Shown here one piece after another: positions 1 through 64,000 of a stretch of 64,000 bases of DNA (positions are counted from its first letter, which is position 1; each line of letters starts with the position of its first letter). Source of the DNA: an uncultured Paracoccaceae bacterium (GTDB taxonomy: Bacteria > Pseudomonadota > Alphaproteobacteria > Rhodobacterales > Rhodobacteraceae). The position numbers and the translations under genes were made by a program. Below the pieces are notes generated by a model. The model was not told where the DNA came from, did no database searches, and saw only the letters and a list, made by a program, of their open reading frames with translations. The stretch covers positions 1,364,001-1,428,000 of the forward strand of contig CANLVP010000001.1 of assembly GCA_947494675.1 (NCBI GenBank). The letters are read 5' to 3'.

Positions 1-1
1 C

Positions 2-787
2 GCGCTGACGACACGCGGCACTGCGCTCGCCGGTGTGCCGGGGCTACAGGGCATGATCGACCACCACGACGTGCTTTACCGCGACCTGACCGACCCCGTG
101 GCGTTTTTCCGGGGAGAGGTCGACACCGAACTCGCCGATTTCTGGCCCTATGTCTTTGGTGCTGGTGGCGCGACCGATCCGGCGGTCACCGACCGCTACA
201 GCCGCCTGATGGCCGAAAGCCAAGCTCTCGTCGCCGCCGATACGATTGCCGCCGTCAATTGGGCGAAAACCCAGCACGTGATGGATTTGGGCGGCGGCAC
301 GGGCGCTTTCCTGACCGCCTTAGGTGAGGCTGAAATCAAGCCGCAGCTGACGCTCTTTGACCTGCCCGCCGTTGTGCCCGGTGCGACGGCACGTTTTGCC
401 GATGCCGGGCTGACAGATCGCGCGACGATTGTGCCGGGATCCTTCCGCGATGACCCGCTGCCCCACGGCGCTGATACGATCACGCTGGTGCGGGTTCTTT
501 ACGATCACGCCGATGATACCGTGCTGGCCTTGCTGAAATCCGCCCATGACGCGCTGCCACCCGGCGGGCGATTGGTGGTCTCAGAGCCGATGACGGGCGG
601 GGCCAAACCGCACCGGGCTGGCGACGCCTATTTCGCGCTTTATTGCATGGCGATGCGCACGGGACGGGCGCGGTCTGCAGGCGAAATCACAGCCCTTATG
701 CAGGCCGCTGGCTTTACCCAGATCAAGGCCCTACGCGCGCGCCGTCCCTTCGTCACCTCGGTGGTCACAGGTGTCAAGTCAGGTTGA
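2..787 (+). CDS. crtF: Hydroxyneurosporene/demethylspheroidene O-methyltransferase, 5' truncated by window edge
   Basis: Open frame runs to window start; SAM-methyltransferase motif DLGGGTGAFL, O-methyltransferase fold, location next to bchC. Confidence 0.85.
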   Translation, partial: ALTTRGTALAGVPGLQGMIDHHDVLYRDLTDPVAFFRGEVDTELADFWPYVFGAGGATDPAVTDRYSRLMAESQALVAADTIAAVNWAKTQHVMDLGGGTGAFLTALGEAEIKPQLTLFDLPAVVPGATARFADAGLTDRATIVPGSFRDDPLPHGADTITLVRVLYDHADDTVLALLKSAHDALPPGGRLVVSEPMTGGAKPHRAGDAYFALYCMAMRTGRARSAGEITALMQAAGFTQIKALRARRPFVTSVVTGVKSG

Positions 788-789
788 CA
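772..789. promoter_or_regulatory. PpsR/CrtJ-type box TGTcaagtcaggttgACA
   Basis: Exact TGT-N12-ACA, overlaps crtF stop codon, upstream of bchC. Confidence 0.65.
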
Positions 790-796
790 CATTTGC

Positions 797-814
797 TGTC
801 CAAAAGAATTGACA
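797..814. promoter_or_regulatory. PpsR/CrtJ-type box TGTccaaaagaattgACA
   Basis: Exact TGT-N12-ACA, second of three tandem boxes upstream of bchC. Confidence 0.75.
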
Positions 815-822
815 TAACGATC

Positions 823-840
823 TGTAACTTTAGACTGACA
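823..840. promoter_or_regulatory. PpsR/CrtJ-type box TGTaactttagactgACA
   Basis: Exact TGT-N12-ACA, third of three tandem boxes upstream of bchC. Confidence 0.75.
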
Positions 841-898
841 CTGGACAGATTGTCGCACTTCAGCCGCGTCAACCTGAGGGAGAAAGCGGGGAAATACC

Positions 899-1837
899 TT
901 GATAACAAAGGCCGTCATTCTGAACGCACCGGGTGAACTGGGTGTCGAATCGGTGACCCTGACCGCGCCAGCGCGCGGCGATATTGTTGTCCGGGTTCGC
1001 CACTCCGGTATTTCCACAGGCACCGAAAAACTGTTCTGGACCGGTGAGATGCCGCCGTTCCCCGGCATGGGCTACCCTCTGATCCCCGGCTACGAGGCCG
1101 CAGGCGAAGTGGTCGAAGCTGGCCCCGACAGCGGTTTCCGCGTGGGCGAACATGTCTTTGTCCCCGGTGCCAATTGCTACGACGGTGCCTTTGGCCTTTT
1201 TGGGGCCGCGTCGCACACCATCGTGACCCCCGCATCTCGTGTCACCCGCATCGACCGGGGCCTTGGCGCCTCCGGCGCACTGCTGGCGCTGGCCGCGACC
1301 GCGCGTCATGCGATGGCGGGTCCGGGCAAGGCCGTGCCGGACCTGATCATCGGCCACGGTGTTCTGGGCCGTCTCTTGGCGCGTCTGACCCTCGCCTCTG
1401 GTGCGCCCGCGCCCACGGTCTGGGAAATTGATCCGGCCCGTATGGATGGCGCGACGGGTTATGAAGTGACCACCCCCGAAGCCGACGAACGCCGCGACTA
1501 CGCCAATATCTACGACGCCTCTGGCCGCGCCGATCTGCTGAATGACCTTGTCGGTCGCCTCGCCCGTGGCGGCGAGATTGTGCTCGCAGGGTTCTACACC
1601 CAGCCGCTGCAATTCGCCTTCCCGCCCGCCTTTATGAAAGAGGCGCGGCTGCGCGTCTCTGCCGAATGGCAGCCCGACGACATGACCGCCACCAAGGCGC
1701 TCGTGGAAAGTGGCGTGCTGCGGCTGGACGATCTGATCTCTGAAACACGGCCCGCTGCGGATGCGGCGGCGGCCTATACCACGGCCTTTACCGATCCGAA
1801 CTGCCTGAAAATGATCCTGAATTGGAGCGATCTATGA
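899..1837 (+). CDS. bchC: 2-desacetyl-2-hydroxyethyl bacteriochlorophyllide a dehydrogenase
   Basis: Zn-dependent dehydrogenase-like sequence ([18 protein letters not shown]), position before bchX; TTG start at 899 with purine-rich leader. Confidence 0.92.
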
Positions 1838-2835
1838 AAGACGAAATCCCGAACCTGAAGGATTACGACAAGACGCTCCGGGATGAGGCGGCAGAACCCT
1901 CGCTTGAGGTGCCGCAGGGCGAGCCCACCTCCAAAACCCAGATCATCGCGATCTATGGCAAGGGCGGCATCGGCAAATCGTTCACGCTGGCCAACCTCAG
2001 CCACATGATGGCCGAAATGGGCAAGCGCGTGCTGTTGATCGGCTGCGATCCGAAATCCGACACCACCAGCCTGCTCTTTGGCGGCAAGGCCTGCCCCACG
2101 ATCATCGAAACCTCCGCCAAAAAGAAACTCGCAGGCGAAGAAGTCGCGATTGGCGACGTCTGCTTTAAGCGCGGCGGTGTCTTCGCGATGGAACTTGGCG
2201 GGCCAGAGGTCGGCCGTGGTTGCGGTGGGCGTGGCATCATCCACGGGTTCGAACTCCTCGAAAAGCTCGGCTTTCATGACTGGGACTTTGACTATGTCCT
2301 GCTCGATTTCCTCGGTGACGTGGTCTGCGGCGGCTTTGGCCTGCCAATTGCCCGTGACATGGCGCAAAAGGTGATCCTCGTTGGCTCAAATGACCTGCAA
2401 TCGCTCTATGTGGCTAACAATGTTTGCTCGGCCGTCGAATACTTCCGCAAGCTCGGTGGGAATGTGGGTGTGGCTGGGCTCGTCATCAATAAAGATGACG
2501 GAACTGGGGAGGCGCAGGCCTTTGCCGAGGCCGTCGACATTCCGATCCTCGCCGCCATACCCCAAGACGACGACCTGCGCAAAAAATCCGCCAACTACCA
2601 AATCGTAGGCACCTCAGAAAGCCAATGGGGCGCGATGTTCGCAGGTCTGGCAGAGGCCGTCGCAGGCGCACCCCCCGTGCAGCCCGCACCCTTGGATCAG
2701 GACGGTTTGCTGGCGCTCTTTGATGCCGAGGACACCGGCGCGAACTTTGTGCTGACCCCCGCCACTGACACCGACATGCGCGGCAAAAACGCCAAGCCCA
2801 AGGAAAGCCTTGAGGTGATCTATGACGACGCATGA
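1834..2835 (+). CDS. bchX: Chlorophyllide a reductase iron protein subunit X
   Basis: P-loop YGKGGIGKS, NifH/BchL-like; ATG at 1834 preferred over ORF-track start 1822. Confidence 0.95.
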
Positions 2836-2971
2836 TCGCATCAAACGGGCCATCAGCGATGCCAAGGTACTGCAGGACGAAGCGGTCGACATCAAAAAGG
2901 TCCTGACGGATTTCGTGGATGAGGTGAAAGCAGGGAAGTCGCCCGCACCCGCGCCAAAGGATCCGTCATGA
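2822..2971 (+). CDS. Uncharacterised 49-aa [52 protein letters not shown] between bchX and bchY
   Basis: ATG preceded by GAGGTGA (2812-2818); overlaps bchX end by 14 nt and bchY start by ATGA; absent from supplied ORF track because short. Confidence 0.6.
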   Translation: MTTHDRIKRAISDAKVLQDEAVDIKKVLTDFVDEVKAGKSPAPAPKDPS

Positions 2972-4566
2972 CTGGTCAACCCCCACAGCGCGAAGGCTTT
3001 GAGGTCGGCTATGACGCCGCTGGTGAGGTTGAAGTGATCCGCGGTGCCGAACGCCCCGCCGCTGATATGACCGCGACCGAGGCCACCGCGCTGGAAGGCG
3101 GATGCACCGCCGGTGCCGCCACGATGGAAGCTGCCGCCCGTGCCGCTGGCAAATCCGACATCCTTGACCAATACGCCGCCGACTACCCCCAAGGCCCCCA
3201 CGATCAACCGCAGTCTATGTGCCCCGCATTTGGGTCGCTGCGCGTCGGTCTGCGGATGAAACGCGTAGCCACCGTGCTCTCCGGTTCAGCCTGCTGCGTC
3301 TACGGCCTGACTTTCGTGTCACACTTCTACGGCGCGCGCCGCTCTGTCGGCTATGTGCCGTTCAATTCTGAAACGCTGGTCACCGGCAAACTGTTCGAGG
3401 ATATCCGCGAAAGCGTCCACGACATGGCCGACCCCGACCGCTATGACGCCATCGTCGTCACCAACCTCTGCGTGCCAACCGCATCCGGCGTGCCGCTGCG
3501 CTTGCTGCCCAAGGAAATCAACGGCGTCCGCATCGTCGGTATCGACGTCCCCGGATTTGGCATACCTACCCACGCCGAGGCCAAGGATGTCCTCGCCGGT
3601 GCCATGCTCGCCTATGCAAGGGAAGAGGCCGCCGCTGGCCCCGTCGCACGCCCCGTGTCCGCCAAGGACGACCGCCCTGCCGTCGCGCTGATGGGAGAGA
3701 TGTTCCCCGCCGACCCGATGATGATTGGTGCGATGTTGGGGCCGATGGGCCTTGCCGCCGGACCCGTGGTGCCGACCCGCGAATGGCGCGAACTTTATGC
3801 CGCTCTCGATTGCGGCGTCGCCGCTGCAATCCACCCGTTCTACACCGCCTCGGTGCGCGAATTTCAGGCCGCTGGCCGCAAGGTCGTGGGCTCTGCCCCC
3901 GTCGGCTATGACGGCACTGCTGCATGGCTCGCCGCCATTGGTGACGCCTACAACGTCGCCCCTGACCAGATCGCTGCGGCGCAAAACGCCTTCCTGCCCG
4001 CGATCCAGGGCGCATTGGCCGGGTCCAAGATCGACGGCACCATCACGCTGTCAGGCTACGAAGGCTCCGAACTCCTCGTCGCGCGCCTGCTGATCGAAAG
4101 CGGCGCAACCGTGCCTTACGTCGGCACCGCCTGCCCGAAAACACCATGGTCCGCAGACGATGCTGCATGGCTTGAAGCCAAGGGTGTGAAGGTCAAATTT
4201 CGCGCCAGTCTTGAGGATGATCTCTCCGCCATGGAAGGCGTCAAACCCGACCTCGCCATCGGCACCACACCCGTGGTCCAGCGCGGCAAGGAACTCGGCA
4301 TCCCGTCGCTCTATTTCACCAACCTGATCTCGGCCCGTCCGCTGATGGGCCCCGCCGGGGCAGGTAGCCTGCAACAGGTGGTGAATGCCGCGATCAACGG
4401 GGCCGAGAAAATGGGCAAGATGAAGGCCTTCTTCGAAGGCGTTGGCCACGACGATACCGCCGGTGTCTGGGAAAGCGCGCCCAACCTGCGCCCCGACTTC
4501 CGCGCCCAGCACCAGAAGAAGCTGGACAAACAAAAGAGGGCCGCAGAAGCGGCGGCAATGATATGA
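2968..4566 (+). CDS. bchY: Chlorophyllide a reductase subunit Y
   Basis: BchY-like sequence ([18 protein letters not shown]...[18 protein letters not shown]), nitrogenase-like, operon position. Confidence 0.95.
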
Positions 4567-4569
4567 CCC

Positions 4570-4590
4570 CGAATATTCGTCGAATATTCG
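4570..4590. repeat. Palindromic repeat CGAATATTCGTCGAATATTCG
   Basis: Two GAATATTC palindromes separated by GTC in the bchY-bchZ gap. Confidence 0.6.
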
Positions 4591-4598
4591 CCACCCCC

Positions 4599-4617
4599 AA
4601 ATCTTCGACGAAGATTT
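4599..4617. repeat. Perfect 8-bp-arm inverted repeat AAATCTTC-GAC-GAAGATTT
   Basis: Seen directly in bchY-bchZ intergenic gap. Confidence 0.7.
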
Positions 4618-4642
4618 ACCCCCGCCAGTCGGAGGGTGCGCT

Positions 4643-6103
4643 ATGCTGATCACCGATCACGACCGTGCGGGCGGATATTGGGGGGCGGTCTATGCCTTCT
4701 GCGCCGTCAAAGGCCTGCAAGTGGTAATCGACGGCCCCGTCGGCTGCGAAAACCTGCCCGTGACATCCGTCTTGCACTATACCGACGGATTGCCCCCGCA
4801 TGAGCTGCCCATTGTCGTCACTGGCCTCGGCGAAACCGAGATGGGCGAAGGCACCGAAGAGGCGATGAAACGCGCGTGGAACGTGCTTGATCCCGCCTTG
4901 CCTGCCGTGGTCGTCACCGGCTCCATCGCTGAGATGATCGGCGGCGGCGTGACCCCGCAAGGCACAAACATCCAGCGCTTCCTGCCGCGCACCATTGATG
5001 AGGATCAATGGGAATGCGCCGACCGCGCGATGACGTGGATCTTCACCGAATTTGGCATGACCAAGGGCCGTATGCCGCCCGAGAAGAAACGCGAAGAGGG
5101 TGCCGCCCCCCGCGTCAATATTCTTGGGCCGATGTATGGCACCTTCAACATGCCCTCCGACCTTGCCGAAATCCGCCGTCTGGTTGAGGGCATCGGGGCA
5201 GAGGTGAACATGGTCATGCCGCTGGGTGCCCATCTGGCCGAAATGCGCAATCTGGTGAACGCTGACGTCAACATCTGCATGTATCGCGAATTTGGCCGCG
5301 GCCTCGCCGAATGCCTTGGCAAACCCTACCTGCAGGCCCCCTTTGGCATCGACAGCACCACGAAATTCTTACGCAAGCTGGGTGAGCTGACGGGCCTCGA
5401 CCCCGAACCCTTTATCGAGCGCGAAAAGCACTCGACCATCAAACCCGTCTGGGATCTCTGGCGGTCGGTCACGCAGGATTTCTTTGCCACCGCTGAATTC
5501 GGCATCGTGGCGAATGAAACCTACGCCCGTGGCATCCGCCATTACCTAGAGGGCGATCTGGGCTTTCCTTGCGCCTTTGCCGTTGCGCGCTGTCGCGGGG
5601 CCAAGACCAATAACGACGAAGTGCGCCAGTTGGTGCACACCAAAAAACCGCTCGTGCTGATGGGGTCGATCAACGAAAAGATGTATCTGGCGGAAACCAA
5701 GGCGGGCCACGGACCCAGCCCCAGTTTCATCCCCGCCAGCTTTCCCGGTGCCGCCATCAGGCGCGCCACAGGCACGCCGTTCATGGGCTACGCCGGGGCG
5801 ACTTACGTTCTGCAAGAGGTCTGCAATGGCCTTTTCGACAGCCTCTTTCACATTCTGCCGCTGGCCACCGACATGGATGCCACCGACGCCACGCTCACGC
5901 CCCTGCGGCGCGACATGCCGTGGGACGCAGATGCCCAAGCCAAACTGGATGAGATCGTGGCAACACACCCGATCCTCACCCGTATTTCAGCAGCGAAAAC
6001 GCTGCGGGACGCCGCTGAACGCGCGGCCCTCGACGCCGGTTCTGACCGGGTCGCCCTTGCGACCGTCGAGACACTTCAATCATCATCGGGAGGACAGAAA
6101 TGA
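4643..6103 (+). CDS. bchZ: Chlorophyllide a reductase subunit Z
   Basis: BchZ-like sequence ([37 protein letters not shown]), follows bchY; SD GGAGGG. Confidence 0.95.
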
Positions 6104-6324
6104 CAGATTTCACCAGCGACGTAAGCGTGCCACGCACACGCACCGCACCGCCCAAACGCGAATATTATGTCTACTTCGCCGTCATCTTTCTGGCGACCTT
6201 GCCGCTGGCCATCCTGACATGGGCGCTCACCGCCGCACGTCAGATGAAATTGCCGCCCAAAGGCCCCTTTGCCAAGGCCTGGACACAGGCCCGCATCATC
6301 ACGCCGCAGATCTTCAGTGCTTGA
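6100..6324 (+). CDS. pufQ: PufQ, bacteriochlorophyll carrier/assembly factor
   Basis: 74 aa single-TM protein, ATGA overlap with bchZ, precedes pufB. Confidence 0.85.
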
Positions 6325-6372
6325 TCTGACGGCCCAACTATTCGCCCCGCTTTCGGGTGAGGTGGATCAGGG

Positions 6373-6417
6373 CAGGGGGCTCGCCCCTGTCGTTACCCGG
6401 CCGCAGGGGTTCTGCGG
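6373..6417 (+). promoter_or_regulatory. Two adjacent intercistronic hairpins (CAGGGG-GCTCG-CCCCTG, CCGCAG-GGGTT-CTGCGG)
   Basis: Inverted repeats at 6373-6389 and 6401-6417 between pufQ and pufB. Confidence 0.5.
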
Positions 6418-6443
6418 CGTCAGTTCATATTTGGAGACAAACA

Positions 6444-6602
6444 ATGGCTGATAGAAGTGACCTGTCCTTTACAGGTCTGTCGGACGAGCAGGCGCAGGAA
6501 TTGCACTCAGTCTACATGAGCGGTCTGTGGATCTTCACGATCATCGCAGTCGTCGCCCATATTCTGACGTACATCCAACTGCCCTGGTTCAAAGGCTGGT
6601 AA
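6444..6602 (+). CDS. pufB: Light-harvesting 1 beta subunit
   Basis: [52 protein letters not shown]; classic LH1 beta. Confidence 0.95.
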
Positions 6603-6617
6603 GAGGGAGCACGACAC

Positions 6618-6773
6618 ATGGCACAGTTCTACAAGATCTGGCTGATCTTCGACCCCCGTCGCGTTTTCGTGGCGCAGGGTGTGTTCCTTTTCCTGCTTGC
6701 AGCGATGATTCACCTCGTCCTGCTCAGCAATGAAGGCACCAACTGGTTCCAACTCGCCTTTGCGGCGCAGTAG
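6618..6773 (+). CDS. pufA: Light-harvesting 1 alpha subunit
   Basis: [51 protein letters not shown]; below ORF-track length cutoff. Confidence 0.95.
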
Positions 6774-6798
6774 GACCGGTCGTTCGGCCCCAAACATA

Positions 6799-6826
6799 GC
6801 TATGGGCGGGTTCGCCCGCCCATAGC
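6799..6826 (+). promoter_or_regulatory. pufA-pufL intercistronic stem-loop (12-bp stem, TTCG loop)
   Basis: GCTATGGGCGGG-TTCG-CCCGCCCATAGC perfect inverted repeat. Confidence 0.85.
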
Positions 6827-6890
6827 AAACCACACGATACGACACGACAGGACGCCACGCGGGGACCCTGTCCATGAATTGGAGAAGAAG

Positions 6891-7721
6891 ATGGCACAGC
6901 TCAGCTTCGAAAGAAAATACCGGGTCCGTGGTGGGACGTTGATCGGTGGCGATATGTTCGACTTTTGGGTCGGGCCCTTTTATGTGGGCTTCTTTGGGGT
7001 CACCACGTTCTTTTTCGCCGTCCTTGGCACCATCCTGATCTTTTACGGCGCCTCTCAGGGGCCAACCTGGAATCCCTGGCTGATCTCAATTGATCCGCCT
7101 GCGCTTGAATATGGCCTTGGTGCCGCACCCCTGCTGGAAGGCGGGCTTTGGCAGATCATCACGATCTGCGCGATTGGTGCCTTTTGCAGTTGGGCCCTGC
7201 GCGAGGTCGAGATTTGCCGCAAGCTGGGCATCGGCCTGCATGTGCCCTTTGCCTTTAGCGTGGCGATCCTGGCTTATGTGACGCTTGTTGTGATCCGCCC
7301 GGTGCTGCTGGGCGCTTGGGGACACGGCTTTCCCTATGGCATCTTCAGCCACCTCGATTGGGTGAACAACGTCGGATACGCCTACGGCAACTTCCACTAC
7401 AACCCCGCGCATATGGTGGCGATCACCTTCTTCTTTACCACCTGTCTGGCGCTTGCCCTGCACGGCAGCCTCGTGCTGTCCGCAGTGAACCCCGGCAAGG
7501 GGCAAGAGATCAAGTCACCCGACCACGAAGACACCTACTTCCGCGATCTCATCGGCTATTCGATTGGGCCATTGGGCATCCACCGTCTGGGTCTGTTCCT
7601 TGCGCTGAATGCCGGACTATGGAGCGCGATCTGCATCGTGATCTCGGGCACCATCTGGTTCGACGAATGGATCATCTGGTGGGATTGGTACTACGAATTG
7701 CCCTGGTGGGTGGACCTGTAA
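6891..7721 (+). CDS. pufL: Photosynthetic reaction centre L subunit
   Basis: [36 protein letters not shown]...; ATG 6891 preferred to 6879. Confidence 0.97.
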
Positions 7722-7735
7722 GGAGGACATGAAGA

Positions 7736-8665
7736 ATGGCTGAATATCAAAACATTTTCACCCAGGTTCAGGTCCAGGGACCAGCCGAAATGGGTGTCGA
7801 AGGCGAAGGCGGCGCGGTCATCGACCGCGGCACCTCCACCGGGTTCTCCAAGCTGGCGGGCGTCTTTGGCAATGCACAACTCGGGCCCGTTTATTTGGGT
7901 GCCTTCGGGATGCTGTCGCTGATGGCCGGTGCCGTCTGGTTCCTGATGGTGGGCTTCTCCTTCTGGGAACAGGCCGACTACAACCCGGCGATCTTCATGC
8001 GCGACCTCTTCTGGTTCTCGCTTGATCCACCGTCACCGGGCTACGGGCTGTCGATGCCCCCCATGGATGACGGCGGCTACTTCATGATCGCCAGCTTCTT
8101 TTTGCTGATCTCGGTCATGGCATGGTGGGTCCGCACCTACCTGCGCGCCGAAGCGCTGGGCATGGGCAAACACGTGGCATGGGCGTTCGCCTCCGCCATC
8201 TGGCTGTTCCTCGTGCTGGGCCTCTTCCGCCCAATCCTGATCGGCGACTGGTCAGAGATGGTGCCCTACGGCGTCTTCTCACACCTTGACTGGACCAACC
8301 TCTTTTCGATCACCCACGGCAACCTGTTCTACAACCCCTTCCACGCCCTCAGCATCGCCTTCCTCTATGGCTCGGCCCTGCTGTTTGCGATGCACGGGGC
8401 GACCATTCTGGCGGTCAGCCGTTTTGGCGGCGAACGTGAGATTGAACAGATCGTGGATCGCGGCACCGCCACGGAACGCGCAGCCCTGTTCTGGCGCTGG
8501 ACCATGGGGTTCAACGCCACCATGGAAGGCATCCACCGCTGGGCGTGGTGGTTTGCGGTCCTGACCACCCTGACGGGCGGCATCGGGATCCTGCTGACCG
8601 GAACGGTTGTCGATAACTGGTATGTCTGGGCGCAAGACCACGGTTACGCGCCGCTGGACCGCTGA
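7736..8665 (+). CDS. pufM: Photosynthetic reaction centre M subunit
   Basis: [15 protein letters not shown]...; typical PufM. Confidence 0.97.
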
Positions 8666-8681
8666 TGAAAGGATCACAGAA

Positions 8682-8918
8682 ATGAGCGACGATAAGATCA
8701 ATATCCTCGGCCATACCGAACGGTCACGCCTGACAGCGGACATCACCTACCTGATGCTCAAGGGTGCGGGCTATGCCGCGGCCCTGTGCCTCGCGGTCTG
8801 GCTGGTGATCGCGGTGATCGCAGGCATCGGCCGGGCGCTGCCTGCCGAAAGCCGGGACGCGGATGACCCATCACCATGGTCATACCTGTCTGCCCCGGTC
8901 GAAGTGCAGATCGTCTAA
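8682..8918 (+). CDS. pufX: PufX-like RC-LH1 core polypeptide
   Basis: 78 aa, one TM; LMLKGAGYAAALCLAVWLVIAVIAGIGRALP resembles the MMKGAGWAGG...VVGRMLP core of Rhodobacter PufX; follows pufM. Confidence 0.82.
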   Translation: MSDDKINILGHTERSRLTADITYLMLKGAGYAAALCLAVWLVIAVIAGIGRALPAESRDADDPSPWSYLSAPVEVQIV

Positions 8919-8925
8919 CCCCATT

Positions 8926-8956
8926 GGTGCAGGCAGTGCGCGACGCCGCCTGCACC
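8926..8956 (+). terminator. Stem-loop after pufX (9-bp stem GGTGCAGGC/GCCTGCACC)
   Basis: Perfect inverted repeat 8 nt after pufX stop; no T-tract. Confidence 0.45.
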
Positions 8957-9045
8957 ATCAGCCATCGGGCCACCCTCCCTGGTGGGTCCGGTCACGGGGG
9001 GCGCTCTGGTGCACCCCAGTTCCCTTCCTGTTGGCTACAGGAACG

Positions 9046-9083
9046 CGCGTCGCAACATGAGGTCCCCCTCAGGTTGCGACGCG
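9046..9083. repeat. Long inverted repeat upstream of dxs (11-bp outer stem CGCGTCGCAAC/GTTGCGACGCG plus inner TGAGG/CCTCA)
   Basis: Seen directly; lies 25 nt before the dxs ATG. Confidence 0.6.
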
Positions 9084-9107
9084 TATCTGAATAGATCGGA
9101 GCATGTG

Positions 9108-11021
9108 ATGATCCCGACCCCCACACTCGACCGCGTCAACTATCCCGCAGACCTGCGCGCCATGACGGATGCAGAGCTTGCGACCGTGGCAGACGAGCTG
9201 CGTGCCGAAGTCATCGATGCCGTCTCAACCACCGGCGGGCACCTTGGGTCCAGCCTCGGGGTGGTGGAACTGGCCGTCGCGATCCACGCGGTCTTTGACA
9301 CGCCGCGCGACAAACTGGTCTGGGACGTGGGGCACCAATGCTATCCGCATAAGGTGCTGACCGGCCGCCGCGACCGCATGCGCACCCTCCGGCAAGAAGG
9401 TGGGCTATCGGGTTTCACCAAGCGCAGCGAATCCCCCTATGACCCCTTTGGTGCTGCGCATTCCTCAACTTCCATTTCTGCCGCCCTCGGCTTTACCGTG
9501 GGCCGCGACGAAGGCATGGACACCGGCGACGCGATTGCCGTGATCGGCGATGGGTCGATCAGCGCTGGCATGGCCTATGAGGCGATGAACAACGCCGGGG
9601 CCGAAGGCCGCCGCATGTTCGTGATCCTCAACGACAACGAGATGTCCATCGCCCCGCCGGTGGGGGCCATGTCGAAATACCTCTCCGGCCTCTACGCCTC
9701 GCCCTTGGGTGAAATGCAAAAGATGGCCGAAGGTTTTGAGGCGGCCTTGCCCGGCCCGTTTCGCGATCACGCCCGCCGCGCCCGACAACTGGTCACAGGG
9801 GCCGCCCCCGGCAATTCTGGCACGCTGTTTGAAGAGCTGGGCTTTTCCTATGTTGGCCCCATCGATGGCCACGATATGTCACAGCTTTTGCCTGTCCTGC
9901 GCGCCGCCCGCACCCGCGCCACGGGTCCCGTGCTGATCCACGTCTGCACCACCAAGGGCAAGGGCTTTGCCCCCGCCGAAGACGCCGCAGATCGCGGCCA
10001 TGGCGTCGGAAAATTCGACCCAATTACAGGCGAACAGCCCAAAAAGCGCCCCAACGCCCCCAGCTACACCAAGGTCTTTGGTGAGGCGCTGACGCAAGAG
10101 GCTGAACATGACCCCGCCGTGGTCGCCGTGACCGCTGCCATGCCCTCTGGCACCGGCGTTGACATCATGGCCAAACGCTTCGCCTCCCGCGTCTATGACG
10201 TGGGCATTGCCGAACAGCATGGTGTGACCTTTGCGGCGGGCATGGCGGCGTCTGGGCTCAAACCCTTCTGCGCGATCTACTCGACCTTCCTGCAACGCGG
10301 CTACGACCAGATCGTGCACGACGTTGCCTTGCAAAAACTGCCCGTGCGTTTCGCGATTGACCGGGCTGGCCTTGTGGGGGCCGACGGTCCGACCCACGCG
10401 GGTGCCTTTGACATCGGCTATCTTTCCGCCCTGCCCAACATGGTGGTCATGGCCGCCAGTGACGAGGCAGAGCTGATGCACATGGTCCGCACCGCCGCCG
10501 CCTATGACGATGGCCCTATCGCCTTTCGCTATCCCCGGGGTGAGGGCGAAGGCGTCTCCCTGCCCGAACGCGGCGAAGTGATCGAGATCGGCAAGGGCCG
10601 GATCGTGCAGGAAGGCTCTGACATTGCCCTGCTGTCCTTTGGCGCGCATCTTGGTGAATGCCGTAAAGCCGCTGAACTGCTGGAGGCGCAGGGGATCGAC
10701 GTTACCATCGCCGATGCGCGTTTCGCCAAACCGCTCGACCGCGATCTGATCCGTCAGTTGGTGCGCAATCACCGCGCGGTCATCACGATTGAACAAGGGT
10801 CCCAAGGTGGCTTTGGCGCAATGGTCCTGCATGACCTTGCCAATGACGGGTTGCTGGATGGCCGGTGCCAGTTACGCACCATGACCCTGCCGGATCGCTA
10901 TATCGACCACGCCGCCCCGGACGCGATGTATGCAGAGGCTGGCCTGACCGCCACCGACATCGCCGCGACGGCGCTCGAAGCCGCAGGCGTCGACATGACC
11001 CGCGTCTCGGCAAAGACCTGA
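9108..11021 (+). CDS. dxs: 1-deoxy-D-xylulose-5-phosphate synthase
   Basis: DXS signature [40 protein letters not shown] 9108 preferred. Confidence 0.95.
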
Positions 11022-11164
11022 CCGCTCAGATGTAGGCCGGGGTTTACCCCGGCGGTCCGTCGCACAGGGTTAACGCGCCTTAACACTCCCATGCATACGG
11101 GTTGTGCATCGGTTGTGCATGGTTTCTTTACAGGTTCTGTATGGTCGTTTCTGACCGCGCGGTG

Positions 11165-11698
11165 CTACCCGGTGCGGGCCATCTCACCCAGAATCGCGTC
11201 AGTGTGTTCGGCCAGATAAATCCGCAGCCACGGGGTGTAGTTTTCAGGGTGCCGCGCCACGTCAGCGGTCAGGTCATAGTAATTCACCCAGCGCACCGCC
11301 ATCACCTCTTCGGGGTTCAGGTCCAGCCTCAGATCATCAGGCGCTTCGGCCACGAAAATCTCAACCACTTCGTGTTCTGTCAGGCCATTTCCCACGTCCG
11401 CGCGGTATTCAACCTGATCGCGATGGGCAGGGTGCAACCCCTTGATCCCCAGCTCTTCATCCAGCCGCCGCACGGCGCATTTGGCCGGGTCTTCGTCCCA
11501 TTCAGGATGGGTGCAACAGGTGTTTGCCCAAAGGCCGGGCGTGTGATATTTGCCCATAGCGCGTTGTTGTATAAGCACTTTTCCACGGCTCATCACAAAG
11601 ACGCTGACCGCCAGATGGCGCAGCCCCTTTTGATGGGCCTCCAGCTTTTCCACCGGTTGCAACGTGCCATTGACCCAGGCCGGGATCATGATCGTCAT
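11165..11698 (-). CDS. idi: Isopentenyl-diphosphate delta-isomerase type 1
   Basis: NUDIX-type IDI motifs TPGLWANTCCTHP and RRLDEELGI; 4-nt overlap with bchP. Confidence 0.93.
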   Translation of the reverse strand: MTIMIPAWVNGTLQPVEKLEAHQKGLRHLAVSVFVMSRGKVLIQQRAMGKYHTPGLWANTCCTHPEWDEDPAKCAVRRLDEELGIKGLHPAHRDQVEYRADVGNGLTEHEVVEIFVAEAPDDLRLDLNPEEVMAVRWVNYYDLTADVARHPENYTPWLRIYLAEHTDAILGEMARTG

Positions 11699-12882
11699 GT
11701 CCGCAGCACCGACACAAGGCCCGTCAGATGGGCAAGGTTTTTGATGCCGATTTTCAGATGCGCCATGGGCCGCGCCTTGACCAGTTTCTTGTTCATATAG
11801 GCCTCAAACGTCAGGCGTTGGACATCAATGTCGTGGCACAGGGACACGAACCTTTCGCGCCGTTCGTCCGACTTGTAATAGGCGTTTTGCATCGCGCCCA
11901 GCACCCGAAAGACCTGCTTATGCTCGCGCATAAAGAGCTTGCGGGCCAACTGCAAATCTTTCGCCCTGCCTGATGCCAATGTCGCCGCCGCCGCCGTCGC
12001 CGCAACCCGGCCCCCAACCATCGCATAATAGATGCCTTCGCCTGACGATGGGGCCACGACGCCAGCCGCGTCACCGGCAAGAACAACGTCCTTGCCGTTG
12101 TCCCATTTATCCAGCGGTTTCAGGGGGATAGGCGCGCCCTCTTTGCGGATTGTCTTACATTCTGACAGGCCTGCCGTGGCGCGCAGACTGGCGGTTGCTT
12201 CCTTCACATCGACGCTTTTGATCATCGAACCCATGCCGATGCTGGCCTGTCCGCCATGCGGGAAAATCCAGCCGTAAAAGTCGGGGCTGATCTCACCGTC
12301 ATAGATCACATCGCAGCGCTGCGGGTCGTAGGATTCCGTCCGCGCCGGGGCTTCGATAATTTCGTGATAGGCGATCACATAAGGAATCTTATCGCCCCCC
12401 GGCACTTCGGCCTTGGCGACGTTGGATCGGGCGCCATCGGCACCAATCACCAGCTTGGTGGTCAGGCGCTGGGGGTTGCCGGAAATCTTGTCGCGGAACA
12501 CCACATGGGTGCCCTCCGCATCCCGCTCAATCGCCGTGAATGTGCCGGTATATCGATGCGCCCCGGCATCTACGGCACGTTGCCGTAGGTAGGGGTCAAA
12601 ATGTTCACGATCCACCATGCCAACATAGCCGTTTTCAATCGGAATATCGACGTGCCGCTGTGTGGGTGAGATCATCCGCGCGGTGTTCACCTTGGCCACA
12701 ATCTGGCTGTCGGGAATGAAGAAATCCGCGATCAGCCGGGGTGGCACGGCTCCGCCACAAGGCTTGATCCGCCCGTCCCGGTCGAGCATTGCGACAGAGT
12801 GGCCGGAACGGACGAGGTCCTCGGCAGCGGTCGCACCTGCCGGGCCACCGCCCACAACAACAACGTCATAAATCATGGTCAT
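11695..12882 (-). CDS. bchP: Geranylgeranyl diphosphate/bacteriochlorophyll reductase
   Basis: FAD motif VVVGGGPAGATAAEDL, BchP-like. Confidence 0.94.
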   Translation of the reverse strand: MTMIYDVVVVGGGPAGATAAEDLVRSGHSVAMLDRDGRIKPCGGAVPPRLIADFFIPDSQIVAKVNTARMISPTQRHVDIPIENGYVGMVDREHFDPYLRQRAVDAGAHRYTGTFTAIERDAEGTHVVFRDKISGNPQRLTTKLVIGADGARSNVAKAEVPGGDKIPYVIAYHEIIEAPARTESYDPQRCDVIYDGEISPDFYGWIFPHGGQASIGMGSMIKSVDVKEATASLRATAGLSECKTIRKEGAPIPLKPLDKWDNGKDVVLAGDAAGVVAPSSGEGIYYAMVGGRVAATAAAATLASGRAKDLQLARKLFMREHKQVFRVLGAMQNAYYKSDERRERFVSLCHDIDVQRLTFEAYMNKKLVKARPMAHLKIGIKNLAHLTGLVSVLRT

Positions 12883-14159
12883 TCTCCCGGAACCATATGG
12901 GCGGGCGCGACGCGCCGGTCCATGATTTTGGCGGCCATCAGGGTGGCCGCGATAAAGAGGAAGGCCTCAAAAATGAAAACACTGCCAAAGGCTTGCGTGT
13001 CGGTAAAGCTGAGCCGCATGAGGTCAACCATGGCCGCCCCAACCAGCCCACCAAAGCCAGCGGCGATGGCCTGAGCAGCACCCCAAAGCCCCATACGGGT
13101 GCCTTCGCGCCGTTCGCGGCCCTGTCCGGCCAGCGCCATCATAGACCCGATGGCGGCCACGGCGAACATGCCGTTAAAGAACCCAAGGCCGACCACAGCG
13201 GGCATGAGCGGCGCGCCGGGGCCGATGGGACCCAACAGCGTGATCACGCCAAGGGCGGCGGCAGAGCCAAGGCAGCCTGCCATGACCCAATTGCGCAACG
13301 CGCCGATTTTGAAGCCCGTGGCCATGATGCCAACCGTCAGCATGCCGATGAAAACGCCGCCGTTTTGCGCGCCGGAGAGCGACGTGGATTCCCCCGGCGT
13401 AAAGGCAAAGACGAGGCCTGCGTAGGGTTCCAGGATCAGCTCCTGCATGAAGTAGGCGGTCATCGACAGGAACACAAAAAGGGTGAAGTTGCGGGCGCGG
13501 CGTTCGGACCAGACCTCTGCCAGACCTTCGCGGAAGGGGGTCGGATCGGGTTCGTTCACAGCGATCAGCCCGCGTTCGATCCGCCAGACCGCAAGGCAGG
13601 TCAGGGCGACAGCAGCGCTGACCACAATGGCCACAATGCGGATCAAGAGGGCCGGGGTGTAGGGATCCAGCATCGCCCCGACGACACCAGCGGTGACAGC
13701 GATGCCAAAGATCATCATCAACCACGTGATTGTGGCGGCTGCGGCGCGACGATGCGGCGCGGTGGTGGTGGCAAGCAGCGCCAGAAGCGAGGTGCCAGAG
13801 GCCCCGACTCCAAGGCCAATGAGCGCATAGGCCACGACAGAGACGGCCATGCCAAGCGCGAATGAGCTGGCAAGTAGCAGCACGCCAAAAGCGGCCAAAA
13901 GCGCGCCAGCAGCAAGGGCCACCATGCCGCCAATGATCCATTTCGTACGATGCCCGCCCGCGTCAGAGGCGAAGCCCCAATGCGGGCGCGTCATCTGAAT
14001 GCCGTAGTGCAGCGCCACCAATGCGCCGGGCAGCACGGCGGGCAGGGCGAGTTCGACGACCATCAGCCGGTTGAGGGTCGAAGTGGTCAGAACCACGATG
14101 GCACCCAATGCCATTTGCACCAGACCAAGGCGGACAATTTGGAACCAGGAGAGGGTCAT
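12879..14159 (-). CDS. bch2: BCD/PucC-family MFS transporter (Bch2/Orf428-like)
   Basis: 12-TM-like, between bchG and bchP as in Rhodobacter; PucC-type sequence (RLGLVQMALGAIVVLTTSTLNRLMVVEL). Confidence 0.85.
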   Translation of the reverse strand: MTLSWFQIVRLGLVQMALGAIVVLTTSTLNRLMVVELALPAVLPGALVALHYGIQMTRPHWGFASDAGGHRTKWIIGGMVALAAGALLAAFGVLLLASSFALGMAVSVVAYALIGLGVGASGTSLLALLATTTAPHRRAAAATITWLMMIFGIAVTAGVVGAMLDPYTPALLIRIVAIVVSAAVALTCLAVWRIERGLIAVNEPDPTPFREGLAEVWSERRARNFTLFVFLSMTAYFMQELILEPYAGLVFAFTPGESTSLSGAQNGGVFIGMLTVGIMATGFKIGALRNWVMAGCLGSAAALGVITLLGPIGPGAPLMPAVVGLGFFNGMFAVAAIGSMMALAGQGRERREGTRMGLWGAAQAIAAGFGGLVGAAMVDLMRLSFTDTQAFGSVFIFEAFLFIAATLMAAKIMDRRVAPAHMVPGE

Positions 14160-15061
14160 AGCAGCCCCTTCAATGCAAAGGCGGCGACCATCATGCCGCT
14201 GATATAAAGGACGATGCCGGTGCCGTTATACCAAGGGGCGCGGCCCTTCGGGTCACGCAGCAACACACGCATCGCGGCGACTTGGGCAAGGATCAGCGCG
14301 CCGATGATCAGGCTGTGCCAAGGCTTGTCCCAAAGGATCAGCAGGGCGGTGACGGCCATTTGCGGCACCAGCATGATCCAGCAGGCGACGCGAGCCGCAC
14401 GCGCGGGGCCGAGGGTCACGGGCAAGGAGTTTACGCCCGTTTGCCGGTCGCCTTCCAACGCTTTGAAGTCGTTCAGGGTCATGATGCCATGGGCACCGAT
14501 CCCGTATAGCAGCGCGATCAAAAGGACCTCTGCCCGTGGTGCGCCTGCGGACAGGACAGCGGCCCCAGTGATCCATGGCAAGGTCTCATAGGACAGGCCA
14601 ACAAGGCCCGGGCCCCACCAACCGGATGTCTTCAGGCGCACGGGTTCGGCCGAATAGGCCCAGGCGGCGGCGACACCCAGACAGGTGGCGACAAATCCCC
14701 ATGTGCCCAACTGCCAGCCCACGAAGAGCGACAGCACCGACATTGCCAGTGCGATCCACAATCCCCAACGTCCGGGGATGCGGCCCGAGGGGATTGGGCG
14801 GTCGGGTTCATTGATGGCGTCCACGTGACGGTCACACCAATCGTTCGCCGCTTGTGACATGCCGCAGACGATGGGACCTGCAAGGATGACGCCAAGGATC
14901 ACCAGCATCCATTGCCCTGTCGGCGACGCGCCCGAGGACACCGCGCCGCACAGATAGGCCCACATCGGGGGAAACCATGTCACGGGTTTGATCAGCCGCA
15001 GCGCGGCGCGCGGCTCTGGCCAGCGACGGGAAACGGGGGGCAGATCGGAGGTGACACTCAT
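14156..15061 (-). CDS. bchG: Bacteriochlorophyll synthase
   Basis: UbiA prenyltransferase motif NDWCDRHVDAINEPDRPIPSGRI; start MSVTSDLPP at 15061. Confidence 0.93.
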   Translation of the reverse strand: MSVTSDLPPVSRRWPEPRAALRLIKPVTWFPPMWAYLCGAVSSGASPTGQWMLVILGVILAGPIVCGMSQAANDWCDRHVDAINEPDRPIPSGRIPGRWGLWIALAMSVLSLFVGWQLGTWGFVATCLGVAAAWAYSAEPVRLKTSGWWGPGLVGLSYETLPWITGAAVLSAGAPRAEVLLIALLYGIGAHGIMTLNDFKALEGDRQTGVNSLPVTLGPARAARVACWIMLVPQMAVTALLILWDKPWHSLIIGALILAQVAAMRVLLRDPKGRAPWYNGTGIVLYISGMMVAAFALKGLL

Positions 15062-15064
15062 ACA

Positions 15065-15082
15065 TGTCAGTCTAGGTGGACA
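15065..15082. promoter_or_regulatory. PpsR/CrtJ-type box TGTcagtctaggtggACA
   Basis: Exact TGT-N12-ACA, immediately upstream of bchG start. Confidence 0.65.
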
Positions 15083-15099
15083 ACAAGAGAGTCGGCAAG

Positions 15100-15117
15100 T
15101 GTAAACTTTGACTGACA
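15100..15117. promoter_or_regulatory. PpsR/CrtJ-type box TGTaaactttgactgACA
   Basis: Exact TGT-N12-ACA upstream of bchG. Confidence 0.75.
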
Positions 15118-15227
15118 GATGCGACAAATCGGGGCATTTCCGGCCTTGGAAAAGGGGCAACTTTGGCCCGTTGCTTTGGCTGGCAACCTATGCAAACTGG
15201 CTTCCAAAGCGTTTTGGGAGTCGAAAA

Positions 15228-16013
15228 ATGCCGATTAGAGCCGTGGTCTGGGGCGAAAACGTCCATGAGCAGACAAACAAGGTCGTGTCCGACCTTTATC
15301 CCGGTGGAATGCACCAAACGATTGCCGATTGCCTGAATGGGGTAGAGGGGATCACGGCGACAACGGCCACGTTGCAGGACCCAGAGCACGGGATCACCAA
15401 AGAGCGGCTTGCCGAAACCGACGTGCTGTTGTGGTGGGGCCATGCCGCACACGGTGACGTGTCCGACGAAGTGACAGAGCGTGTGGTTGAGGCGGTGTGG
15501 TCTGGCATGGGCTTTATCGCGCTGCATTCGTCGCATTTTGCCAAGCCATTCAAGCGGCTGATGGGGTCCTCGTGCAACCTGACCTGGCGCGAAGCGGGCG
15601 AGCGGGAACGACTTTGGCTGACCAGCCGCAACCACCCGATTGCCGCAGGCTTGCCTGACCATTTCGAGCTTGAGAATGAAGAGATGTATGGCGAGCCTTT
15701 CGGCGTGCCGGAACCGCTTGAGACCGTCTTTGTCAGCTGGTTTCAGGGGGGCGAGGTGTTTCGGTCCGGCCTGACTTACAAACGCGGGGCGGGGAACATC
15801 TTTTACTTCCGTCCGGGGCACGAGACCTATCCGACCTATCACGATGCCAATGTGCAGACGGTGCTGCGCAATGCGGTGAAATGGGCGCATAACCCGGCGG
15901 CGCGCATTGCCGATCCCAATGATGCGCCCAACGTGCCGGTGACAGAGGCGCTGGAGCCGATTGAGGAACGCGGGCCGCGCCTGCACCAAGACGGTGAAGA
16001 GGGTTTCCGGTGA
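15228..16013 (+). CDS. ThuA-like domain protein
   Basis: VVWGENVHEQTNKVVSDLYPGGMHQTIADCL..LLWWGHAAHGDVSDEV; ThuA-type glutamine amidotransferase-like fold. Confidence 0.8.
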   Translation: MPIRAVVWGENVHEQTNKVVSDLYPGGMHQTIADCLNGVEGITATTATLQDPEHGITKERLAETDVLLWWGHAAHGDVSDEVTERVVEAVWSGMGFIALHSSHFAKPFKRLMGSSCNLTWREAGERERLWLTSRNHPIAAGLPDHFELENEEMYGEPFGVPEPLETVFVSWFQGGEVFRSGLTYKRGAGNIFYFRPGHETYPTYHDANVQTVLRNAVKWAHNPAARIADPNDAPNVPVTEALEPIEERGPRLHQDGEEGFR

Positions 16014-17065
16014 GCGATATTCGTGTCTTGATCGTCGGCACCGGTGGCATGGCCAATGCCCACGCGGATGCCTATGCGGCGATGGATGGGGTCAAGATGG
16101 TGGGCGGTGTTGATACCGATCCGTCACAGCTTCATGAGTTCAACGCAAAGTTCGGCATCACCCATGGGTTTGACAGCGTCGCGGATGCCGTGGCCTGGGG
16201 TGAATTTGATGCGGTGTCCAATGTGACACCGGATGCTGTGCACTACCGGACGACTATGCCGCTGTTAGCGGCGGGCAAGCATGTGCTGTGTGAAAAGCCG
16301 CTCGCGCTGAACCACGCCGATGCGGCGGAGATGGCAGAGGCTGCGGCGGCGCAGGGCGTGGTGAACATGGTGAACCTGACTTACCGCAACGTGCCTGCGG
16401 TGACAGAGGCCGCGCGTCTGGTGGAAAGCGGCATGATCGGTGAGGTCCGCCATTTTGAGGCGTCATATCTGCAAAGCTGGCTGACCCAGGCCGCTTGGGG
16501 GGACTGGAAGACGGAAAGCCAATGGCTGTGGCGGCTGTCCACCAAGCATGGCTCGATGGGGGTCTTGGGGGATGTGGGGGTCCATATCCTTGATTTCGCC
16601 AGTCTGGTTGCGGGTGCTGATGCCGCGCGCGTGTCGTCGCGCCTGACCACGTTTCACAAGGCACCGGGCGACGTCATTGGGGAATATCCGCTGGACGCCA
16701 ATGACAGCATGACGATGCAGGTTGCGCTGACCAATGGTGCGGTTGGGGTGATCCACGCCAGTCGTTTGGCCAGCGGGCATATCAACGATCTGCGCTTGCG
16801 GGTCTTTGGCACAAAGGGCGGGATCGATGTGCGGTTTGAGGATAACCAAAGCATCCTGCGCCTTTGCCCGGAGGCGGATTTACAGACCGGTGCGTGGCAC
16901 AACATGCCCGTCCCGCCGGTTGAGACGAACTACACGCGCTTTATTGCCGCGATCCGAGAGGGCCGTCAGGTGAAGCCCGATTTCGTCCGTGGTGCAAAAC
17001 TGCAAAAGGCGCTGGATGCCGCGGTGACTTCGGATGGCAACAACTGCGTGGATGTGCTTGTTTAA
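16010..17065 (+). CDS. Gfo/Idh/MocA family oxidoreductase
   Basis: N-terminal Rossmann VLIVGTGGMANAHADAY, EKPLALNHADAAEM motif. Confidence 0.9.
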   Translation: MSDIRVLIVGTGGMANAHADAYAAMDGVKMVGGVDTDPSQLHEFNAKFGITHGFDSVADAVAWGEFDAVSNVTPDAVHYRTTMPLLAAGKHVLCEKPLALNHADAAEMAEAAAAQGVVNMVNLTYRNVPAVTEAARLVESGMIGEVRHFEASYLQSWLTQAAWGDWKTESQWLWRLSTKHGSMGVLGDVGVHILDFASLVAGADAARVSSRLTTFHKAPGDVIGEYPLDANDSMTMQVALTNGAVGVIHASRLASGHINDLRLRVFGTKGGIDVRFEDNQSILRLCPEADLQTGAWHNMPVPPVETNYTRFIAAIREGRQVKPDFVRGAKLQKALDAAVTSDGNNCVDVLV

Positions 17066-17068
17066 GGC

Positions 17069-18739
17069 ATGACTGCGACGGCCATTTTCTTTCACAGCGA
17101 CGCCATTGAGGGCGAGGGCAAGGATCTTGTCGGGCGGCGCAGTGCGGGACAGTCGTTTCTGCGTGGCTATCTGGACCACGTGCCGGGCGACACGGTGCAT
17201 GCGGTCACCCAGCACAAAAAGGCAGCGGGCGACTTTGAAAAGCTGTGTCGGGCATGGGGTGAGACGCGCGCGGTCGATGTGGCACCGCTGCGCGGCAGTG
17301 GCGGGTTTTCCAAAAAGGGTGCGATTTTTTTCCCCGGTCCGGGCTATCTGGATGCGCCCTGGCGGCGGCAGCGGTTTGGCCCGGCGACCTGTTCGCTGAT
17401 CGGGATCACCCATACGATGTCGACACGGCGGGTGATGGAGGGGCTGCACCGCCTGATGCTGGAACCGGTCGAGGATTGGGATGCGATCATCTGCACCAGC
17501 CGCGCGGTGCACAGCGTCGTGGCCCAGCAGTTAGAGCTTGAGGCGGAGTTTATCCGCAAACGCTTTGGCGCAGCACGGGTGCCGATGCCGCAGCTGCCGA
17601 TCATTCCGCTGGGAATTCAGGCCGGTGATTTCCGCCAAGGGGCAACGCAACGGGCCGCGATGCGCAAACGCTTTGGGGCACCTGATGATGCCGTTGTGGT
17701 GATGACCATGGGGCGGATTACGTCCGTCGAAAAGGCCAACCCGGTGCCGCTGTTTCTGGCGCTAGAAGAGGTGGCAAAGACAGCGGGCAAGCCTGTGCAT
17801 CTGTGGATGGTCGGCTGGTCCAGCCGCGATGCAGAGACCGCATTGCACAAATCGGGGGCCAAGGAACTGGCGCCATCCGTCAAAGTCACGCTGGTCGATG
17901 GCCGTGATACGGAGGTGCGCAGGCATGTCTGGGGTGGGGCGGATATCTTTACCTTGCCGGTGGACAATATTCAGGAAACCTTTGGCCTCGTCCCGGTTGA
18001 GGCGATGGCCGCTGGTCTGCCGGTCGTCATGCCGGATTGGAACGGCTTTCGCGACACGATTGTGCATGGTGAGACGGGCTTTCTGATCCCCACGCGGATG
18101 CCGGATGCGGGGCAGATCACGGGGGAGCGTCTGGCCGAACGCTTTGCCGATGGCACCGACGATTACCTGCGGTTTTTGTCACTGGTGCAGCAGCAGACCC
18201 AGTTGGATGTGCGGGCCTATGCGCAGGCCTTGGGCGCGCTTGTGACCGATGCCGATCTGCGGTCCGAAATGGGGCAGGCCGGGCAAATGCACGTGCGGCG
18301 CAACTTTGATTGGTCGGCTGTGATTCCGCAGTATCTGGACCTTGCGCAAGAGCTTGCCGCGCTGCGCGAAGGCAGCACACCAACGACACCGGCGCTGCGC
18401 AAAGGCGCGATCAACCCGTTGGAGGTTGATCCCTTTGCGCTTTATGGCGGCTACCCCTCGCACCGTTTGTCGGATGACGATGTGGTCACATCGCTGAAGG
18501 CGCTGGATGCGTCTGCCCTGACGGCATTGGATGCCGTGAACGGCCGCGCACTTTATGGTCGCAAGGTCATGCCGGACGCGCAGATTTTGGATTTGTCCGA
18601 TCTGATCCGCGCCAACGCACCGTTAACCATTCAGGCCCTACAAGGCCTCACACCCCTCCCCAAAGAGCAATTGCAGGCCGGTTTGTTGTTCTTGGCGAAA
18701 TACGACCTTGTGGCGATTGCGTCGCAAAAGCCAAAATAA
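17069..18739 (+). CDS. Glycosyltransferase family 4-like protein
   Basis: GT-B C-terminal motif QETFGLVPVEAMAAGLPVVMPDWNGFRDTI. Confidence 0.85.
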   Translation: MTATAIFFHSDAIEGEGKDLVGRRSAGQSFLRGYLDHVPGDTVHAVTQHKKAAGDFEKLCRAWGETRAVDVAPLRGSGGFSKKGAIFFPGPGYLDAPWRRQRFGPATCSLIGITHTMSTRRVMEGLHRLMLEPVEDWDAIICTSRAVHSVVAQQLELEAEFIRKRFGAARVPMPQLPIIPLGIQAGDFRQGATQRAAMRKRFGAPDDAVVVMTMGRITSVEKANPVPLFLALEEVAKTAGKPVHLWMVGWSSRDAETALHKSGAKELAPSVKVTLVDGRDTEVRRHVWGGADIFTLPVDNIQETFGLVPVEAMAAGLPVVMPDWNGFRDTIVHGETGFLIPTRMPDAGQITGERLAERFADGTDDYLRFLSLVQQQTQLDVRAYAQALGALVTDADLRSEMGQAGQMHVRRNFDWSAVIPQYLDLAQELAALREGSTPTTPALRKGAINPLEVDPFALYGGYPSHRLSDDDVVTSLKALDASALTALDAVNGRALYGRKVMPDAQILDLSDLIRANAPLTIQALQGLTPLPKEQLQAGLLFLAKYDLVAIASQKPK

Positions 18740-18825
18740 AGCCGCAGTCTTGGGCTAAACGACCGATCAGAGGTATAAGCCCAAAGGGCCGCAATGAACG
18801 GCCCAAGCGACAAAGGAGACGAGGC

Positions 18826-19611
18826 ATGCAGTTGTCGGTGAAGTTTGAAAACACCGCTGGCACCACGACCGACAAGGGTCCGGTGCAGGTCGGGTGGTTC
18901 CTGAACCAGAACAAGGCGAGCATCATCTACTACCCGCCTGAGCGTGTCCGCTCGGTCGAGATGAACAAGAACCACGCCAAAAGCGCGTCCCGTTGTCCGG
19001 CGGTGATCAATCTGGAAAGCCGTTATTTTGTGGTGCGCTGTCCCTTTGATCTGCATCTGGAATTCATCCGCGACAAGGATGGTCGCCCTGCGATGCGCAA
19101 CCTCAATGGTGATAAATCCGGTATCCGTGGCAACAAGCTGCGTGAAAAGCTGCATATCACGGCAGAGCATGAGTGGCGCTATAAGGATGTGCCAAGTCTT
19201 CAGCTGGAACTGCCATACGTCTTTATCGCGGATGAGCCTGTCTACATGAGCCAGGTCGCCCCCTTTATGCACCACCAGAAACACCCGCTGCCCGGCACGA
19301 TCTTTGGCGGGCGGTTCCCGATCAACGTCTGGCCGCGCCCGCTGATGTGGGCGTTTGAATGGCATGACACCAGTCAACCAATCCGGATCAACCGCGGTGA
19401 TCCACTGTTCTACGCCACCTTTGAAACCATGCCGCAGGATCGTTCTGTGCAGCTGGTCGAGGCTGAGGTGACCGATGAGCTGAACACCTACATGGAGATG
19501 ATTTCGGGCGCTGTGAACTACGTCAATCAGACGTTTTCGTTGTTTGAAGCCGCAGAGGAACGTCGCCCGGCGCAACTGGTCACCCCCCTCAAACGGAGCA
19601 AGGCCGACTAG
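18826..19611 (+). CDS. Conserved uncharacterised protein
   Basis: 261-aa ORF with good coding character in collinear gene string; no domain recognised with confidence. Confidence 0.75.
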   Translation: MQLSVKFENTAGTTTDKGPVQVGWFLNQNKASIIYYPPERVRSVEMNKNHAKSASRCPAVINLESRYFVVRCPFDLHLEFIRDKDGRPAMRNLNGDKSGIRGNKLREKLHITAEHEWRYKDVPSLQLELPYVFIADEPVYMSQVAPFMHHQKHPLPGTIFGGRFPINVWPRPLMWAFEWHDTSQPIRINRGDPLFYATFETMPQDRSVQLVEAEVTDELNTYMEMISGAVNYVNQTFSLFEAAEERRPAQLVTPLKRSKAD

Positions 19612-19622
19612 GCCGCGCAAAG

Positions 19623-20981
19623 ATGGCCCGCACACTTCAGCAATTGCGGCAGGATGCCATGAAGGCCCAAAAGGACGGGGCCTTGGATAAGGCCGCGCGG
19701 GACTATGCGGCCTATCTGGCGCAGGTTCCCGGTGATGTTGCGGTGTGGTCAAACCTTGGTGTGCTGCACCGGGTTGCAGGGCGTCACAAGATGGCGCAGC
19801 ACGTGCAGGAACGGGCCTTTGCGCTGGCGCCGGATGACATCGGTGTGCGCAACAATATGGCCAACATCCTGTCCGATCTGGGCCAGTATGACAGGTCGAT
19901 CCAGTTGCGCCGCGACATTCTGAAAGAACAGCCGGACAATGCACAACACAAGGCGATGATCGGGCGGTCCCTGCGCGGCAAGGGCGCATATGCCGAGGCC
20001 ATCGCCTATCTGGAAAGTGTGATCCCGGACCACCCCGAAGATGCGGAGCTGCAGATACAATTGGCCTTTGCCCAGCTTGGGAGCGGCGACTATGCGAACG
20101 CCTTGCAGAACTACAAAGCGCGCTGGCGGGCAGGCGAATTGCAGCCTCGCAACCTGCCGTTCCCCGAATGGCAGGGCGAGGCGTTGGACGGCAAAACCAT
20201 TGTCGTTCTGCCCGAACAGGGATTTGGCGATGCGGTCTTGTTTGCGCGGTTCCTGACCGTTCTCAACGGACGCGGTGCCACTGTGCAGCTTGTGACCAAG
20301 CGTCCCTTGTTGCGCCTATTTGACGGGTTGGCAGGCGTCGATCAGCTGATCCCAGACCTGACCCGCGACACCAATGCGGATTATTGGGTCAACATGATGG
20401 ATCTGGCCGCGATCCATTTTGAGGATGAGGCCAAGATCCCCGCGCCGACGCAATTGTCGGTGCCCGATGCCGCGACGCAACGCGCCCAAGCGATGACGGC
20501 TAAGTTGCAAGATCGGTTCAAGGTGGGCGTCGTCTGGACCGGGTCACTGACCTATAAGGGCAACGCGTTTCGGTCGTTCAGTCATACCGACTTCCTGCCG
20601 TTGACAGAGGTTGAGGGCGTGCAGCTCTTCTCACTCTACAAGGGCCCTGCACTTGAGGCCTATTACGCTGACGGCAGCGACGGGCTGATCGTTGATGTGG
20701 GCAGCAGCGAACAGGATTTCGCCGATTGCGCGGCAATGATGCAGGCGATGGATCTTGTGATAACATCCGACACCGCGACGGCCCATGTGGCGGGGTCTTT
20801 GGGTGTGCCGGTCTGGACTGTGCTGCATTGGGATGCGTTCTGGGTCTGGCGGCATCAAGGTGAGACGACAGACTGGTATCCGGGGATGCGGTTGTTCCGG
20901 CAACGCACCCCGCTGTTGTGGAGCGACGTGATGGCAGAAGTCAAAACGGCGCTTGAGAAGAAAGTGAAAGGTGCAGCGTGA
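19623..20981 (+). CDS. TPR-repeat protein with GT9/OGT-like C-terminal glycosyltransferase region
   Basis: N-terminal TPRs (NLGVLHRVAGRHKMAQ..., NNMANILSDLGQYDRSI), C-terminal ADP-heptose/OGT-like motif TSDTATAHVAGSLGVPVWT. Confidence 0.8.
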   Translation: MARTLQQLRQDAMKAQKDGALDKAARDYAAYLAQVPGDVAVWSNLGVLHRVAGRHKMAQHVQERAFALAPDDIGVRNNMANILSDLGQYDRSIQLRRDILKEQPDNAQHKAMIGRSLRGKGAYAEAIAYLESVIPDHPEDAELQIQLAFAQLGSGDYANALQNYKARWRAGELQPRNLPFPEWQGEALDGKTIVVLPEQGFGDAVLFARFLTVLNGRGATVQLVTKRPLLRLFDGLAGVDQLIPDLTRDTNADYWVNMMDLAAIHFEDEAKIPAPTQLSVPDAATQRAQAMTAKLQDRFKVGVVWTGSLTYKGNAFRSFSHTDFLPLTEVEGVQLFSLYKGPALEAYYADGSDGLIVDVGSSEQDFADCAAMMQAMDLVITSDTATAHVAGSLGVPVWTVLHWDAFWVWRHQGETTDWYPGMRLFRQRTPLLWSDVMAEVKTALEKKVKGAA

Positions 20982-21379
20982 AAGATATCCTTGTTCCTAC
21001 CGCCCCGGCGGAGCTGATTGATAAGCTGACGATCCTGCGGCTGAAGTCTGAGCGGATCAGTGATGCCGCAAAACTGGTCAACGTGCATAAGGAACAAAGT
21101 GTCCTGCAAGCGACTGCGGATGAAATGATCCCCCAAAGTGATGCGCTGACTGCACTTTGGGATGAGCTTTACCGGATCAACACCGACCTTTGGGTGATCG
21201 AGGATGACATCCGCGCCTTTGACGCGCGTGGCGACTTTGGCCCCGGATTTATCGCGCTGGCCCGTGCCGTCTATGTGACCAATGATGAACGCGCGGCCGT
21301 CAAGAAACAGATCAACCTGCTGCTGGGGTCCGATCTGGTTGAGGAAAAATCATATGCCCAACACAGCGGTGACACATGA
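20978..21379 (+). CDS. DUF6165-like protein
   Basis: MKDILVPTAPAELIDKLTILRLKSERISD; small protein typically beside glycosyltransferases; ATGA-type overlaps both sides. Confidence 0.65.
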   Translation: MKDILVPTAPAELIDKLTILRLKSERISDAAKLVNVHKEQSVLQATADEMIPQSDALTALWDELYRINTDLWVIEDDIRAFDARGDFGPGFIALARAVYVTNDERAAVKKQINLLLGSDLVEEKSYAQHSGDT

Positions 21380-22143
21380 CCCCACCTGAACGGATCGCCA
21401 AGGCGCGCGCAGAATTGCAGGCCGCCCAGAAAGAGCTGTCAGCCGCGCTAAAAGGTCGGGATGATCGCAGCCGTGCGCCAATTGTCCGCGCCCTGCACGA
21501 GGTGCGCGGGATGCTGACCCCCGGCTATCCCTATGCCAGTCAGGCTGGGCAGGATCAGGTGATTGACCGGGTTCTGGGCGGCAAAACCGGCGGCACCTTT
21601 GTCGATATCGGGGCTTATGACGGGATAACTGGTTCAAATTCGCTCTATTTTGAGAAGTGGCGCGACTGGACCGGGGTGCTGGTTGAACCGGTTGAAGGCC
21701 CGCGCAAGGCCGCACAATCGCTGCGGCGTGCGCCCTGTTTGCCCTATGCTGTGTCCGATCAAAAAGGCGAGGCCAGCTTTATGGCCGTCACAGAAGGGTA
21801 CACGCAGATGAGCGGCCTTTTGGACAGCTATGATACCGAACTTCTGGATAAGGTCCGCGCCGATCCGCGCCATGCAGAGGCGATGATAACTGTGCAAACC
21901 GTTGCAATTGCTGACGTTTTAGAAGAATCCGGCCTGACCGCCCCTGATTTCATCTCGCTTGATATCGAGGGCGGTGAATTGGCAGCGCTCAAGGCATTTC
22001 CCTTTGCAAAATACCCGGTTCAGACATGGGCCATCGAAAATAACACGGGCGGCCCGGAGATCGCGCAAATTATGCGCGAAAACGGCTATAATTTGATTGA
22101 ATTTTGCGGCCCGGACGAGATTTACGCGCTGAAGAAATCTTAA
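21376..22143 (+). CDS. FkbM family methyltransferase
   Basis: FVDIGAYDGITGSNSLYFEKWRDWTGVLVEP...DFISLDIEGGE motifs. Confidence 0.88.
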   Translation: MTPPERIAKARAELQAAQKELSAALKGRDDRSRAPIVRALHEVRGMLTPGYPYASQAGQDQVIDRVLGGKTGGTFVDIGAYDGITGSNSLYFEKWRDWTGVLVEPVEGPRKAAQSLRRAPCLPYAVSDQKGEASFMAVTEGYTQMSGLLDSYDTELLDKVRADPRHAEAMITVQTVAIADVLEESGLTAPDFISLDIEGGELAALKAFPFAKYPVQTWAIENNTGGPEIAQIMRENGYNLIEFCGPDEIYALKKS

Positions 22144-22230
22144 CCAAAACCCTGCGATTCCAACCTTTAAGCCAGCTTTCATACCTCGCGCCCTAACCCT
22201 GTTCTCGGGTGGTGACAGAGGTGGAAGAAC

Positions 22231-23052
22231 ATGAGTGACGGATCAAACAGGCCGATCATAATTAAGCGTAAGAAAGTCGTTGGCGGCGACGGGCATCATG
22301 GCGGTGCCTGGAAAGTGGCTTATGCTGACTTTGTGACGGCCATGATGGCTTTCTTCATGTTGATGTGGCTGCTCAACGCCACCACCGAACAGCAGCGCAG
22401 CGGGATTGCTGATTACTTCACCCCGACCATTCCGATCAACCGCATTTCCGGCGGTGGCGATGGCGCGATGGGGGGCAGCGACATCTTCTCAACCGACACA
22501 TTGGCACAAACCGGCACGGCGGGCGTGGCCGAGAAACAGGGCGATCAGGTCGTGACAGCCAACGACGTCGACGCCGCGGCAGAGGCTGCAGCCTTGGAAG
22601 ACCTTGAGGCCGCTTTGCTTGGCCTTGGTGGTGAGACGATGCTGGACGACAATATGTTGCGGCACATCGTGACACGCCTCACCGACGAAGGTTTGGTCAT
22701 CGAATTGTTCGACATTGAAGGCGCCCCCCTGTTCGAGGGTGACACCGCGACGCCGACGCAAATGACCAAGGAACTCGCCGCACTTTTGGCACGCATTCTG
22801 CAAGTGGTTGATAACGATCTGGCGCTTGATGGGCATGTCCGCTCTGCCAGCATCCTGCGCATCGACTATCCGGTGTGGGACCTGTCCACCGATCGTGCGG
22901 CGGCAATGCGCCAGCTGCTGGTGGGCAATGGCACCGATGCCAACCGTGTTGTGCGCCAGACCGGTCACGCAGATCAGTCGCTGACAGACCCCAATCCGAA
23001 AGCCCTGCGCAACAATCGTGTCGAACTTGTGGTGTTGCGGTCGGATCAATGA
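22231..23052 (+). CDS. motB: Flagellar motor protein MotB
   Basis: PIIIKRKKVVGGDGHHGGAWKVAYADFVTAMMAFFMLMWLLN; OmpA-like C-terminus. Confidence 0.92.
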   Translation: MSDGSNRPIIIKRKKVVGGDGHHGGAWKVAYADFVTAMMAFFMLMWLLNATTEQQRSGIADYFTPTIPINRISGGGDGAMGGSDIFSTDTLAQTGTAGVAEKQGDQVVTANDVDAAAEAAALEDLEAALLGLGGETMLDDNMLRHIVTRLTDEGLVIELFDIEGAPLFEGDTATPTQMTKELAALLARILQVVDNDLALDGHVRSASILRIDYPVWDLSTDRAAAMRQLLVGNGTDANRVVRQTGHADQSLTDPNPKALRNNRVELVVLRSDQ

Positions 23053-23059
23053 GGGGATG

Positions 23060-23074
23060 TTAGGGGGACGTTAA
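23060..23074. promoter_or_regulatory. CtrA-like site TTAG-N7-TTAA upstream of flgE
   Basis: TTAGgggacg-type match TTAGGGGGACGTTAA. Confidence 0.4.
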
Positions 23075-23134
23075 GTCATGTGCCTTAGGTCGGGGGAGAT
23101 CATTTTTTCCTGACTGCCCAGAAAGGTGCTGTTT

Positions 23135-24436
23135 ATGACGATTTCTTCCTCCCTCAATGCTTCGGTCGCGGGTCTCTCGGCGAACGCGTCGCGGCTCGCC
23201 ACGATCTCGGACAATATCGCGAACTCTTCGACGTTCGGATATAAACGGGCGGAAACCGATTTTCATTCCATGGTGCTTGAAAACAGCGTTGGGTCCTATT
23301 CTGCAGGGGGTGTGCGGGTCACGACGCAGCGGCTGATTGACCAACGTGGGTCGCTGGTGTCCACCTCCAACCCAACCGACATTGCGGTACGTGGCCGGGG
23401 CATGGTGCCCGTCACGCCCGAATCGTCGGTGTCAGTGACAAACGGTGAAAACCCGTTGCTGCTGCAAACCACAGGGTCGTTCCGGCCTGACGCGCAAGGG
23501 TTCTTGCGCAGCGAATCCGGTCTGGTGCTGATGGGCTGGCCTGCGAACCCTGATGGCACGATCCCGACCTTCCCACGCGATTCTGTGGACGGGCTGGAAC
23601 CGGTTCAGATCAACTCCAACCAATTTACTGCCGAACCCACGACAGAGGTGGATCTGGCGGTGAACCTGCCCGCAACCTCGACAGAGGCTGGGGCGGCCGG
23701 TGACATTGAAACGCTCTCGATTGAGTATTTTGACAACCTTGGGAAGTCAGCCAGCATCAGCATTTCATTCACGCCAAACGTTCCCGGGACAGGCACGTCG
23801 AATGAATGGAACATGCAGATCGATGACAGCGCTTCGACGCCTTCATTGATTGGTGACTATACGCTGACCTTCGACGACACGCGCGGCGCAGGCGGCACAC
23901 TGCTGGGTGTCGCAGATACCCTGGGCGGTGCCTATGACCCGGCCACGGGTGAGATTGTGATCAACGTGGACGGCGGCCCAATGTCGATCAACCTTGGTCC
24001 GCTGGGCAGTGCATCTGGTCTGACGCAACTGTCAGATGCTTTTGCACCGGTGAATATCTCGAAAAACGGGACGCCGGTCGGCGCGCTGACATCGATTGAG
24101 ATTGATCCAAACGGCTTTGTGCGCGCGTCCTTTGACATCGGCATCAACCGGGTTCTTTATCAAATCCCCCTGATCGACGTGTCCAACGTCAACGGCCTGG
24201 AATCGCTCGATAATCAGACCTACCGCGTGACGCCAGCGAGCGGGACGTTCTTTATGTGGGATGCAGGTGATGGGCCAACTGGCGATATCGTCGGCTTCGC
24301 ACGCGAAGAATCGACGACTGATGTTGCGGGTGAGCTGACAGAACTGATCCAGACTCAGCGCGCCTATTCTTCCAATGCCAAGGTCATCCAGACCGTGGAT
24401 GAGATGTTGCAAGAAACCACAAATATCAAACGCTAA
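23135..24436 (+). CDS. flgE: Flagellar hook protein
   Basis: SSLNASVAGLSANASRLATISDNIANSSTFGYKRAE N-terminal rod/hook motif; ATG at 23135. Confidence 0.93.
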   Translation: MTISSSLNASVAGLSANASRLATISDNIANSSTFGYKRAETDFHSMVLENSVGSYSAGGVRVTTQRLIDQRGSLVSTSNPTDIAVRGRGMVPVTPESSVSVTNGENPLLLQTTGSFRPDAQGFLRSESGLVLMGWPANPDGTIPTFPRDSVDGLEPVQINSNQFTAEPTTEVDLAVNLPATSTEAGAAGDIETLSIEYFDNLGKSASISISFTPNVPGTGTSNEWNMQIDDSASTPSLIGDYTLTFDDTRGAGGTLLGVADTLGGAYDPATGEIVINVDGGPMSINLGPLGSASGLTQLSDAFAPVNISKNGTPVGALTSIEIDPNGFVRASFDIGINRVLYQIPLIDVSNVNGLESLDNQTYRVTPASGTFFMWDAGDGPTGDIVGFAREESTTDVAGELTELIQTQRAYSSNAKVIQTVDEMLQETTNIKR

Positions 24437-24458
24437 ACCTCGGACGAAGGGCTGAAAG

Positions 24459-25907
24459 ATGAGTATTTCGCAATCCCTCAACAACGCCGTCAGCGGTCTG
24501 ACCGCCACGTCGCGCATGGCAGAAGTCGTGTCATCCAACCTGTCGAACGCATTGACCGAAGGTTATGCGAAGCGGGTTCTAGACACCTCGTCCGCCTCCA
24601 TCGGCGGGCAGGGCGCAGGGGTGCGTGTTGATGGGGTACGGCGTATCTCTGATCCTGGTCTGTTAAGTGACAGGCGACTTGCGGACGCTGCCATGGCGGC
24701 ACAAACGCGATTGTCGGACACTGTCTCGCGATTGGAAAGTCAGTTCAGCGCGCCAGATGACCCTGCCGGGTTGGCAGGTCGTCTGGCAGCTTTGGAAACA
24801 GCGCTTGTAACAGCCGGTGCCGATCCTGCGTCGGACCAACGTCTTGGCGTTGTCGTCACCCGCCTGAATGAGGTTGCGTCGGTGTTGCAAACCAATGCCC
24901 GCGCGGTTCAGACCTTGCGGCAGGATGCAGATGCTGACATTGCCCGTGACGTTGCTGATCTGAACACCTCTCTGAAGCAAGTCGAGCTGCTGAACGCCGA
25001 CATCAGTCGCGCGCGCGTGACAGGTGGTGACCCTTCAGCGCTGATGGATGAACGGCAGCGCGTGATTGACCGCATTGGTGAGATCGTCACGATCAGAGAA
25101 GTTGCAAGGCCCAACGACCAGGTCGCTTTGATGACAACCTCTGGGCTACAGCTTCTTGATGGCCCTGCGATGCAGTTCGAATTCGCGGCAACGCCAACAA
25201 TCACTGCCGATATGACTCTTGCCTCTGGTGGGGTCTCCGGCATCACGCGCGACGGTGTGCCGCTTGATATTGACGACGGGTTCGGAAAACTGAGCGGTGG
25301 TTCGCTTGAGGCATCATTCGCACTGCGCGATGACCGACTGGTAACAGCGCAAACCGCATTGGACGAAGTCGCCGCAGATTTGATCACCCGATTTGCGGAT
25401 CCAACGGTCGACCCAACTTTGGCGCCAACGGACGCAGGATTGCTGACGGACGCGGGCGGCGCTCATGATCCGTTGGATATCGTTGGCCTGTCGCAGCGGA
25501 TTAGCATCAATGCCGCAGTCGACCCATCACAGGGCGGCGAACTTTACCGTCTCCGCGATGGTGTGAACGCAACGGTTCCAGGCCCGATAGGCGATGCAAG
25601 CCAGATTGATCGTTGGGGTGACGCGCTTACCAGCATCCAGACGATTGGCGGCGCGATCCCAGCCCTTTCAGCCTCCGGCCAAATTGCGCGAGTCGCCGCA
25701 CAATTCGGTACGGATCGCATCGCGGTCGAGGAAGCGATGACCTTTGCGGCTGCCCGTCGCGATACGCTCTACCAAGCCGAGCTCGCACAGGGTGTCGATA
25801 CAGATCAGGAACTTCAGACACTTCTCAGGATTGAACAAGCCTATGGCGCAAACGCAAGGCTCATGCAGACCATCAACAGCATGATCCAAACGCTGATGGA
25901 GATTTAG
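24459..25907 (+). CDS. flgK: Flagellar hook-associated protein 1
   Basis: SISQSLNNAVSGLTATSRMAEVVSSNLSNALTEGYAKR and C-terminal NARLMQTINSMIQTLMEI. Confidence 0.92.
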   Translation: MSISQSLNNAVSGLTATSRMAEVVSSNLSNALTEGYAKRVLDTSSASIGGQGAGVRVDGVRRISDPGLLSDRRLADAAMAAQTRLSDTVSRLESQFSAPDDPAGLAGRLAALETALVTAGADPASDQRLGVVVTRLNEVASVLQTNARAVQTLRQDADADIARDVADLNTSLKQVELLNADISRARVTGGDPSALMDERQRVIDRIGEIVTIREVARPNDQVALMTTSGLQLLDGPAMQFEFAATPTITADMTLASGGVSGITRDGVPLDIDDGFGKLSGGSLEASFALRDDRLVTAQTALDEVAADLITRFADPTVDPTLAPTDAGLLTDAGGAHDPLDIVGLSQRISINAAVDPSQGGELYRLRDGVNATVPGPIGDASQIDRWGDALTSIQTIGGAIPALSASGQIARVAAQFGTDRIAVEEAMTFAAARRDTLYQAELAQGVDTDQELQTLLRIEQAYGANARLMQTINSMIQTLMEI

Positions 25908-25910
25908 AAA

Positions 25911-26918
25911 ATGCCGATTACCAGCATAGGTGACATGTCCGCGAATTTTCAGTCGATGCGTCAAACCGGCCAAATCAAGTCGCAGCTACAGACCCTATCA
26001 CTTGAACTGTCGACCGGCCAAAAGTCGGACCTCACGACACACCTGCGTGGCGACACCTCTGAACTCAACGCGCTCGATCGTGAGCTTGCGGTGTTGGATG
26101 GCTTTGATCAAACGACGGTCGAACTGGCGCGTTTCTTATCGCGATCTCAGATTCAGTTGGATGCAGCAAACATGATCCGGAATGATCTCGCATCGGCACT
26201 GATCATTATAAACGACGAGACCCTCGCGCCAGATGTCGATAGGGCCGTCGCAGGCGCCCGATCTGATTTCACGACAATGGTGAACCTCTTCAATGGGCGT
26301 GATGGTGATCGAAGCCTGTTTGCAGGCCGAACGGTTGACAGCGATGCATTGGCCGATGCCGAAGATATGTTGGCGGATATGGTCACCGCAATCGGTGGCG
26401 CCACAGATGCCGCGACAATTGAAGCAGCGGTTTCAAACTGGTTTGACGATCCCGCTGGTGGCTTTGTGACTATGGGATATCTGGGCGATACCGGCGCAGA
26501 TTTGTCGCGAAAGATCAGCGCGACAGAAACGTTGACTTTGGACATGCGGGCCGATGACCCTGGTATCAAAGAGGTGCTAAAGGGTGCTGCGATGGCGGCG
26601 ATTGCGGATGTTTTGGCGCCGACTCTCACACGGGTAGATCAGGCACAGCTTGCGCGGGCGGGTGCAGATACGCTGCTCGCGTCGTCCACAGAATTCGTTC
26701 AATTGCAATCGCGGATTGGCGAAAATGAAGAACGGATTGTTCTGGCGCAAACCAATCAAACTGCGCAACGCACGTCATTTAGCCTAGCGCGCAATGACAT
26801 TGCTTTGGCCGATCCGTTTGCGACCGCGACGCTCCTGCAAGATATGCAACGCCAATTGGAATTGCAGTTCGCAACAACCGCCCGGATGTCACAGCTTAGC
26901 TTGGTGAATTACCTATGA
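25911..26918 (+). CDS. flgL: Flagellar hook-associated protein 3
   Basis: Flagellin-like coiled-coil protein directly after flgK. Confidence 0.85.
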   Translation: MPITSIGDMSANFQSMRQTGQIKSQLQTLSLELSTGQKSDLTTHLRGDTSELNALDRELAVLDGFDQTTVELARFLSRSQIQLDAANMIRNDLASALIIINDETLAPDVDRAVAGARSDFTTMVNLFNGRDGDRSLFAGRTVDSDALADAEDMLADMVTAIGGATDAATIEAAVSNWFDDPAGGFVTMGYLGDTGADLSRKISATETLTLDMRADDPGIKEVLKGAAMAAIADVLAPTLTRVDQAQLARAGADTLLASSTEFVQLQSRIGENEERIVLAQTNQTAQRTSFSLARNDIALADPFATATLLQDMQRQLELQFATTARMSQLSLVNYL

Positions 26919-28024
26919 AGAACGTCCTTCAATGCCTCCTCATTCTGACGCTGACTCTTTGGCAAACAGCGAGCTCTGCAGCTCCAGTGAGGTTAAAAGA
27001 TCTCGTCGAATTTGATGGTGTTCGAACCAACGATTTGGTTGGTTATGGACTGGTGGTCGGTCTGAATGGGACCGGGGATGGGTTGAGAAATTCACCTTTC
27101 ACCGAAGAGATCATGGTGAATATTCTCGAGCGGCTCGGCGTGAACGTCACGGGTGAGCAGTTTCGCCCCAAGAACGTCGCGGCGGTGCTGGTGACAGCAT
27201 CGCTACCACCCTTTGCGCGAGCCGGAAGTCCCATTGACGTAACCGTTTCAGCGATCGGCGACGCGAGTAGCCTGCTTGGCGGAACACTCATCATGACCCC
27301 GCTGAATGCTGCCGACGGGGAGATTTACGCCGTTGCACAAGGGACCATTATTGCGGGTGGAATTTCTGCAGAAGGCGATGCAGCACGCGTCGTCCAGGGT
27401 GTTCCGACCGCCGGCACCATCCCAAGTGGTGCGACAGTAGAGAGGGAGGTTGCTTTCGACTTTGGCGGGTTATCGACCCTCCGGTTGGCGTTACGGACAC
27501 CTGACTTTACGACGGCTGCGCGTATCGAATCTGCGATCAACCAGAATTTCGGCAGGCCGGTTGCGATGATGATTGATGCGGGCACGGTCCGCCTCGACAT
27601 TGATGGCATGCATATGGCGTCACCGGCACATGCGTTGGGGCGTATTGAGAATATTCTTGTCGTGCCTGAAAGACGTGCGCGGGTCGTCGTCGATCAGCGG
27701 TCGGGCACAATTGTGATGGGTGAAGATGTGCGCATCAGCAGGGTTGCGGTAAGCCAAGGCAATTTGACGCTGCGGATCCAGGAGTCCCCATTGGTGTCAC
27801 AACCCAATCCGTTTTCTCCAGGGGAAACCGTCGTCGTCCCACGAACCAACGCAGCAATTGATCAAGAACCGGGTACCGGACTTGCGATGATTCCCGATGG
27901 AACTTCTCTCAGCCAAGTCATCGCAGGTTTGAACGCACTTGGCGTGGCACCTCACGACATGATCGACATTTTGAAGAGCATCAAAGCGAGCGGCGCGCTC
28001 CATGCCGAGTTCATTGTCCAATAG
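26915..28024 (+). CDS. flgI: Flagellar P-ring protein
   Basis: RLKDLVEFDGVRTNDLVGYGLVVGLNGTGDGLRNSPFTEEIMVNILERLGV. Confidence 0.96.
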   Translation: MKNVLQCLLILTLTLWQTASSAAPVRLKDLVEFDGVRTNDLVGYGLVVGLNGTGDGLRNSPFTEEIMVNILERLGVNVTGEQFRPKNVAAVLVTASLPPFARAGSPIDVTVSAIGDASSLLGGTLIMTPLNAADGEIYAVAQGTIIAGGISAEGDAARVVQGVPTAGTIPSGATVEREVAFDFGGLSTLRLALRTPDFTTAARIESAINQNFGRPVAMMIDAGTVRLDIDGMHMASPAHALGRIENILVVPERRARVVVDQRSGTIVMGEDVRISRVAVSQGNLTLRIQESPLVSQPNPFSPGETVVVPRTNAAIDQEPGTGLAMIPDGTSLSQVIAGLNALGVAPHDMIDILKSIKASGALHAEFIVQ

Positions 28025-28332
28025 TAGAGGCTTCCTAGATTTTGACGGGTCGTGACCGGCGCGTCCAGCAACCAGCGGTCGTTTTTGGATTGGGCCTGGC
28101 TAGGTACGAACTGGATTTGGGATATATTGGGTGCCGGTGGTGGCAGCTTCGATATGTAGTTGGAAACCCTGTTGCGTTCATGGGGGGTCAAGAGGCAACC
28201 TGCGCCTTTCAGAATGAGTGACCACTTCACCACTTTGGGGTTTGTGCTCGTCTTTGGGACAGTTGATCTGGTGGAATTGGGCGAGTTTGGTGAAGCATTG
28301 CAGGGTGAGAGGTGGGGCCGGTGCAAGAGTGT

Positions 28333-29085
28333 TTAACTATAGCCTCTCACCAAGCTTGCTGCGATCAATGCCCATCCGTCAGCGACGACAAAGAACCCTA
28401 GCTTGAAGGGTAGCGAGACGATTGCTGGCGGCACCATCATCATGCCCATCGACATCAAGACGGCTGCGACGACCAGGTCGATGATGAGAAACGGTAAAAA
28501 AATCATGAACCCAACCTGAAATGCGTGCTCAATTTCGCTTAACAAGAATGATGGGACCAAGACAGACAGTGGCGCGTTGAGAGGCGCAAGACCTGCCTCA
28601 AGATCCGGTCGGAGTGAGGCGAGCTCGGCGAGTGTTTTGACGTCGACACGGGCCGCCATGAATTCTCGAAGAGGGGCCATCGCACGCAAGAACCCGTCCT
28701 CAATCGGTAAGAGGCCGTCCATCATGGGCTTCACGCCGTTCAACCAACTTTCGGTGAAAACTGGTTCCATCACGAAGTAGGTCAGAAAAAGCGCAAGCGA
28801 TACCATCAACATGTTTGGTGGCGACTGCTGTAGGCCAATGGCCTGACGCAGGATCGCCAGGACCGTCACGATGAACGGAAAGCAAGTCACCATGATTGCG
28901 ATCCCGGGCACGAGGCTGAGCACCGTGACCAAGGTCAGCAATTGCACCGAACGGGTCGCAAGTGACCCATCTTCGCCCAAGGTCACCGTCAGTTCTTGCG
29001 CCATTGCCGGTGTCGCAAACGCCAAGACACAAAGAGCGAGAGCGAGGGAAAGGCTGCGCCCCTTATGCAAGATCACGCGTATCAC
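28333..29085 (-). CDS. fliP: Flagellar biosynthetic protein FliP
   Basis: TLVTVLSLVPGIAIMVTCFPFIVTVLAILRQAIGLQQSPPNMLMVSLALFLTYFVM. Confidence 0.96.
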   Translation of the reverse strand: MIRVILHKGRSLSLALALCVLAFATPAMAQELTVTLGEDGSLATRSVQLLTLVTVLSLVPGIAIMVTCFPFIVTVLAILRQAIGLQQSPPNMLMVSLALFLTYFVMEPVFTESWLNGVKPMMDGLLPIEDGFLRAMAPLREFMAARVDVKTLAELASLRPDLEAGLAPLNAPLSVLVPSFLLSEIEHAFQVGFMIFLPFLIIDLVVAAVLMSMGMMMVPPAIVSLPFKLGFFVVADGWALIAASLVRGYS

Positions 29086-29371
29086 TAATCACTTCCGTCA
29101 GCCGTACGGCCAATTGCCCTTGGTCCGCGCCTTCAAGTTCCTGCAACTCACCGCGCGCAATCAAGCGATCCCCGACATAGAGCTCGACAGGGTCATCGAT
29201 GCGACGGTCCAAGGGCATCACCGCGTTCTGACTCAGGGCGAGAAGCTCTTTGATCGGGGGACGCGCCTTTCCGACCGAGACCGTGATTTCGATGGGAATT
29301 TTGTGCAAAAGGCTTGATCCATTGGTGGCGGGCGGCGCATCGTCTGGTGTTGCAATGTCAACTTCATCCAT
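29063..29371 (-). CDS. fliN: Flagellar motor switch protein FliN
   Basis: SpoA domain IPIEITVSVGKARPPIKELLALSQNAVMPLDRRIDDPVELYVGDRLIARGEL; start set at 29371. Confidence 0.9.
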   Translation of the reverse strand: MDEVDIATPDDAPPATNGSSLLHKIPIEITVSVGKARPPIKELLALSQNAVMPLDRRIDDPVELYVGDRLIARGELQELEGADQGQLAVRLTEVISDTRDLA

Positions 29372-29930
29372 GATCAGCGTGCTCCTGTGTGGTGTCGATA
29401 AAGCCGGCCAGCGTGTCCTGAATGCCGGTGAGAACCGCATCGACGTCAATTGCGGTTTCAACCTTGCCCCGTTGAATAAGAGCGGCATGTGCGGGCTGAT
29501 CCGCGCGGGACGTGACCGCCAATTCTTGCATATTGAGATCCGTCAAGATTTGCGTGACCGCCGAGACTTGGCCGGGGTGCAACACCAATTGGCAAGGTTG
29601 CTGCATGTCTTGGGCTGCAGCCGATTGGAGCTGTTCAATCAGTTGCGCGCGAAATACCGCATCCACACTCTTGGGCAGGATCAAGCCAACGAGTGTTTCA
29701 AAGAACGGCACCAGGCCCTGCAAGATGACGTGACGGGCTTCTGCAAACCCGAAGGAAAGATCTTCCAGCGATTGGATCAATGCGCGATCAACGGACGCTT
29801 GGTCGGCCTTTGCTGCCGCCATTCCAGCCTCAAACCCGGCGTCGTATCCGGGCAAGGTTTCGACGCCGGACGGCGCGTTGTCACAAAGATCAGGTTCCGC
29901 AAAGTCCTGTAAGGCTAACAAAAGTGCCAT
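29364..29930 (-). CDS. FliH-like flagellar assembly protein
   Basis: Position between fliF and fliN, FliH-like length and composition. Confidence 0.6.
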   Translation of the reverse strand: MALLLALQDFAEPDLCDNAPSGVETLPGYDAGFEAGMAAAKADQASVDRALIQSLEDLSFGFAEARHVILQGLVPFFETLVGLILPKSVDAVFRAQLIEQLQSAAAQDMQQPCQLVLHPGQVSAVTQILTDLNMQELAVTSRADQPAHAALIQRGKVETAIDVDAVLTGIQDTLAGFIDTTQEHADHG

Positions 29931-29932
29931 GA

Positions 29933-31492
29933 TTATGCCTTTTCAGTTGGTGTGGGTTCTTCCATCCAATCCTGGAGGATTTGGACAGTTTCGGTTTCAC
30001 GCTCTGCAATCATTTCGCGCAGGCGGGCGACTGCGTCAGGTGGCGCGACCGATCCTTCGATCATTGCGGCGCCTTCTGGGCCAAGCGCCACCGCCTCGCC
30101 CTCTGCCATGTTTGATGGCGCAGGCAACGATGGCTGATCCGCGAGAGGCTGGGCGTTGGTCAGAACGGGGCGCACAACAAAGAGCCCCAGGATCAATGCG
30201 ACCAGCGCCGCGACCCCAATCTGGATCAATTGCATGACGTTCAAAGGCTGATTGAGGATGCCACCGGCGACGGCCTCTGAACCCAATGTCGGGAGCGGAT
30301 CGAAAGGCAAGGCGCGTAAGGTCAAAACATCGCCGCGTTCTGGATCAAGCCCAACGGCTGAGGCGACAAGCTCTTCGAGATCCGCAAGCTCTTCTGCGGA
30401 GCGCGGCGTGCTTTCCACGGAGCCGTCCGCATTGACGGTCTGCGCTTCATTGACCAGCACAGCGACGGTCAGCCGCTTGATATCGCCCGGCGCGCGCACG
30501 ACTTGACGTTCGGTCTGCGAAATTTCGTAGTTTGTGAGCGCGCGCGTCTCGCTGTTGTCATTGCTTGATGAGCCGCTGTTCGCGCCGGCATCGCCATCAG
30601 GTAGATTTGACGCAACGGTGACGTCTCCGCCGCGACTGTCTTGCGCCTTGGTTTCGCTTTCTGTCACTTCGGTGCTGATTGCGACACGGCTATCGGGGTC
30701 AATCAGCCGCTCTGTGATCGATTCGCTTTCCGTGACCGTGTCGACTGTGATTTCGACCACCGCGTTGCCGGGGCCCACCCGCGCTGCAAGCAAGCGTTCG
30801 GCTTGTTCCCGCAGCACCACGGCTTTTGCGTCACCCGCGGCTGCGACGGGCGCGCCAGCCGCATCCGACATCAACCCACCCCGGTCGTCGATCACTGCGA
30901 CGTCGTTCGGGTCCAGCCCCGAGACGGCAGCGGCGACAAGGTATTGAAATGCCTTGATTTGTTGCCCCGACAGCGCATTTCCCGCCGTCGTAACAGTCAC
31001 GGCTGCGGTCGCTTTTTGGTTGCGGGCAAATGCGCGGCTGCTGGGGGTCGAGATATGGACACGTGCGGCCCGAACAACGGGGCTGGCCAAGATCGTGCGC
31101 GCCAGTTCGCCTTCGCGCGCGCGCCAATAAGCGGCATCAAACATCTGGCTCGTTGTGCCGAAACCTGACAGTCCATCCAACAGCTCATAGCCCTGTGCAC
31201 CTGCTGAGGGCAGACCCTCACCAGCGAGCGACATCCGGAGCGAATCGCGTACAGCCGCATCGACGTAGATCGCCCCGCCGCGCACTTCATAGACAACTCC
31301 GCGTGCGTCGAGTGCTGTGATGACTTCACCTGCGGCTGTGGTCTCCAACCCGCCATAAAGAAGTGTCAGATCCTTTTGTGACGCGGAGCGCGCGACGAAA
31401 ATGACGGCAAAAAAGACCGCAACCGTCGCCCCGATGACCACCAGACGACGTCCTGCACTTAATGTTGACCACACAGATAAAAGATTCTGCAC
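29933..31492 (-). CDS. fliF: Flagellar MS-ring protein
   Basis: DLTLLYGGLETTAAGEVITALDARGVVYEVRGGAIYVDAAVRDSLRMSLAGEGLP, VRAARVHISTP. Confidence 0.96.
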   Translation of the reverse strand: MQNLLSVWSTLSAGRRLVVIGATVAVFFAVIFVARSASQKDLTLLYGGLETTAAGEVITALDARGVVYEVRGGAIYVDAAVRDSLRMSLAGEGLPSAGAQGYELLDGLSGFGTTSQMFDAAYWRAREGELARTILASPVVRAARVHISTPSSRAFARNQKATAAVTVTTAGNALSGQQIKAFQYLVAAAVSGLDPNDVAVIDDRGGLMSDAAGAPVAAAGDAKAVVLREQAERLLAARVGPGNAVVEITVDTVTESESITERLIDPDSRVAISTEVTESETKAQDSRGGDVTVASNLPDGDAGANSGSSSNDNSETRALTNYEISQTERQVVRAPGDIKRLTVAVLVNEAQTVNADGSVESTPRSAEELADLEELVASAVGLDPERGDVLTLRALPFDPLPTLGSEAVAGGILNQPLNVMQLIQIGVAALVALILGLFVVRPVLTNAQPLADQPSLPAPSNMAEGEAVALGPEGAAMIEGSVAPPDAVARLREMIAERETETVQILQDWMEEPTPTEKA

Positions 31493-31552
31493 TTGGATTC
31501 TCCAGTTCAGCCGGACGTTCTGCCCGTTAATCTGCTTATGACCTCAACAGAC

Positions 31553-31567
31553 TTAACAATCGGTTAG
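31553..31567. promoter_or_regulatory. CtrA-like site TTAA-N7-TTAG between fliF and fliL
   Basis: TTAACAATCGGTTAG in divergent intergenic region. Confidence 0.4.
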
Positions 31568-31615
31568 GGCTTGCACGTTTATGACGGGGCAACCGGAAAA
31601 ACTGTGAGGCCCGCT

Positions 31616-32137
31616 ATGTCTGCCGTTGCTGATCCAGAGGTCGAAGCGCCTGCAAAGAAGTCGAAATTGCCTTTGATACTTGGGCTTGTCCTTGCGATTG
31701 CAGGCGGCGGGGGCGGCTTTTTCGCGGTGAATTCCGGGATGATCCTGGGCAGCGGCGAATCGGGTGATGAGCAGGCTCATGCAAATGGCGATACGCATGC
31801 CGAAGCTGATGGCGAAGGCGCAGGCACCGACATGCCATCGGCGGCATTTGTGCCCCTTGATCCGCTGGTGATTTCAATCGCGGGCACGGGTGAGACGCGG
31901 TTTTTACGATTTGGCGCACAACTTGAGGTGCCGCCGGAGCATGAGGCAGAAGTGACCGCGATCCTGCCGCGTGTCGTTGATGTTTTGAATGGATACCTGC
32001 GCGCCGTTGATCTGGAAGAATTGTCCGATCCTGACGTGCTGGTGCGCTTGCGGGGCCAGATGCTCCGCCGGGTGCAGGTTGTCACCGGGCCCAATCAGGT
32101 CCGTGATTTGCTGATTATGGAATTTGTGCTGAACTAG
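31616..32137 (+). CDS. fliL: Flagellar basal body-associated protein FliL
   Basis: N-terminal TM, FLRFGAQLEVPPEHEAEVTAILPRVVDVLNGYLRAV. Confidence 0.88.
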   Translation: MSAVADPEVEAPAKKSKLPLILGLVLAIAGGGGGFFAVNSGMILGSGESGDEQAHANGDTHAEADGEGAGTDMPSAAFVPLDPLVISIAGTGETRFLRFGAQLEVPPEHEAEVTAILPRVVDVLNGYLRAVDLEELSDPDVLVRLRGQMLRRVQVVTGPNQVRDLLIMEFVLN

Positions 32138-32149
32138 AAGGGGACGGCC

Positions 32150-32491
32150 ATGGCCTTTATTGCCGATATCTTGTTACTCGCTGGCGCGCTAGGTGCCGGA
32201 TTTTATTGCCATATCCTGTCCCGTCGTTTGCGGCGGTTCACTGATCTTGAAAGGGGTGTTGGCGGCGCGGTCGCTGTGCTTTCTGCGCAGGTCGACGATT
32301 TGGCCAAATCGCTTGAAGCGGCGCAAACAACGGCGTCGTCTTCTGTTGGAACGCTGACAGAAGTCAGTGCGCGCGCGGAAAAGGCGGCCCGCCATCTCGA
32401 ACTTTTGGTCGCTTCCATGCACGACCTGCCGGCGGAAGAACCGGCAGAGATGAACCCGTTCTATGTGCGTCAACCTGAGAACACGCAATGA
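32150..32491 (+). CDS. Uncharacterised small membrane/coiled-coil protein in flagellar operon
   Basis: 113 aa, N-terminal TM, 4-nt overlap with next gene. Confidence 0.7.
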   Translation: MAFIADILLLAGALGAGFYCHILSRRLRRFTDLERGVGGAVAVLSAQVDDLAKSLEAAQTTASSSVGTLTEVSARAEKAARHLELLVASMHDLPAEEPAEMNPFYVRQPENTQ

Positions 32492-33075
32492 CCAAAGCGA
32501 AAACACCACGTCGCAAACGCGGCACCCTGCACATACTTTGTGGTCTTTTGGTCGTGTCCGGCGTGTTACGCCTGTCATCGACGGGGATGGCGGTGGCTGA
32601 AAGCGCTGTCGTGACGGAAACGCCCGCGATTGTCGAAGCCTCGCAATCCGTTGCGCCTGAACCAAAAATGGAGGCTGACGGGTTGCTTCGCGCATTGCAG
32701 GAACGCGAAGCACGACTGGCCACGCGAGAGGCGCAATTTGCAGACCGGATGCAGGCGTTACGCTTGGCCGAAACCGAAATCGCAGAACAACTTGCCGCTT
32801 TGACTGCAGCCGAAGAAGCCTTGCGCGCAACGATCGCGCTCGCCGATTCGGCGGCAGAATCCGATTTGGAACGGTTGACGCGGGTCTATGAGAACATGAA
32901 GCCCAAGGATGCGGCGGAGTTGTTTGAGCAGATGACACCAGATTTCGCGGCGGGCTTTTTGGGCATGATGGAACCGGTTGCTGCGGCACAAATCATGACG
33001 TTGATTTCACCCGAAACGGCTTATTCCATCAGCGCGGTTCTTGCTGGGCGAAATGCAAACGTCCCAACGCAGTGA
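32488..33075 (+). CDS. MotE-like flagellar protein
   Basis: TM + coiled coil + MgtE-N-like segment YENMKPKDAAELFEQMTPDFAAGFLGMMEPVAAAQIM. Confidence 0.8.
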   Translation: MTKAKTPRRKRGTLHILCGLLVVSGVLRLSSTGMAVAESAVVTETPAIVEASQSVAPEPKMEADGLLRALQEREARLATREAQFADRMQALRLAETEIAEQLAALTAAEEALRATIALADSAAESDLERLTRVYENMKPKDAAELFEQMTPDFAAGFLGMMEPVAAAQIMTLISPETAYSISAVLAGRNANVPTQ

Positions 33076-33153
33076 TCCGCACGCTTCCTTAACTTCCTTG
33101 ATGCAAACTAAGTGCGCGGCTGTTCGTCGCGCGGGTAAAAGAGGACTTCGCAT

Positions 33154-34023
33154 ATGATTGGCCTGATTGGCATCGTTATCGTCTTCGGCATGGTGTTCGG
33201 TGGCTATATTCTGGCTGGCGGCAAGATGGGGATCATCCTCAAGGCCTTGCCGTTTGAGATGATCATGATCGGCGGCGCCGCCGTGGGTGCCTTCGTTATT
33301 GCCAACGATATGAGCGGGATCAAGCATACGCTCGCGGACATCGGCAAAGTATTTAAAGGCCCAAAGTGGAAGCGCCAGGATTACACCGACTTGATGTGCC
33401 TGATGTTCGAACTGATCCGCGTGGCCCGTGCCAACCCGGTGGAGCTTGAGGGGCATATCGAAGCCCCGGACGAGAGCGCTGTCTTTGCAAAATATCCCCG
33501 GCTGCTGAAGGACAAGGACTCCATTTCCTTGATCTGCGATACCATGCGTTCGGCTTCGATGAACTATGACGATCCGCATCAAGTGGAAGAAGTGTTGGAA
33601 AAGCGGATTGAGGCGACGCTGCATCACAAAATGCACTCTAGCCATGCCTTGCAGACGATTGCCGATGGTCTGCCAGCACTGGGGATTGTTGCCGCGGTTT
33701 TGGGCGTGATCAAGACGATGGGCTCGATCGATCAACCGCCTGAAGTTCTGGGCAAATTGATCGGTGGTGCGCTTGTCGGCACATTCCTTGGCGTGTTTTT
33801 GGCCTACGGTTTGGTTGGACCCTTCTCTGTGCGGGTCAAATCCGTGACCGAAGAAGACGCGCACTTTCAGCAATTGATCCGTGAAATCCTGATAGCCAAT
33901 CTGCATCGTCATGCACCCAATATCTGTATTGAGGTTGGCCGACAAAACACGCCGTCCCATCTCCGCCCTGACTTCGGTGAGCTTGAAGAGGCGCTGAAGT
34001 CCGTGAAGCAAGAGGCCGCCTAA
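33154..34023 (+). CDS. motA: Flagellar motor stator protein MotA
   Basis: IIVFGMVFGGYILAGGKMGIILKALPFEMIMIGGAAVGAFVIAN. Confidence 0.95.
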   Translation: MIGLIGIVIVFGMVFGGYILAGGKMGIILKALPFEMIMIGGAAVGAFVIANDMSGIKHTLADIGKVFKGPKWKRQDYTDLMCLMFELIRVARANPVELEGHIEAPDESAVFAKYPRLLKDKDSISLICDTMRSASMNYDDPHQVEEVLEKRIEATLHHKMHSSHALQTIADGLPALGIVAAVLGVIKTMGSIDQPPEVLGKLIGGALVGTFLGVFLAYGLVGPFSVRVKSVTEEDAHFQQLIREILIANLHRHAPNICIEVGRQNTPSHLRPDFGELEEALKSVKQEAA

Positions 34024-36192
34024 ATGCGTGCGCTGTTTCTGATACTGGTGCTTTGGCCAATGGCGTCGTCGTCTGAAACCGCCGATCTCAGAACGGGTTG
34101 GCACCCAACTTTTACGCGCATTGTTGTCTCTATCCCCACGGGGGCGGAGTGGCAGCTGGGGCGAACTAACGATGGGTTCGGGTTTCGCGCCGATGGGATT
34201 GACGACTTTGATACACGCGGGTTCTTTACGCGGCTTCCGCTCGACAGAATTTCCGACGCCCGTTCACAAGACGCAGCTTTGGAATTGTTACTGACCTGCG
34301 ATTGCCATGCCGACGCGTTCTTGTGGCAGCCAGATAAGGTCGTCGTCGATATATTGGATGGCCCGCCGCCGGCTGACAACGCCTACGAAGTTTCGCTTGC
34401 CATCCCTGACGCGGAGCCAGTGGCTATAGTGAGCGCACCGCCAGTCGAACTGGATCTGTTGCCCATGCCAAAAGCGAGGGTTTCACTTTCTGACATTAGC
34501 CCCATTGGCGAGGTTGAACCAGAACAGACCGACCTTGCTGAAATCGAAGCAAGGATCATCGACGGCCTTACCAGAGCCGCCGATCAGGGACTTCTGACAC
34601 TATCATCACCGGTTGACGTCATTCTGAACGAAGAGGAGGCTGTCCCTGAGCTCGAAGTTTCAACGGTTGAAAAAGTCGAAACCGTTAGAACTCCCGAGAA
34701 TGTTCTTCCGCCCCGTTCCGGTGTCGAGGCAAGGACCAGTATCGATCTCGGCATAGATCTTACTGAACTACTGCAACCCGGGCAGACAAATGAGATTGAT
34801 TGTTGGCCAGATTCTTATGTTCAATTTGATGATTGGGTCAACGGCGAGAACTTTTCAGAGATAACAGGTTCACTGCGTGCGCGGGTCTATGGGGAGTTTG
34901 ACCGTATCGATCATGCCGCTGTCACGGACCTCGCGCGGGCTTACCTATACTTTGGGTTCGGACGTGAGGCAGCTCAAACCCTGAAAATTGATGGTGAAAA
35001 GACTGCAGAACGTGCGGCAATCGTTGCTTTGGCCCAGATCATCGACGGTGACGAGGGCGACCTTTCTGCGGTCACGGTGCAAATCGGGTGTCCAGGTCAG
35101 GTTGCTCTTTGGGCGGCATTGGCGACGCCGGTCAATTCAATTGACGCCGTCGATGATCCGGATCGCCTGGTTCGTCAATTCAAGACATTGCCTGACCAAC
35201 TGCGCGCGCATCTTGCCCCAACGTTTGCAACACGCTTGGCCGCAATAGGCCAAAGCGATACGGCGGAAAATTTGCTCTCAAGCACACCTGAAACTTCGGG
35301 AACAGGCTTTGAAGAGGCGATTGTTGTCGCGGAGATTGCAACGAAACGAGGCGACTTCGAGACTGCGGAGGCAACGCTCTCGGGCCTTGCGACCAGAGAC
35401 AGAGACGCCACGCCTGAAGCATTGATTGATCTCATCACTATTCAAATGGGACAGGGCAAATCAATTGATCCAGATATGATTGCACTGCTCGAAACCAAAC
35501 GATTTGAGTATCGGGACGCTGATGTTGCGGGTCGCTTAGCGGAGGTTCATCTGCGTTCGCAAGTTTATCAGGATCAATTCAACGCAGCATTGGAGAATCT
35601 GCGCGAGTCGTTTCCGGTCGTCACGGCCCCAGACTACCAAGAGCTTTTGGCGCATATCTTCGACAATGTAGCTGAACGAGCGGAAGACATATCCTTTTTG
35701 GAGTTTGCTTATACTGAAGAGGCCGTCGCGGTCGCCCCGGCATCAGGGAACAAGGTTGCAGAACGTCTCTTGGAAATAGGATTTCCGAACCGTGCTTCCG
35801 AAATTTTAGCATCTAGCGCAGAAGGCGCGGCCATGGCCGAGCGAAGATATCTCCGGGCATCTGCATCAATGAAGATGGGTCAAATCGAAGAGGCTCAAGA
35901 AGAGTTGGCAGGTATCGGGACAAGTCGCGCCGCGGAAATTCTGGCCCTACCAACCGACACCAAAGTTGGCGACCCTTCGAGTGCTTGGCGAAACGGGGAT
36001 TGGTCGAGTTTGGCCGAAACAGAAGATGTGCTCCTTCAGACTGCATCGTCTCTCGCGCGAGAACAAATCGACCCAACTCCGGATCCCACGACACCACTTA
36101 GGCAAGGTCAGGATCTCATAGAGCAGGCCGCAGCGACTCGCGAAACCGTGGACGAATTGCTAGCCCGGTTCGCCGAACCGGACGTCGATTAA
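34024..36192 (+). CDS. Large secreted/periplasmic protein with AMIN-like N-terminus and helical-repeat (TPR-like) body
   Basis: Signal peptide-like MRALFLILVLWPMASSS; N-terminal beta region ending VVVDILDG; repeated helical segments; starts right after motA stop. Confidence 0.75.
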   Translation: MRALFLILVLWPMASSSETADLRTGWHPTFTRIVVSIPTGAEWQLGRTNDGFGFRADGIDDFDTRGFFTRLPLDRISDARSQDAALELLLTCDCHADAFLWQPDKVVVDILDGPPPADNAYEVSLAIPDAEPVAIVSAPPVELDLLPMPKARVSLSDISPIGEVEPEQTDLAEIEARIIDGLTRAADQGLLTLSSPVDVILNEEEAVPELEVSTVEKVETVRTPENVLPPRSGVEARTSIDLGIDLTELLQPGQTNEIDCWPDSYVQFDDWVNGENFSEITGSLRARVYGEFDRIDHAAVTDLARAYLYFGFGREAAQTLKIDGEKTAERAAIVALAQIIDGDEGDLSAVTVQIGCPGQVALWAALATPVNSIDAVDDPDRLVRQFKTLPDQLRAHLAPTFATRLAAIGQSDTAENLLSSTPETSGTGFEEAIVVAEIATKRGDFETAEATLSGLATRDRDATPEALIDLITIQMGQGKSIDPDMIALLETKRFEYRDADVAGRLAEVHLRSQVYQDQFNAALENLRESFPVVTAPDYQELLAHIFDNVAERAEDISFLEFAYTEEAVAVAPASGNKVAERLLEIGFPNRASEILASSAEGAAMAERRYLRASASMKMGQIEEAQEELAGIGTSRAAEILALPTDTKVGDPSSAWRNGDWSSLAETEDVLLQTASSLAREQIDPTPDPTTPLRQGQDLIEQAAATRETVDELLARFAEPDVD

Positions 36193-36445
36193 TTATGGCG
36201 ATGGTCAGACTTTAGTAACCAAGAACCGCTAGCAATATCCCAACAGGAACGGGAGTTTGAGGATAATGTGCAGAATGCCATGGTCCAACAGGTCTGCGAA
36301 GCAGGTCTTCGGTGTGACCGTAGAATCGTCACAAATCGACGTGGCAAAAAAAACGCGGGCCCAATTCAGATGGAGTGTCCCCAACCTCGGTGCGAACCCT
36401 AGAGGCATTCTAGGTTCCTGTTGCGGTTCGCAGGCCTAAGCCGAG

Positions 36446-38536
36446 ATGGAATCGCTGGGCATAAGAACATTCGTCAATCCGACGATCTTGTTGGCCGTCG
36501 CATTAATGGCGATCATTGTGATGATGATCCTTCCGATGCCAGCATGGGTTCTCGACATCGGGTTGGCTGCTTCGTTTGCCCTGGCAATCCTCATGTTCAC
36601 GGTGACGCTCTTTATTCAAAGGCCATTGGATTTTTCCGCTTTTCCGACCGTCTTGTTGGCGTCCCTCATGCTGCGATTGTCGCTGAATGTATCGTCAACG
36701 AAACTTATCATCGGTGAAGGCCACACCGGGACGAACGCGGCTGGCGACGTCATCGAAGGCTTCGCCATGTTCGTGATGAGCGGCAACGCGTTGCTCGGCG
36801 TCGTTGTCTTTTGTGTGTTGTTGATCGTGAATTTCATCGTGATCAACAAAGGCGCGACGCGCATGGCCGAGGTCGGCGCACGTTTTGCGTTGGACGCCAT
36901 GCCCGGCAAACAGCTTGCAATCGACAGCGACGTGGCAGCTGGCGCCATCGATCACGAAGAAGCCAAACGCCGACGTGAGTTGGAACAAGCCGAGACGACA
37001 TTTTTTGGATCACTCGATGGCGCGTCAAAATTTGTGAAAGGTGACGCCGTTGCAGGTCTTTTGATCACAGCGCTCAATCTCATCATGGGGCTGATCATTG
37101 GAATTGCGATCCATGACATGCCGATCGGTCAAGCATTTGAAACATATGCAATTTTGACCGTTGGGGACGGCTTGGTCAGTCAAATCCCAGCCGTCATCAT
37201 TTCAATTGCGGCCGCCCTTTTGCTGGCGCGTGGCGGGGCCACAGGCGCGACGGACCTTGCCATCATGGATCAACTTGGCCGTCATCCGGCCGCGCTTTCG
37301 ACCGTCGCCGTCTTGATGGGGCTCTTCGCGCTTGTCCCTGGCATGCCTTTTCTGCCGTTCTTGGTTGGTTCGTTAGTCCTCGGGACTTGTGCCTATTTCT
37401 TGGTTTCCGCCGCAAAAAAACGCGAACGGGACGAGGCAATTCCCGAAGCCACCCCTGACAATACAACTCCCGAAGCATCGATCGGGGATATGCTTGACCT
37501 CGACGATATTCATGTCGAATTTGCTCCTGATCTTGTGGATATGGTGCTGGATCAGGGGACCGGGCTCGATGCGCGCATCGCAAATATGCGCAATCATGTT
37601 GGCACCGCGTTTGGGGTCCTGCTCCCGGAAATTCGACTGACGGACAATGCGGCTCTGCCGCAAGGAACTTACGTTGTTCATGTGCAGGGGGTGGAGCAAG
37701 CCCGCGACACCCTTAAGCCAGACCAAGTCCTTGCTTTGTTACCTGACGGCGATACGGTCGATCTTGATGGGGACACCGTTTCAGAACCTGTTTATGGCGC
37801 GCCGGCCAAGTGGATCGGTAAACGTCAGCAGGAAAAAGCAGCGCTGAGCGGATTGACAACCGTCCAGCCTGCAGAAGTTCTCGCAACGCACTTGTTGGAG
37901 ATTGTGAAAGCGAATTTTCCAAGGCTTCTGAGCCACAAAGCCTTGCGCCGCAGGTTGGACGAAATGACAACCCTGACCGATGTGGATCGCGCCGGCGCGA
38001 ACCGCATACTCCTCGAAGAATTGATGCCGGACAAGGTGCCAATGGATGTTCTTTTGTCGGTCATGCGGCTCTTGCTCGAAGAACGGGTTTCGGTGCGCAA
38101 CCTGCCGCTTATCATGGAGGCGATTGCCGAAGCGCGACAGGTCCACCAAACGATCGACGGAATCACAGAACACGTACGCCAAAGGTTGGGTTTCCAACTG
38201 GTGGCCGAGGTGCGGCGCAACGATGGGACCATACCGCTCGTGCAGCTCGCGCCGGAGTGGGAAGACGCATTCACGACCTATGAATTGCGGGGCGAGCGTG
38301 GCGGCGCTGACGTCGCGCTGCCGCCCGAAACGTTCAACAAATTGGCCGATGGCATCGCGGACAAACTCGCGCTGGCGGCGCAACAAGGGGCCTATGCGGC
38401 CGTTGTCACCTCCATGCGGCGCCGTCGGTTCTTGCGGACGGTCATGGCGGCACGCGGGATTCTCAACCCGGTTCTTTCCTTCGAAGAGATCGGGATTGAT
38501 GCTAAACCCGCGCTTGTTGGCCTTGTCGCGGCATGA
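36446..38536 (+). CDS. flhA: Flagellar biosynthesis protein FlhA
   Basis: FHIPEP signatures (RPLDFSAFPTVLLASLMLRLSLNVSSTKLII). Confidence 0.96.
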   Translation: MESLGIRTFVNPTILLAVALMAIIVMMILPMPAWVLDIGLAASFALAILMFTVTLFIQRPLDFSAFPTVLLASLMLRLSLNVSSTKLIIGEGHTGTNAAGDVIEGFAMFVMSGNALLGVVVFCVLLIVNFIVINKGATRMAEVGARFALDAMPGKQLAIDSDVAAGAIDHEEAKRRRELEQAETTFFGSLDGASKFVKGDAVAGLLITALNLIMGLIIGIAIHDMPIGQAFETYAILTVGDGLVSQIPAVIISIAAALLLARGGATGATDLAIMDQLGRHPAALSTVAVLMGLFALVPGMPFLPFLVGSLVLGTCAYFLVSAAKKRERDEAIPEATPDNTTPEASIGDMLDLDDIHVEFAPDLVDMVLDQGTGLDARIANMRNHVGTAFGVLLPEIRLTDNAALPQGTYVVHVQGVEQARDTLKPDQVLALLPDGDTVDLDGDTVSEPVYGAPAKWIGKRQQEKAALSGLTTVQPAEVLATHLLEIVKANFPRLLSHKALRRRLDEMTTLTDVDRAGANRILLEELMPDKVPMDVLLSVMRLLLEERVSVRNLPLIMEAIAEARQVHQTIDGITEHVRQRLGFQLVAEVRRNDGTIPLVQLAPEWEDAFTTYELRGERGGADVALPPETFNKLADGIADKLALAAQQGAYAAVVTSMRRRRFLRTVMAARGILNPVLSFEEIGIDAKPALVGLVAA

Positions 38537-39315
38537 TCGCAGATCTGTTAACCCTACTCCCCATTGCGCAATCGGCGCTTTGGGCGGGATTTGCAGTTTT
38601 TCTGCGCGTCGGTGCGATGATGTCGCTCTTGCCCGCATTCGGAGAGCAAAGCGTTCCCGTTAGGGTCCGGCTTGGGGTCAGCCTTGCGTTCTGCATGATT
38701 ATCACGCCAGCAATCGCGCCTAATGTCGGGCCGGTTCCGGAAGACATTTTACCGGCCGTCATAACCCTCTTGCCCGAAGTTTTGACCGGCTTGTTCTTCG
38801 GTTTGTTACTCCGCTTCTTCGTCTTTGCGCTGCAGATCGCTGGGACGATCGCCGCGCAGTCGACATCTTTGTCACAAATCTTTGGCGGTTCCGCGGGCGT
38901 CGACCCCCAGCCGGCGATGGCGCATGTTTTGGTCGTCGCGGGCTTGGCCCTCGCTGCGATGATGGGTTTGCACGTCCATTTCGCAGGCTACATCCTTCAG
39001 ACTTATACATTGGTGCCCTTGGGTGTCTGGCTGGCATCTGAAATCGCCGTTGATCTTGGCGTTCTCGCGGTCAGTAAGACGTTTGTCTTGGGGTTTACCC
39101 TGGCCGCGCCGTTTCTGATTGCATCGCTCATCTATAACGTGACGCTCGGCGTCATTAACCGTGCGATGCCGCAACTGATGGTGTCTTTCGTGGGTGCGCC
39201 CGCCATCACGGCTGGCGGGCTCTTGCTGCTTGTGCTGACGGCTCCGTTGATGCTGTCGCTGTGGGTAGAGGCGTTTTCCATCGTCGTCATGAACCCATCA
39301 GGAGGTTGGGAATGA
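38533..39315 (+). CDS. fliR: Flagellar biosynthetic protein FliR
   Basis: FliR-like 6-TM protein between flhA and flhB. Confidence 0.92.
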   Translation: MIADLLTLLPIAQSALWAGFAVFLRVGAMMSLLPAFGEQSVPVRVRLGVSLAFCMIITPAIAPNVGPVPEDILPAVITLLPEVLTGLFFGLLLRFFVFALQIAGTIAAQSTSLSQIFGGSAGVDPQPAMAHVLVVAGLALAAMMGLHVHFAGYILQTYTLVPLGVWLASEIAVDLGVLAVSKTFVLGFTLAAPFLIASLIYNVTLGVINRAMPQLMVSFVGAPAITAGGLLLLVLTAPLMLSLWVEAFSIVVMNPSGGWE

Positions 39316-40397
39316 GCGAGGAGAGTGGCGACGAAGACAAGCAATTTGAGCCGAGCCAAAAGAAGCTCGATGACGCCCGCAAAAAGGGTGAGATTCCGCG
39401 ATCCGTCGATCTGACCACGGCAGCCGCATATGGCGGCGTCTTGACGGCAGCTTTTGCCTTTGGGCCTGCGGCGATTTCGGGGCTTGGCGATGCGATGATG
39501 ATCCTGATTGATCAATCCGATAGGCTGGCACGGGTCACTTTTGCAGGTTCGAAGACGCCCATCATTGGAGGGATCCTGCGCGAGGTGGTGATGGCCATCG
39601 CTCCCATTTTCGCGATTCCCGCGATCTTTGCCATCCTTGCAGTCATTGGCCAACGGGCATTCGTAGTTGCACCTGCAAAGATCAAACCGAAACTGTCCAA
39701 CATCTCGATTCTGCAGGGCTTCAAGAAAAAATTTGGCCGCAACGGATTCTTTGAATTCGGCAAGAGCTTCTTCAAATTGCTGGTGTTCAGCTCGGTCTTG
39801 TTCTTGTTCCTCTGGCAGCAAATGGACCGCATGATCGGCGCGATGTACATGTCACCCGGCATGATCGTGGTCGAGCTGATGCGCTTGGTCCTCGCGCTAT
39901 TGCTCATTGTTTTGGCCATCGCACTGGTTTTCGGCGTTGTCGATTTCCTTTGGCAACGCGCCGAACATTTCCGCAAAAACCGGATGTCCCGCAAAGAAAT
40001 GATGGACGAGTTGAAGCAATCCGAGGGTGACCCCTTGATGAAGCAGCAGCGCCGTCAAAAGGGCATGGATTTGGCGACCAATCAGATGCTCGCGGATGTA
40101 CCCGATGCCAACGTCGTTGTGGTCAACCCGACCCACTACGCTGTCGCATTGAAATGGGACCGCATGTCAGCGACGGCACCGATCTGCGTGGCCAAAGGCA
40201 CGGACGAGATTGCCGCAAAAATTCGAGAGGTCGCATCGGAAAATGCGGTGCCGCTCCATTCCGATCCTCCAACGGCGCGCGCGCTTCATGCAACGGTCAA
40301 AATCGGTGACGAAATTCCGTCAGAGCATTATCAGGCCGTGGCTGCCGCGATCCGCTTTGCAGAGAGCATCCGTGCCAAAGCCAAGGCGTGGTCATGA
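39312..40397 (+). CDS. flhB: Flagellar biosynthetic protein FlhB
   Basis: EPSQKKLDDARKKGEIPRSVDL and autocleavage motif NPTHYAVAL. Confidence 0.96.
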   Translation: MSEESGDEDKQFEPSQKKLDDARKKGEIPRSVDLTTAAAYGGVLTAAFAFGPAAISGLGDAMMILIDQSDRLARVTFAGSKTPIIGGILREVVMAIAPIFAIPAIFAILAVIGQRAFVVAPAKIKPKLSNISILQGFKKKFGRNGFFEFGKSFFKLLVFSSVLFLFLWQQMDRMIGAMYMSPGMIVVELMRLVLALLLIVLAIALVFGVVDFLWQRAEHFRKNRMSRKEMMDELKQSEGDPLMKQQRRQKGMDLATNQMLADVPDANVVVVNPTHYAVALKWDRMSATAPICVAKGTDEIAAKIREVASENAVPLHSDPPTARALHATVKIGDEIPSEHYQAVAAAIRFAESIRAKAKAWS

Positions 40398-40780
40398 AGA
40401 CTGATCAGCTCAAGGACCTCTTGCAGCTTGCCGAGACTGCCTTTGCCGCCGAGCAATCGAAACTGGCCAATCTAAGCAGCCAGGAACACAATTTGCGGGA
40501 CCAGCTTGCGGCGCTTACATCGTCGCGACAGCAGTCGGTTGATCGGCTCGCGCCAACCCCGGCTGGACGCGCAGGAGCAGAAGTGCGCTGGCATCGTTGG
40601 ATCGATAGCCGACGCGAAACACTGAACCGGGAATTGGCGACAGTGCTCGCCAAACGGGCAACGGCTGTCGCATCTGTGCGCAAGGCATTTGGCAAGAAAG
40701 AGGCTTTGGCCGCGCTCGTCGCACGGGCCAAAGCCGATGATTTACAGCAGCAAAACCGCAGGCGCGATTATACGTCCTGA
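40394..40780 (+). CDS. Uncharacterised coiled-coil flagellar protein (FliJ-like?)
   Basis: Charged coiled-coil ~128 aa overlapping flhB end. Confidence 0.55.
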   Translation: MKTDQLKDLLQLAETAFAAEQSKLANLSSQEHNLRDQLAALTSSRQQSVDRLAPTPAGRAGAEVRWHRWIDSRRETLNRELATVLAKRATAVASVRKAFGKKEALAALVARAKADDLQQQNRRRDYTS

Positions 40781-41283
40781 CGCAGAATATCGAGCACCAG
40801 GACATCCAAGGCCGTCGCCCCCAAAACGGATTGCGCGCTTTGCAAGAGGTCTTCGCGCAGGATCCGCATGTTGCTTGTGCTGGTAAAATTGCCCGAGAAT
40901 CCGCCGATGTTGGCGTGGTTGAACATCACCTGTAAAAGTCCGTCCCGAAGGCGGGGCTCGACGGCCAAAACGGCATCTTCCCCACCTGGTGGAACGGCGA
41001 TGCCGATGGAAAGGACCACCATAGCGGCGATCTTTTCGTCATCGATGACCGGTATGACAAATTGATTTTCAAGTTTCGCATAGGCGACCTCTTCCGCGGT
41101 CGCATCAACCGGGGGAAGCTCGGGCGTCGCGTCTGCAGCGACCTGCGTCTCACCCGGCAAACAATGCTCGCTCGCGTCCGCATGTTCTTCAACCGGTTCA
41201 GGTTTCAAAACGATGCCGGCCCCCACGCCGGCACCTGTGCCGACCAATAGCAAGATCAATGGAACAATAAGTTTCATCGTCAA
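40768..41283 (-). CDS. Second FliL-family protein
   Basis: N-terminal TM, FVIPVIDDEKIAAMVVLSIGIAVPPGGEDAVLAVEPRLRDGLLQVMF; upstream neighbour is flgH. Confidence 0.75.
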   Translation of the reverse strand: MTMKLIVPLILLLVGTGAGVGAGIVLKPEPVEEHADASEHCLPGETQVAADATPELPPVDATAEEVAYAKLENQFVIPVIDDEKIAAMVVLSIGIAVPPGGEDAVLAVEPRLRDGLLQVMFNHANIGGFSGNFTSTSNMRILREDLLQSAQSVLGATALDVLVLDILRQDV

Positions 41284-41292
41284 TGTCTCCGA

Positions 41293-42018
41293 TTAAAAGG
41301 GCAGGATCGCTTCGACAGCCTGCTGGCCATAGCGCGGTTGCTGCATGTCGGTGATTTGGCCACGCCCGCCATAGGAAATCCGGGCAGAGGCGATTTTGTC
41401 GTAAGTGATTTCATTCTGTCGGGTGACATCCGCGGGGCGGACAAATCCCGAAACAAGTAACTCACGGAGTTCAAAGTTCACGCGCACCTCTTGCTGGCCC
41501 TGAATGGCAAGGACACCGTTGGGCAGAACATCGGTAATCGTCGCGGCAACCCGCAAAGTCAGTTTTTCATTGCGCCGTACTGATCCATCGCCCGCGGACG
41601 AACTGCTGGAATTGATGCCAACCGCGTTGCCCAGCGATGCGCCATCGGGCAACCTTGGGTCGATTCGCTGCGGCAGCCCCAACAGCTGCGGAACGGCCAT
41701 TTGCTGGGCCGCACTGCGTGATCGGTCAGACGAATTGGAAATTTCGGCTTGGTCGTCAATTTCGATGACGACCGTCAATATGTCACCGCGCTGCATGGCC
41801 CGTTGATCGCCAAGCAAGGACCCGCGATCACCGGTCCAAAGCGATGCGCCTGATCCCGGAAACCGGGGGGAGCGGTCCACCACTTGTGGCAAGCTGTAGG
41901 TGACCATGGCCGTGCGATCATCCGTGGCGACAATTGATGTCATTTCAGGCGCTTGACCGACCTTCGTGCTGCTGCACGCCGCCAATGCCACGAAAGCCAA
42001 GAGTTTAATGCGAAACAT
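41293..42018 (-). CDS. flgH: Flagellar L-ring protein
   Basis: Lipoprotein signal LAACSS; SLLGDQRAMQRGDILTVVIEIDDQAEISNSSDRSR. Confidence 0.93.
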   Translation of the reverse strand: MFRIKLLAFVALAACSSTKVGQAPEMTSIVATDDRTAMVTYSLPQVVDRSPRFPGSGASLWTGDRGSLLGDQRAMQRGDILTVVIEIDDQAEISNSSDRSRSAAQQMAVPQLLGLPQRIDPRLPDGASLGNAVGINSSSSSAGDGSVRRNEKLTLRVAATITDVLPNGVLAIQGQQEVRVNFELRELLVSGFVRPADVTRQNEITYDKIASARISYGGRGQITDMQQPRYGQQAVEAILPF

Positions 42019-42421
42019 AGGCGGCTCCATCTTCTCCGATCCGGGCAGAGACGGTGCTGCGTGATGACAGGTTCATCACCCGCAGCATTTCGCCAACGCC
42101 AGCGCGGCCCAGTGACCGGCCTTCGGTCGCGATATAAAGTCCACCGGCGTCATAGATCAGCGGCACGATGTCGTTGCGGTCGACCACGGCAGGAAATCCC
42201 ACATCGGCGGGCCTGACCGGCCGCCCGGCATAAAGCGCCACGCGCGCTTCCATACCAACCAGCAGCAATGGATCGTCCACACCGCCATTGGCGGAGACGT
42301 TGCGCAGCAGCAGATCTTCTTCGCGGATCAGAGATTGCGCAGGGATCGTGCGGGCGGCGACAAGCACATCGGCGGCGGCGGGTGCTGCGGTCAGCAGCAA
42401 AAGGATCAGGGCGCGGATCAT
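42005..42421 (-). CDS. flgA: P-ring assembly chaperone FlgA
   Basis: SAF-like domain, LVGMEARVALYAGRPVRPADV. Confidence 0.9.
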   Translation of the reverse strand: MIRALILLLLTAAPAAADVLVAARTIPAQSLIREEDLLLRNVSANGGVDDPLLLVGMEARVALYAGRPVRPADVGFPAVVDRNDIVPLIYDAGGLYIATEGRSLGRAGVGEMLRVMNLSSRSTVSARIGEDGAAYVSH

Positions 42422-43203
42422 CGGATTTGCACCATCGCGCTGAGCATTTGGTCACCAGCAGTGATCACTTTTGAATTCAGCTCATAGCCGCGTTGCGCCT
42501 CGATCAGATCGGTGACTTCTTTCACCGGATCAACGGAACTGTCTTCAAGATAACCCTGCCGCAAAAGCCCAAGCCCATCCTGCCCGGGGTCATTCACGAC
42601 CGACGGACCAGAGGCGGGCGATTCAAGGAAAAGGTTCGAGCCGATCGCCTCAAGCCCCTTGGGGTTGGTAAAGCTGGCCAGCGTGAATTGCCCCAAAAGT
42701 TGTGGCTGAACTTGGTCGACGAAATAGGCGTAAACCTCGCCTTCTGCGTTGATCGAAATGGACCGCGCATCTTGCGGGATCGTGATATCCGGCACGACCG
42801 GGTAGCCATCTGCCGTTACGATCTGACCTTCGCCGGTGCGCTTCAGCGCGCCATCACGCGTATAGGCCGGGACACCGCTGGGAAGCGTGACCTCCAGATA
42901 TCCTTGTCCTTCAATCGCCACATCCAGATCACCGCCCGTCTGCCCAAGCGACCCCTGCGCCAGCATCATGCTGACCGAACTCGCCCGCACACCAAGACCA
43001 AGCTGAATGCCCGTGGGCAATTGGGTGCCGTCAGAGGCATTGATCGTGCCGGGTCGCGCGAGCTGTTGATAGTGCAGGTCCGCAAACTCTGCCCGGCGGG
43101 CGTTGTAACCCGTGGTGGACATGTTCGCGAGGTTGTTGGAAATCACTTCGACCCGCATCTGTTGTGCGGTCATGCCAGCGGCGGCGATCTTGAGTGCGCG
43201 CAT
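42418..43203 (-). CDS. flgG: Flagellar distal rod protein
   Basis: MRALKIAAAGMTAQQMRVEVISNNLANMSTTGYNARRAEF. Confidence 0.95.
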   Translation of the reverse strand: MRALKIAAAGMTAQQMRVEVISNNLANMSTTGYNARRAEFADLHYQQLARPGTINASDGTQLPTGIQLGLGVRASSVSMMLAQGSLGQTGGDLDVAIEGQGYLEVTLPSGVPAYTRDGALKRTGEGQIVTADGYPVVPDITIPQDARSISINAEGEVYAYFVDQVQPQLLGQFTLASFTNPKGLEAIGSNLFLESPASGPSVVNDPGQDGLGLLRQGYLEDSSVDPVKEVTDLIEAQRGYELNSKVITAGDQMLSAMVQIR

Positions 43204-43219
43204 AAGGCTTCTCCTGTTA

Positions 43220-43936
43220 CTAGCGTCCTGCGGACTGAATTACGTTGCGAATGCGTTCGTCTTCTTTGTCGAGGAACGTCTGCCCCAGTTCGTAGGCGCG
43301 CTGCACCTCGATCATGCGGCCGATTTGAAGGATTGGGTTGACGTTGGACCCTTCCAGAAACCCTTGGACCATGCGGCCATCCGGCGCAGCGCCAAAGCCG
43401 CTGGGCGCCTCAAACATGGTGCCGCTTTGGCGGGTCATCTCACTGGGATCATTGGGGATCACGAGGCCGATCTGACCAATCGGATCGCCACCCGCACTGA
43501 TGGTGCCGTCGGCGGCAATGCCAATCTGACCGACGCCTTGAGGAATAAAGACAGGCGCACCGCCCGCATCCAGAACAGGGTTGCCGTCCATCGTCACAAG
43601 GTCGCCGTTGTTGTTGGGTGTGAAAGACCCCGCGCGGGTCAGACGCGGCCCGCCTGCCGTGTCGATCAGGAAATAACCGTCACCTTCGATGGCAAGATCA
43701 AAACTGCCACCGGTTTGGGTCAGTGTGCCCTGTGACATATCTGTATGACGCACCCGTGCGGCGGCAAGCGACAGCGATGGGTGATCGGGGCCAAGATCGG
43801 CCACATATTCGGAAAACAACAACCCCTCCGCCCGGTATCCGGTGGTCGAGGCATTGGCGACGTTGTTGGCGATGATCCGCAGCTCTGACATGAGGCCCGA
43901 TTGGCGCGTCAGGGTGGCATATGTTGCGTTTTCCAA
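43220..43936 (-). CDS. flgF: Flagellar proximal rod protein FlgF
   Basis: TYATLTRQSGLMSELRIIANNVANASTTGYRAEG. Confidence 0.92.
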   Translation of the reverse strand: MENATYATLTRQSGLMSELRIIANNVANASTTGYRAEGLLFSEYVADLGPDHPSLSLAAARVRHTDMSQGTLTQTGGSFDLAIEGDGYFLIDTAGGPRLTRAGSFTPNNNGDLVTMDGNPVLDAGGAPVFIPQGVGQIGIAADGTISAGGDPIGQIGLVIPNDPSEMTRQSGTMFEAPSGFGAAPDGRMVQGFLEGSNVNPILQIGRMIEVQRAYELGQTFLDKEDERIRNVIQSAGR

Positions 43937-43937
43937 A

Positions 43938-44204
43938 TCAGCCTCCGGCGATGATGGGGATAAGGGTGGACTGAAAAAAGCTCACCAATGTTTCGGTCAT
44001 AAAGGCCATGGTCACCCAGAAGACGGCGATGATGGCGCCAAGCTTGGGCACAAAGGTCAGTGTCATTTCCTGAATGGACGTCAGCGCCTGGAACAAACCG
44101 ACCGTCAGGCCGGTGGCCAAAGCGACGGTCAAGATCGGCAAGGAAATCGTGAAGGAAATCCACAAACCCTGGCGAAGCGTGTCATAGAACACGGCTTCTT
44201 CCAC
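43938..44204 (-). CDS. fliQ: Flagellar biosynthetic protein FliQ
   Basis: 88 aa two-TM FliQ family. Confidence 0.92.
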   Translation of the reverse strand: MEEAVFYDTLRQGLWISFTISLPILTVALATGLTVGLFQALTSIQEMTLTFVPKLGAIIAVFWVTMAFMTETLVSFFQSTLIPIIAGG

Positions 44205-44479
44205 TAGACGGGCATCCGCAAAATCTCTTGATAGGCTTCGACAACCTTGTCGCGCACGGTCACGGCGGTTTGCACGGCAAGCTCTGTCTGCGCGAGGGCA
44301 TGCACCAATTGATGCGGATCGGCGCCTTCGGTCATGGCCTGCATCGCGGTGTTTTCGCTGGCCTGCAGTGTCGCCATAAAATCCTTGGCCGCGCCAAGTG
44401 CCGCAGTCCCGGCATCGGGTTGGGTAACGGATCGGCTTGCCGCATAATTCTGGGCAACAAGGGTATTGCGAATATCCAT
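44204..44479 (-). CDS. fliE: Flagellar hook-basal body complex protein FliE
   Basis: FliE-like C-terminus LAQTELAVQTAVTVRDKVVEAYQEILRMPV. Confidence 0.9.
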   Translation of the reverse strand: MDIRNTLVAQNYAASRSVTQPDAGTAALGAAKDFMATLQASENTAMQAMTEGADPHQLVHALAQTELAVQTAVTVRDKVVEAYQEILRMPV

Positions 44480-44490
44480 TCTGGAAACTC

Positions 44491-44883
44491 CTATTTCTTC
44501 AGTAGATCGTTCAGCGCGGTCGACATTTGGCGGACCTGGTCGAACATTTTCAGGTTCGCCTCATAGCTGCGCTGCGCCTCACGGGCGTCGGCAATTTCAA
44601 CAAGCAGATTGACGTTGGACCCTTCGTAATGGCCGGTGTCATCCGCCATCGGATGGGTTGGGTCGAACACACGGTCCAATGCGGTCGGGTCAAGCCGCAA
44701 ATTCGTCGCCTCAACAGCACCGGTTCCGCGCGCACCTTGCATCACCTCTTCAAAGGAAATGGTCTTGCGCCGATAGCCCGGCGTATCGGTGTTCGCGATA
44801 TTTTCAGAGACATGTCGCAGACGGTTCGCCTGCGCCTTAAGGCCGCTGGTGGCAACACTGATTGCATTGTTAAAGTCGTTCAT
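44491..44883 (-). CDS. flgC: Flagellar proximal rod protein FlgC
   Basis: NAISVATSGLKAQANRLRHVSENIANTDTPGYRRK. Confidence 0.93.
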   Translation of the reverse strand: MNDFNNAISVATSGLKAQANRLRHVSENIANTDTPGYRRKTISFEEVMQGARGTGAVEATNLRLDPTALDRVFDPTHPMADDTGHYEGSNVNLLVEIADAREAQRSYEANLKMFDQVRQMSTALNDLLKK

Positions 44884-44892
44884 AATGGTGTC

Positions 44893-45273
44893 CTATCGGC
44901 CAAGCGACGAGCGCAGCACGGTCATGGTGTGGCGATAAACGGTGAGGGCGCGGTTATGCTCGCGAGAGATATTCACCGCGTTCATCATCTCTTCTTCGAT
45001 AGAGACCGCATTGCCGTTGGGGGACGGCTCGGCCATGCCGCGGCTGGCCACTGCATCCTGTCCCTGACGCCCGTTCGACACATGCCCAGCACGGGTAGTG
45101 CGCATGATCGATGCGTCATTCTTGGCATAGGTTTCCGCAAACGGCGCAAGCTGCTGCGCCTGATAACCGGGCGTGTCTGCATGGGCGACATTGCGAGCTG
45201 TTACGGCCTGCCGTGCGCCAGCGTGGCGGGCCATGTCATGTGCGGTCTGGAACAGTGCCAGTGATTGATACAT
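44893..45273 (-). CDS. flgB: Flagellar proximal rod protein FlgB
   Basis: ARQAVTARNVAHADTPGYQAQ. Confidence 0.9.
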   Translation of the reverse strand: MYQSLALFQTAHDMARHAGARQAVTARNVAHADTPGYQAQQLAPFAETYAKNDASIMRTTRAGHVSNGRQGQDAVASRGMAEPSPNGNAVSIEEEMMNAVNISREHNRALTVYRHTMTVLRSSLGR

Positions 45274-45358
45274 CGGGGCTTCTCCCTCGTGCTGATGAAA
45301 CGAAGCATTAAGGGTGATTCCTTAAAAAGGTGTTCAAATGTGAAAGGGAATCTTTGCC

Positions 45359-45406
45359 ATGACCGCCACTTTGATTGATCGCATGACCGCCACTTTGATT
45401 GATCGC
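45359..45406 (+). repeat. Exact 24-bp tandem duplication at fliI 5' end
   Basis: atgaccgccactttgattgatcgc x2, third degenerate copy follows. Confidence 0.95.
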
Positions 45407-46720
45407 ATGACGGCCGCATTGGACGATCTGCGCGGCACACATCCCGTCGGTCGCGTGCTTGCCGTATCTGGTGGATCTGTCTCGATTGGCGGCTTGATGC
45501 ATGTCCTAAGGCTCGGGGATCGCGTCATAATTCAGTCGCATGGGCAGACGTTCCATGCGGATGTGGTCCGGCTTGATGCGGGTGTCGCGCATACCCTGGT
45601 CGATGGGCCATGTGATGGGATCGCGTTGAACGATGTCGCCCAGTACATTGCCAAACCACGGTTTGCGCCGGACGATAGCTGGGTCGGACGAGTCATCGAT
45701 CCCGATGGGCGGCCCCTTGATGGGCGCCCATTATTGCCGGGTCTTGGGCAGTCAAATTTGCAAAATGCACCGCCACCCGCGCATCGGCGGCGCCCGTTAG
45801 GGGAGCGATTGGAAACCGGTCTGGCGGTAATGAACACGCTCTTGCCGCTCGCGCGAGGCCAACGCGTCGGACTTTTCGCAGGTTCCGGCGTTGGCAAATC
45901 ATCCCTTTTGGCCGATCTCGCGCGGGGCGTGGACGCCGATGTGATCGTGATCGCCCTGGTTGGGGAACGTGGCCGCGAGGTGCGCGACTTTACAGAAAAC
46001 GTGCTGGGCGCGGCTGGGATGAAGCGGACTGTTGTGGTCGCCGCGACCTCTGACCGGGCCCCGCAAGTGCGGCGTCGATGCGCTTGGGCGGCGACCGCCA
46101 CGGCGGAGTATTTTCGGGATCAAGGTAAACAGGTTTTGCTGTTAGTCGATTCCGTCACACGGTATTGCGAAGCGCATCGTGAAGTCGCTGTCGTTGGGGG
46201 GGAGCAGGCAAATCTGCGGGGCTATCCCCCCTCAACCGGCGGCGCTATCGCGTCACTTTGTGAGCGTGCCGGGCCGGGGGTTGGCGATAGCGGTGACATC
46301 ACAGCGGTCTACACAGTTTTGGTCGCGGGGTCCGACATGGAAGAACCTGTCGCGGATATGTTGCGTGGGGTATTGGATGGCCATGTGGTCCTTGACCGAT
46401 CCATCGCGGAAAGGGGCCGCTTCCCAGCAATTGACGTGCTGCGATCGGTCTCCCGTTCTTTACCAGAGGTCGCCGACCGGGTTGAAAATGCACTGATCAG
46501 TGAGGCGCGAAGCCATATGGCGACCTATGATAAATCAGCCTTGATGGTCCAAGCTGGATTGTACGAGGCGGGGTCCGACCAGCGAATAGATGCGGCGATT
46601 GCATGCCATGAACCGCTCGAAAACTTCCTGACGCTCAAGGACAAGCGTGACGCGCGTGGACATTTTGCAGCGCTGAAGAAAGCAATGAACCAAACGCCGA
46701 CAACGCCGCAACAGACCTAA
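45359..46720 (+). CDS. fliI: Flagellum-specific ATPase FliI
   Basis: Walker A GLFAGSGVGKSSLL; GERGREVRDF; start ambiguous among 45359/45383/45407. Confidence 0.96.
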   Translation: MTATLIDRMTATLIDRMTAALDDLRGTHPVGRVLAVSGGSVSIGGLMHVLRLGDRVIIQSHGQTFHADVVRLDAGVAHTLVDGPCDGIALNDVAQYIAKPRFAPDDSWVGRVIDPDGRPLDGRPLLPGLGQSNLQNAPPPAHRRRPLGERLETGLAVMNTLLPLARGQRVGLFAGSGVGKSSLLADLARGVDADVIVIALVGERGREVRDFTENVLGAAGMKRTVVVAATSDRAPQVRRRCAWAATATAEYFRDQGKQVLLLVDSVTRYCEAHREVAVVGGEQANLRGYPPSTGGAIASLCERAGPGVGDSGDITAVYTVLVAGSDMEEPVADMLRGVLDGHVVLDRSIAERGRFPAIDVLRSVSRSLPEVADRVENALISEARSHMATYDKSALMVQAGLYEAGSDQRIDAAIACHEPLENFLTLKDKRDARGHFAALKKAMNQTPTTPQQT

Positions 46721-46861
46721 GAGGATCTGGACACTCGCCTGACCGGATTGGCTCTACGCTGTCGATTTAGATCCTTGTATCATCACATGATCAGCGACCA
46801 CAAAATTGAAAGCTCATGCGTCAGCGGGCCATCAATTAGGCTGTTGAGGTTGACGCAAGCG

Positions 46862-47668
46862 TCAGGACAGTGGGCTTGCAACAGACTGGAGCAACGTCAA
46901 AGCGATGCTCCCCCCACTTGCACCGGTCAATTGCGAGGCTTCAGAGCGGACCAAGAAAAGGCGGATCAAATCCTCTTGCATTTCGGGATCCAGAAAGTCG
47001 CTGACCTGATCGGTGCCAAAAATGGCGTTTGATCGATCTCGGAAGGCTTCGAGTTGTTGGTCGATGTCAATTGCACCGATACTTGATGGCAGACCCAAGG
47101 CGTTTTCAAAGACAGCACGCAAGGGCGCATTGCCCATAATTGAAAACCACCGTCCCGTATCTGTCTGATTGTCATCGATGATATCGCTCAACGTATCGTT
47201 GGTGTTGAGAGCAAGCCGCATGTCCTGGTTGCTATCACCTACGGCTTGGGCAAATTGCTGCTTTTCAAATCGCGCAATGATGTCGTCGGTGAATAGCGGC
47301 AATCCTGTTCTCGGGATGTCGCCCTGTCCCAATCCAAATGCAGAGGTGAATGCGAGGTAGCGTTTGTCAGAAAGCCGGTTCGCGAGCGCATCATCGTCGA
47401 CGGTCCCGTCGCTGAGGACCTTCTCAATGAAGTATTTGTTGTTGATATCGTCGTCGAGGCCAAATGCACCAAGTGCGACGGTCAACAACCGACGATCCGC
47501 GACAAGTTCCTCTGCCGTCGTGATATTCGCGATGTTCTCGCGAAAGTATGTTGTATCCCGAACGATCGGTTGGCTTTGATTGAACGTGTCTTGCTGGCTT
47601 TCAAGCGTCCGTTGCAGAAACCGCCAACCGACATATCCAGTAAGTGGTACGACCGGCTGGAACGTCAT
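46862..47668 (-). CDS. DUF1217-family flagellar protein
   Basis: FQPVVPLTGYVGWRFLQRTLESQQDTFNQSQPIVRDTTYFRENI; common in alphaproteobacterial fla loci. Confidence 0.8.
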   Translation of the reverse strand: MTFQPVVPLTGYVGWRFLQRTLESQQDTFNQSQPIVRDTTYFRENIANITTAEELVADRRLLTVALGAFGLDDDINNKYFIEKVLSDGTVDDDALANRLSDKRYLAFTSAFGLGQGDIPRTGLPLFTDDIIARFEKQQFAQAVGDSNQDMRLALNTNDTLSDIIDDNQTDTGRWFSIMGNAPLRAVFENALGLPSSIGAIDIDQQLEAFRDRSNAIFGTDQVSDFLDPEMQEDLIRLFLVRSEASQLTGASGGSIALTLLQSVASPLS

Positions 47669-48069
47669 TGCTGGTGCGCCGCCATAAGCCGATCCTCATG
47701 CGGCAAGAGAGATCGCAACGACTTCAGCGCGCGATAAAAGTCACCCGACTTGACGGCGCGTGTCGCCGTTGAAAGATGATCGTGACTCTCTTCATCCATC
47801 AAAACTTGGCTCAGCTGTGCAATCCCGCTCAGCATCTGGCGTCCTGCTTCGTCCGGTTCAGCATCGCCAGACAAAACGAGTTGCGCGATATAACACACCC
47901 GACGTACGGGCGTGTTTGCCTGACCCGGGTGAATAGCATCTCTCAACCGCAGAATGTTTGCGTTTGGTGTGATGATCGACAATTTGCTGCGGCGATCACC
48001 ATTTTCGATAACCGCACCGTTCACAAGAACGCGCTCACGGGGGTTCAGCTTTAGGACAAGGCCACTCAT
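47665..48069 (-). CDS. flbT: Flagellin expression regulator FlbT
   Basis: LVLKLNPRERVLVNGAVIENGDRRSKLSIITPNANILRLRDAI. Confidence 0.92.
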   Translation of the reverse strand: MSGLVLKLNPRERVLVNGAVIENGDRRSKLSIITPNANILRLRDAIHPGQANTPVRRVCYIAQLVLSGDAEPDEAGRQMLSGIAQLSQVLMDEESHDHLSTATRAVKSGDFYRALKSLRSLLPHEDRLMAAHQQ

Positions 48070-48431
48070 GTCGCGCCACCAGAGGCTCTGAGGCCGCGAA
48101 TGATTGCACGGTTGACGTCAATCAAGGCATCCAGCCCGACTTCGCCACGAAGGTAGCGTTGGCTGTGATGTTCGGTAAATTCTGCAAGGTAGAAGATATT
48201 CGCGCGGAGCTCTTGCGGCAGCGTGTTCTCTGCGTCGGCGACATCAACAGCGAGCGCAGTCCACATTGCGCGATTGTCATGTACGGCAGAAACACGTTGT
48301 GAATATGACGCGTCCGCCTTGGAAAGCCTGCTTGTAATCTCGGAAACGAGTTGTGCTTCAATTGACCTTGGTGTGCGAATTGAAGCGGTTGATGGCGCAT
48401 AGGCCTGTCGTGCAAGTTCGATAGCGTTCAC
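48066..48431 (-). CDS. flaF: Flagellar biosynthesis regulator FlaF
   Basis: FlaF-like, adjacent to flbT and flagellin. Confidence 0.9.
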   Translation of the reverse strand: MNAIELARQAYAPSTASIRTPRSIEAQLVSEITSRLSKADASYSQRVSAVHDNRAMWTALAVDVADAENTLPQELRANIFYLAEFTEHHSQRYLRGEVGLDALIDVNRAIIRGLRASGGAT

Positions 48432-48492
48432 GGCGGATCCTTCCGGGGCGATGTGAAACCAAGCGCGATTTTATCGCGCGTCGTATGAAAGA

Positions 48493-48517
48493 CCGGAGGC
48501 GCGAATTGCGCCTCCGG
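48493..48517 (-). terminator. Flagellin transcription terminator-like hairpin
   Basis: CCGGAGGCGC-GAATT-GCGCCTCCGG, 10-bp perfect stem after flagellin stop. Confidence 0.7.
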
Positions 48518-48525
48518 CATTACCC

Positions 48526-49818
48526 TTAACGGAAGAGCGAAAGGATGGTTTGTGGAGCCTGGTTAGCAATCGACAGCGACTGGACACCCAGCTGCTGCTG
48601 AACCTGCAGCGCCTGAAGACGCGCGGAGGCTTCTTCCATGTCAGCATCAACCAGTGCGCCGATGCCCGACTTGAGGCTGTCTGTCAGGCCAGAGATGAAC
48701 TCCATCTGCGTATCAATACGACCTTGGGCAGAACCAAAGGTAGCGGCAGAGTTGATCGAAGTCTGGATCAGGGACTCAATGGCAGCCAAGCCAGCCGCAG
48801 CGCCTTCGTCGGTTGTGACGTCAATGCCATCAACCAGCTCCAGGCCACCACCAACGGTACCATCAGCTTCGTCCTCAGCCGCAGCAAAGTCGAACTGTGT
48901 AGTTGTGTCGGCTGTGGTTGTGATGTCCAGGGTCCGATTGTTGGTGACATCGATCTGGCCGTCAGTGTCCTCATTTGCCGTAAAGACGAGGTCAAGACCA
49001 TCAAGCTCAGCTTGCACATTGAGGCGTGCAACCATGGCATTGGTCAGATCCGCCAATGTATCACCGTCCCGGGCCACATAACCCACGGTGTCAGCAAAAT
49101 CGACTGCATCGCCGTTGGAGTCGGTGATTTCACCTGCGACACCACTTTCGATGGAGTTACCGGCCAAGATGCCGGTATCGGGATCGACGGTGATCGTCAT
49201 GAACTCGCCTGTGGCGCCTGCTGCAATTGTCCCAGCAGCACCGGCGGTTTCAGACATCGTGCCGACTGTGTTCGCGCCAGTGCCCAAATCCTGCTTTGCC
49301 ACGCTGATGTTGGACGAAGCAACGCCAGTTCCAGAACGATCAAGCGACGAAAGTACGTCGACGTTGCGCGAGCCCAGCGAACCAAGGGGATCAGCTGAAT
49401 CCGACTCAGTGTTTTCCAGCAGGCTCAGACCGTTAAACTGGGCAGCACCGACAACAGAGCTGATCTGGTCACGCAGTGCAGCGATATCTGTCTGAATCTT
49501 GTCGCGGTCAACGTTGGATTCCTGACTGGCGACGATCTTTTCTTTCATCTGTGTCAGAAGGTCAGTGACCGTTTCGGAAGCCTGGCGTGCAACGGCGGCT
49601 GTCGACTGGCCCAACGACAGGCTAGAGCTGATCGCCTTGAAGCTCTGCACGTCCGATTCCATCACCTTGGAAATCGCCCAGATGGCAGAGTTATCTTTGG
49701 CGCTACCAACCGATTTACCGGTCGAAATCTGCGACTGAGTCGTTGCAAGATCCTTGTTGATGGATTTCAGAGTCTGAAGGGCGACCATTGCGCCATTGTT
49801 TGTCAGAATGCTTGACAT
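48526..49818 (-). CDS. Flagellin
   Basis: MSSILTNNGAMVALQTLKSINKDLATTQSQISTGKSVGSAKDNSA and C-terminal QQQLGVQSLSIANQAPQTILSLFR. Confidence 0.96.
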   Translation of the reverse strand: MSSILTNNGAMVALQTLKSINKDLATTQSQISTGKSVGSAKDNSAIWAISKVMESDVQSFKAISSSLSLGQSTAAVARQASETVTDLLTQMKEKIVASQESNVDRDKIQTDIAALRDQISSVVGAAQFNGLSLLENTESDSADPLGSLGSRNVDVLSSLDRSGTGVASSNISVAKQDLGTGANTVGTMSETAGAAGTIAAGATGEFMTITVDPDTGILAGNSIESGVAGEITDSNGDAVDFADTVGYVARDGDTLADLTNAMVARLNVQAELDGLDLVFTANEDTDGQIDVTNNRTLDITTTADTTTQFDFAAAEDEADGTVGGGLELVDGIDVTTDEGAAAGLAAIESLIQTSINSAATFGSAQGRIDTQMEFISGLTDSLKSGIGALVDADMEEASARLQALQVQQQLGVQSLSIANQAPQTILSLFR

Positions 49819-49970
49819 GTTGTTTTCCTTTCGAGGGCTACTTTGCAGCCGCTGAGTGGGGAGGCGCGCCACCTGAGGGGCGTCACCGCAACGTCATTCT
49901 GACGTTTTTGCCAGCATCTTTGACTGGCGAGTCTACCGTTTTGGTTGACCAATCTTTGGACGAGGGACGC

Positions 49971-49985
49971 TGAATAACCCGTTAA
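49971..49985 (-). promoter_or_regulatory. CtrA-like near-match TTAA-N7-TTCA upstream of flagellin
   Basis: Minus strand TTAACGGGTTATTCA. Confidence 0.35.
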
Positions 49986-49992
49986 TGTCTCC

Positions 49993-50027
49993 AGACGAAT
50001 TCAGCACAATTTGATTGAAATTCGTCT
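49993..50027. repeat. 9-bp-arm inverted repeat AGACGAATT...AATTCGTCT
   Basis: Overlaps stop of the 50026-50373 gene, upstream of flagellin. Confidence 0.6.
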
Positions 50028-50373
50028 AGGCCTTGTGCTCCAGCCCACCGCCTTGCTTTGCGACGGTCTGTTTCGCCCCTTGCGCCGTATAAATGTTGAG
50101 CCCCTGTCGCACCGCGCGCAGTGCAGCAAGCCGTTCGCGCGCTGCGGCTACGCCCTGCATCGCTGCTTGCAACAATTTGGCATTGTCACGCGCATGATCG
50201 CGCAGCGCCTCTGCATCTTTCGCACTTAGTCGCAGCGCCGTGAGGTCGCGCATCAAGGCGACTTTTTGCTCCGCCATATCGGTCACTTGCGCCAGTTGAC
50301 CGGATCGGAGCGCCTCCCGCTCTTCTGACAAGAGTTTCATGGCGCTTTTGAAATTCGTCTTAAGCATCAGCAC
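50026..50373 (-). CDS. FlgN-like flagellar chaperone (tentative)
   Basis: Helical ~115 aa, adjacent to flgJ-like gene. Confidence 0.55.
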   Translation of the reverse strand: MLMLKTNFKSAMKLLSEEREALRSGQLAQVTDMAEQKVALMRDLTALRLSAKDAEALRDHARDNAKLLQAAMQGVAAARERLAALRAVRQGLNIYTAQGAKQTVAKQGGGLEHKA

Positions 50374-50650
50374 GGGCTTTCATTGCATTAAAAAGTGATT
50401 CCGCAAGGCCAATCCCGCCAGCGTGCACAAGCTCTTCGGCCTGCGCTTCTCTTAAGAAGGAAGTGAATTGCTCTTCACCAATGCCACCACCGAACGCACC
50501 GTCTTGGGCATCCAAACCTGCGGATTTCAGCATTTCAGCCAAGAACGTCGCCTCAAGCTTTTCAGCAGCGGCGCGCAACTTGGCATCGCCGCCAAAGCTG
50601 GCGATCGGTGCAGGTGGGGCTGCAACGGGCAGAACGGGAATCGGCGTCAT
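50360..50650 (-). CDS. Rod-binding protein FlgJ-like (N-domain only)
   Basis: LRAAAEKLEATFLAEMLKSAGLDAQDGAFGGGIGEEQFTSFL. Confidence 0.85.
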   Translation of the reverse strand: MTPIPVLPVAAPPAPIASFGGDAKLRAAAEKLEATFLAEMLKSAGLDAQDGAFGGGIGEEQFTSFLREAQAEELVHAGGIGLAESLFNAMKARADA

Positions 50651-50689
50651 GGGGCCTCCTCAAATTTTTTTCTGTTCTGACCGATAGCG

Positions 50690-50704
50690 GTAAACATTCC
50701 GTAA
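50690..50704 (-). promoter_or_regulatory. CtrA-like near-match TTAC-N7-TTAC between flgJ-like gene and fliK
   Basis: Plus-strand GTAAACATTCCGTAA. Confidence 0.3.
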
Positions 50705-50750
50705 GCCTCTTCAGTCAAATGTGCTGCAACCGACGAAATAGGAGTTGTGG

Positions 50751-52043
50751 ATGTCTGACGCGATCCAATTGCTGACAACAAAAGCACCGAAAACGGACCA
50801 GCCGATCCAATTGGCGGAGGAAATGGCCGAGGAAACACCCAAGTTTGCTGAGGTTTTTGCCGCCGACGTAGAAGTGGAATCGGCGCCGAAACAGGCCGCT
50901 GTGGCGGTCACGCCAACCGAAACCGAAGGTGAGGAAACACCAAACCTCACGTCCGACGAATCGGTTGAGGACGGGCCCGATCTCGTCATGGCGGCGACAT
51001 CCAAGAAGCCTGATATTGGTGAGAAACGGGCGCAAAAACCTTTGGACGTACGGGAGGGCCCACCGTCTAAGATTCCATCTTCAGCCAAAGAAAATGTGAC
51101 CGAAAACAATGCGAAACTGGCGCCCGTCAAAGCCGATGACAACCAACCAAAGGACACAAAACCCGCGCCAAACCAAATGTCCGAGAAGGCCAGCATGACA
51201 CAAGCGGCGCTTGTGAAGTCGCGTGAAATGCCACGTGATCCATTGGGACCAATTCCGGCGCGGATGCAGCTTGGCGATGTGCCAAAGACAACGATTCAAT
51301 CGGATTCAAATCAGCAGACGCAGTCTAAGATGGACATAGCGCCGAAAGGTGCTGCCACCCCTAACATAGCACCCGAAGCTTCAATATCGCCTCGTAAGTT
51401 ACGGATGCGGTCAGAGCCCGAACCACAAGAAGTGGCCCGGCAAACACCCACACCAATGTCACCGGACAAACCACAGGCCGCCATTATCGCGGGGCCAACA
51501 ACGCCGACGGTGCATCTGTTTGACAAGACCATTACGAGTCAGGACGCACAACTTGAGGAAGTTGCGATCCAGTCGACGCGCGGCCACGCGGGAAGCGAGG
51601 TGACCCATGCGGCGCGGTCCTCAATCGCGCAGACCCCGCAAGCGCAGGCAGAGGTCGCAAGACACGTTGGTGGCCAGCTTGCTGTCGCGGTGACGCAGAA
51701 TCGGGCTGGTGTGACAGAGGTTGCTTTGAACCCGCAGGAATTGGGCAAGGTGCGCATGACCATGACGGCGCAAGACAATGCGATGATCTTGTCGATTGTC
51801 GCGGAACGGCCTGAAACGCAGGATTTGATGCGCAGGCATATCGACCATCTCAATCAGGAGTTTCGTAACCTTGGCTATCAAGATGTGAAGTTCAGCTTTG
51901 GCGATGGCACTGCCGCGCATCAGCAAGACAAGAAGGAAAACGTACAGGAATTTGGTGCTGGCGATGATCCAGCAAATCAGGTCGAGACCACCGGCGTCAC
52001 GCGGCAAATCACGCCCGATGCTGGTTTGGATTTGCGACTTTAG
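50751..52043 (+). CDS. fliK: Flagellar hook-length control protein FliK
   Basis: Disordered Pro/Thr-rich N-terminus, C-terminal VTEVALNPQELGKVRMTMTAQDNAMILSIVAERPETQDLMRRHIDHLNQEFRNLGY. Confidence 0.9.
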   Translation: MSDAIQLLTTKAPKTDQPIQLAEEMAEETPKFAEVFAADVEVESAPKQAAVAVTPTETEGEETPNLTSDESVEDGPDLVMAATSKKPDIGEKRAQKPLDVREGPPSKIPSSAKENVTENNAKLAPVKADDNQPKDTKPAPNQMSEKASMTQAALVKSREMPRDPLGPIPARMQLGDVPKTTIQSDSNQQTQSKMDIAPKGAATPNIAPEASISPRKLRMRSEPEPQEVARQTPTPMSPDKPQAAIIAGPTTPTVHLFDKTITSQDAQLEEVAIQSTRGHAGSEVTHAARSSIAQTPQAQAEVARHVGGQLAVAVTQNRAGVTEVALNPQELGKVRMTMTAQDNAMILSIVAERPETQDLMRRHIDHLNQEFRNLGYQDVKFSFGDGTAAHQQDKKENVQEFGAGDDPANQVETTGVTRQITPDAGLDLRL

Positions 52044-52057
52044 GAAAGGACGACACA

Positions 52058-52720
52058 ATGGAAGTCACAAGCGCAACAGTGCCAACAACCACATCGACCG
52101 TGGCAGAGACATCGACAAGCGAGATCAGCTCAGACTTTGAGACATTTCTCAAGATGTTGACGGTGCAGATGGAAAATCAGGACCCGCTCAACCCGGTGGA
52201 TTCGTCTGACTATGCCGTCCAGCTCGCGACCTTTTCCGGGGTCGAACAGCAGGTTCAAACGAACGATCTTTTGCGATCTCTCGCGGCACAAATGGGCGCG
52301 GGCGGAATGGCCCAAATGGCGGGCTGGGTCGGAATGGAAGCGCGGACCAATGCACCGGTCAGTTTTGACGGCACCCCGGTGGAGCTTTCAACATCGCCGG
52401 TCGCACTTGCGGATTCAGTTGAATTGGTGGTCACCGACGATCGCGGGTCAGAGGTTCAGAGGCTGGCGATGTCATCCACGGATACTGATGTCACCTGGGC
52501 CGGGGTTACGGCAGACGGCGCACCCCTGCCTGCGGGGCAATACAGCATTGAAGTGGTCAGCAGGTTGCAAGGGCAAGAGATCGGGCGCACCAAGGCGGAG
52601 TCCTACGAGCGCGTGACCGAAGTGCAGTCCAACGCCGGTGAATCCGTGCTTGTTCTGGCATCGGGCACAACGATCCCAGTGACAGAGGTCACGGCCGTGC
52701 GGGAACCCACCACCAACTAG
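52058..52720 (+). CDS. flgD: Flagellar hook assembly protein FlgD
   Basis: FLKMLTVQMENQDPLNPVDSSDYAVQLATFSGVEQQVQTN. Confidence 0.95.
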   Translation: MEVTSATVPTTTSTVAETSTSEISSDFETFLKMLTVQMENQDPLNPVDSSDYAVQLATFSGVEQQVQTNDLLRSLAAQMGAGGMAQMAGWVGMEARTNAPVSFDGTPVELSTSPVALADSVELVVTDDRGSEVQRLAMSSTDTDVTWAGVTADGAPLPAGQYSIEVVSRLQGQEIGRTKAESYERVTEVQSNAGESVLVLASGTTIPVTEVTAVREPTTN

Positions 52721-52723
52721 GCA

Positions 52724-54253
52724 CTAAAGAAGTGTTCGGATGGCCCAGGCGCAACCCACAAGAACCCCGCCCAATGCCATCCAGGCAATCCGCGCACGCC
52801 GTCGCTGCGGTTTTGGTGGCGGGGGTGGGTTGTTCAACCGGATCAGCTGTTCCTCAGCGATCCGCGGCAATTGCGGCCCAAACCGCGCCAGAATGCGGGC
52901 CGTTTTCATGAGGTCGTTCATCAGGGCCTTGGGCCCGATGGATTTGGTCACATAATCCTGCACAATGGGCTGTGCGACTTGCCAGATATTCATATGCTGG
53001 TCGAGCGACCGCGCGACACCCTCGACAACCACCATTGTGCGTTGCAGCAGGATCAACTCAGTGCGGGTTTCCATGCCAAACCGCTCGGTCACTTCGAACA
53101 GATATGCAAGCAGGCGCGCCATGGAAATCCGGCTCGCGTCCATGCCAAAGATCGGCTCACCCACGGCACGCAATGCACGCGCAAATTCATCGACGTCACG
53201 GTCAGCGGGCACGTATCCGGCTTCAAAATGAACCTCAGCAACGCGCTGATAATCCTTGCGGATGAATCCAAACAGGATCTCGGCATAGACGCGGCGCGTA
53301 TATTCATCGATCCGCCCCATGATCCCAAAATCATAGGCGATGATGTCCCCATCCGCGGCAACCTTGAGGTTGCCCTGATGCATATCCCCATGGAAATACC
53401 CATCGCGCAGCGCTTGGTTCAAAAAGACTTGCAAGACCCGCGCCGCCAAAGCGCGCCGTTCGTGCCCGGCAGCATCCAGTGCCGCGTTGTCACCGATGTT
53501 TGTGCCTTCCGCCCAATCCAGCGTCATGACCCGGCGGCCCGACAAATGCCAGCGAACGGCGGGCACCTGAAAGCCAGAATCGCCAGCCGTGTTCGCGGCA
53601 AATTCAGACGCAGCAGAGCTTTCCAGCCGCAAATCAAGCTCCCCCATGACCACGCCTTCGAAGTGGGTGATCACCTCCATCGGGCGCAGGCGACGCGACG
53701 CGGGCGACAAAAGCTCAATCGCGCGGGCGGCAAAGTAGAACGCATCGATGTCTTTGCGGAACGCCTTTTCGATTCCTGGACGCAGGACTTTCACGGCCAC
53801 AGCTTCGCCCGTGTCGGCCAAATGCGCCTTGTGGACCTGCGCCAATGACGCGGCTGCAACGGGTTCTGAAAAGCTGGAAAAGACCTCTTCCACCGACAAG
53901 CCGATTTCGCGCTGCACTTCAGCTTTCGCCTCTTCCACGGGGAAGGGCGGCAATTTGTCCTGCAACACGCGCAATTGCACGGCGAGTTCATCGCCAACCA
54001 CGTCTGGACGTGTCGACAAAATTTGCCCAAATTTGATGTAGGCCGGGCCAAGTGCTGTCAGGGCGCGCACGGCGGGCGGCGTCGTCACATCGCCCTTGTA
54101 GCCCAACCATTGGAACGGCCAGACCAGCCCGCGAAAGACACCGCGCAGCAATGGCCCGGCTTCAAACGCATCCAGCACGACCTTCATCGCGCCGGTTCGT
54201 TCCAACGTCGCACCCGTGCGGATCAGGCGAACAATATTGTGAGGCCCGCGCAA
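52724..54253 (-). CDS. ubiB: Ubiquinone biosynthesis kinase-like UbiB
   Basis: ALGPAYIKFGQILSTRPD KxGQ motif, ABC1/UbiB family. Confidence 0.95.
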   Translation of the reverse strand: MRGPHNIVRLIRTGATLERTGAMKVVLDAFEAGPLLRGVFRGLVWPFQWLGYKGDVTTPPAVRALTALGPAYIKFGQILSTRPDVVGDELAVQLRVLQDKLPPFPVEEAKAEVQREIGLSVEEVFSSFSEPVAAASLAQVHKAHLADTGEAVAVKVLRPGIEKAFRKDIDAFYFAARAIELLSPASRRLRPMEVITHFEGVVMGELDLRLESSAASEFAANTAGDSGFQVPAVRWHLSGRRVMTLDWAEGTNIGDNAALDAAGHERRALAARVLQVFLNQALRDGYFHGDMHQGNLKVAADGDIIAYDFGIMGRIDEYTRRVYAEILFGFIRKDYQRVAEVHFEAGYVPADRDVDEFARALRAVGEPIFGMDASRISMARLLAYLFEVTERFGMETRTELILLQRTMVVVEGVARSLDQHMNIWQVAQPIVQDYVTKSIGPKALMNDLMKTARILARFGPQLPRIAEEQLIRLNNPPPPPKPQRRRARIAWMALGGVLVGCAWAIRTLL

Positions 54254-54254
54254 G

Positions 54255-55016
54255 TTACAGCTTCCAACCGGAATGAAGCGCCGCCACGCCCATTGTCATA
54301 TTGCGGTATTTCGCGTTGCCGAAACCGGCGGCCTGCACCATGCCAAGAAAGGTCTCTTGGTCCGGAAACTGCCGGATCGATTCCACCAGATATTGATAGC
54401 TGTCGTAGTCGCCCGCGATCATCTTGCCCATCCGGGGGATCACGTTGAACGAATAGGCGTCATAGGCGGCCTGCATCGCAGGGTTTGGCAATTGGCTGAA
54501 CTCCAGCACCATCAAACGGCCACCGGGTCGCAACACGCGGAAGGCTTCGTTCAATGCCTCTTGCGGACGAGTCACGTTCCGAATGCCAAAGCTGATCGTG
54601 TAGACGTCAAAGGTGTTGTCGGGAAAAGGCAGGGCCATGGCATCGCCCACCACCCAATCAAGGCTGTCGGCCATGCGCGCTGCTTCGGCGCGTTTGCGGC
54701 CCTCGACCAGCATCGGCTCTGTCAGGTCCAACACCGTGGCATGACCAGACCCGGCCCGCTTGAGAAACCGGAACGAAATATCGCCCGTCCCACCAGCCAC
54801 ATCCAACAGCTTTTGACCTGGCCGCGGGGCCAGCCAATCCATCATCGCGTCTTTCCAGATGCGGTGAATGCCCACGGACATAACGTCGTTCATGATGTCA
54901 TATTTGCTGGCCACAGAACTAAAGACACCCTGCACCCGCCCGGCCTTTTCACCCTCGGGCACGGTTTCATTCCCGAAATGCGTGGTCTTTTGGATGTCGT
55001 CGGTCATGTCACTCAT
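54255..55016 (-). CDS. ubiE: Demethylmenaquinone/2-polyprenyl-benzoquinone methyltransferase UbiE
   Basis: [43 protein letters not shown]; start MSDMTDD. Confidence 0.95.
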
Positions 55017-55097
55017 TCGCCTTAGTCGGGTCGCAAACGGGTTATACCCATGTGTCCAAAGACACAAATTGTCATTACGCCACAGGAGATAAGGCCA

Positions 55098-55748
55098 ATG
55101 GCCGCACTTGCAATCATTCTCGTGATCGGTGCCGCTCTGCTCGCGGTTTCGGTGTTCGCCGCAATGTTCATTGGTCCCTATGTGATCGCGTGGTTTCTGG
55201 GTAGGAAATTGCGCGATGTGACCTCTCAGAAAGACAGCAAGGGCCGCAGCGTGCAGATGACGGCGCTTGGGCGCACGGGCTATGCCAATTTACCGGTGTC
55301 GGTCGGGTTCGTGGCGGGCTTAGGCACCGATGCGACACCGCAGCAGACCACCAACACGCTGATCCTGCGCCCAACATGGGGAGTGCGAATGACCAGCCTC
55401 GTGTTCTCTGCGCTGCTGATCTACATCGCTTATGTCGGCTACGGCGAACTTGTGCCGGCCTCGCCATACACTTGGCCCGTGATCGGATTGGTGCTGGTTT
55501 ATGGCGTGCTGAGCACTTGGATCTACGAGTTGCGCTATGACCGCGACGGCTTTGTCACCACTGGGTTTTTGCGGACCCGCAAGGAAATGCAATGGCGCGA
55601 TCTGGCGCAGATCACGGACAACGGCCACTACCTTTACGCCTTCAAGACCTTCGATGGCCAAAAGGTCGAGGTGCAGAAATATCTTGTGGGTATCCGCGAT
55701 TTCCTGACCTATGCACGGGATCAAATGGCTTATCACGACAGGCACTAA
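55098..55748 (+). CDS. Uncharacterised membrane protein
   Basis: 216 aa with several TM segments, directly precedes mutM. Confidence 0.7.
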
Positions 55749-56600
55749 ATGCCCGAACTCCCCGAAGTCGAAACGGTCCGCGCCGGTCTTGCCCCCGTGA
55801 TGGAGGGGCAGTTGATCGCGCGCGCCGACGTTAACCGCCCGGACCTGCGCTGGCCATTCCCCGATGGGATGGCGGATCGTCTGACCGGGGCAAAGGTGCT
55901 GCGGCTGCGTCGGCGGTCCAAATACATCTTGGCGGACCTCAACACCGATGAAACCCTTCTGATTCACCTTGGCATGTCGGGGCGGATGCTGATTTCGGGC
56001 CATACGGTTGGTGATTTTCACCACGAACACCCGGCCCCGGCCAAGCACGATCACGTCGTGCTGCACATGGGGCAGGGCGCGCGGATCACCTTCAACGATG
56101 CCCGCCGTTTTGGCGCGATGGACCTGATGCCGACCGACGGGCAAAACGATCACTGGCTGATCCGCGACCTTGGGCCCGAACCCTTGGGCAATGCGCTGAA
56201 TGACGCCTATCTGATTGAAAAGCTGCAAACCAAAAACACCCCGATCAAAACGGCGCTTCTGGATCAGAAAATCATCGCCGGATTGGGAAATATCTATGTC
56301 TGCGAGGTGCTTTACCGCGCCCGCATCCACCCTGCCCGCAAGGCCGCCCGTATCAGTGCCGCGCGTGTGGCAGGCATGGTTCCCATCATCCGTGATGTCC
56401 TGTCAGAGGCGATTGCCGCAGGCGGTTCATCCCTGCGCGACTACCGCCAAGCGGATGGCGAATTGGGCTATTTCCAGCATGGTTTTCAGGTCTACGACCG
56501 CGAAGGCGACGCCTGCCAAACACCGGGCTGCGACGCTGAAATAAAGCGAATCGTTCAGTCCGGACGCTCATCCTTCTTCTGTCCGCAATGCCAAAGATAG
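55749..56600 (+). CDS. mutM: Formamidopyrimidine-DNA glycosylase
   Basis: [14 protein letters not shown] and C-terminal zinc finger [28 protein letters not shown]. Confidence 0.96.
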
Positions 56601-56661
56601 CTTGATTGCCTGCGCTAGATTTGCGAACCCAAGGGCCTGACCCACGGCAAGGGAGAGCCTG

Positions 56662-57438
56662 ATGGCCTATGAGTCGATCATTGTGGACGTTACCGATTAC
56701 GTGGCACTTATTCGCCTCAACCGCCCCGACGCGCGCAATGCGCTCAACCAGCAACTGCTCACTGAACTATGCGCGGCATTGGACGAGGCGGACGCCAGCG
56801 ACAAGGTGCGCTGCATCGTCATAACTGGCTCAGACAAGGCATTTGCCGCCGGTGCAGATATCACCGAAATGGCCGACAAAACCTTTGTCGACATGTACAC
56901 CAAAGCCTTCTTTCAGGCCGAGGCAGAGCGTTTCGCCAGCATCCGCAAGCCCATCATCGCAGCCGTCGCAGGTTATGCGCTGGGCGGCGGCTGTGAATTG
57001 GCGATGATGTGCGACTTTATCATCGCCGCTGACACCGCAAAGTTTGGCCAGCCCGAGATCAACCTTGGCGTCATCGCAGGCATCGGCGGCACGCAACGTC
57101 TGACCCGTTTTGTCGGCAAATCCAAAGCGATGGACATGCACCTGACGGGCCGCTTCATGGACGCCGAAGAGGCGCTATCGTCTGGCCTCGTCAGCCGCGT
57201 TGTGCCCGCCAAAAAGCTGGTGGATGAGGCGCGCGGTGCCGCCGAAAAGATCGCTGAAAAGTCGCAGATCGCGGCCATGGCGGCCAAGGATGCAGTGAAC
57301 CGGTCCTATGAAACGACCCTCGCCGAGGGCATCAATTACGAACGCCGCCTGTTCCAATCGCTCTTTGCGACCGAGGACCAGAAAGAGGGCATGGCCGCCT
57401 TCCAGGAAAAGCGCGAGGCGCAAGTCCGCGACCGTTAA
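56662..57438 (+). CDS. Enoyl-CoA hydratase
   Basis: Crotonase motifs [33 protein letters not shown]. Confidence 0.93.
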
Positions 57439-58178
57439 AGCCGCGACAAAGTCCCAAAATCACCGGTCAGGCGCAGCCCTCGAAGCTGCGCCATGTGCCA
57501 CGCCAAAACCAGATTGCTCGACAGAACAGGCAGGCCGATTGCCGCTTCAATCGGGGCGATCACGTCGAGCGTGCGCAGGTTGGTGCAAGACAAAAACAGC
57601 GCATCAATCCCACCCTCTGCCGCCAAAGCGGTGGCCGCCGCGATCACCGACGCCCCATCTATCCGCGCGACTTTCGCCTCTTCCGCCTCATCAAAACTGC
57701 CGAAGATGGGTGAAGCCACGCCGTTCTCCGCCAGCGTCGCGCGCAGTGCTGCACTCACCTCTGCGATATAGGGCGACAGAAATCCGATCTTGCGGATATT
57801 GAGTGCCGCACATGCCGCGATCAGGGCCGACACCGGCTCTGTCACCTTGTCCGTCGGAACGCCCTGCCGGACCAATTCCGCGATCGCGTCCGCCCCAATG
57901 ACCGACGTGCCAGAGGTGCAACCATAGCCCACCACATCGAACGCCAATCCGCGCGGCATCAACGCCGCCGCTTGCGGCAGGTCGTGACGCATCGCCGCCA
58001 GCGTGTCGCCCGTCACCTCAGTCGCCGACGGGATCCGCGACACGTAAAGCGTCACATCGTCCACCGGCATCATGCGCCGGAAATCATGCTCAATCGTTTC
58101 ATCCGGTTGCAAAACAATCAGGCCCAGCGTGGCCATTGCGCCCAGCGGTTCGGCGGTGGAATAGGTGAATGTCGTCAT
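57435..58178 (-). CDS. Asp/Glu racemase superfamily protein (maleate isomerase/EutA-like)
   Basis: Two catalytic-Cys-like motifs GCTSGTS and SCTNLRT. Confidence 0.8.
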
Positions 58179-59308
58179 AGCACCGGCATCTCCCGTCCTG
58201 CGGGGCGCGACAGATATTCCGCCCCGCTTTCGCGGATCACGATGTTCTCCTCATGCACAATCATCCGCCCGTCACGCGTGGCAATCCCCGGCTCCAACGT
58301 CAGCACCATGCCTTCTTCTAGCGGTGTGTGATCATCCGGGATCAGTGAGGGCCATTCCGTCAACTGCATGCCCAGCCCATGCCCATACCGCCCGGCGTCC
58401 GATCCGCCAGCACCACCGGTCAGCACCCGGTCCATCGCATGGAAAAGGTCTGCCGCCGTCTTGCCGGGCCGGGCAAGCGTCATCGCGGCCTCTGTCGCAT
58501 CGATCAACGCCGCATGGGATTTCGCCGCCAATTTACTTGGCAACCCAACGCTGTAATTCCGGTCAAAGTCGCAAAAATAACCTTGCCGCACCAACCCGGT
58601 GTCAAGCATCAGCACGTCGCCGCGCTGCAAAGGTGCCTCTGTCGCGGGTGAGATCACGTCGTCATAACCGTCCTGCCCGGCACCGCCCGCCAGATAAGGA
58701 ACCCAATCCGCCCCTTCCTGCAGGCACAGCATCTGGAACCGGCGGAACACATCCGCCATCGTCACCCCAACGCCCGCGATTTCGTGCACCCTGTCAAAGG
58801 CGCGGTTGGCGATGTCACAGGCCGCGCGGATCGCATCAATCTCGGCGCCAGACTTCACCATGCGCAATCCACGCATCAGGCCGTCGTCCGATACGACCTC
58901 GCAGGCGGCCTGCACTTTGGCGAGGTCTTCCAACGGCATCCGCACATGGGTTTCATGCCCCATCGGCACGGCGACCGGGCCGGGGCAAAGCTCTTGCAAC
59001 GTCGCGATCAACAAGCTCACACCATCGTCGGTCAGATCAGGGGCCCGCCACGTCCGAATGTCAGAAATCCAGCCCCTTGCCATCAGCGGCGCACCAATCG
59101 CTGGGATTACCGCAACTGGATCACCCTGCGCTGGCACGATCACAAACCAAGGCCGCGTCGGGCTTTCCCAGAACCGCGTCAGGAACCCGGTGAAATAGCG
59201 CACCTCTGGTTCCGTCGTCAAAAGCAGCCCGGCAAAGCCCTTGTCGGCCATCACCGCTTGCGCGCGGCGCGTCCGGTCCAGAAATTCGTGGGTTTCAAAG
59301 ACGCTCAC
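58175..59308 (-). CDS. M24-family peptidase/hydrolase (DoeA/EutD-like)
   Basis: Creatinase/aminopeptidase-like fold, MLDTGLVRQGYFCDFDRN, YGHGLGMQLTEWPSL. Confidence 0.85.
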   Translation of the reverse strand: MSVFETHEFLDRTRRAQAVMADKGFAGLLLTTEPEVRYFTGFLTRFWESPTRPWFVIVPAQGDPVAVIPAIGAPLMARGWISDIRTWRAPDLTDDGVSLLIATLQELCPGPVAVPMGHETHVRMPLEDLAKVQAACEVVSDDGLMRGLRMVKSGAEIDAIRAACDIANRAFDRVHEIAGVGVTMADVFRRFQMLCLQEGADWVPYLAGGAGQDGYDDVISPATEAPLQRGDVLMLDTGLVRQGYFCDFDRNYSVGLPSKLAAKSHAALIDATEAAMTLARPGKTAADLFHAMDRVLTGGAGGSDAGRYGHGLGMQLTEWPSLIPDDHTPLEEGMVLTLEPGIATRDGRMIVHEENIVIRESGAEYLSRPAGREMPVL

Positions 59309-60345
59309 GCAGGTCCCTCACTCAGGATGCACAACACCCGCGACTGCGCGTCCAACCCGAACATCCCCGCGCCCAGCATCACCGCAACAATCCCCGCACC
59401 ACCCGAAGGTGACGTCGCCAGCCCCGCATCTGCAAGGGCAGGCAGTGCCGCCTCGGCCTCTGCGTCAGTGATCGTAACAAAGTCATCGGCATCCCGCGCC
59501 AAGCCATTTAGCGCAATCAAGGAGGGTTCCTTGCAATCGAGCCGCCCCATGTTGCTGTCGGGTCCTTCGGTCACAACCGCCCGACCCGCCCGCACACTTT
59601 CCATCAGCGCCGGTGCGGCGTCGGGTTCGACCACGATGATCCGGGGGGGATCGCCCCAGACGTGCCGCGCAAAGGCGGCAACCGCACCCGCCAATCCGCC
59701 GACACCCGCCTGTAGAAAGATGTGGGTCGGCACCTCCGCGACCTGTTCAGCGGCCTCTGCCGCCATCTGCACATAGCCTTCCATCAGGCGGTACGGGATC
59801 GCGGTGTAGCCATCCCAAGACGAATCCGACAAAAGCGTCCAATCATTCTGGATCGCGGCGGCTTGTGCTGCGGCCATGCTGGCGGCGTAATCGGCCCCCT
59901 CGCGCACAACGCGCGCACCCTCTGCCGCCAGGCGATCCGCGAAAACCGCGGGCACGGTTTCGGCAATATAGACCACCGACTTTGCACCAAAGATCCTCGC
60001 GCCTGCCGCCACTGACATGCCGTGATTGCCCGCGCTTGCGGTCACATAGGTCCGCCCCCTTGCGGTGCCATCCTCCGCATCGCGGGCAATGACATAGGCC
60101 GCACCCAGCGCCTTGAAACTGCCAAGCCCCATGCGCCCGCGTTCATCCTTCACCCAAAGCGTGGCGACATCCGCCAGCCCGGTGGCACTGACCAACGGCG
60201 TCTGCGCATGTTGCGGACAGCGGGCCAATCGCGCGGCGACCGCCTGTGCATCAACGGACGGAAACGGCGCATCCGCCAAGGATACCGTGGTGCCGCGATG
60301 GGGATTGTGAAAATGTTGCAAGCCTCGCCCCTTATTCTGGTTCAA
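59305..60345 (-). CDS. PLP-dependent lyase (diaminopropionate ammonia-lyase/threonine dehydratase-like)
   Basis: GLGSFKALGAAYV PLP-Lys motif, TYVTASAGNHGMSVAAGA. Confidence 0.82.
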   Translation of the reverse strand: MNQNKGRGLQHFHNPHRGTTVSLADAPFPSVDAQAVAARLARCPQHAQTPLVSATGLADVATLWVKDERGRMGLGSFKALGAAYVIARDAEDGTARGRTYVTASAGNHGMSVAAGARIFGAKSVVYIAETVPAVFADRLAAEGARVVREGADYAASMAAAQAAAIQNDWTLLSDSSWDGYTAIPYRLMEGYVQMAAEAAEQVAEVPTHIFLQAGVGGLAGAVAAFARHVWGDPPRIIVVEPDAAPALMESVRAGRAVVTEGPDSNMGRLDCKEPSLIALNGLARDADDFVTITDAEAEAALPALADAGLATSPSGGAGIVAVMLGAGMFGLDAQSRVLCILSEGPA

Positions 60346-60544
60346 ACGACGCTAGACCGCCGCATGGCCAGCCGTCTATCCCGCAGACCGCAATTAGTGC
60401 TTTTCACATGGCCCTGACTTGTCTATACGCGCCGCTGAACATGCGTGTGATGCCCGCTTTGGCAGATTCGGCCGGTCAAAAAACCCGGTGGGGCCACTCA
60501 GGCGCATATAATGTATTTGATGAACCCGAACGAAAGACACAGTC

Positions 60545-60808
60545 ATGGCTAACACAGCACAATCCAAAAAACGCGCCCGCCAGAATGAGGCTCGCTTTGC
60601 CGTCAACAAAATGCGCCGCTCGCGCATCCGCACGCACCTGCGTCAGGTCGAAGAAGCGATTGCCTCTGGCGACGCGAAAGCTGCACAGGAAGCACTGAAA
60701 GCGGCACAGCCAGAACTGATGCGCGGTGTGACCAAAGGTGTGATGCACAAGAACACTGCAGCGCGCAAAATGTCGCGCCTTGCTGCACGCGTTAAGGCTG
60801 TCGGCTAA
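60545..60808 (+). CDS. rpsT: 30S ribosomal protein S20
   Basis: [33 protein letters not shown]. Confidence 0.97.
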
Positions 60809-60850
60809 AAGTCACAGTCGCGTTCCAATGAGCGTGAAAATGAGACTCTC

Positions 60851-60885
60851 AAAGGCGTGCCCAAGCGGCGCGCCTTTTGGTTTTT
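60851..60885 (+). terminator. Rho-independent-like terminator of rpsT
   Basis: AAAGGCGTGC-CCAAGCG-GCGCGCCTTT followed by TGGTTTTT. Confidence 0.7.
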
Positions 60886-61395
60886 GGATCATTTGGAAAA
60901 ACTTTTCCCGTCGATTCAAAGGGGTCAGAGATTCGATTTCAGATAGTGCAGAGTCAAGCGCGTTGTTCTGTTGAAGCGGCCCCAAACGAGTTGCTAACTT
61001 GTCCATGCGATTCACATCGTTCCGGGGGGGACATGAGGGTTCAGCACCGATAAGAGCGTCCAGCAACAAAGGCAAATGTTGCACAGTGGCGCCATTGGGA
61101 TAGCGGTGCTGAAAGTCTTGCAAAGGTGATCAGGCGGGTCCGCATTTATGCGGTGCCAATGTCACCTTGGTGTCTGCGAATTACGAGGGTTCACCTCGTC
61201 TGCCGCATCTCTCATCCCCGCGTTGTCGCGGCTTTTGCGACCCCTTGTTTGGGTTGCTGCGGTCGAGGCCTTTGAAGTGGTGGCGGTTTGACCGTCCAAC
61301 GCATGTTGGGCGACTAAAACAGCTGTGTCTGCGGACCAATGTGAACGTGGCAGTCTATGACTGTCGGGCAGGGATTTGGTTTGGAACAGGGCAAA

Positions 61396-62745
61396 ATGAC
61401 AACGCATGTGTGGGGACAGGTTCAGCAAGAGCTGAAAGACGGGATGAGCGGAAATAGCTTCAAGAGCTGGATCGCGCCGCTGGAACTCAAAGGGTTGGAC
61501 GGACAAGTCGCAACTTTCGAAGTCCCGACAGGGTTCATTGGAAACTATGTGAACCAAAACTTTGGTGACCAGATTCTCTACCAACTCAACAAGGCCGGTC
61601 AGGACGTGCAGCGTTTGAAATTCGCCGTGCCCGCCGGCAAACGCAGCGCCCCCGTTGCCGAAGCTGCCGCACCCGCCAAATCCATCAAGTCGTCGATGTC
61701 CGGCGACATGGGGTCCTCGATTGACCCACGCTATACCTTTGACACTTTCGTCGTCGGCAAACCGAATGAGCTTGCCCACGCCGCCGCCCGCCGCGTTGCC
61801 GAAGGCGGTGAAGTGTCGTTCAACCCGCTCTTTCTTTATGGTGGCGTCGGCCTCGGCAAAACCCACCTGATGCACGCGATTGCGAATGAGTTGGGCCGTT
61901 CCCGTCCCGACCTGAACGTCCTCTATCTTTCGGCAGAGCAGTTCATGTACCGCTTCATCACCGCGCTGCGGGACCGCAAGATGATGGATTTCAAATCGCA
62001 ATTGCGCTCCGTTGATGTGCTGATGGTCGATGACGTGCAATTCATGGCGGGCAAGGACAGCACGCAAGAAGAATTCTTTCACACCTTCAACGCCCTGATT
62101 GAGGCGCGCAAACAGATCATCCTGTCGGGCGACCGCGCACCGGGCGAGATGAAGGATATGGAAGACCGCATTCGCAGCCGTATGCAGTGCGGCCTTGTCG
62201 TCGACCTGCACCCCACAGACTACGAACTGCGCCTTGGCGTGTTGCAATCCAAAGCCGAAATTCAGGCCGTCAGCTACCCCAACCAAGTCGTCGCACCCGG
62301 CGTGCTGGAATTCCTCGCGCACCGGATCACCACGAACGTCCGCGTGCTCGAAGGCGCGCTGGTCCGCCTCTTTGCTTTCGCGAGCCTTGTTGACCGCGAG
62401 ATCACGCTGGAACTGACGCAGGATTGCCTGTCTGACGTGCTCAAAGCCAACGACCGCAAGGTCACGGTCGAGGAAATTCAGCGCAAGGTCAGCGAACACT
62501 ACAACATCCGCCTGTCAGACCTGATCGGCCCCAAGCGCCTGCGTGCTTATGCGCGGCCCCGTCAGGTGGCGATGTTCCTGTGCAAGACCATGACCAGCCG
62601 GTCACTGCCCGATATTGGCCGTCGGTTTGGCAAGCGCGATCACACCACCGTCATGCACGGTGTGAAGCGCATCGAAGAGCTGTCAGCGACTGATAGCCAG
62701 ATCGCCGATGACATCGAATTGCTGCGCCGCGCGTTGGAAGAATAA
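61396..62745 (+). CDS. dnaA: Chromosomal replication initiator protein DnaA
   Basis: Walker A GGVGLGKTHLMHAIAN, DnaA signature GKRDHTTVMHGVKRI; start MTTHVWG preferred. Confidence 0.97.
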   Translation: MTTHVWGQVQQELKDGMSGNSFKSWIAPLELKGLDGQVATFEVPTGFIGNYVNQNFGDQILYQLNKAGQDVQRLKFAVPAGKRSAPVAEAAAPAKSIKSSMSGDMGSSIDPRYTFDTFVVGKPNELAHAAARRVAEGGEVSFNPLFLYGGVGLGKTHLMHAIANELGRSRPDLNVLYLSAEQFMYRFITALRDRKMMDFKSQLRSVDVLMVDDVQFMAGKDSTQEEFFHTFNALIEARKQIILSGDRAPGEMKDMEDRIRSRMQCGLVVDLHPTDYELRLGVLQSKAEIQAVSYPNQVVAPGVLEFLAHRITTNVRVLEGALVRLFAFASLVDREITLELTQDCLSDVLKANDRKVTVEEIQRKVSEHYNIRLSDLIGPKRLRAYARPRQVAMFLCKTMTSRSLPDIGRRFGKRDHTTVMHGVKRIEELSATDSQIADDIELLRRALEE

Positions 62746-62872
62746 CCCGACCTGCGTGCCGCCCTTGTCATGGGCCGCGACTTTATTCATGAATAAGCTT
62801 GAGGTGAGCGGAGAAACGGTTAGTTTCTCCCTCCCGGCGTTGCGTCCGCAGAACAGATAAAGGGCAAGGGAC

Positions 62873-63991
62873 ATGAAACTCAGCATTGAACGCGCGAGCC
62901 TGCTTAAGGCAGTCGCACAGGCCCAATCTGTTGTGGAACGGCGCAACACCATCCCGATCCTCGCCAATGTGCTGATCGAGGCGGAAGGCGACACCGTGCA
63001 ATTCCGCGCCACCGACCTTGATATCGAAGTGGTCGACCGCGCCCCCGCCAAAGTCGAACGGGCCGGGGCCACCACGGTCTCTGCCGTGACCCTGAACGAG
63101 ATTGTGCGCAAACTGCCCGACGGCGCGCTTGTGACCCTGACCGAAGACAGCAACACCGGCCGTCTGACGATTGAGGCGGGCCGATCAAACTTCTCGCTGG
63201 CAACCCTGCCCAAAGAAGACTTCCCCGTCATGGCCAGCTCGGAATATGCAGCGAACTTTTCTGCTGCGGCGCCCGTGCTGCGGCGGTTGTTCGATAAATC
63301 CAAATTTGCGATCTCGACCGAAGAGACGCGCTATTACCTCAACGGTGTTTACATGCACGTCGCCGATGGTGACGGCGGCAAGGTGCTGCGCTGCGTGGCG
63401 ACGGACGGCCACCGGCTTGCCCGGATCGACGCCGATCTGCCTGCCGGTGCTGCCGATATGGCAGGCGTGATCGTGCCGCGCAAAACCGTGGGTGAACTGC
63501 GCAAGCTTCTCGACGATGATGAAATGCAGATCGCCGTCTCGGTGTCGGAAACCAAAGTGCGCTTTGCCACGCCTGACATCACCCTGACGTCAAAAGTGAT
63601 CGACGGCACCTTCCCCGACTATTCCCGCGTGATCCCATCGGGCAACACCCGCAAGCTTGAGGTGGACGCCTCTGAGTTTGCCAAGGCCGTGGACCGGGTG
63701 GCGACCGTCAGCTCTGAACGCTCGCGTGCTGTGAAATTGCAGTTGGACGAAGACAAGCTGATCCTGTCCGTGAACGCACCTGATAGCGGCGCGGCAGAGG
63801 AAGAGCTTGCCGTGGCTTACGGGGACGAGCGTCTCGAAATTGGCTTTAACGCCAAATATTTGCTTGAGATCGCCAGCCAGGTGGACCGCGAGAATGCGGT
63901 CTTCATGTTCAATTCCTCCGGCGATCCAACCCTGATGCGTGAAGGCAATGACACAAGCGCCGTCTATGTCGTCATGCCGATGCGCGTGTGA
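62873..63991 (+). CDS. dnaN: DNA polymerase III beta clamp
   Basis: MKLSIERASLLKAVAQAQSVVERRNTIPILANVLIEAEGD ... VYVVMPMRV. Confidence 0.97.
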   Translation: MKLSIERASLLKAVAQAQSVVERRNTIPILANVLIEAEGDTVQFRATDLDIEVVDRAPAKVERAGATTVSAVTLNEIVRKLPDGALVTLTEDSNTGRLTIEAGRSNFSLATLPKEDFPVMASSEYAANFSAAAPVLRRLFDKSKFAISTEETRYYLNGVYMHVADGDGGKVLRCVATDGHRLARIDADLPAGAADMAGVIVPRKTVGELRKLLDDDEMQIAVSVSETKVRFATPDITLTSKVIDGTFPDYSRVIPSGNTRKLEVDASEFAKAVDRVATVSSERSRAVKLQLDEDKLILSVNAPDSGAAEEELAVAYGDERLEIGFNAKYLLEIASQVDRENAVFMFNSSGDPTLMREGNDTSAVYVVMPMRV

Positions 63992-64000
63992 CGGGGCGGC

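Follow-up and report, generated by a model that had tools for sequence, protein, structure and literature searches.

A small selected gene at the bchX-bchY junction of a Paracoccaceae bacterium, a possible coupled accessory of chlorophyllide a reductase

Introduction

Chlorophyllide a reductase (COR) commits chlorophyllide to the synthesis of bacteriochlorophyll and has been studied as a three-protein system. In the stretch of DNA analysed here (the window, 64,000 nucleotides from an uncultured Paracoccaceae bacterium), Pfam and NCBIfam matches place the genes of this neighbourhood in the order bchC, bchX, bchY, bchZ and pufQ, and an open reading frame (ORF) of 49 codons is found between bchX and bchY. 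Is this ORF a genuine gene and, if so, what does its product do between two subunits of COR? No description of a small gene at the bchX-bchY junction was found in the open literature searched, and a survey of Rhodobacteraceae photosynthesis clusters presents bchX and bchY of D. shibae as consecutive loci (PMC6052148).

The ORF and its two neighbours

The features on which the ORF had originally been predicted, namely a strong Shine-Dalgarno (SD) sequence, a 14-nt overlap with bchX and an ATGA shared with bchY, were all confirmed on the sequence (Table 1), and the 49-residue product then proposed is the exact translation of positions 2822-2971. The ATG of the small ORF lies at 2822, upstream of the bchX stop codon (2833-2835), and its own stop (2969-2971) shares the ATGA with the bchY start codon (2968-2970). 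SDs of the GGAGGT/GAGGTGA type were found again at the equivalent place in relatives, and the AAAGGAT that serves bchY codes for a conserved Lys-Asp pair of the small ORF. The window ORF therefore presents the whole layout of a coupled small gene: an SD, an overlap with both neighbours and a conserved frame. This same compactness limits what its ends can tell: the initial MTT is imposed by the sequence shared with bchX, and the final KDPS coincides with the bchY SD and the ATGA, so the conservation of the ends is uninformative about the peptide and only codons ~6-45 can be used for that purpose.

Table 1. Features of the bchX-bchY junction in the window.
Feature	Position	Strand	Basis
bchX, chlorophyllide a reductase iron protein	1834..2835	+	TIGR02016, 441 bits
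SD of the small ORF, GAGGTGAT, within bchX codons	2812..2819	+	read from sequence
Small ORF (49 aa, stop included)	2822..2971	+	translation, 5/6 congeneric species, dN/dS, AF2
Codons 6-30 of the small ORF, purifying selection	2837..2911	+	dN/dS; pooled Fisher p ~5e-8
SD of bchY, AAAGGAT, within the last codons of the small ORF	2956..2962	+	read from sequence
ATGA overlap, small-ORF stop/bchY start	2968..2971	+	read from sequence
bchY, chlorophyllide a reductase subunit Y	2968..4566	+	TIGR02015, 732 bits

The BchZ encoded in the window matches TIGR02014 with 828 bits. The gap that separates its gene from bchY (4567-4620) contains two perfect palindromes, GAATATTCG-T-CGAATATTC followed by AAATCTTCG-A-CGAAGATTT; the core of the first has just one further copy in the genome and that of the second has no other copy. 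They could possibly constitute an mRNA processing or attenuation element.

Conservation and selection within the genus

The comparison within the genus comprised six genomes with bchY, and in five of the six species the 49-codon ORF is kept without any indel. No stop or frameshift, which the original prediction had proposed to look for in close relatives, was present in these five. The window peptide is 94% identical to two of its four congeneric homologues and 59-61% identical to the other two, and among the more distant congeneric species the identity of the core DNA is just 0.60-0.74. The sixth genome (G302, locus L007) carries at the equivalent position an unrelated ORF, which belongs to the FA type described below. 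The bchX of L007 clusters with that of other genera on the bchX tree, which may reflect a transfer or a broad genus.

The dN/dS estimate, also suggested at the outset, located purifying selection in the first part of the peptide. Outside the overlaps, the small ORF shows a dN/dS of ~0.2 where dS is measurable, versus 0.02-0.05 for bchX and bchY. In codons 6-30 the ratio is 0.10-0.20, with pS of 0.23-0.87, and in codons 31-43, corresponding to the Pro/Ala tail, it rises to 0.6-1.8 where measurable, which is near neutral. When two independent pairs were pooled, the core had accumulated 10 non-synonymous and 18 synonymous changes, yielding a Fisher p of ~5e-8 that is approximate, as sites were taken as independent and N and S were back-calculated. 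The high dS in codons 6-30 indicates that the constraint acts on the protein and not on the RNA. It is highly likely, therefore, that the window ORF encodes a selected protein.

Predicted structure and relatives of the peptide

AlphaFold2 models of the window peptide and of one relative consist of a single helix spanning residues 3-36 and a loose tail, with a mean pLDDT of 87 that reaches 94-96 across residues 1-30; the disordered Pro/Ala tail comprises residues 37-49. In three distinct sequences, the best hydrophobic periodicity was 103-104 degrees, which corresponds to a heptad repeat, and the a/d positions (IAALV and ALIF) were hydrophobic throughout. The helix and its heptad periodicity back the earlier description of the product as an amphipathic helix with a Pro/Ala tail. 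The peptide contains no Cys.

Homology searches returned no Pfam or NCBIfam family at E<=0.01 and no PDB relative (the PDB matches to NDUFV2 of complex I, with E ~0.8-1.2, were at chance level and were discarded), in agreement with the suspicion that such a short ORF would escape annotation, as it is absent from these current family libraries. Relatives of the window peptide could not be detected in other Rhodobacteraceae genera. The comparison with other Rhodobacteraceae junctions, proposed at the outset, consequently showed conservation only within the genus, where five of six species keep the ORF.

The junction across the Rhodobacteraceae

A total of 216 bchX-bchY junctions, nearly all of them from Rhodobacteraceae, were gathered, and the cross-genus genome sample provided 135 usable Rhodobacteraceae junctions. 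Of these 135, 77 have a small ORF (>=18 aa) that begins at the equivalent site, and the remaining 58 lack such an ORF and mostly have the BchY start at or near that site. By class, the 135 junctions were 43 direct, 38 FB, 22 FC and 17 FA; a further 8 had no ORF close to the site, and 7 had a mini-ORF. FA and FB are names coined here for two recurrent patterns, ...ARPEQIRRLLxDI... and MFDLDxLAxxDxAL..., respectively. The remaining peptides, which are varied, mostly look helical by eye and include the window family, were left in a residual class, FC, and do not constitute one family. None of the 16 usable junctions of other alphaproteobacterial families had a small ORF of this size (>=18 aa); L250, counted among these 16, is nested within the Rhodobacteraceae on the bchX tree.

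The geometry of the slot is largely constant. In 118 of 124 cases the small ORF starts at -13 or -7 nt relative to the last bchX base, it overlaps bchY by 4 nt in 101 of the 124, and in 41 of 68 direct genomes it is BchY that starts at -13 or -7, with an N-terminus (REGFEVGYD or close) that matches that of the window BchY. Given this shared start and common N-terminus, the comparison of sequences indicates that one ribosome-loading site serves both states, the occupied and the direct one differing by the almost precise insertion or removal of the small gene that follows it. Deletion between ATGAC repeats is a possible route to the direct state that found no support as a general mechanism, the shared start sequence being mostly 3-4 nt. 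The presence or absence of a slot ORF changes ~45 times on the bchX tree, a figure to be taken as an upper-end guess in which gain and loss are not separated, because the resolution of the tree is low and the transfer of photosynthesis clusters between Rhodobacteraceae is known (PMC6052148). Tandem pairs of coupled small ORFs were observed in three genomes, an FC-like ORF being followed by an FB (L038, L211) or an FA (L194). At another locus, L163, the tblastn frame of bchX ends early and the C-terminus KSLEVVYDEA resumes further on in a different frame, which reads as a frameshift in the 3' end of this bchX or as an error of assembly there.

Several lines of evidence indicate, at the level of sequence, that FA and FB are real families, seen only at the bchX-bchY junction. 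In leave-one-out HMM searches from which the overlap residues had been removed, 29/29 FA and 47/55 FB members beat all 100 shuffles. In whole-genome searches, the strong FA or FB matches from every genome whose bchY could be located sat at the bchX-bchY junction, and the weaker matches found elsewhere scored below most real members. Finally, pooled close pairs gave a dN/dS of 0.50 for FA (p 2e-7) and 0.45 for FB (p 5e-9). The shortest FB occupants have ~21-26 aa. The window peptide shows no detectable relationship with FA, FB or other slot occupants: its clade is missing from the FA HMM hits and its best pairwise score lies within shuffles, and it did not rise above shuffles against the MFDLDxLAxxDxAL profile. 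A homology to FA through a two-residue deletion, suggested by eye, did not exceed shuffles either.

Some occupants carry Cys residues in recognizable arrangements. A Cys-Pro motif is present in 13 of the 17 long FB peptides (>=40 aa), where 2.0 would be expected and the maximum of 2000 shuffles was 6 (loci L027, L070, L088, L154, L157, L165, L170, L185, L190, L195, L208, L213 and L218), mostly as CPF, CPV or CPL and 8-16 residues from the C-terminus. CP motifs occur in haem-regulated proteins, and by analogy the motif suggests tetrapyrrole or metal binding. The FA peptides of L194, L171, L176 and L167 start with M(TM)C[DE]xC, and three of them have an additional Cys (MCDDCALTDLDC..., MCDECRLHGVDC...), a set of putative ligands that might possibly hold a metal or an Fe-S centre. 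Weak Pfam matches among the other slot peptides, such as those to synaptobrevin and Exonuc_VII_S, each involved one or two members and were dismissed as coiled-coil noise.

The slot has not gone wholly unrecorded. The original claim that the gene was undescribed holds for the window peptide within the open literature, but the slot ORFs of four other genomes are already present in RefSeq as 'hypothetical protein', namely WP_158308178.1 (Roseobacter litoralis), WP_169642524.1 (R. ponti), WP_076630660.1 (Tateyamaria omphalii) and WP_259993782.1 (Sulfitobacter sp. S190). These proteins have 57-63 aa, start at -13 from the last bchX base and overlap bchY by 4 nt. No resemblance between them and the window peptide was seen, and the other members of the mixed class scored within shuffles. 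In Thalassococcus, RefSeq skips one candidate slot ORF. In summary, the window ORF is a real small gene, selected and restricted to one lineage, and the slot that it occupies is common within the Rhodobacteraceae.

A coupled accessory of chlorophyllide a reductase?

The best explanation of these observations is that the small protein is a non-essential accessory of COR, translationally coupled to bchY, a reading to which we assign a probability of about 0.45; that the protein serves COR at all we regard as an even bet. In such a model, ribosomes would load at the strong SD in the end of bchX and translate the 49-aa protein, in which a disordered tail follows one long amphipathic helix whose hydrophobic residues recur at heptad spacing. 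Termination at the ATGA would be followed by restart on bchY, aided by the SD within the small ORF, and the helix would be made beside BchY and in proportion to it. There it might bind a hydrophobic groove of nascent BchY, or of BchYZ, favouring folding, assembly or stability. The ORF, its overlaps, the selection on its helix and the slot pattern are observed, and its translation, its coupling, BchY or COR as its partner and a role in assembly are inferred. The junction itself would be a tolerant slot that may hold an FA, an FB or a lineage-specific helix, or two small ORFs in tandem; where it is empty, BchY often starts on the SD that otherwise serves the small ORF. The strong FA and FB matches tie the slot to COR and, together with the selection on the helix, make a COR accessory the best reading. 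The typical arrangement for termination and reinitiation is an ATGA pair with an SD inside the upstream ORF, and genes that overlap in pairs encode subunits of heteromeric complexes more often than expected (PMC10666635). A broader and more tentative proposal, which we hold to be rather doubtful, is that COR has, across the Rhodobacteraceae, a class of small exchangeable accessory proteins that are encoded nowhere but between bchX and bchY and help or tune the enzyme, unrelated helices having taken one another's place in this role and that of the window representing the version of one genus.

Counter-evidence comes from the many relatives that possess bchXYZ and no small ORF at all, which, together with the ~45 changes, indicates that the function is dispensable or replaceable. 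Bacteriochlorophyll a has been made in E. coli from 18 genes, including bchX, bchY and bchZ of R. sphaeroides (PMC10443036), and for Rhodobacter COR activity in vitro has been obtained with purified BchX plus BchYZ (PMC4432870). In view of the ORF-free species, this reconstitution and the in vitro activity, an essential COR subunit is unlikely.

The small protein could also be unrelated to COR and merely co-expressed with the bch genes, for instance as a PufQ-like regulator of tetrapyrrole flux or photosystem assembly. The operon runs on to pufQ (PF05398), whose small product is reported to act on ferrochelatase (PMC5725709); unrelated peptides occupy one slot, and the CP motifs of the long FB peptides are of the haem-regulated kind. 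We consider this somewhat unlikely, as the strong FA and FB matches are found at the bchX-bchY junction and not elsewhere in the photosynthesis cluster, and the window peptide lacks Cys.

Alternatively, the ORF might simply pass ribosomes from bchX to bchY and set the BchX:BchY ratio, the peptide being discarded. The overlaps with both neighbours, each accompanied by an SD, the frequent BchY start at -13 or -7 in ORF-free genomes, the wide divergence of peptides between lineages and FB occupants of barely ~21-26 aa would all fit. Nevertheless, purifying selection on codons 6-30, protein motifs of FA and FB that are recognizable across genera with pooled dN/dS of ~0.5 and 0.45, and tandem small ORFs, which would be superfluous, speak against it, and we judge it unlikely. 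The original prediction had offered an accessory protein or a coupling leader for BchY, and the two prove compatible: selection on the helix favours a protein and the overlaps favour a ribosome relay, which is best read as a side effect or a second function of the accessory protein.

That the frame is open by chance is very improbable: GC-rich DNA often contains open frames as long as this one, but its exact length in five species without indels, the low dN/dS, the SDs and overlaps at both ends and the recurrence of the slot contradict it. Scarcely credible is a piece split off the N-terminus of BchY, which was rejected despite the position directly upstream of bchY and the BchY starts of other genomes at that site, because the BchY that starts at -13 in direct genomes has the N-terminus of the window BchY, which is complete.

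If the accessory reading is true, the COR of many purple and aerobic phototrophs has an unrecognized part. The slot also offers, with its many independent pairs, a natural experiment in how small coupled genes are gained, lost and replaced.

Comparison with known systems

By analogy, the nearest functional parallel would be AnfG/VnfG, the delta subunit of the alternative nitrogenases (anfHDGK), a small alpha-helical protein whose gene lies, like the window ORF, among those of a nitrogenase-type enzyme; the COR protein, if confirmed in its role, would stand beside AnfG as another small helical helper within that group. AnfG, which belongs to the iron nitrogenase, has been proposed to help reductase docking and cofactor insertion (PMC10803253). 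The likeness does not extend to sequence, the window peptide having no AnfG/VnfG match among Pfam and NCBIfam families at E<=0.01, nor to size, since AnfG exceeds 100 aa (it has a Glu109) and the window peptide has 49. The position differs too: the AnfG gene is placed between D and K, whereas that of the window ORF corresponds to between H and D. PufQ is likewise a small protein from the same operon, but PF05398 matches a 74-aa ORF at 6100-6321 and not the window ORF. FA and FB share the slot and the coupling geometry of the window ORF and are not homologous to it by HMM or pairwise comparison. Finally, termination-reinitiation pairs have, as here, a 4-nt overlap and an SD in the upstream ORF (PMC10666635); unlike the usual ATGA pairs, at this junction a tiny ORF separates the genes of two large subunits, and its gain, loss or exchange is frequent.
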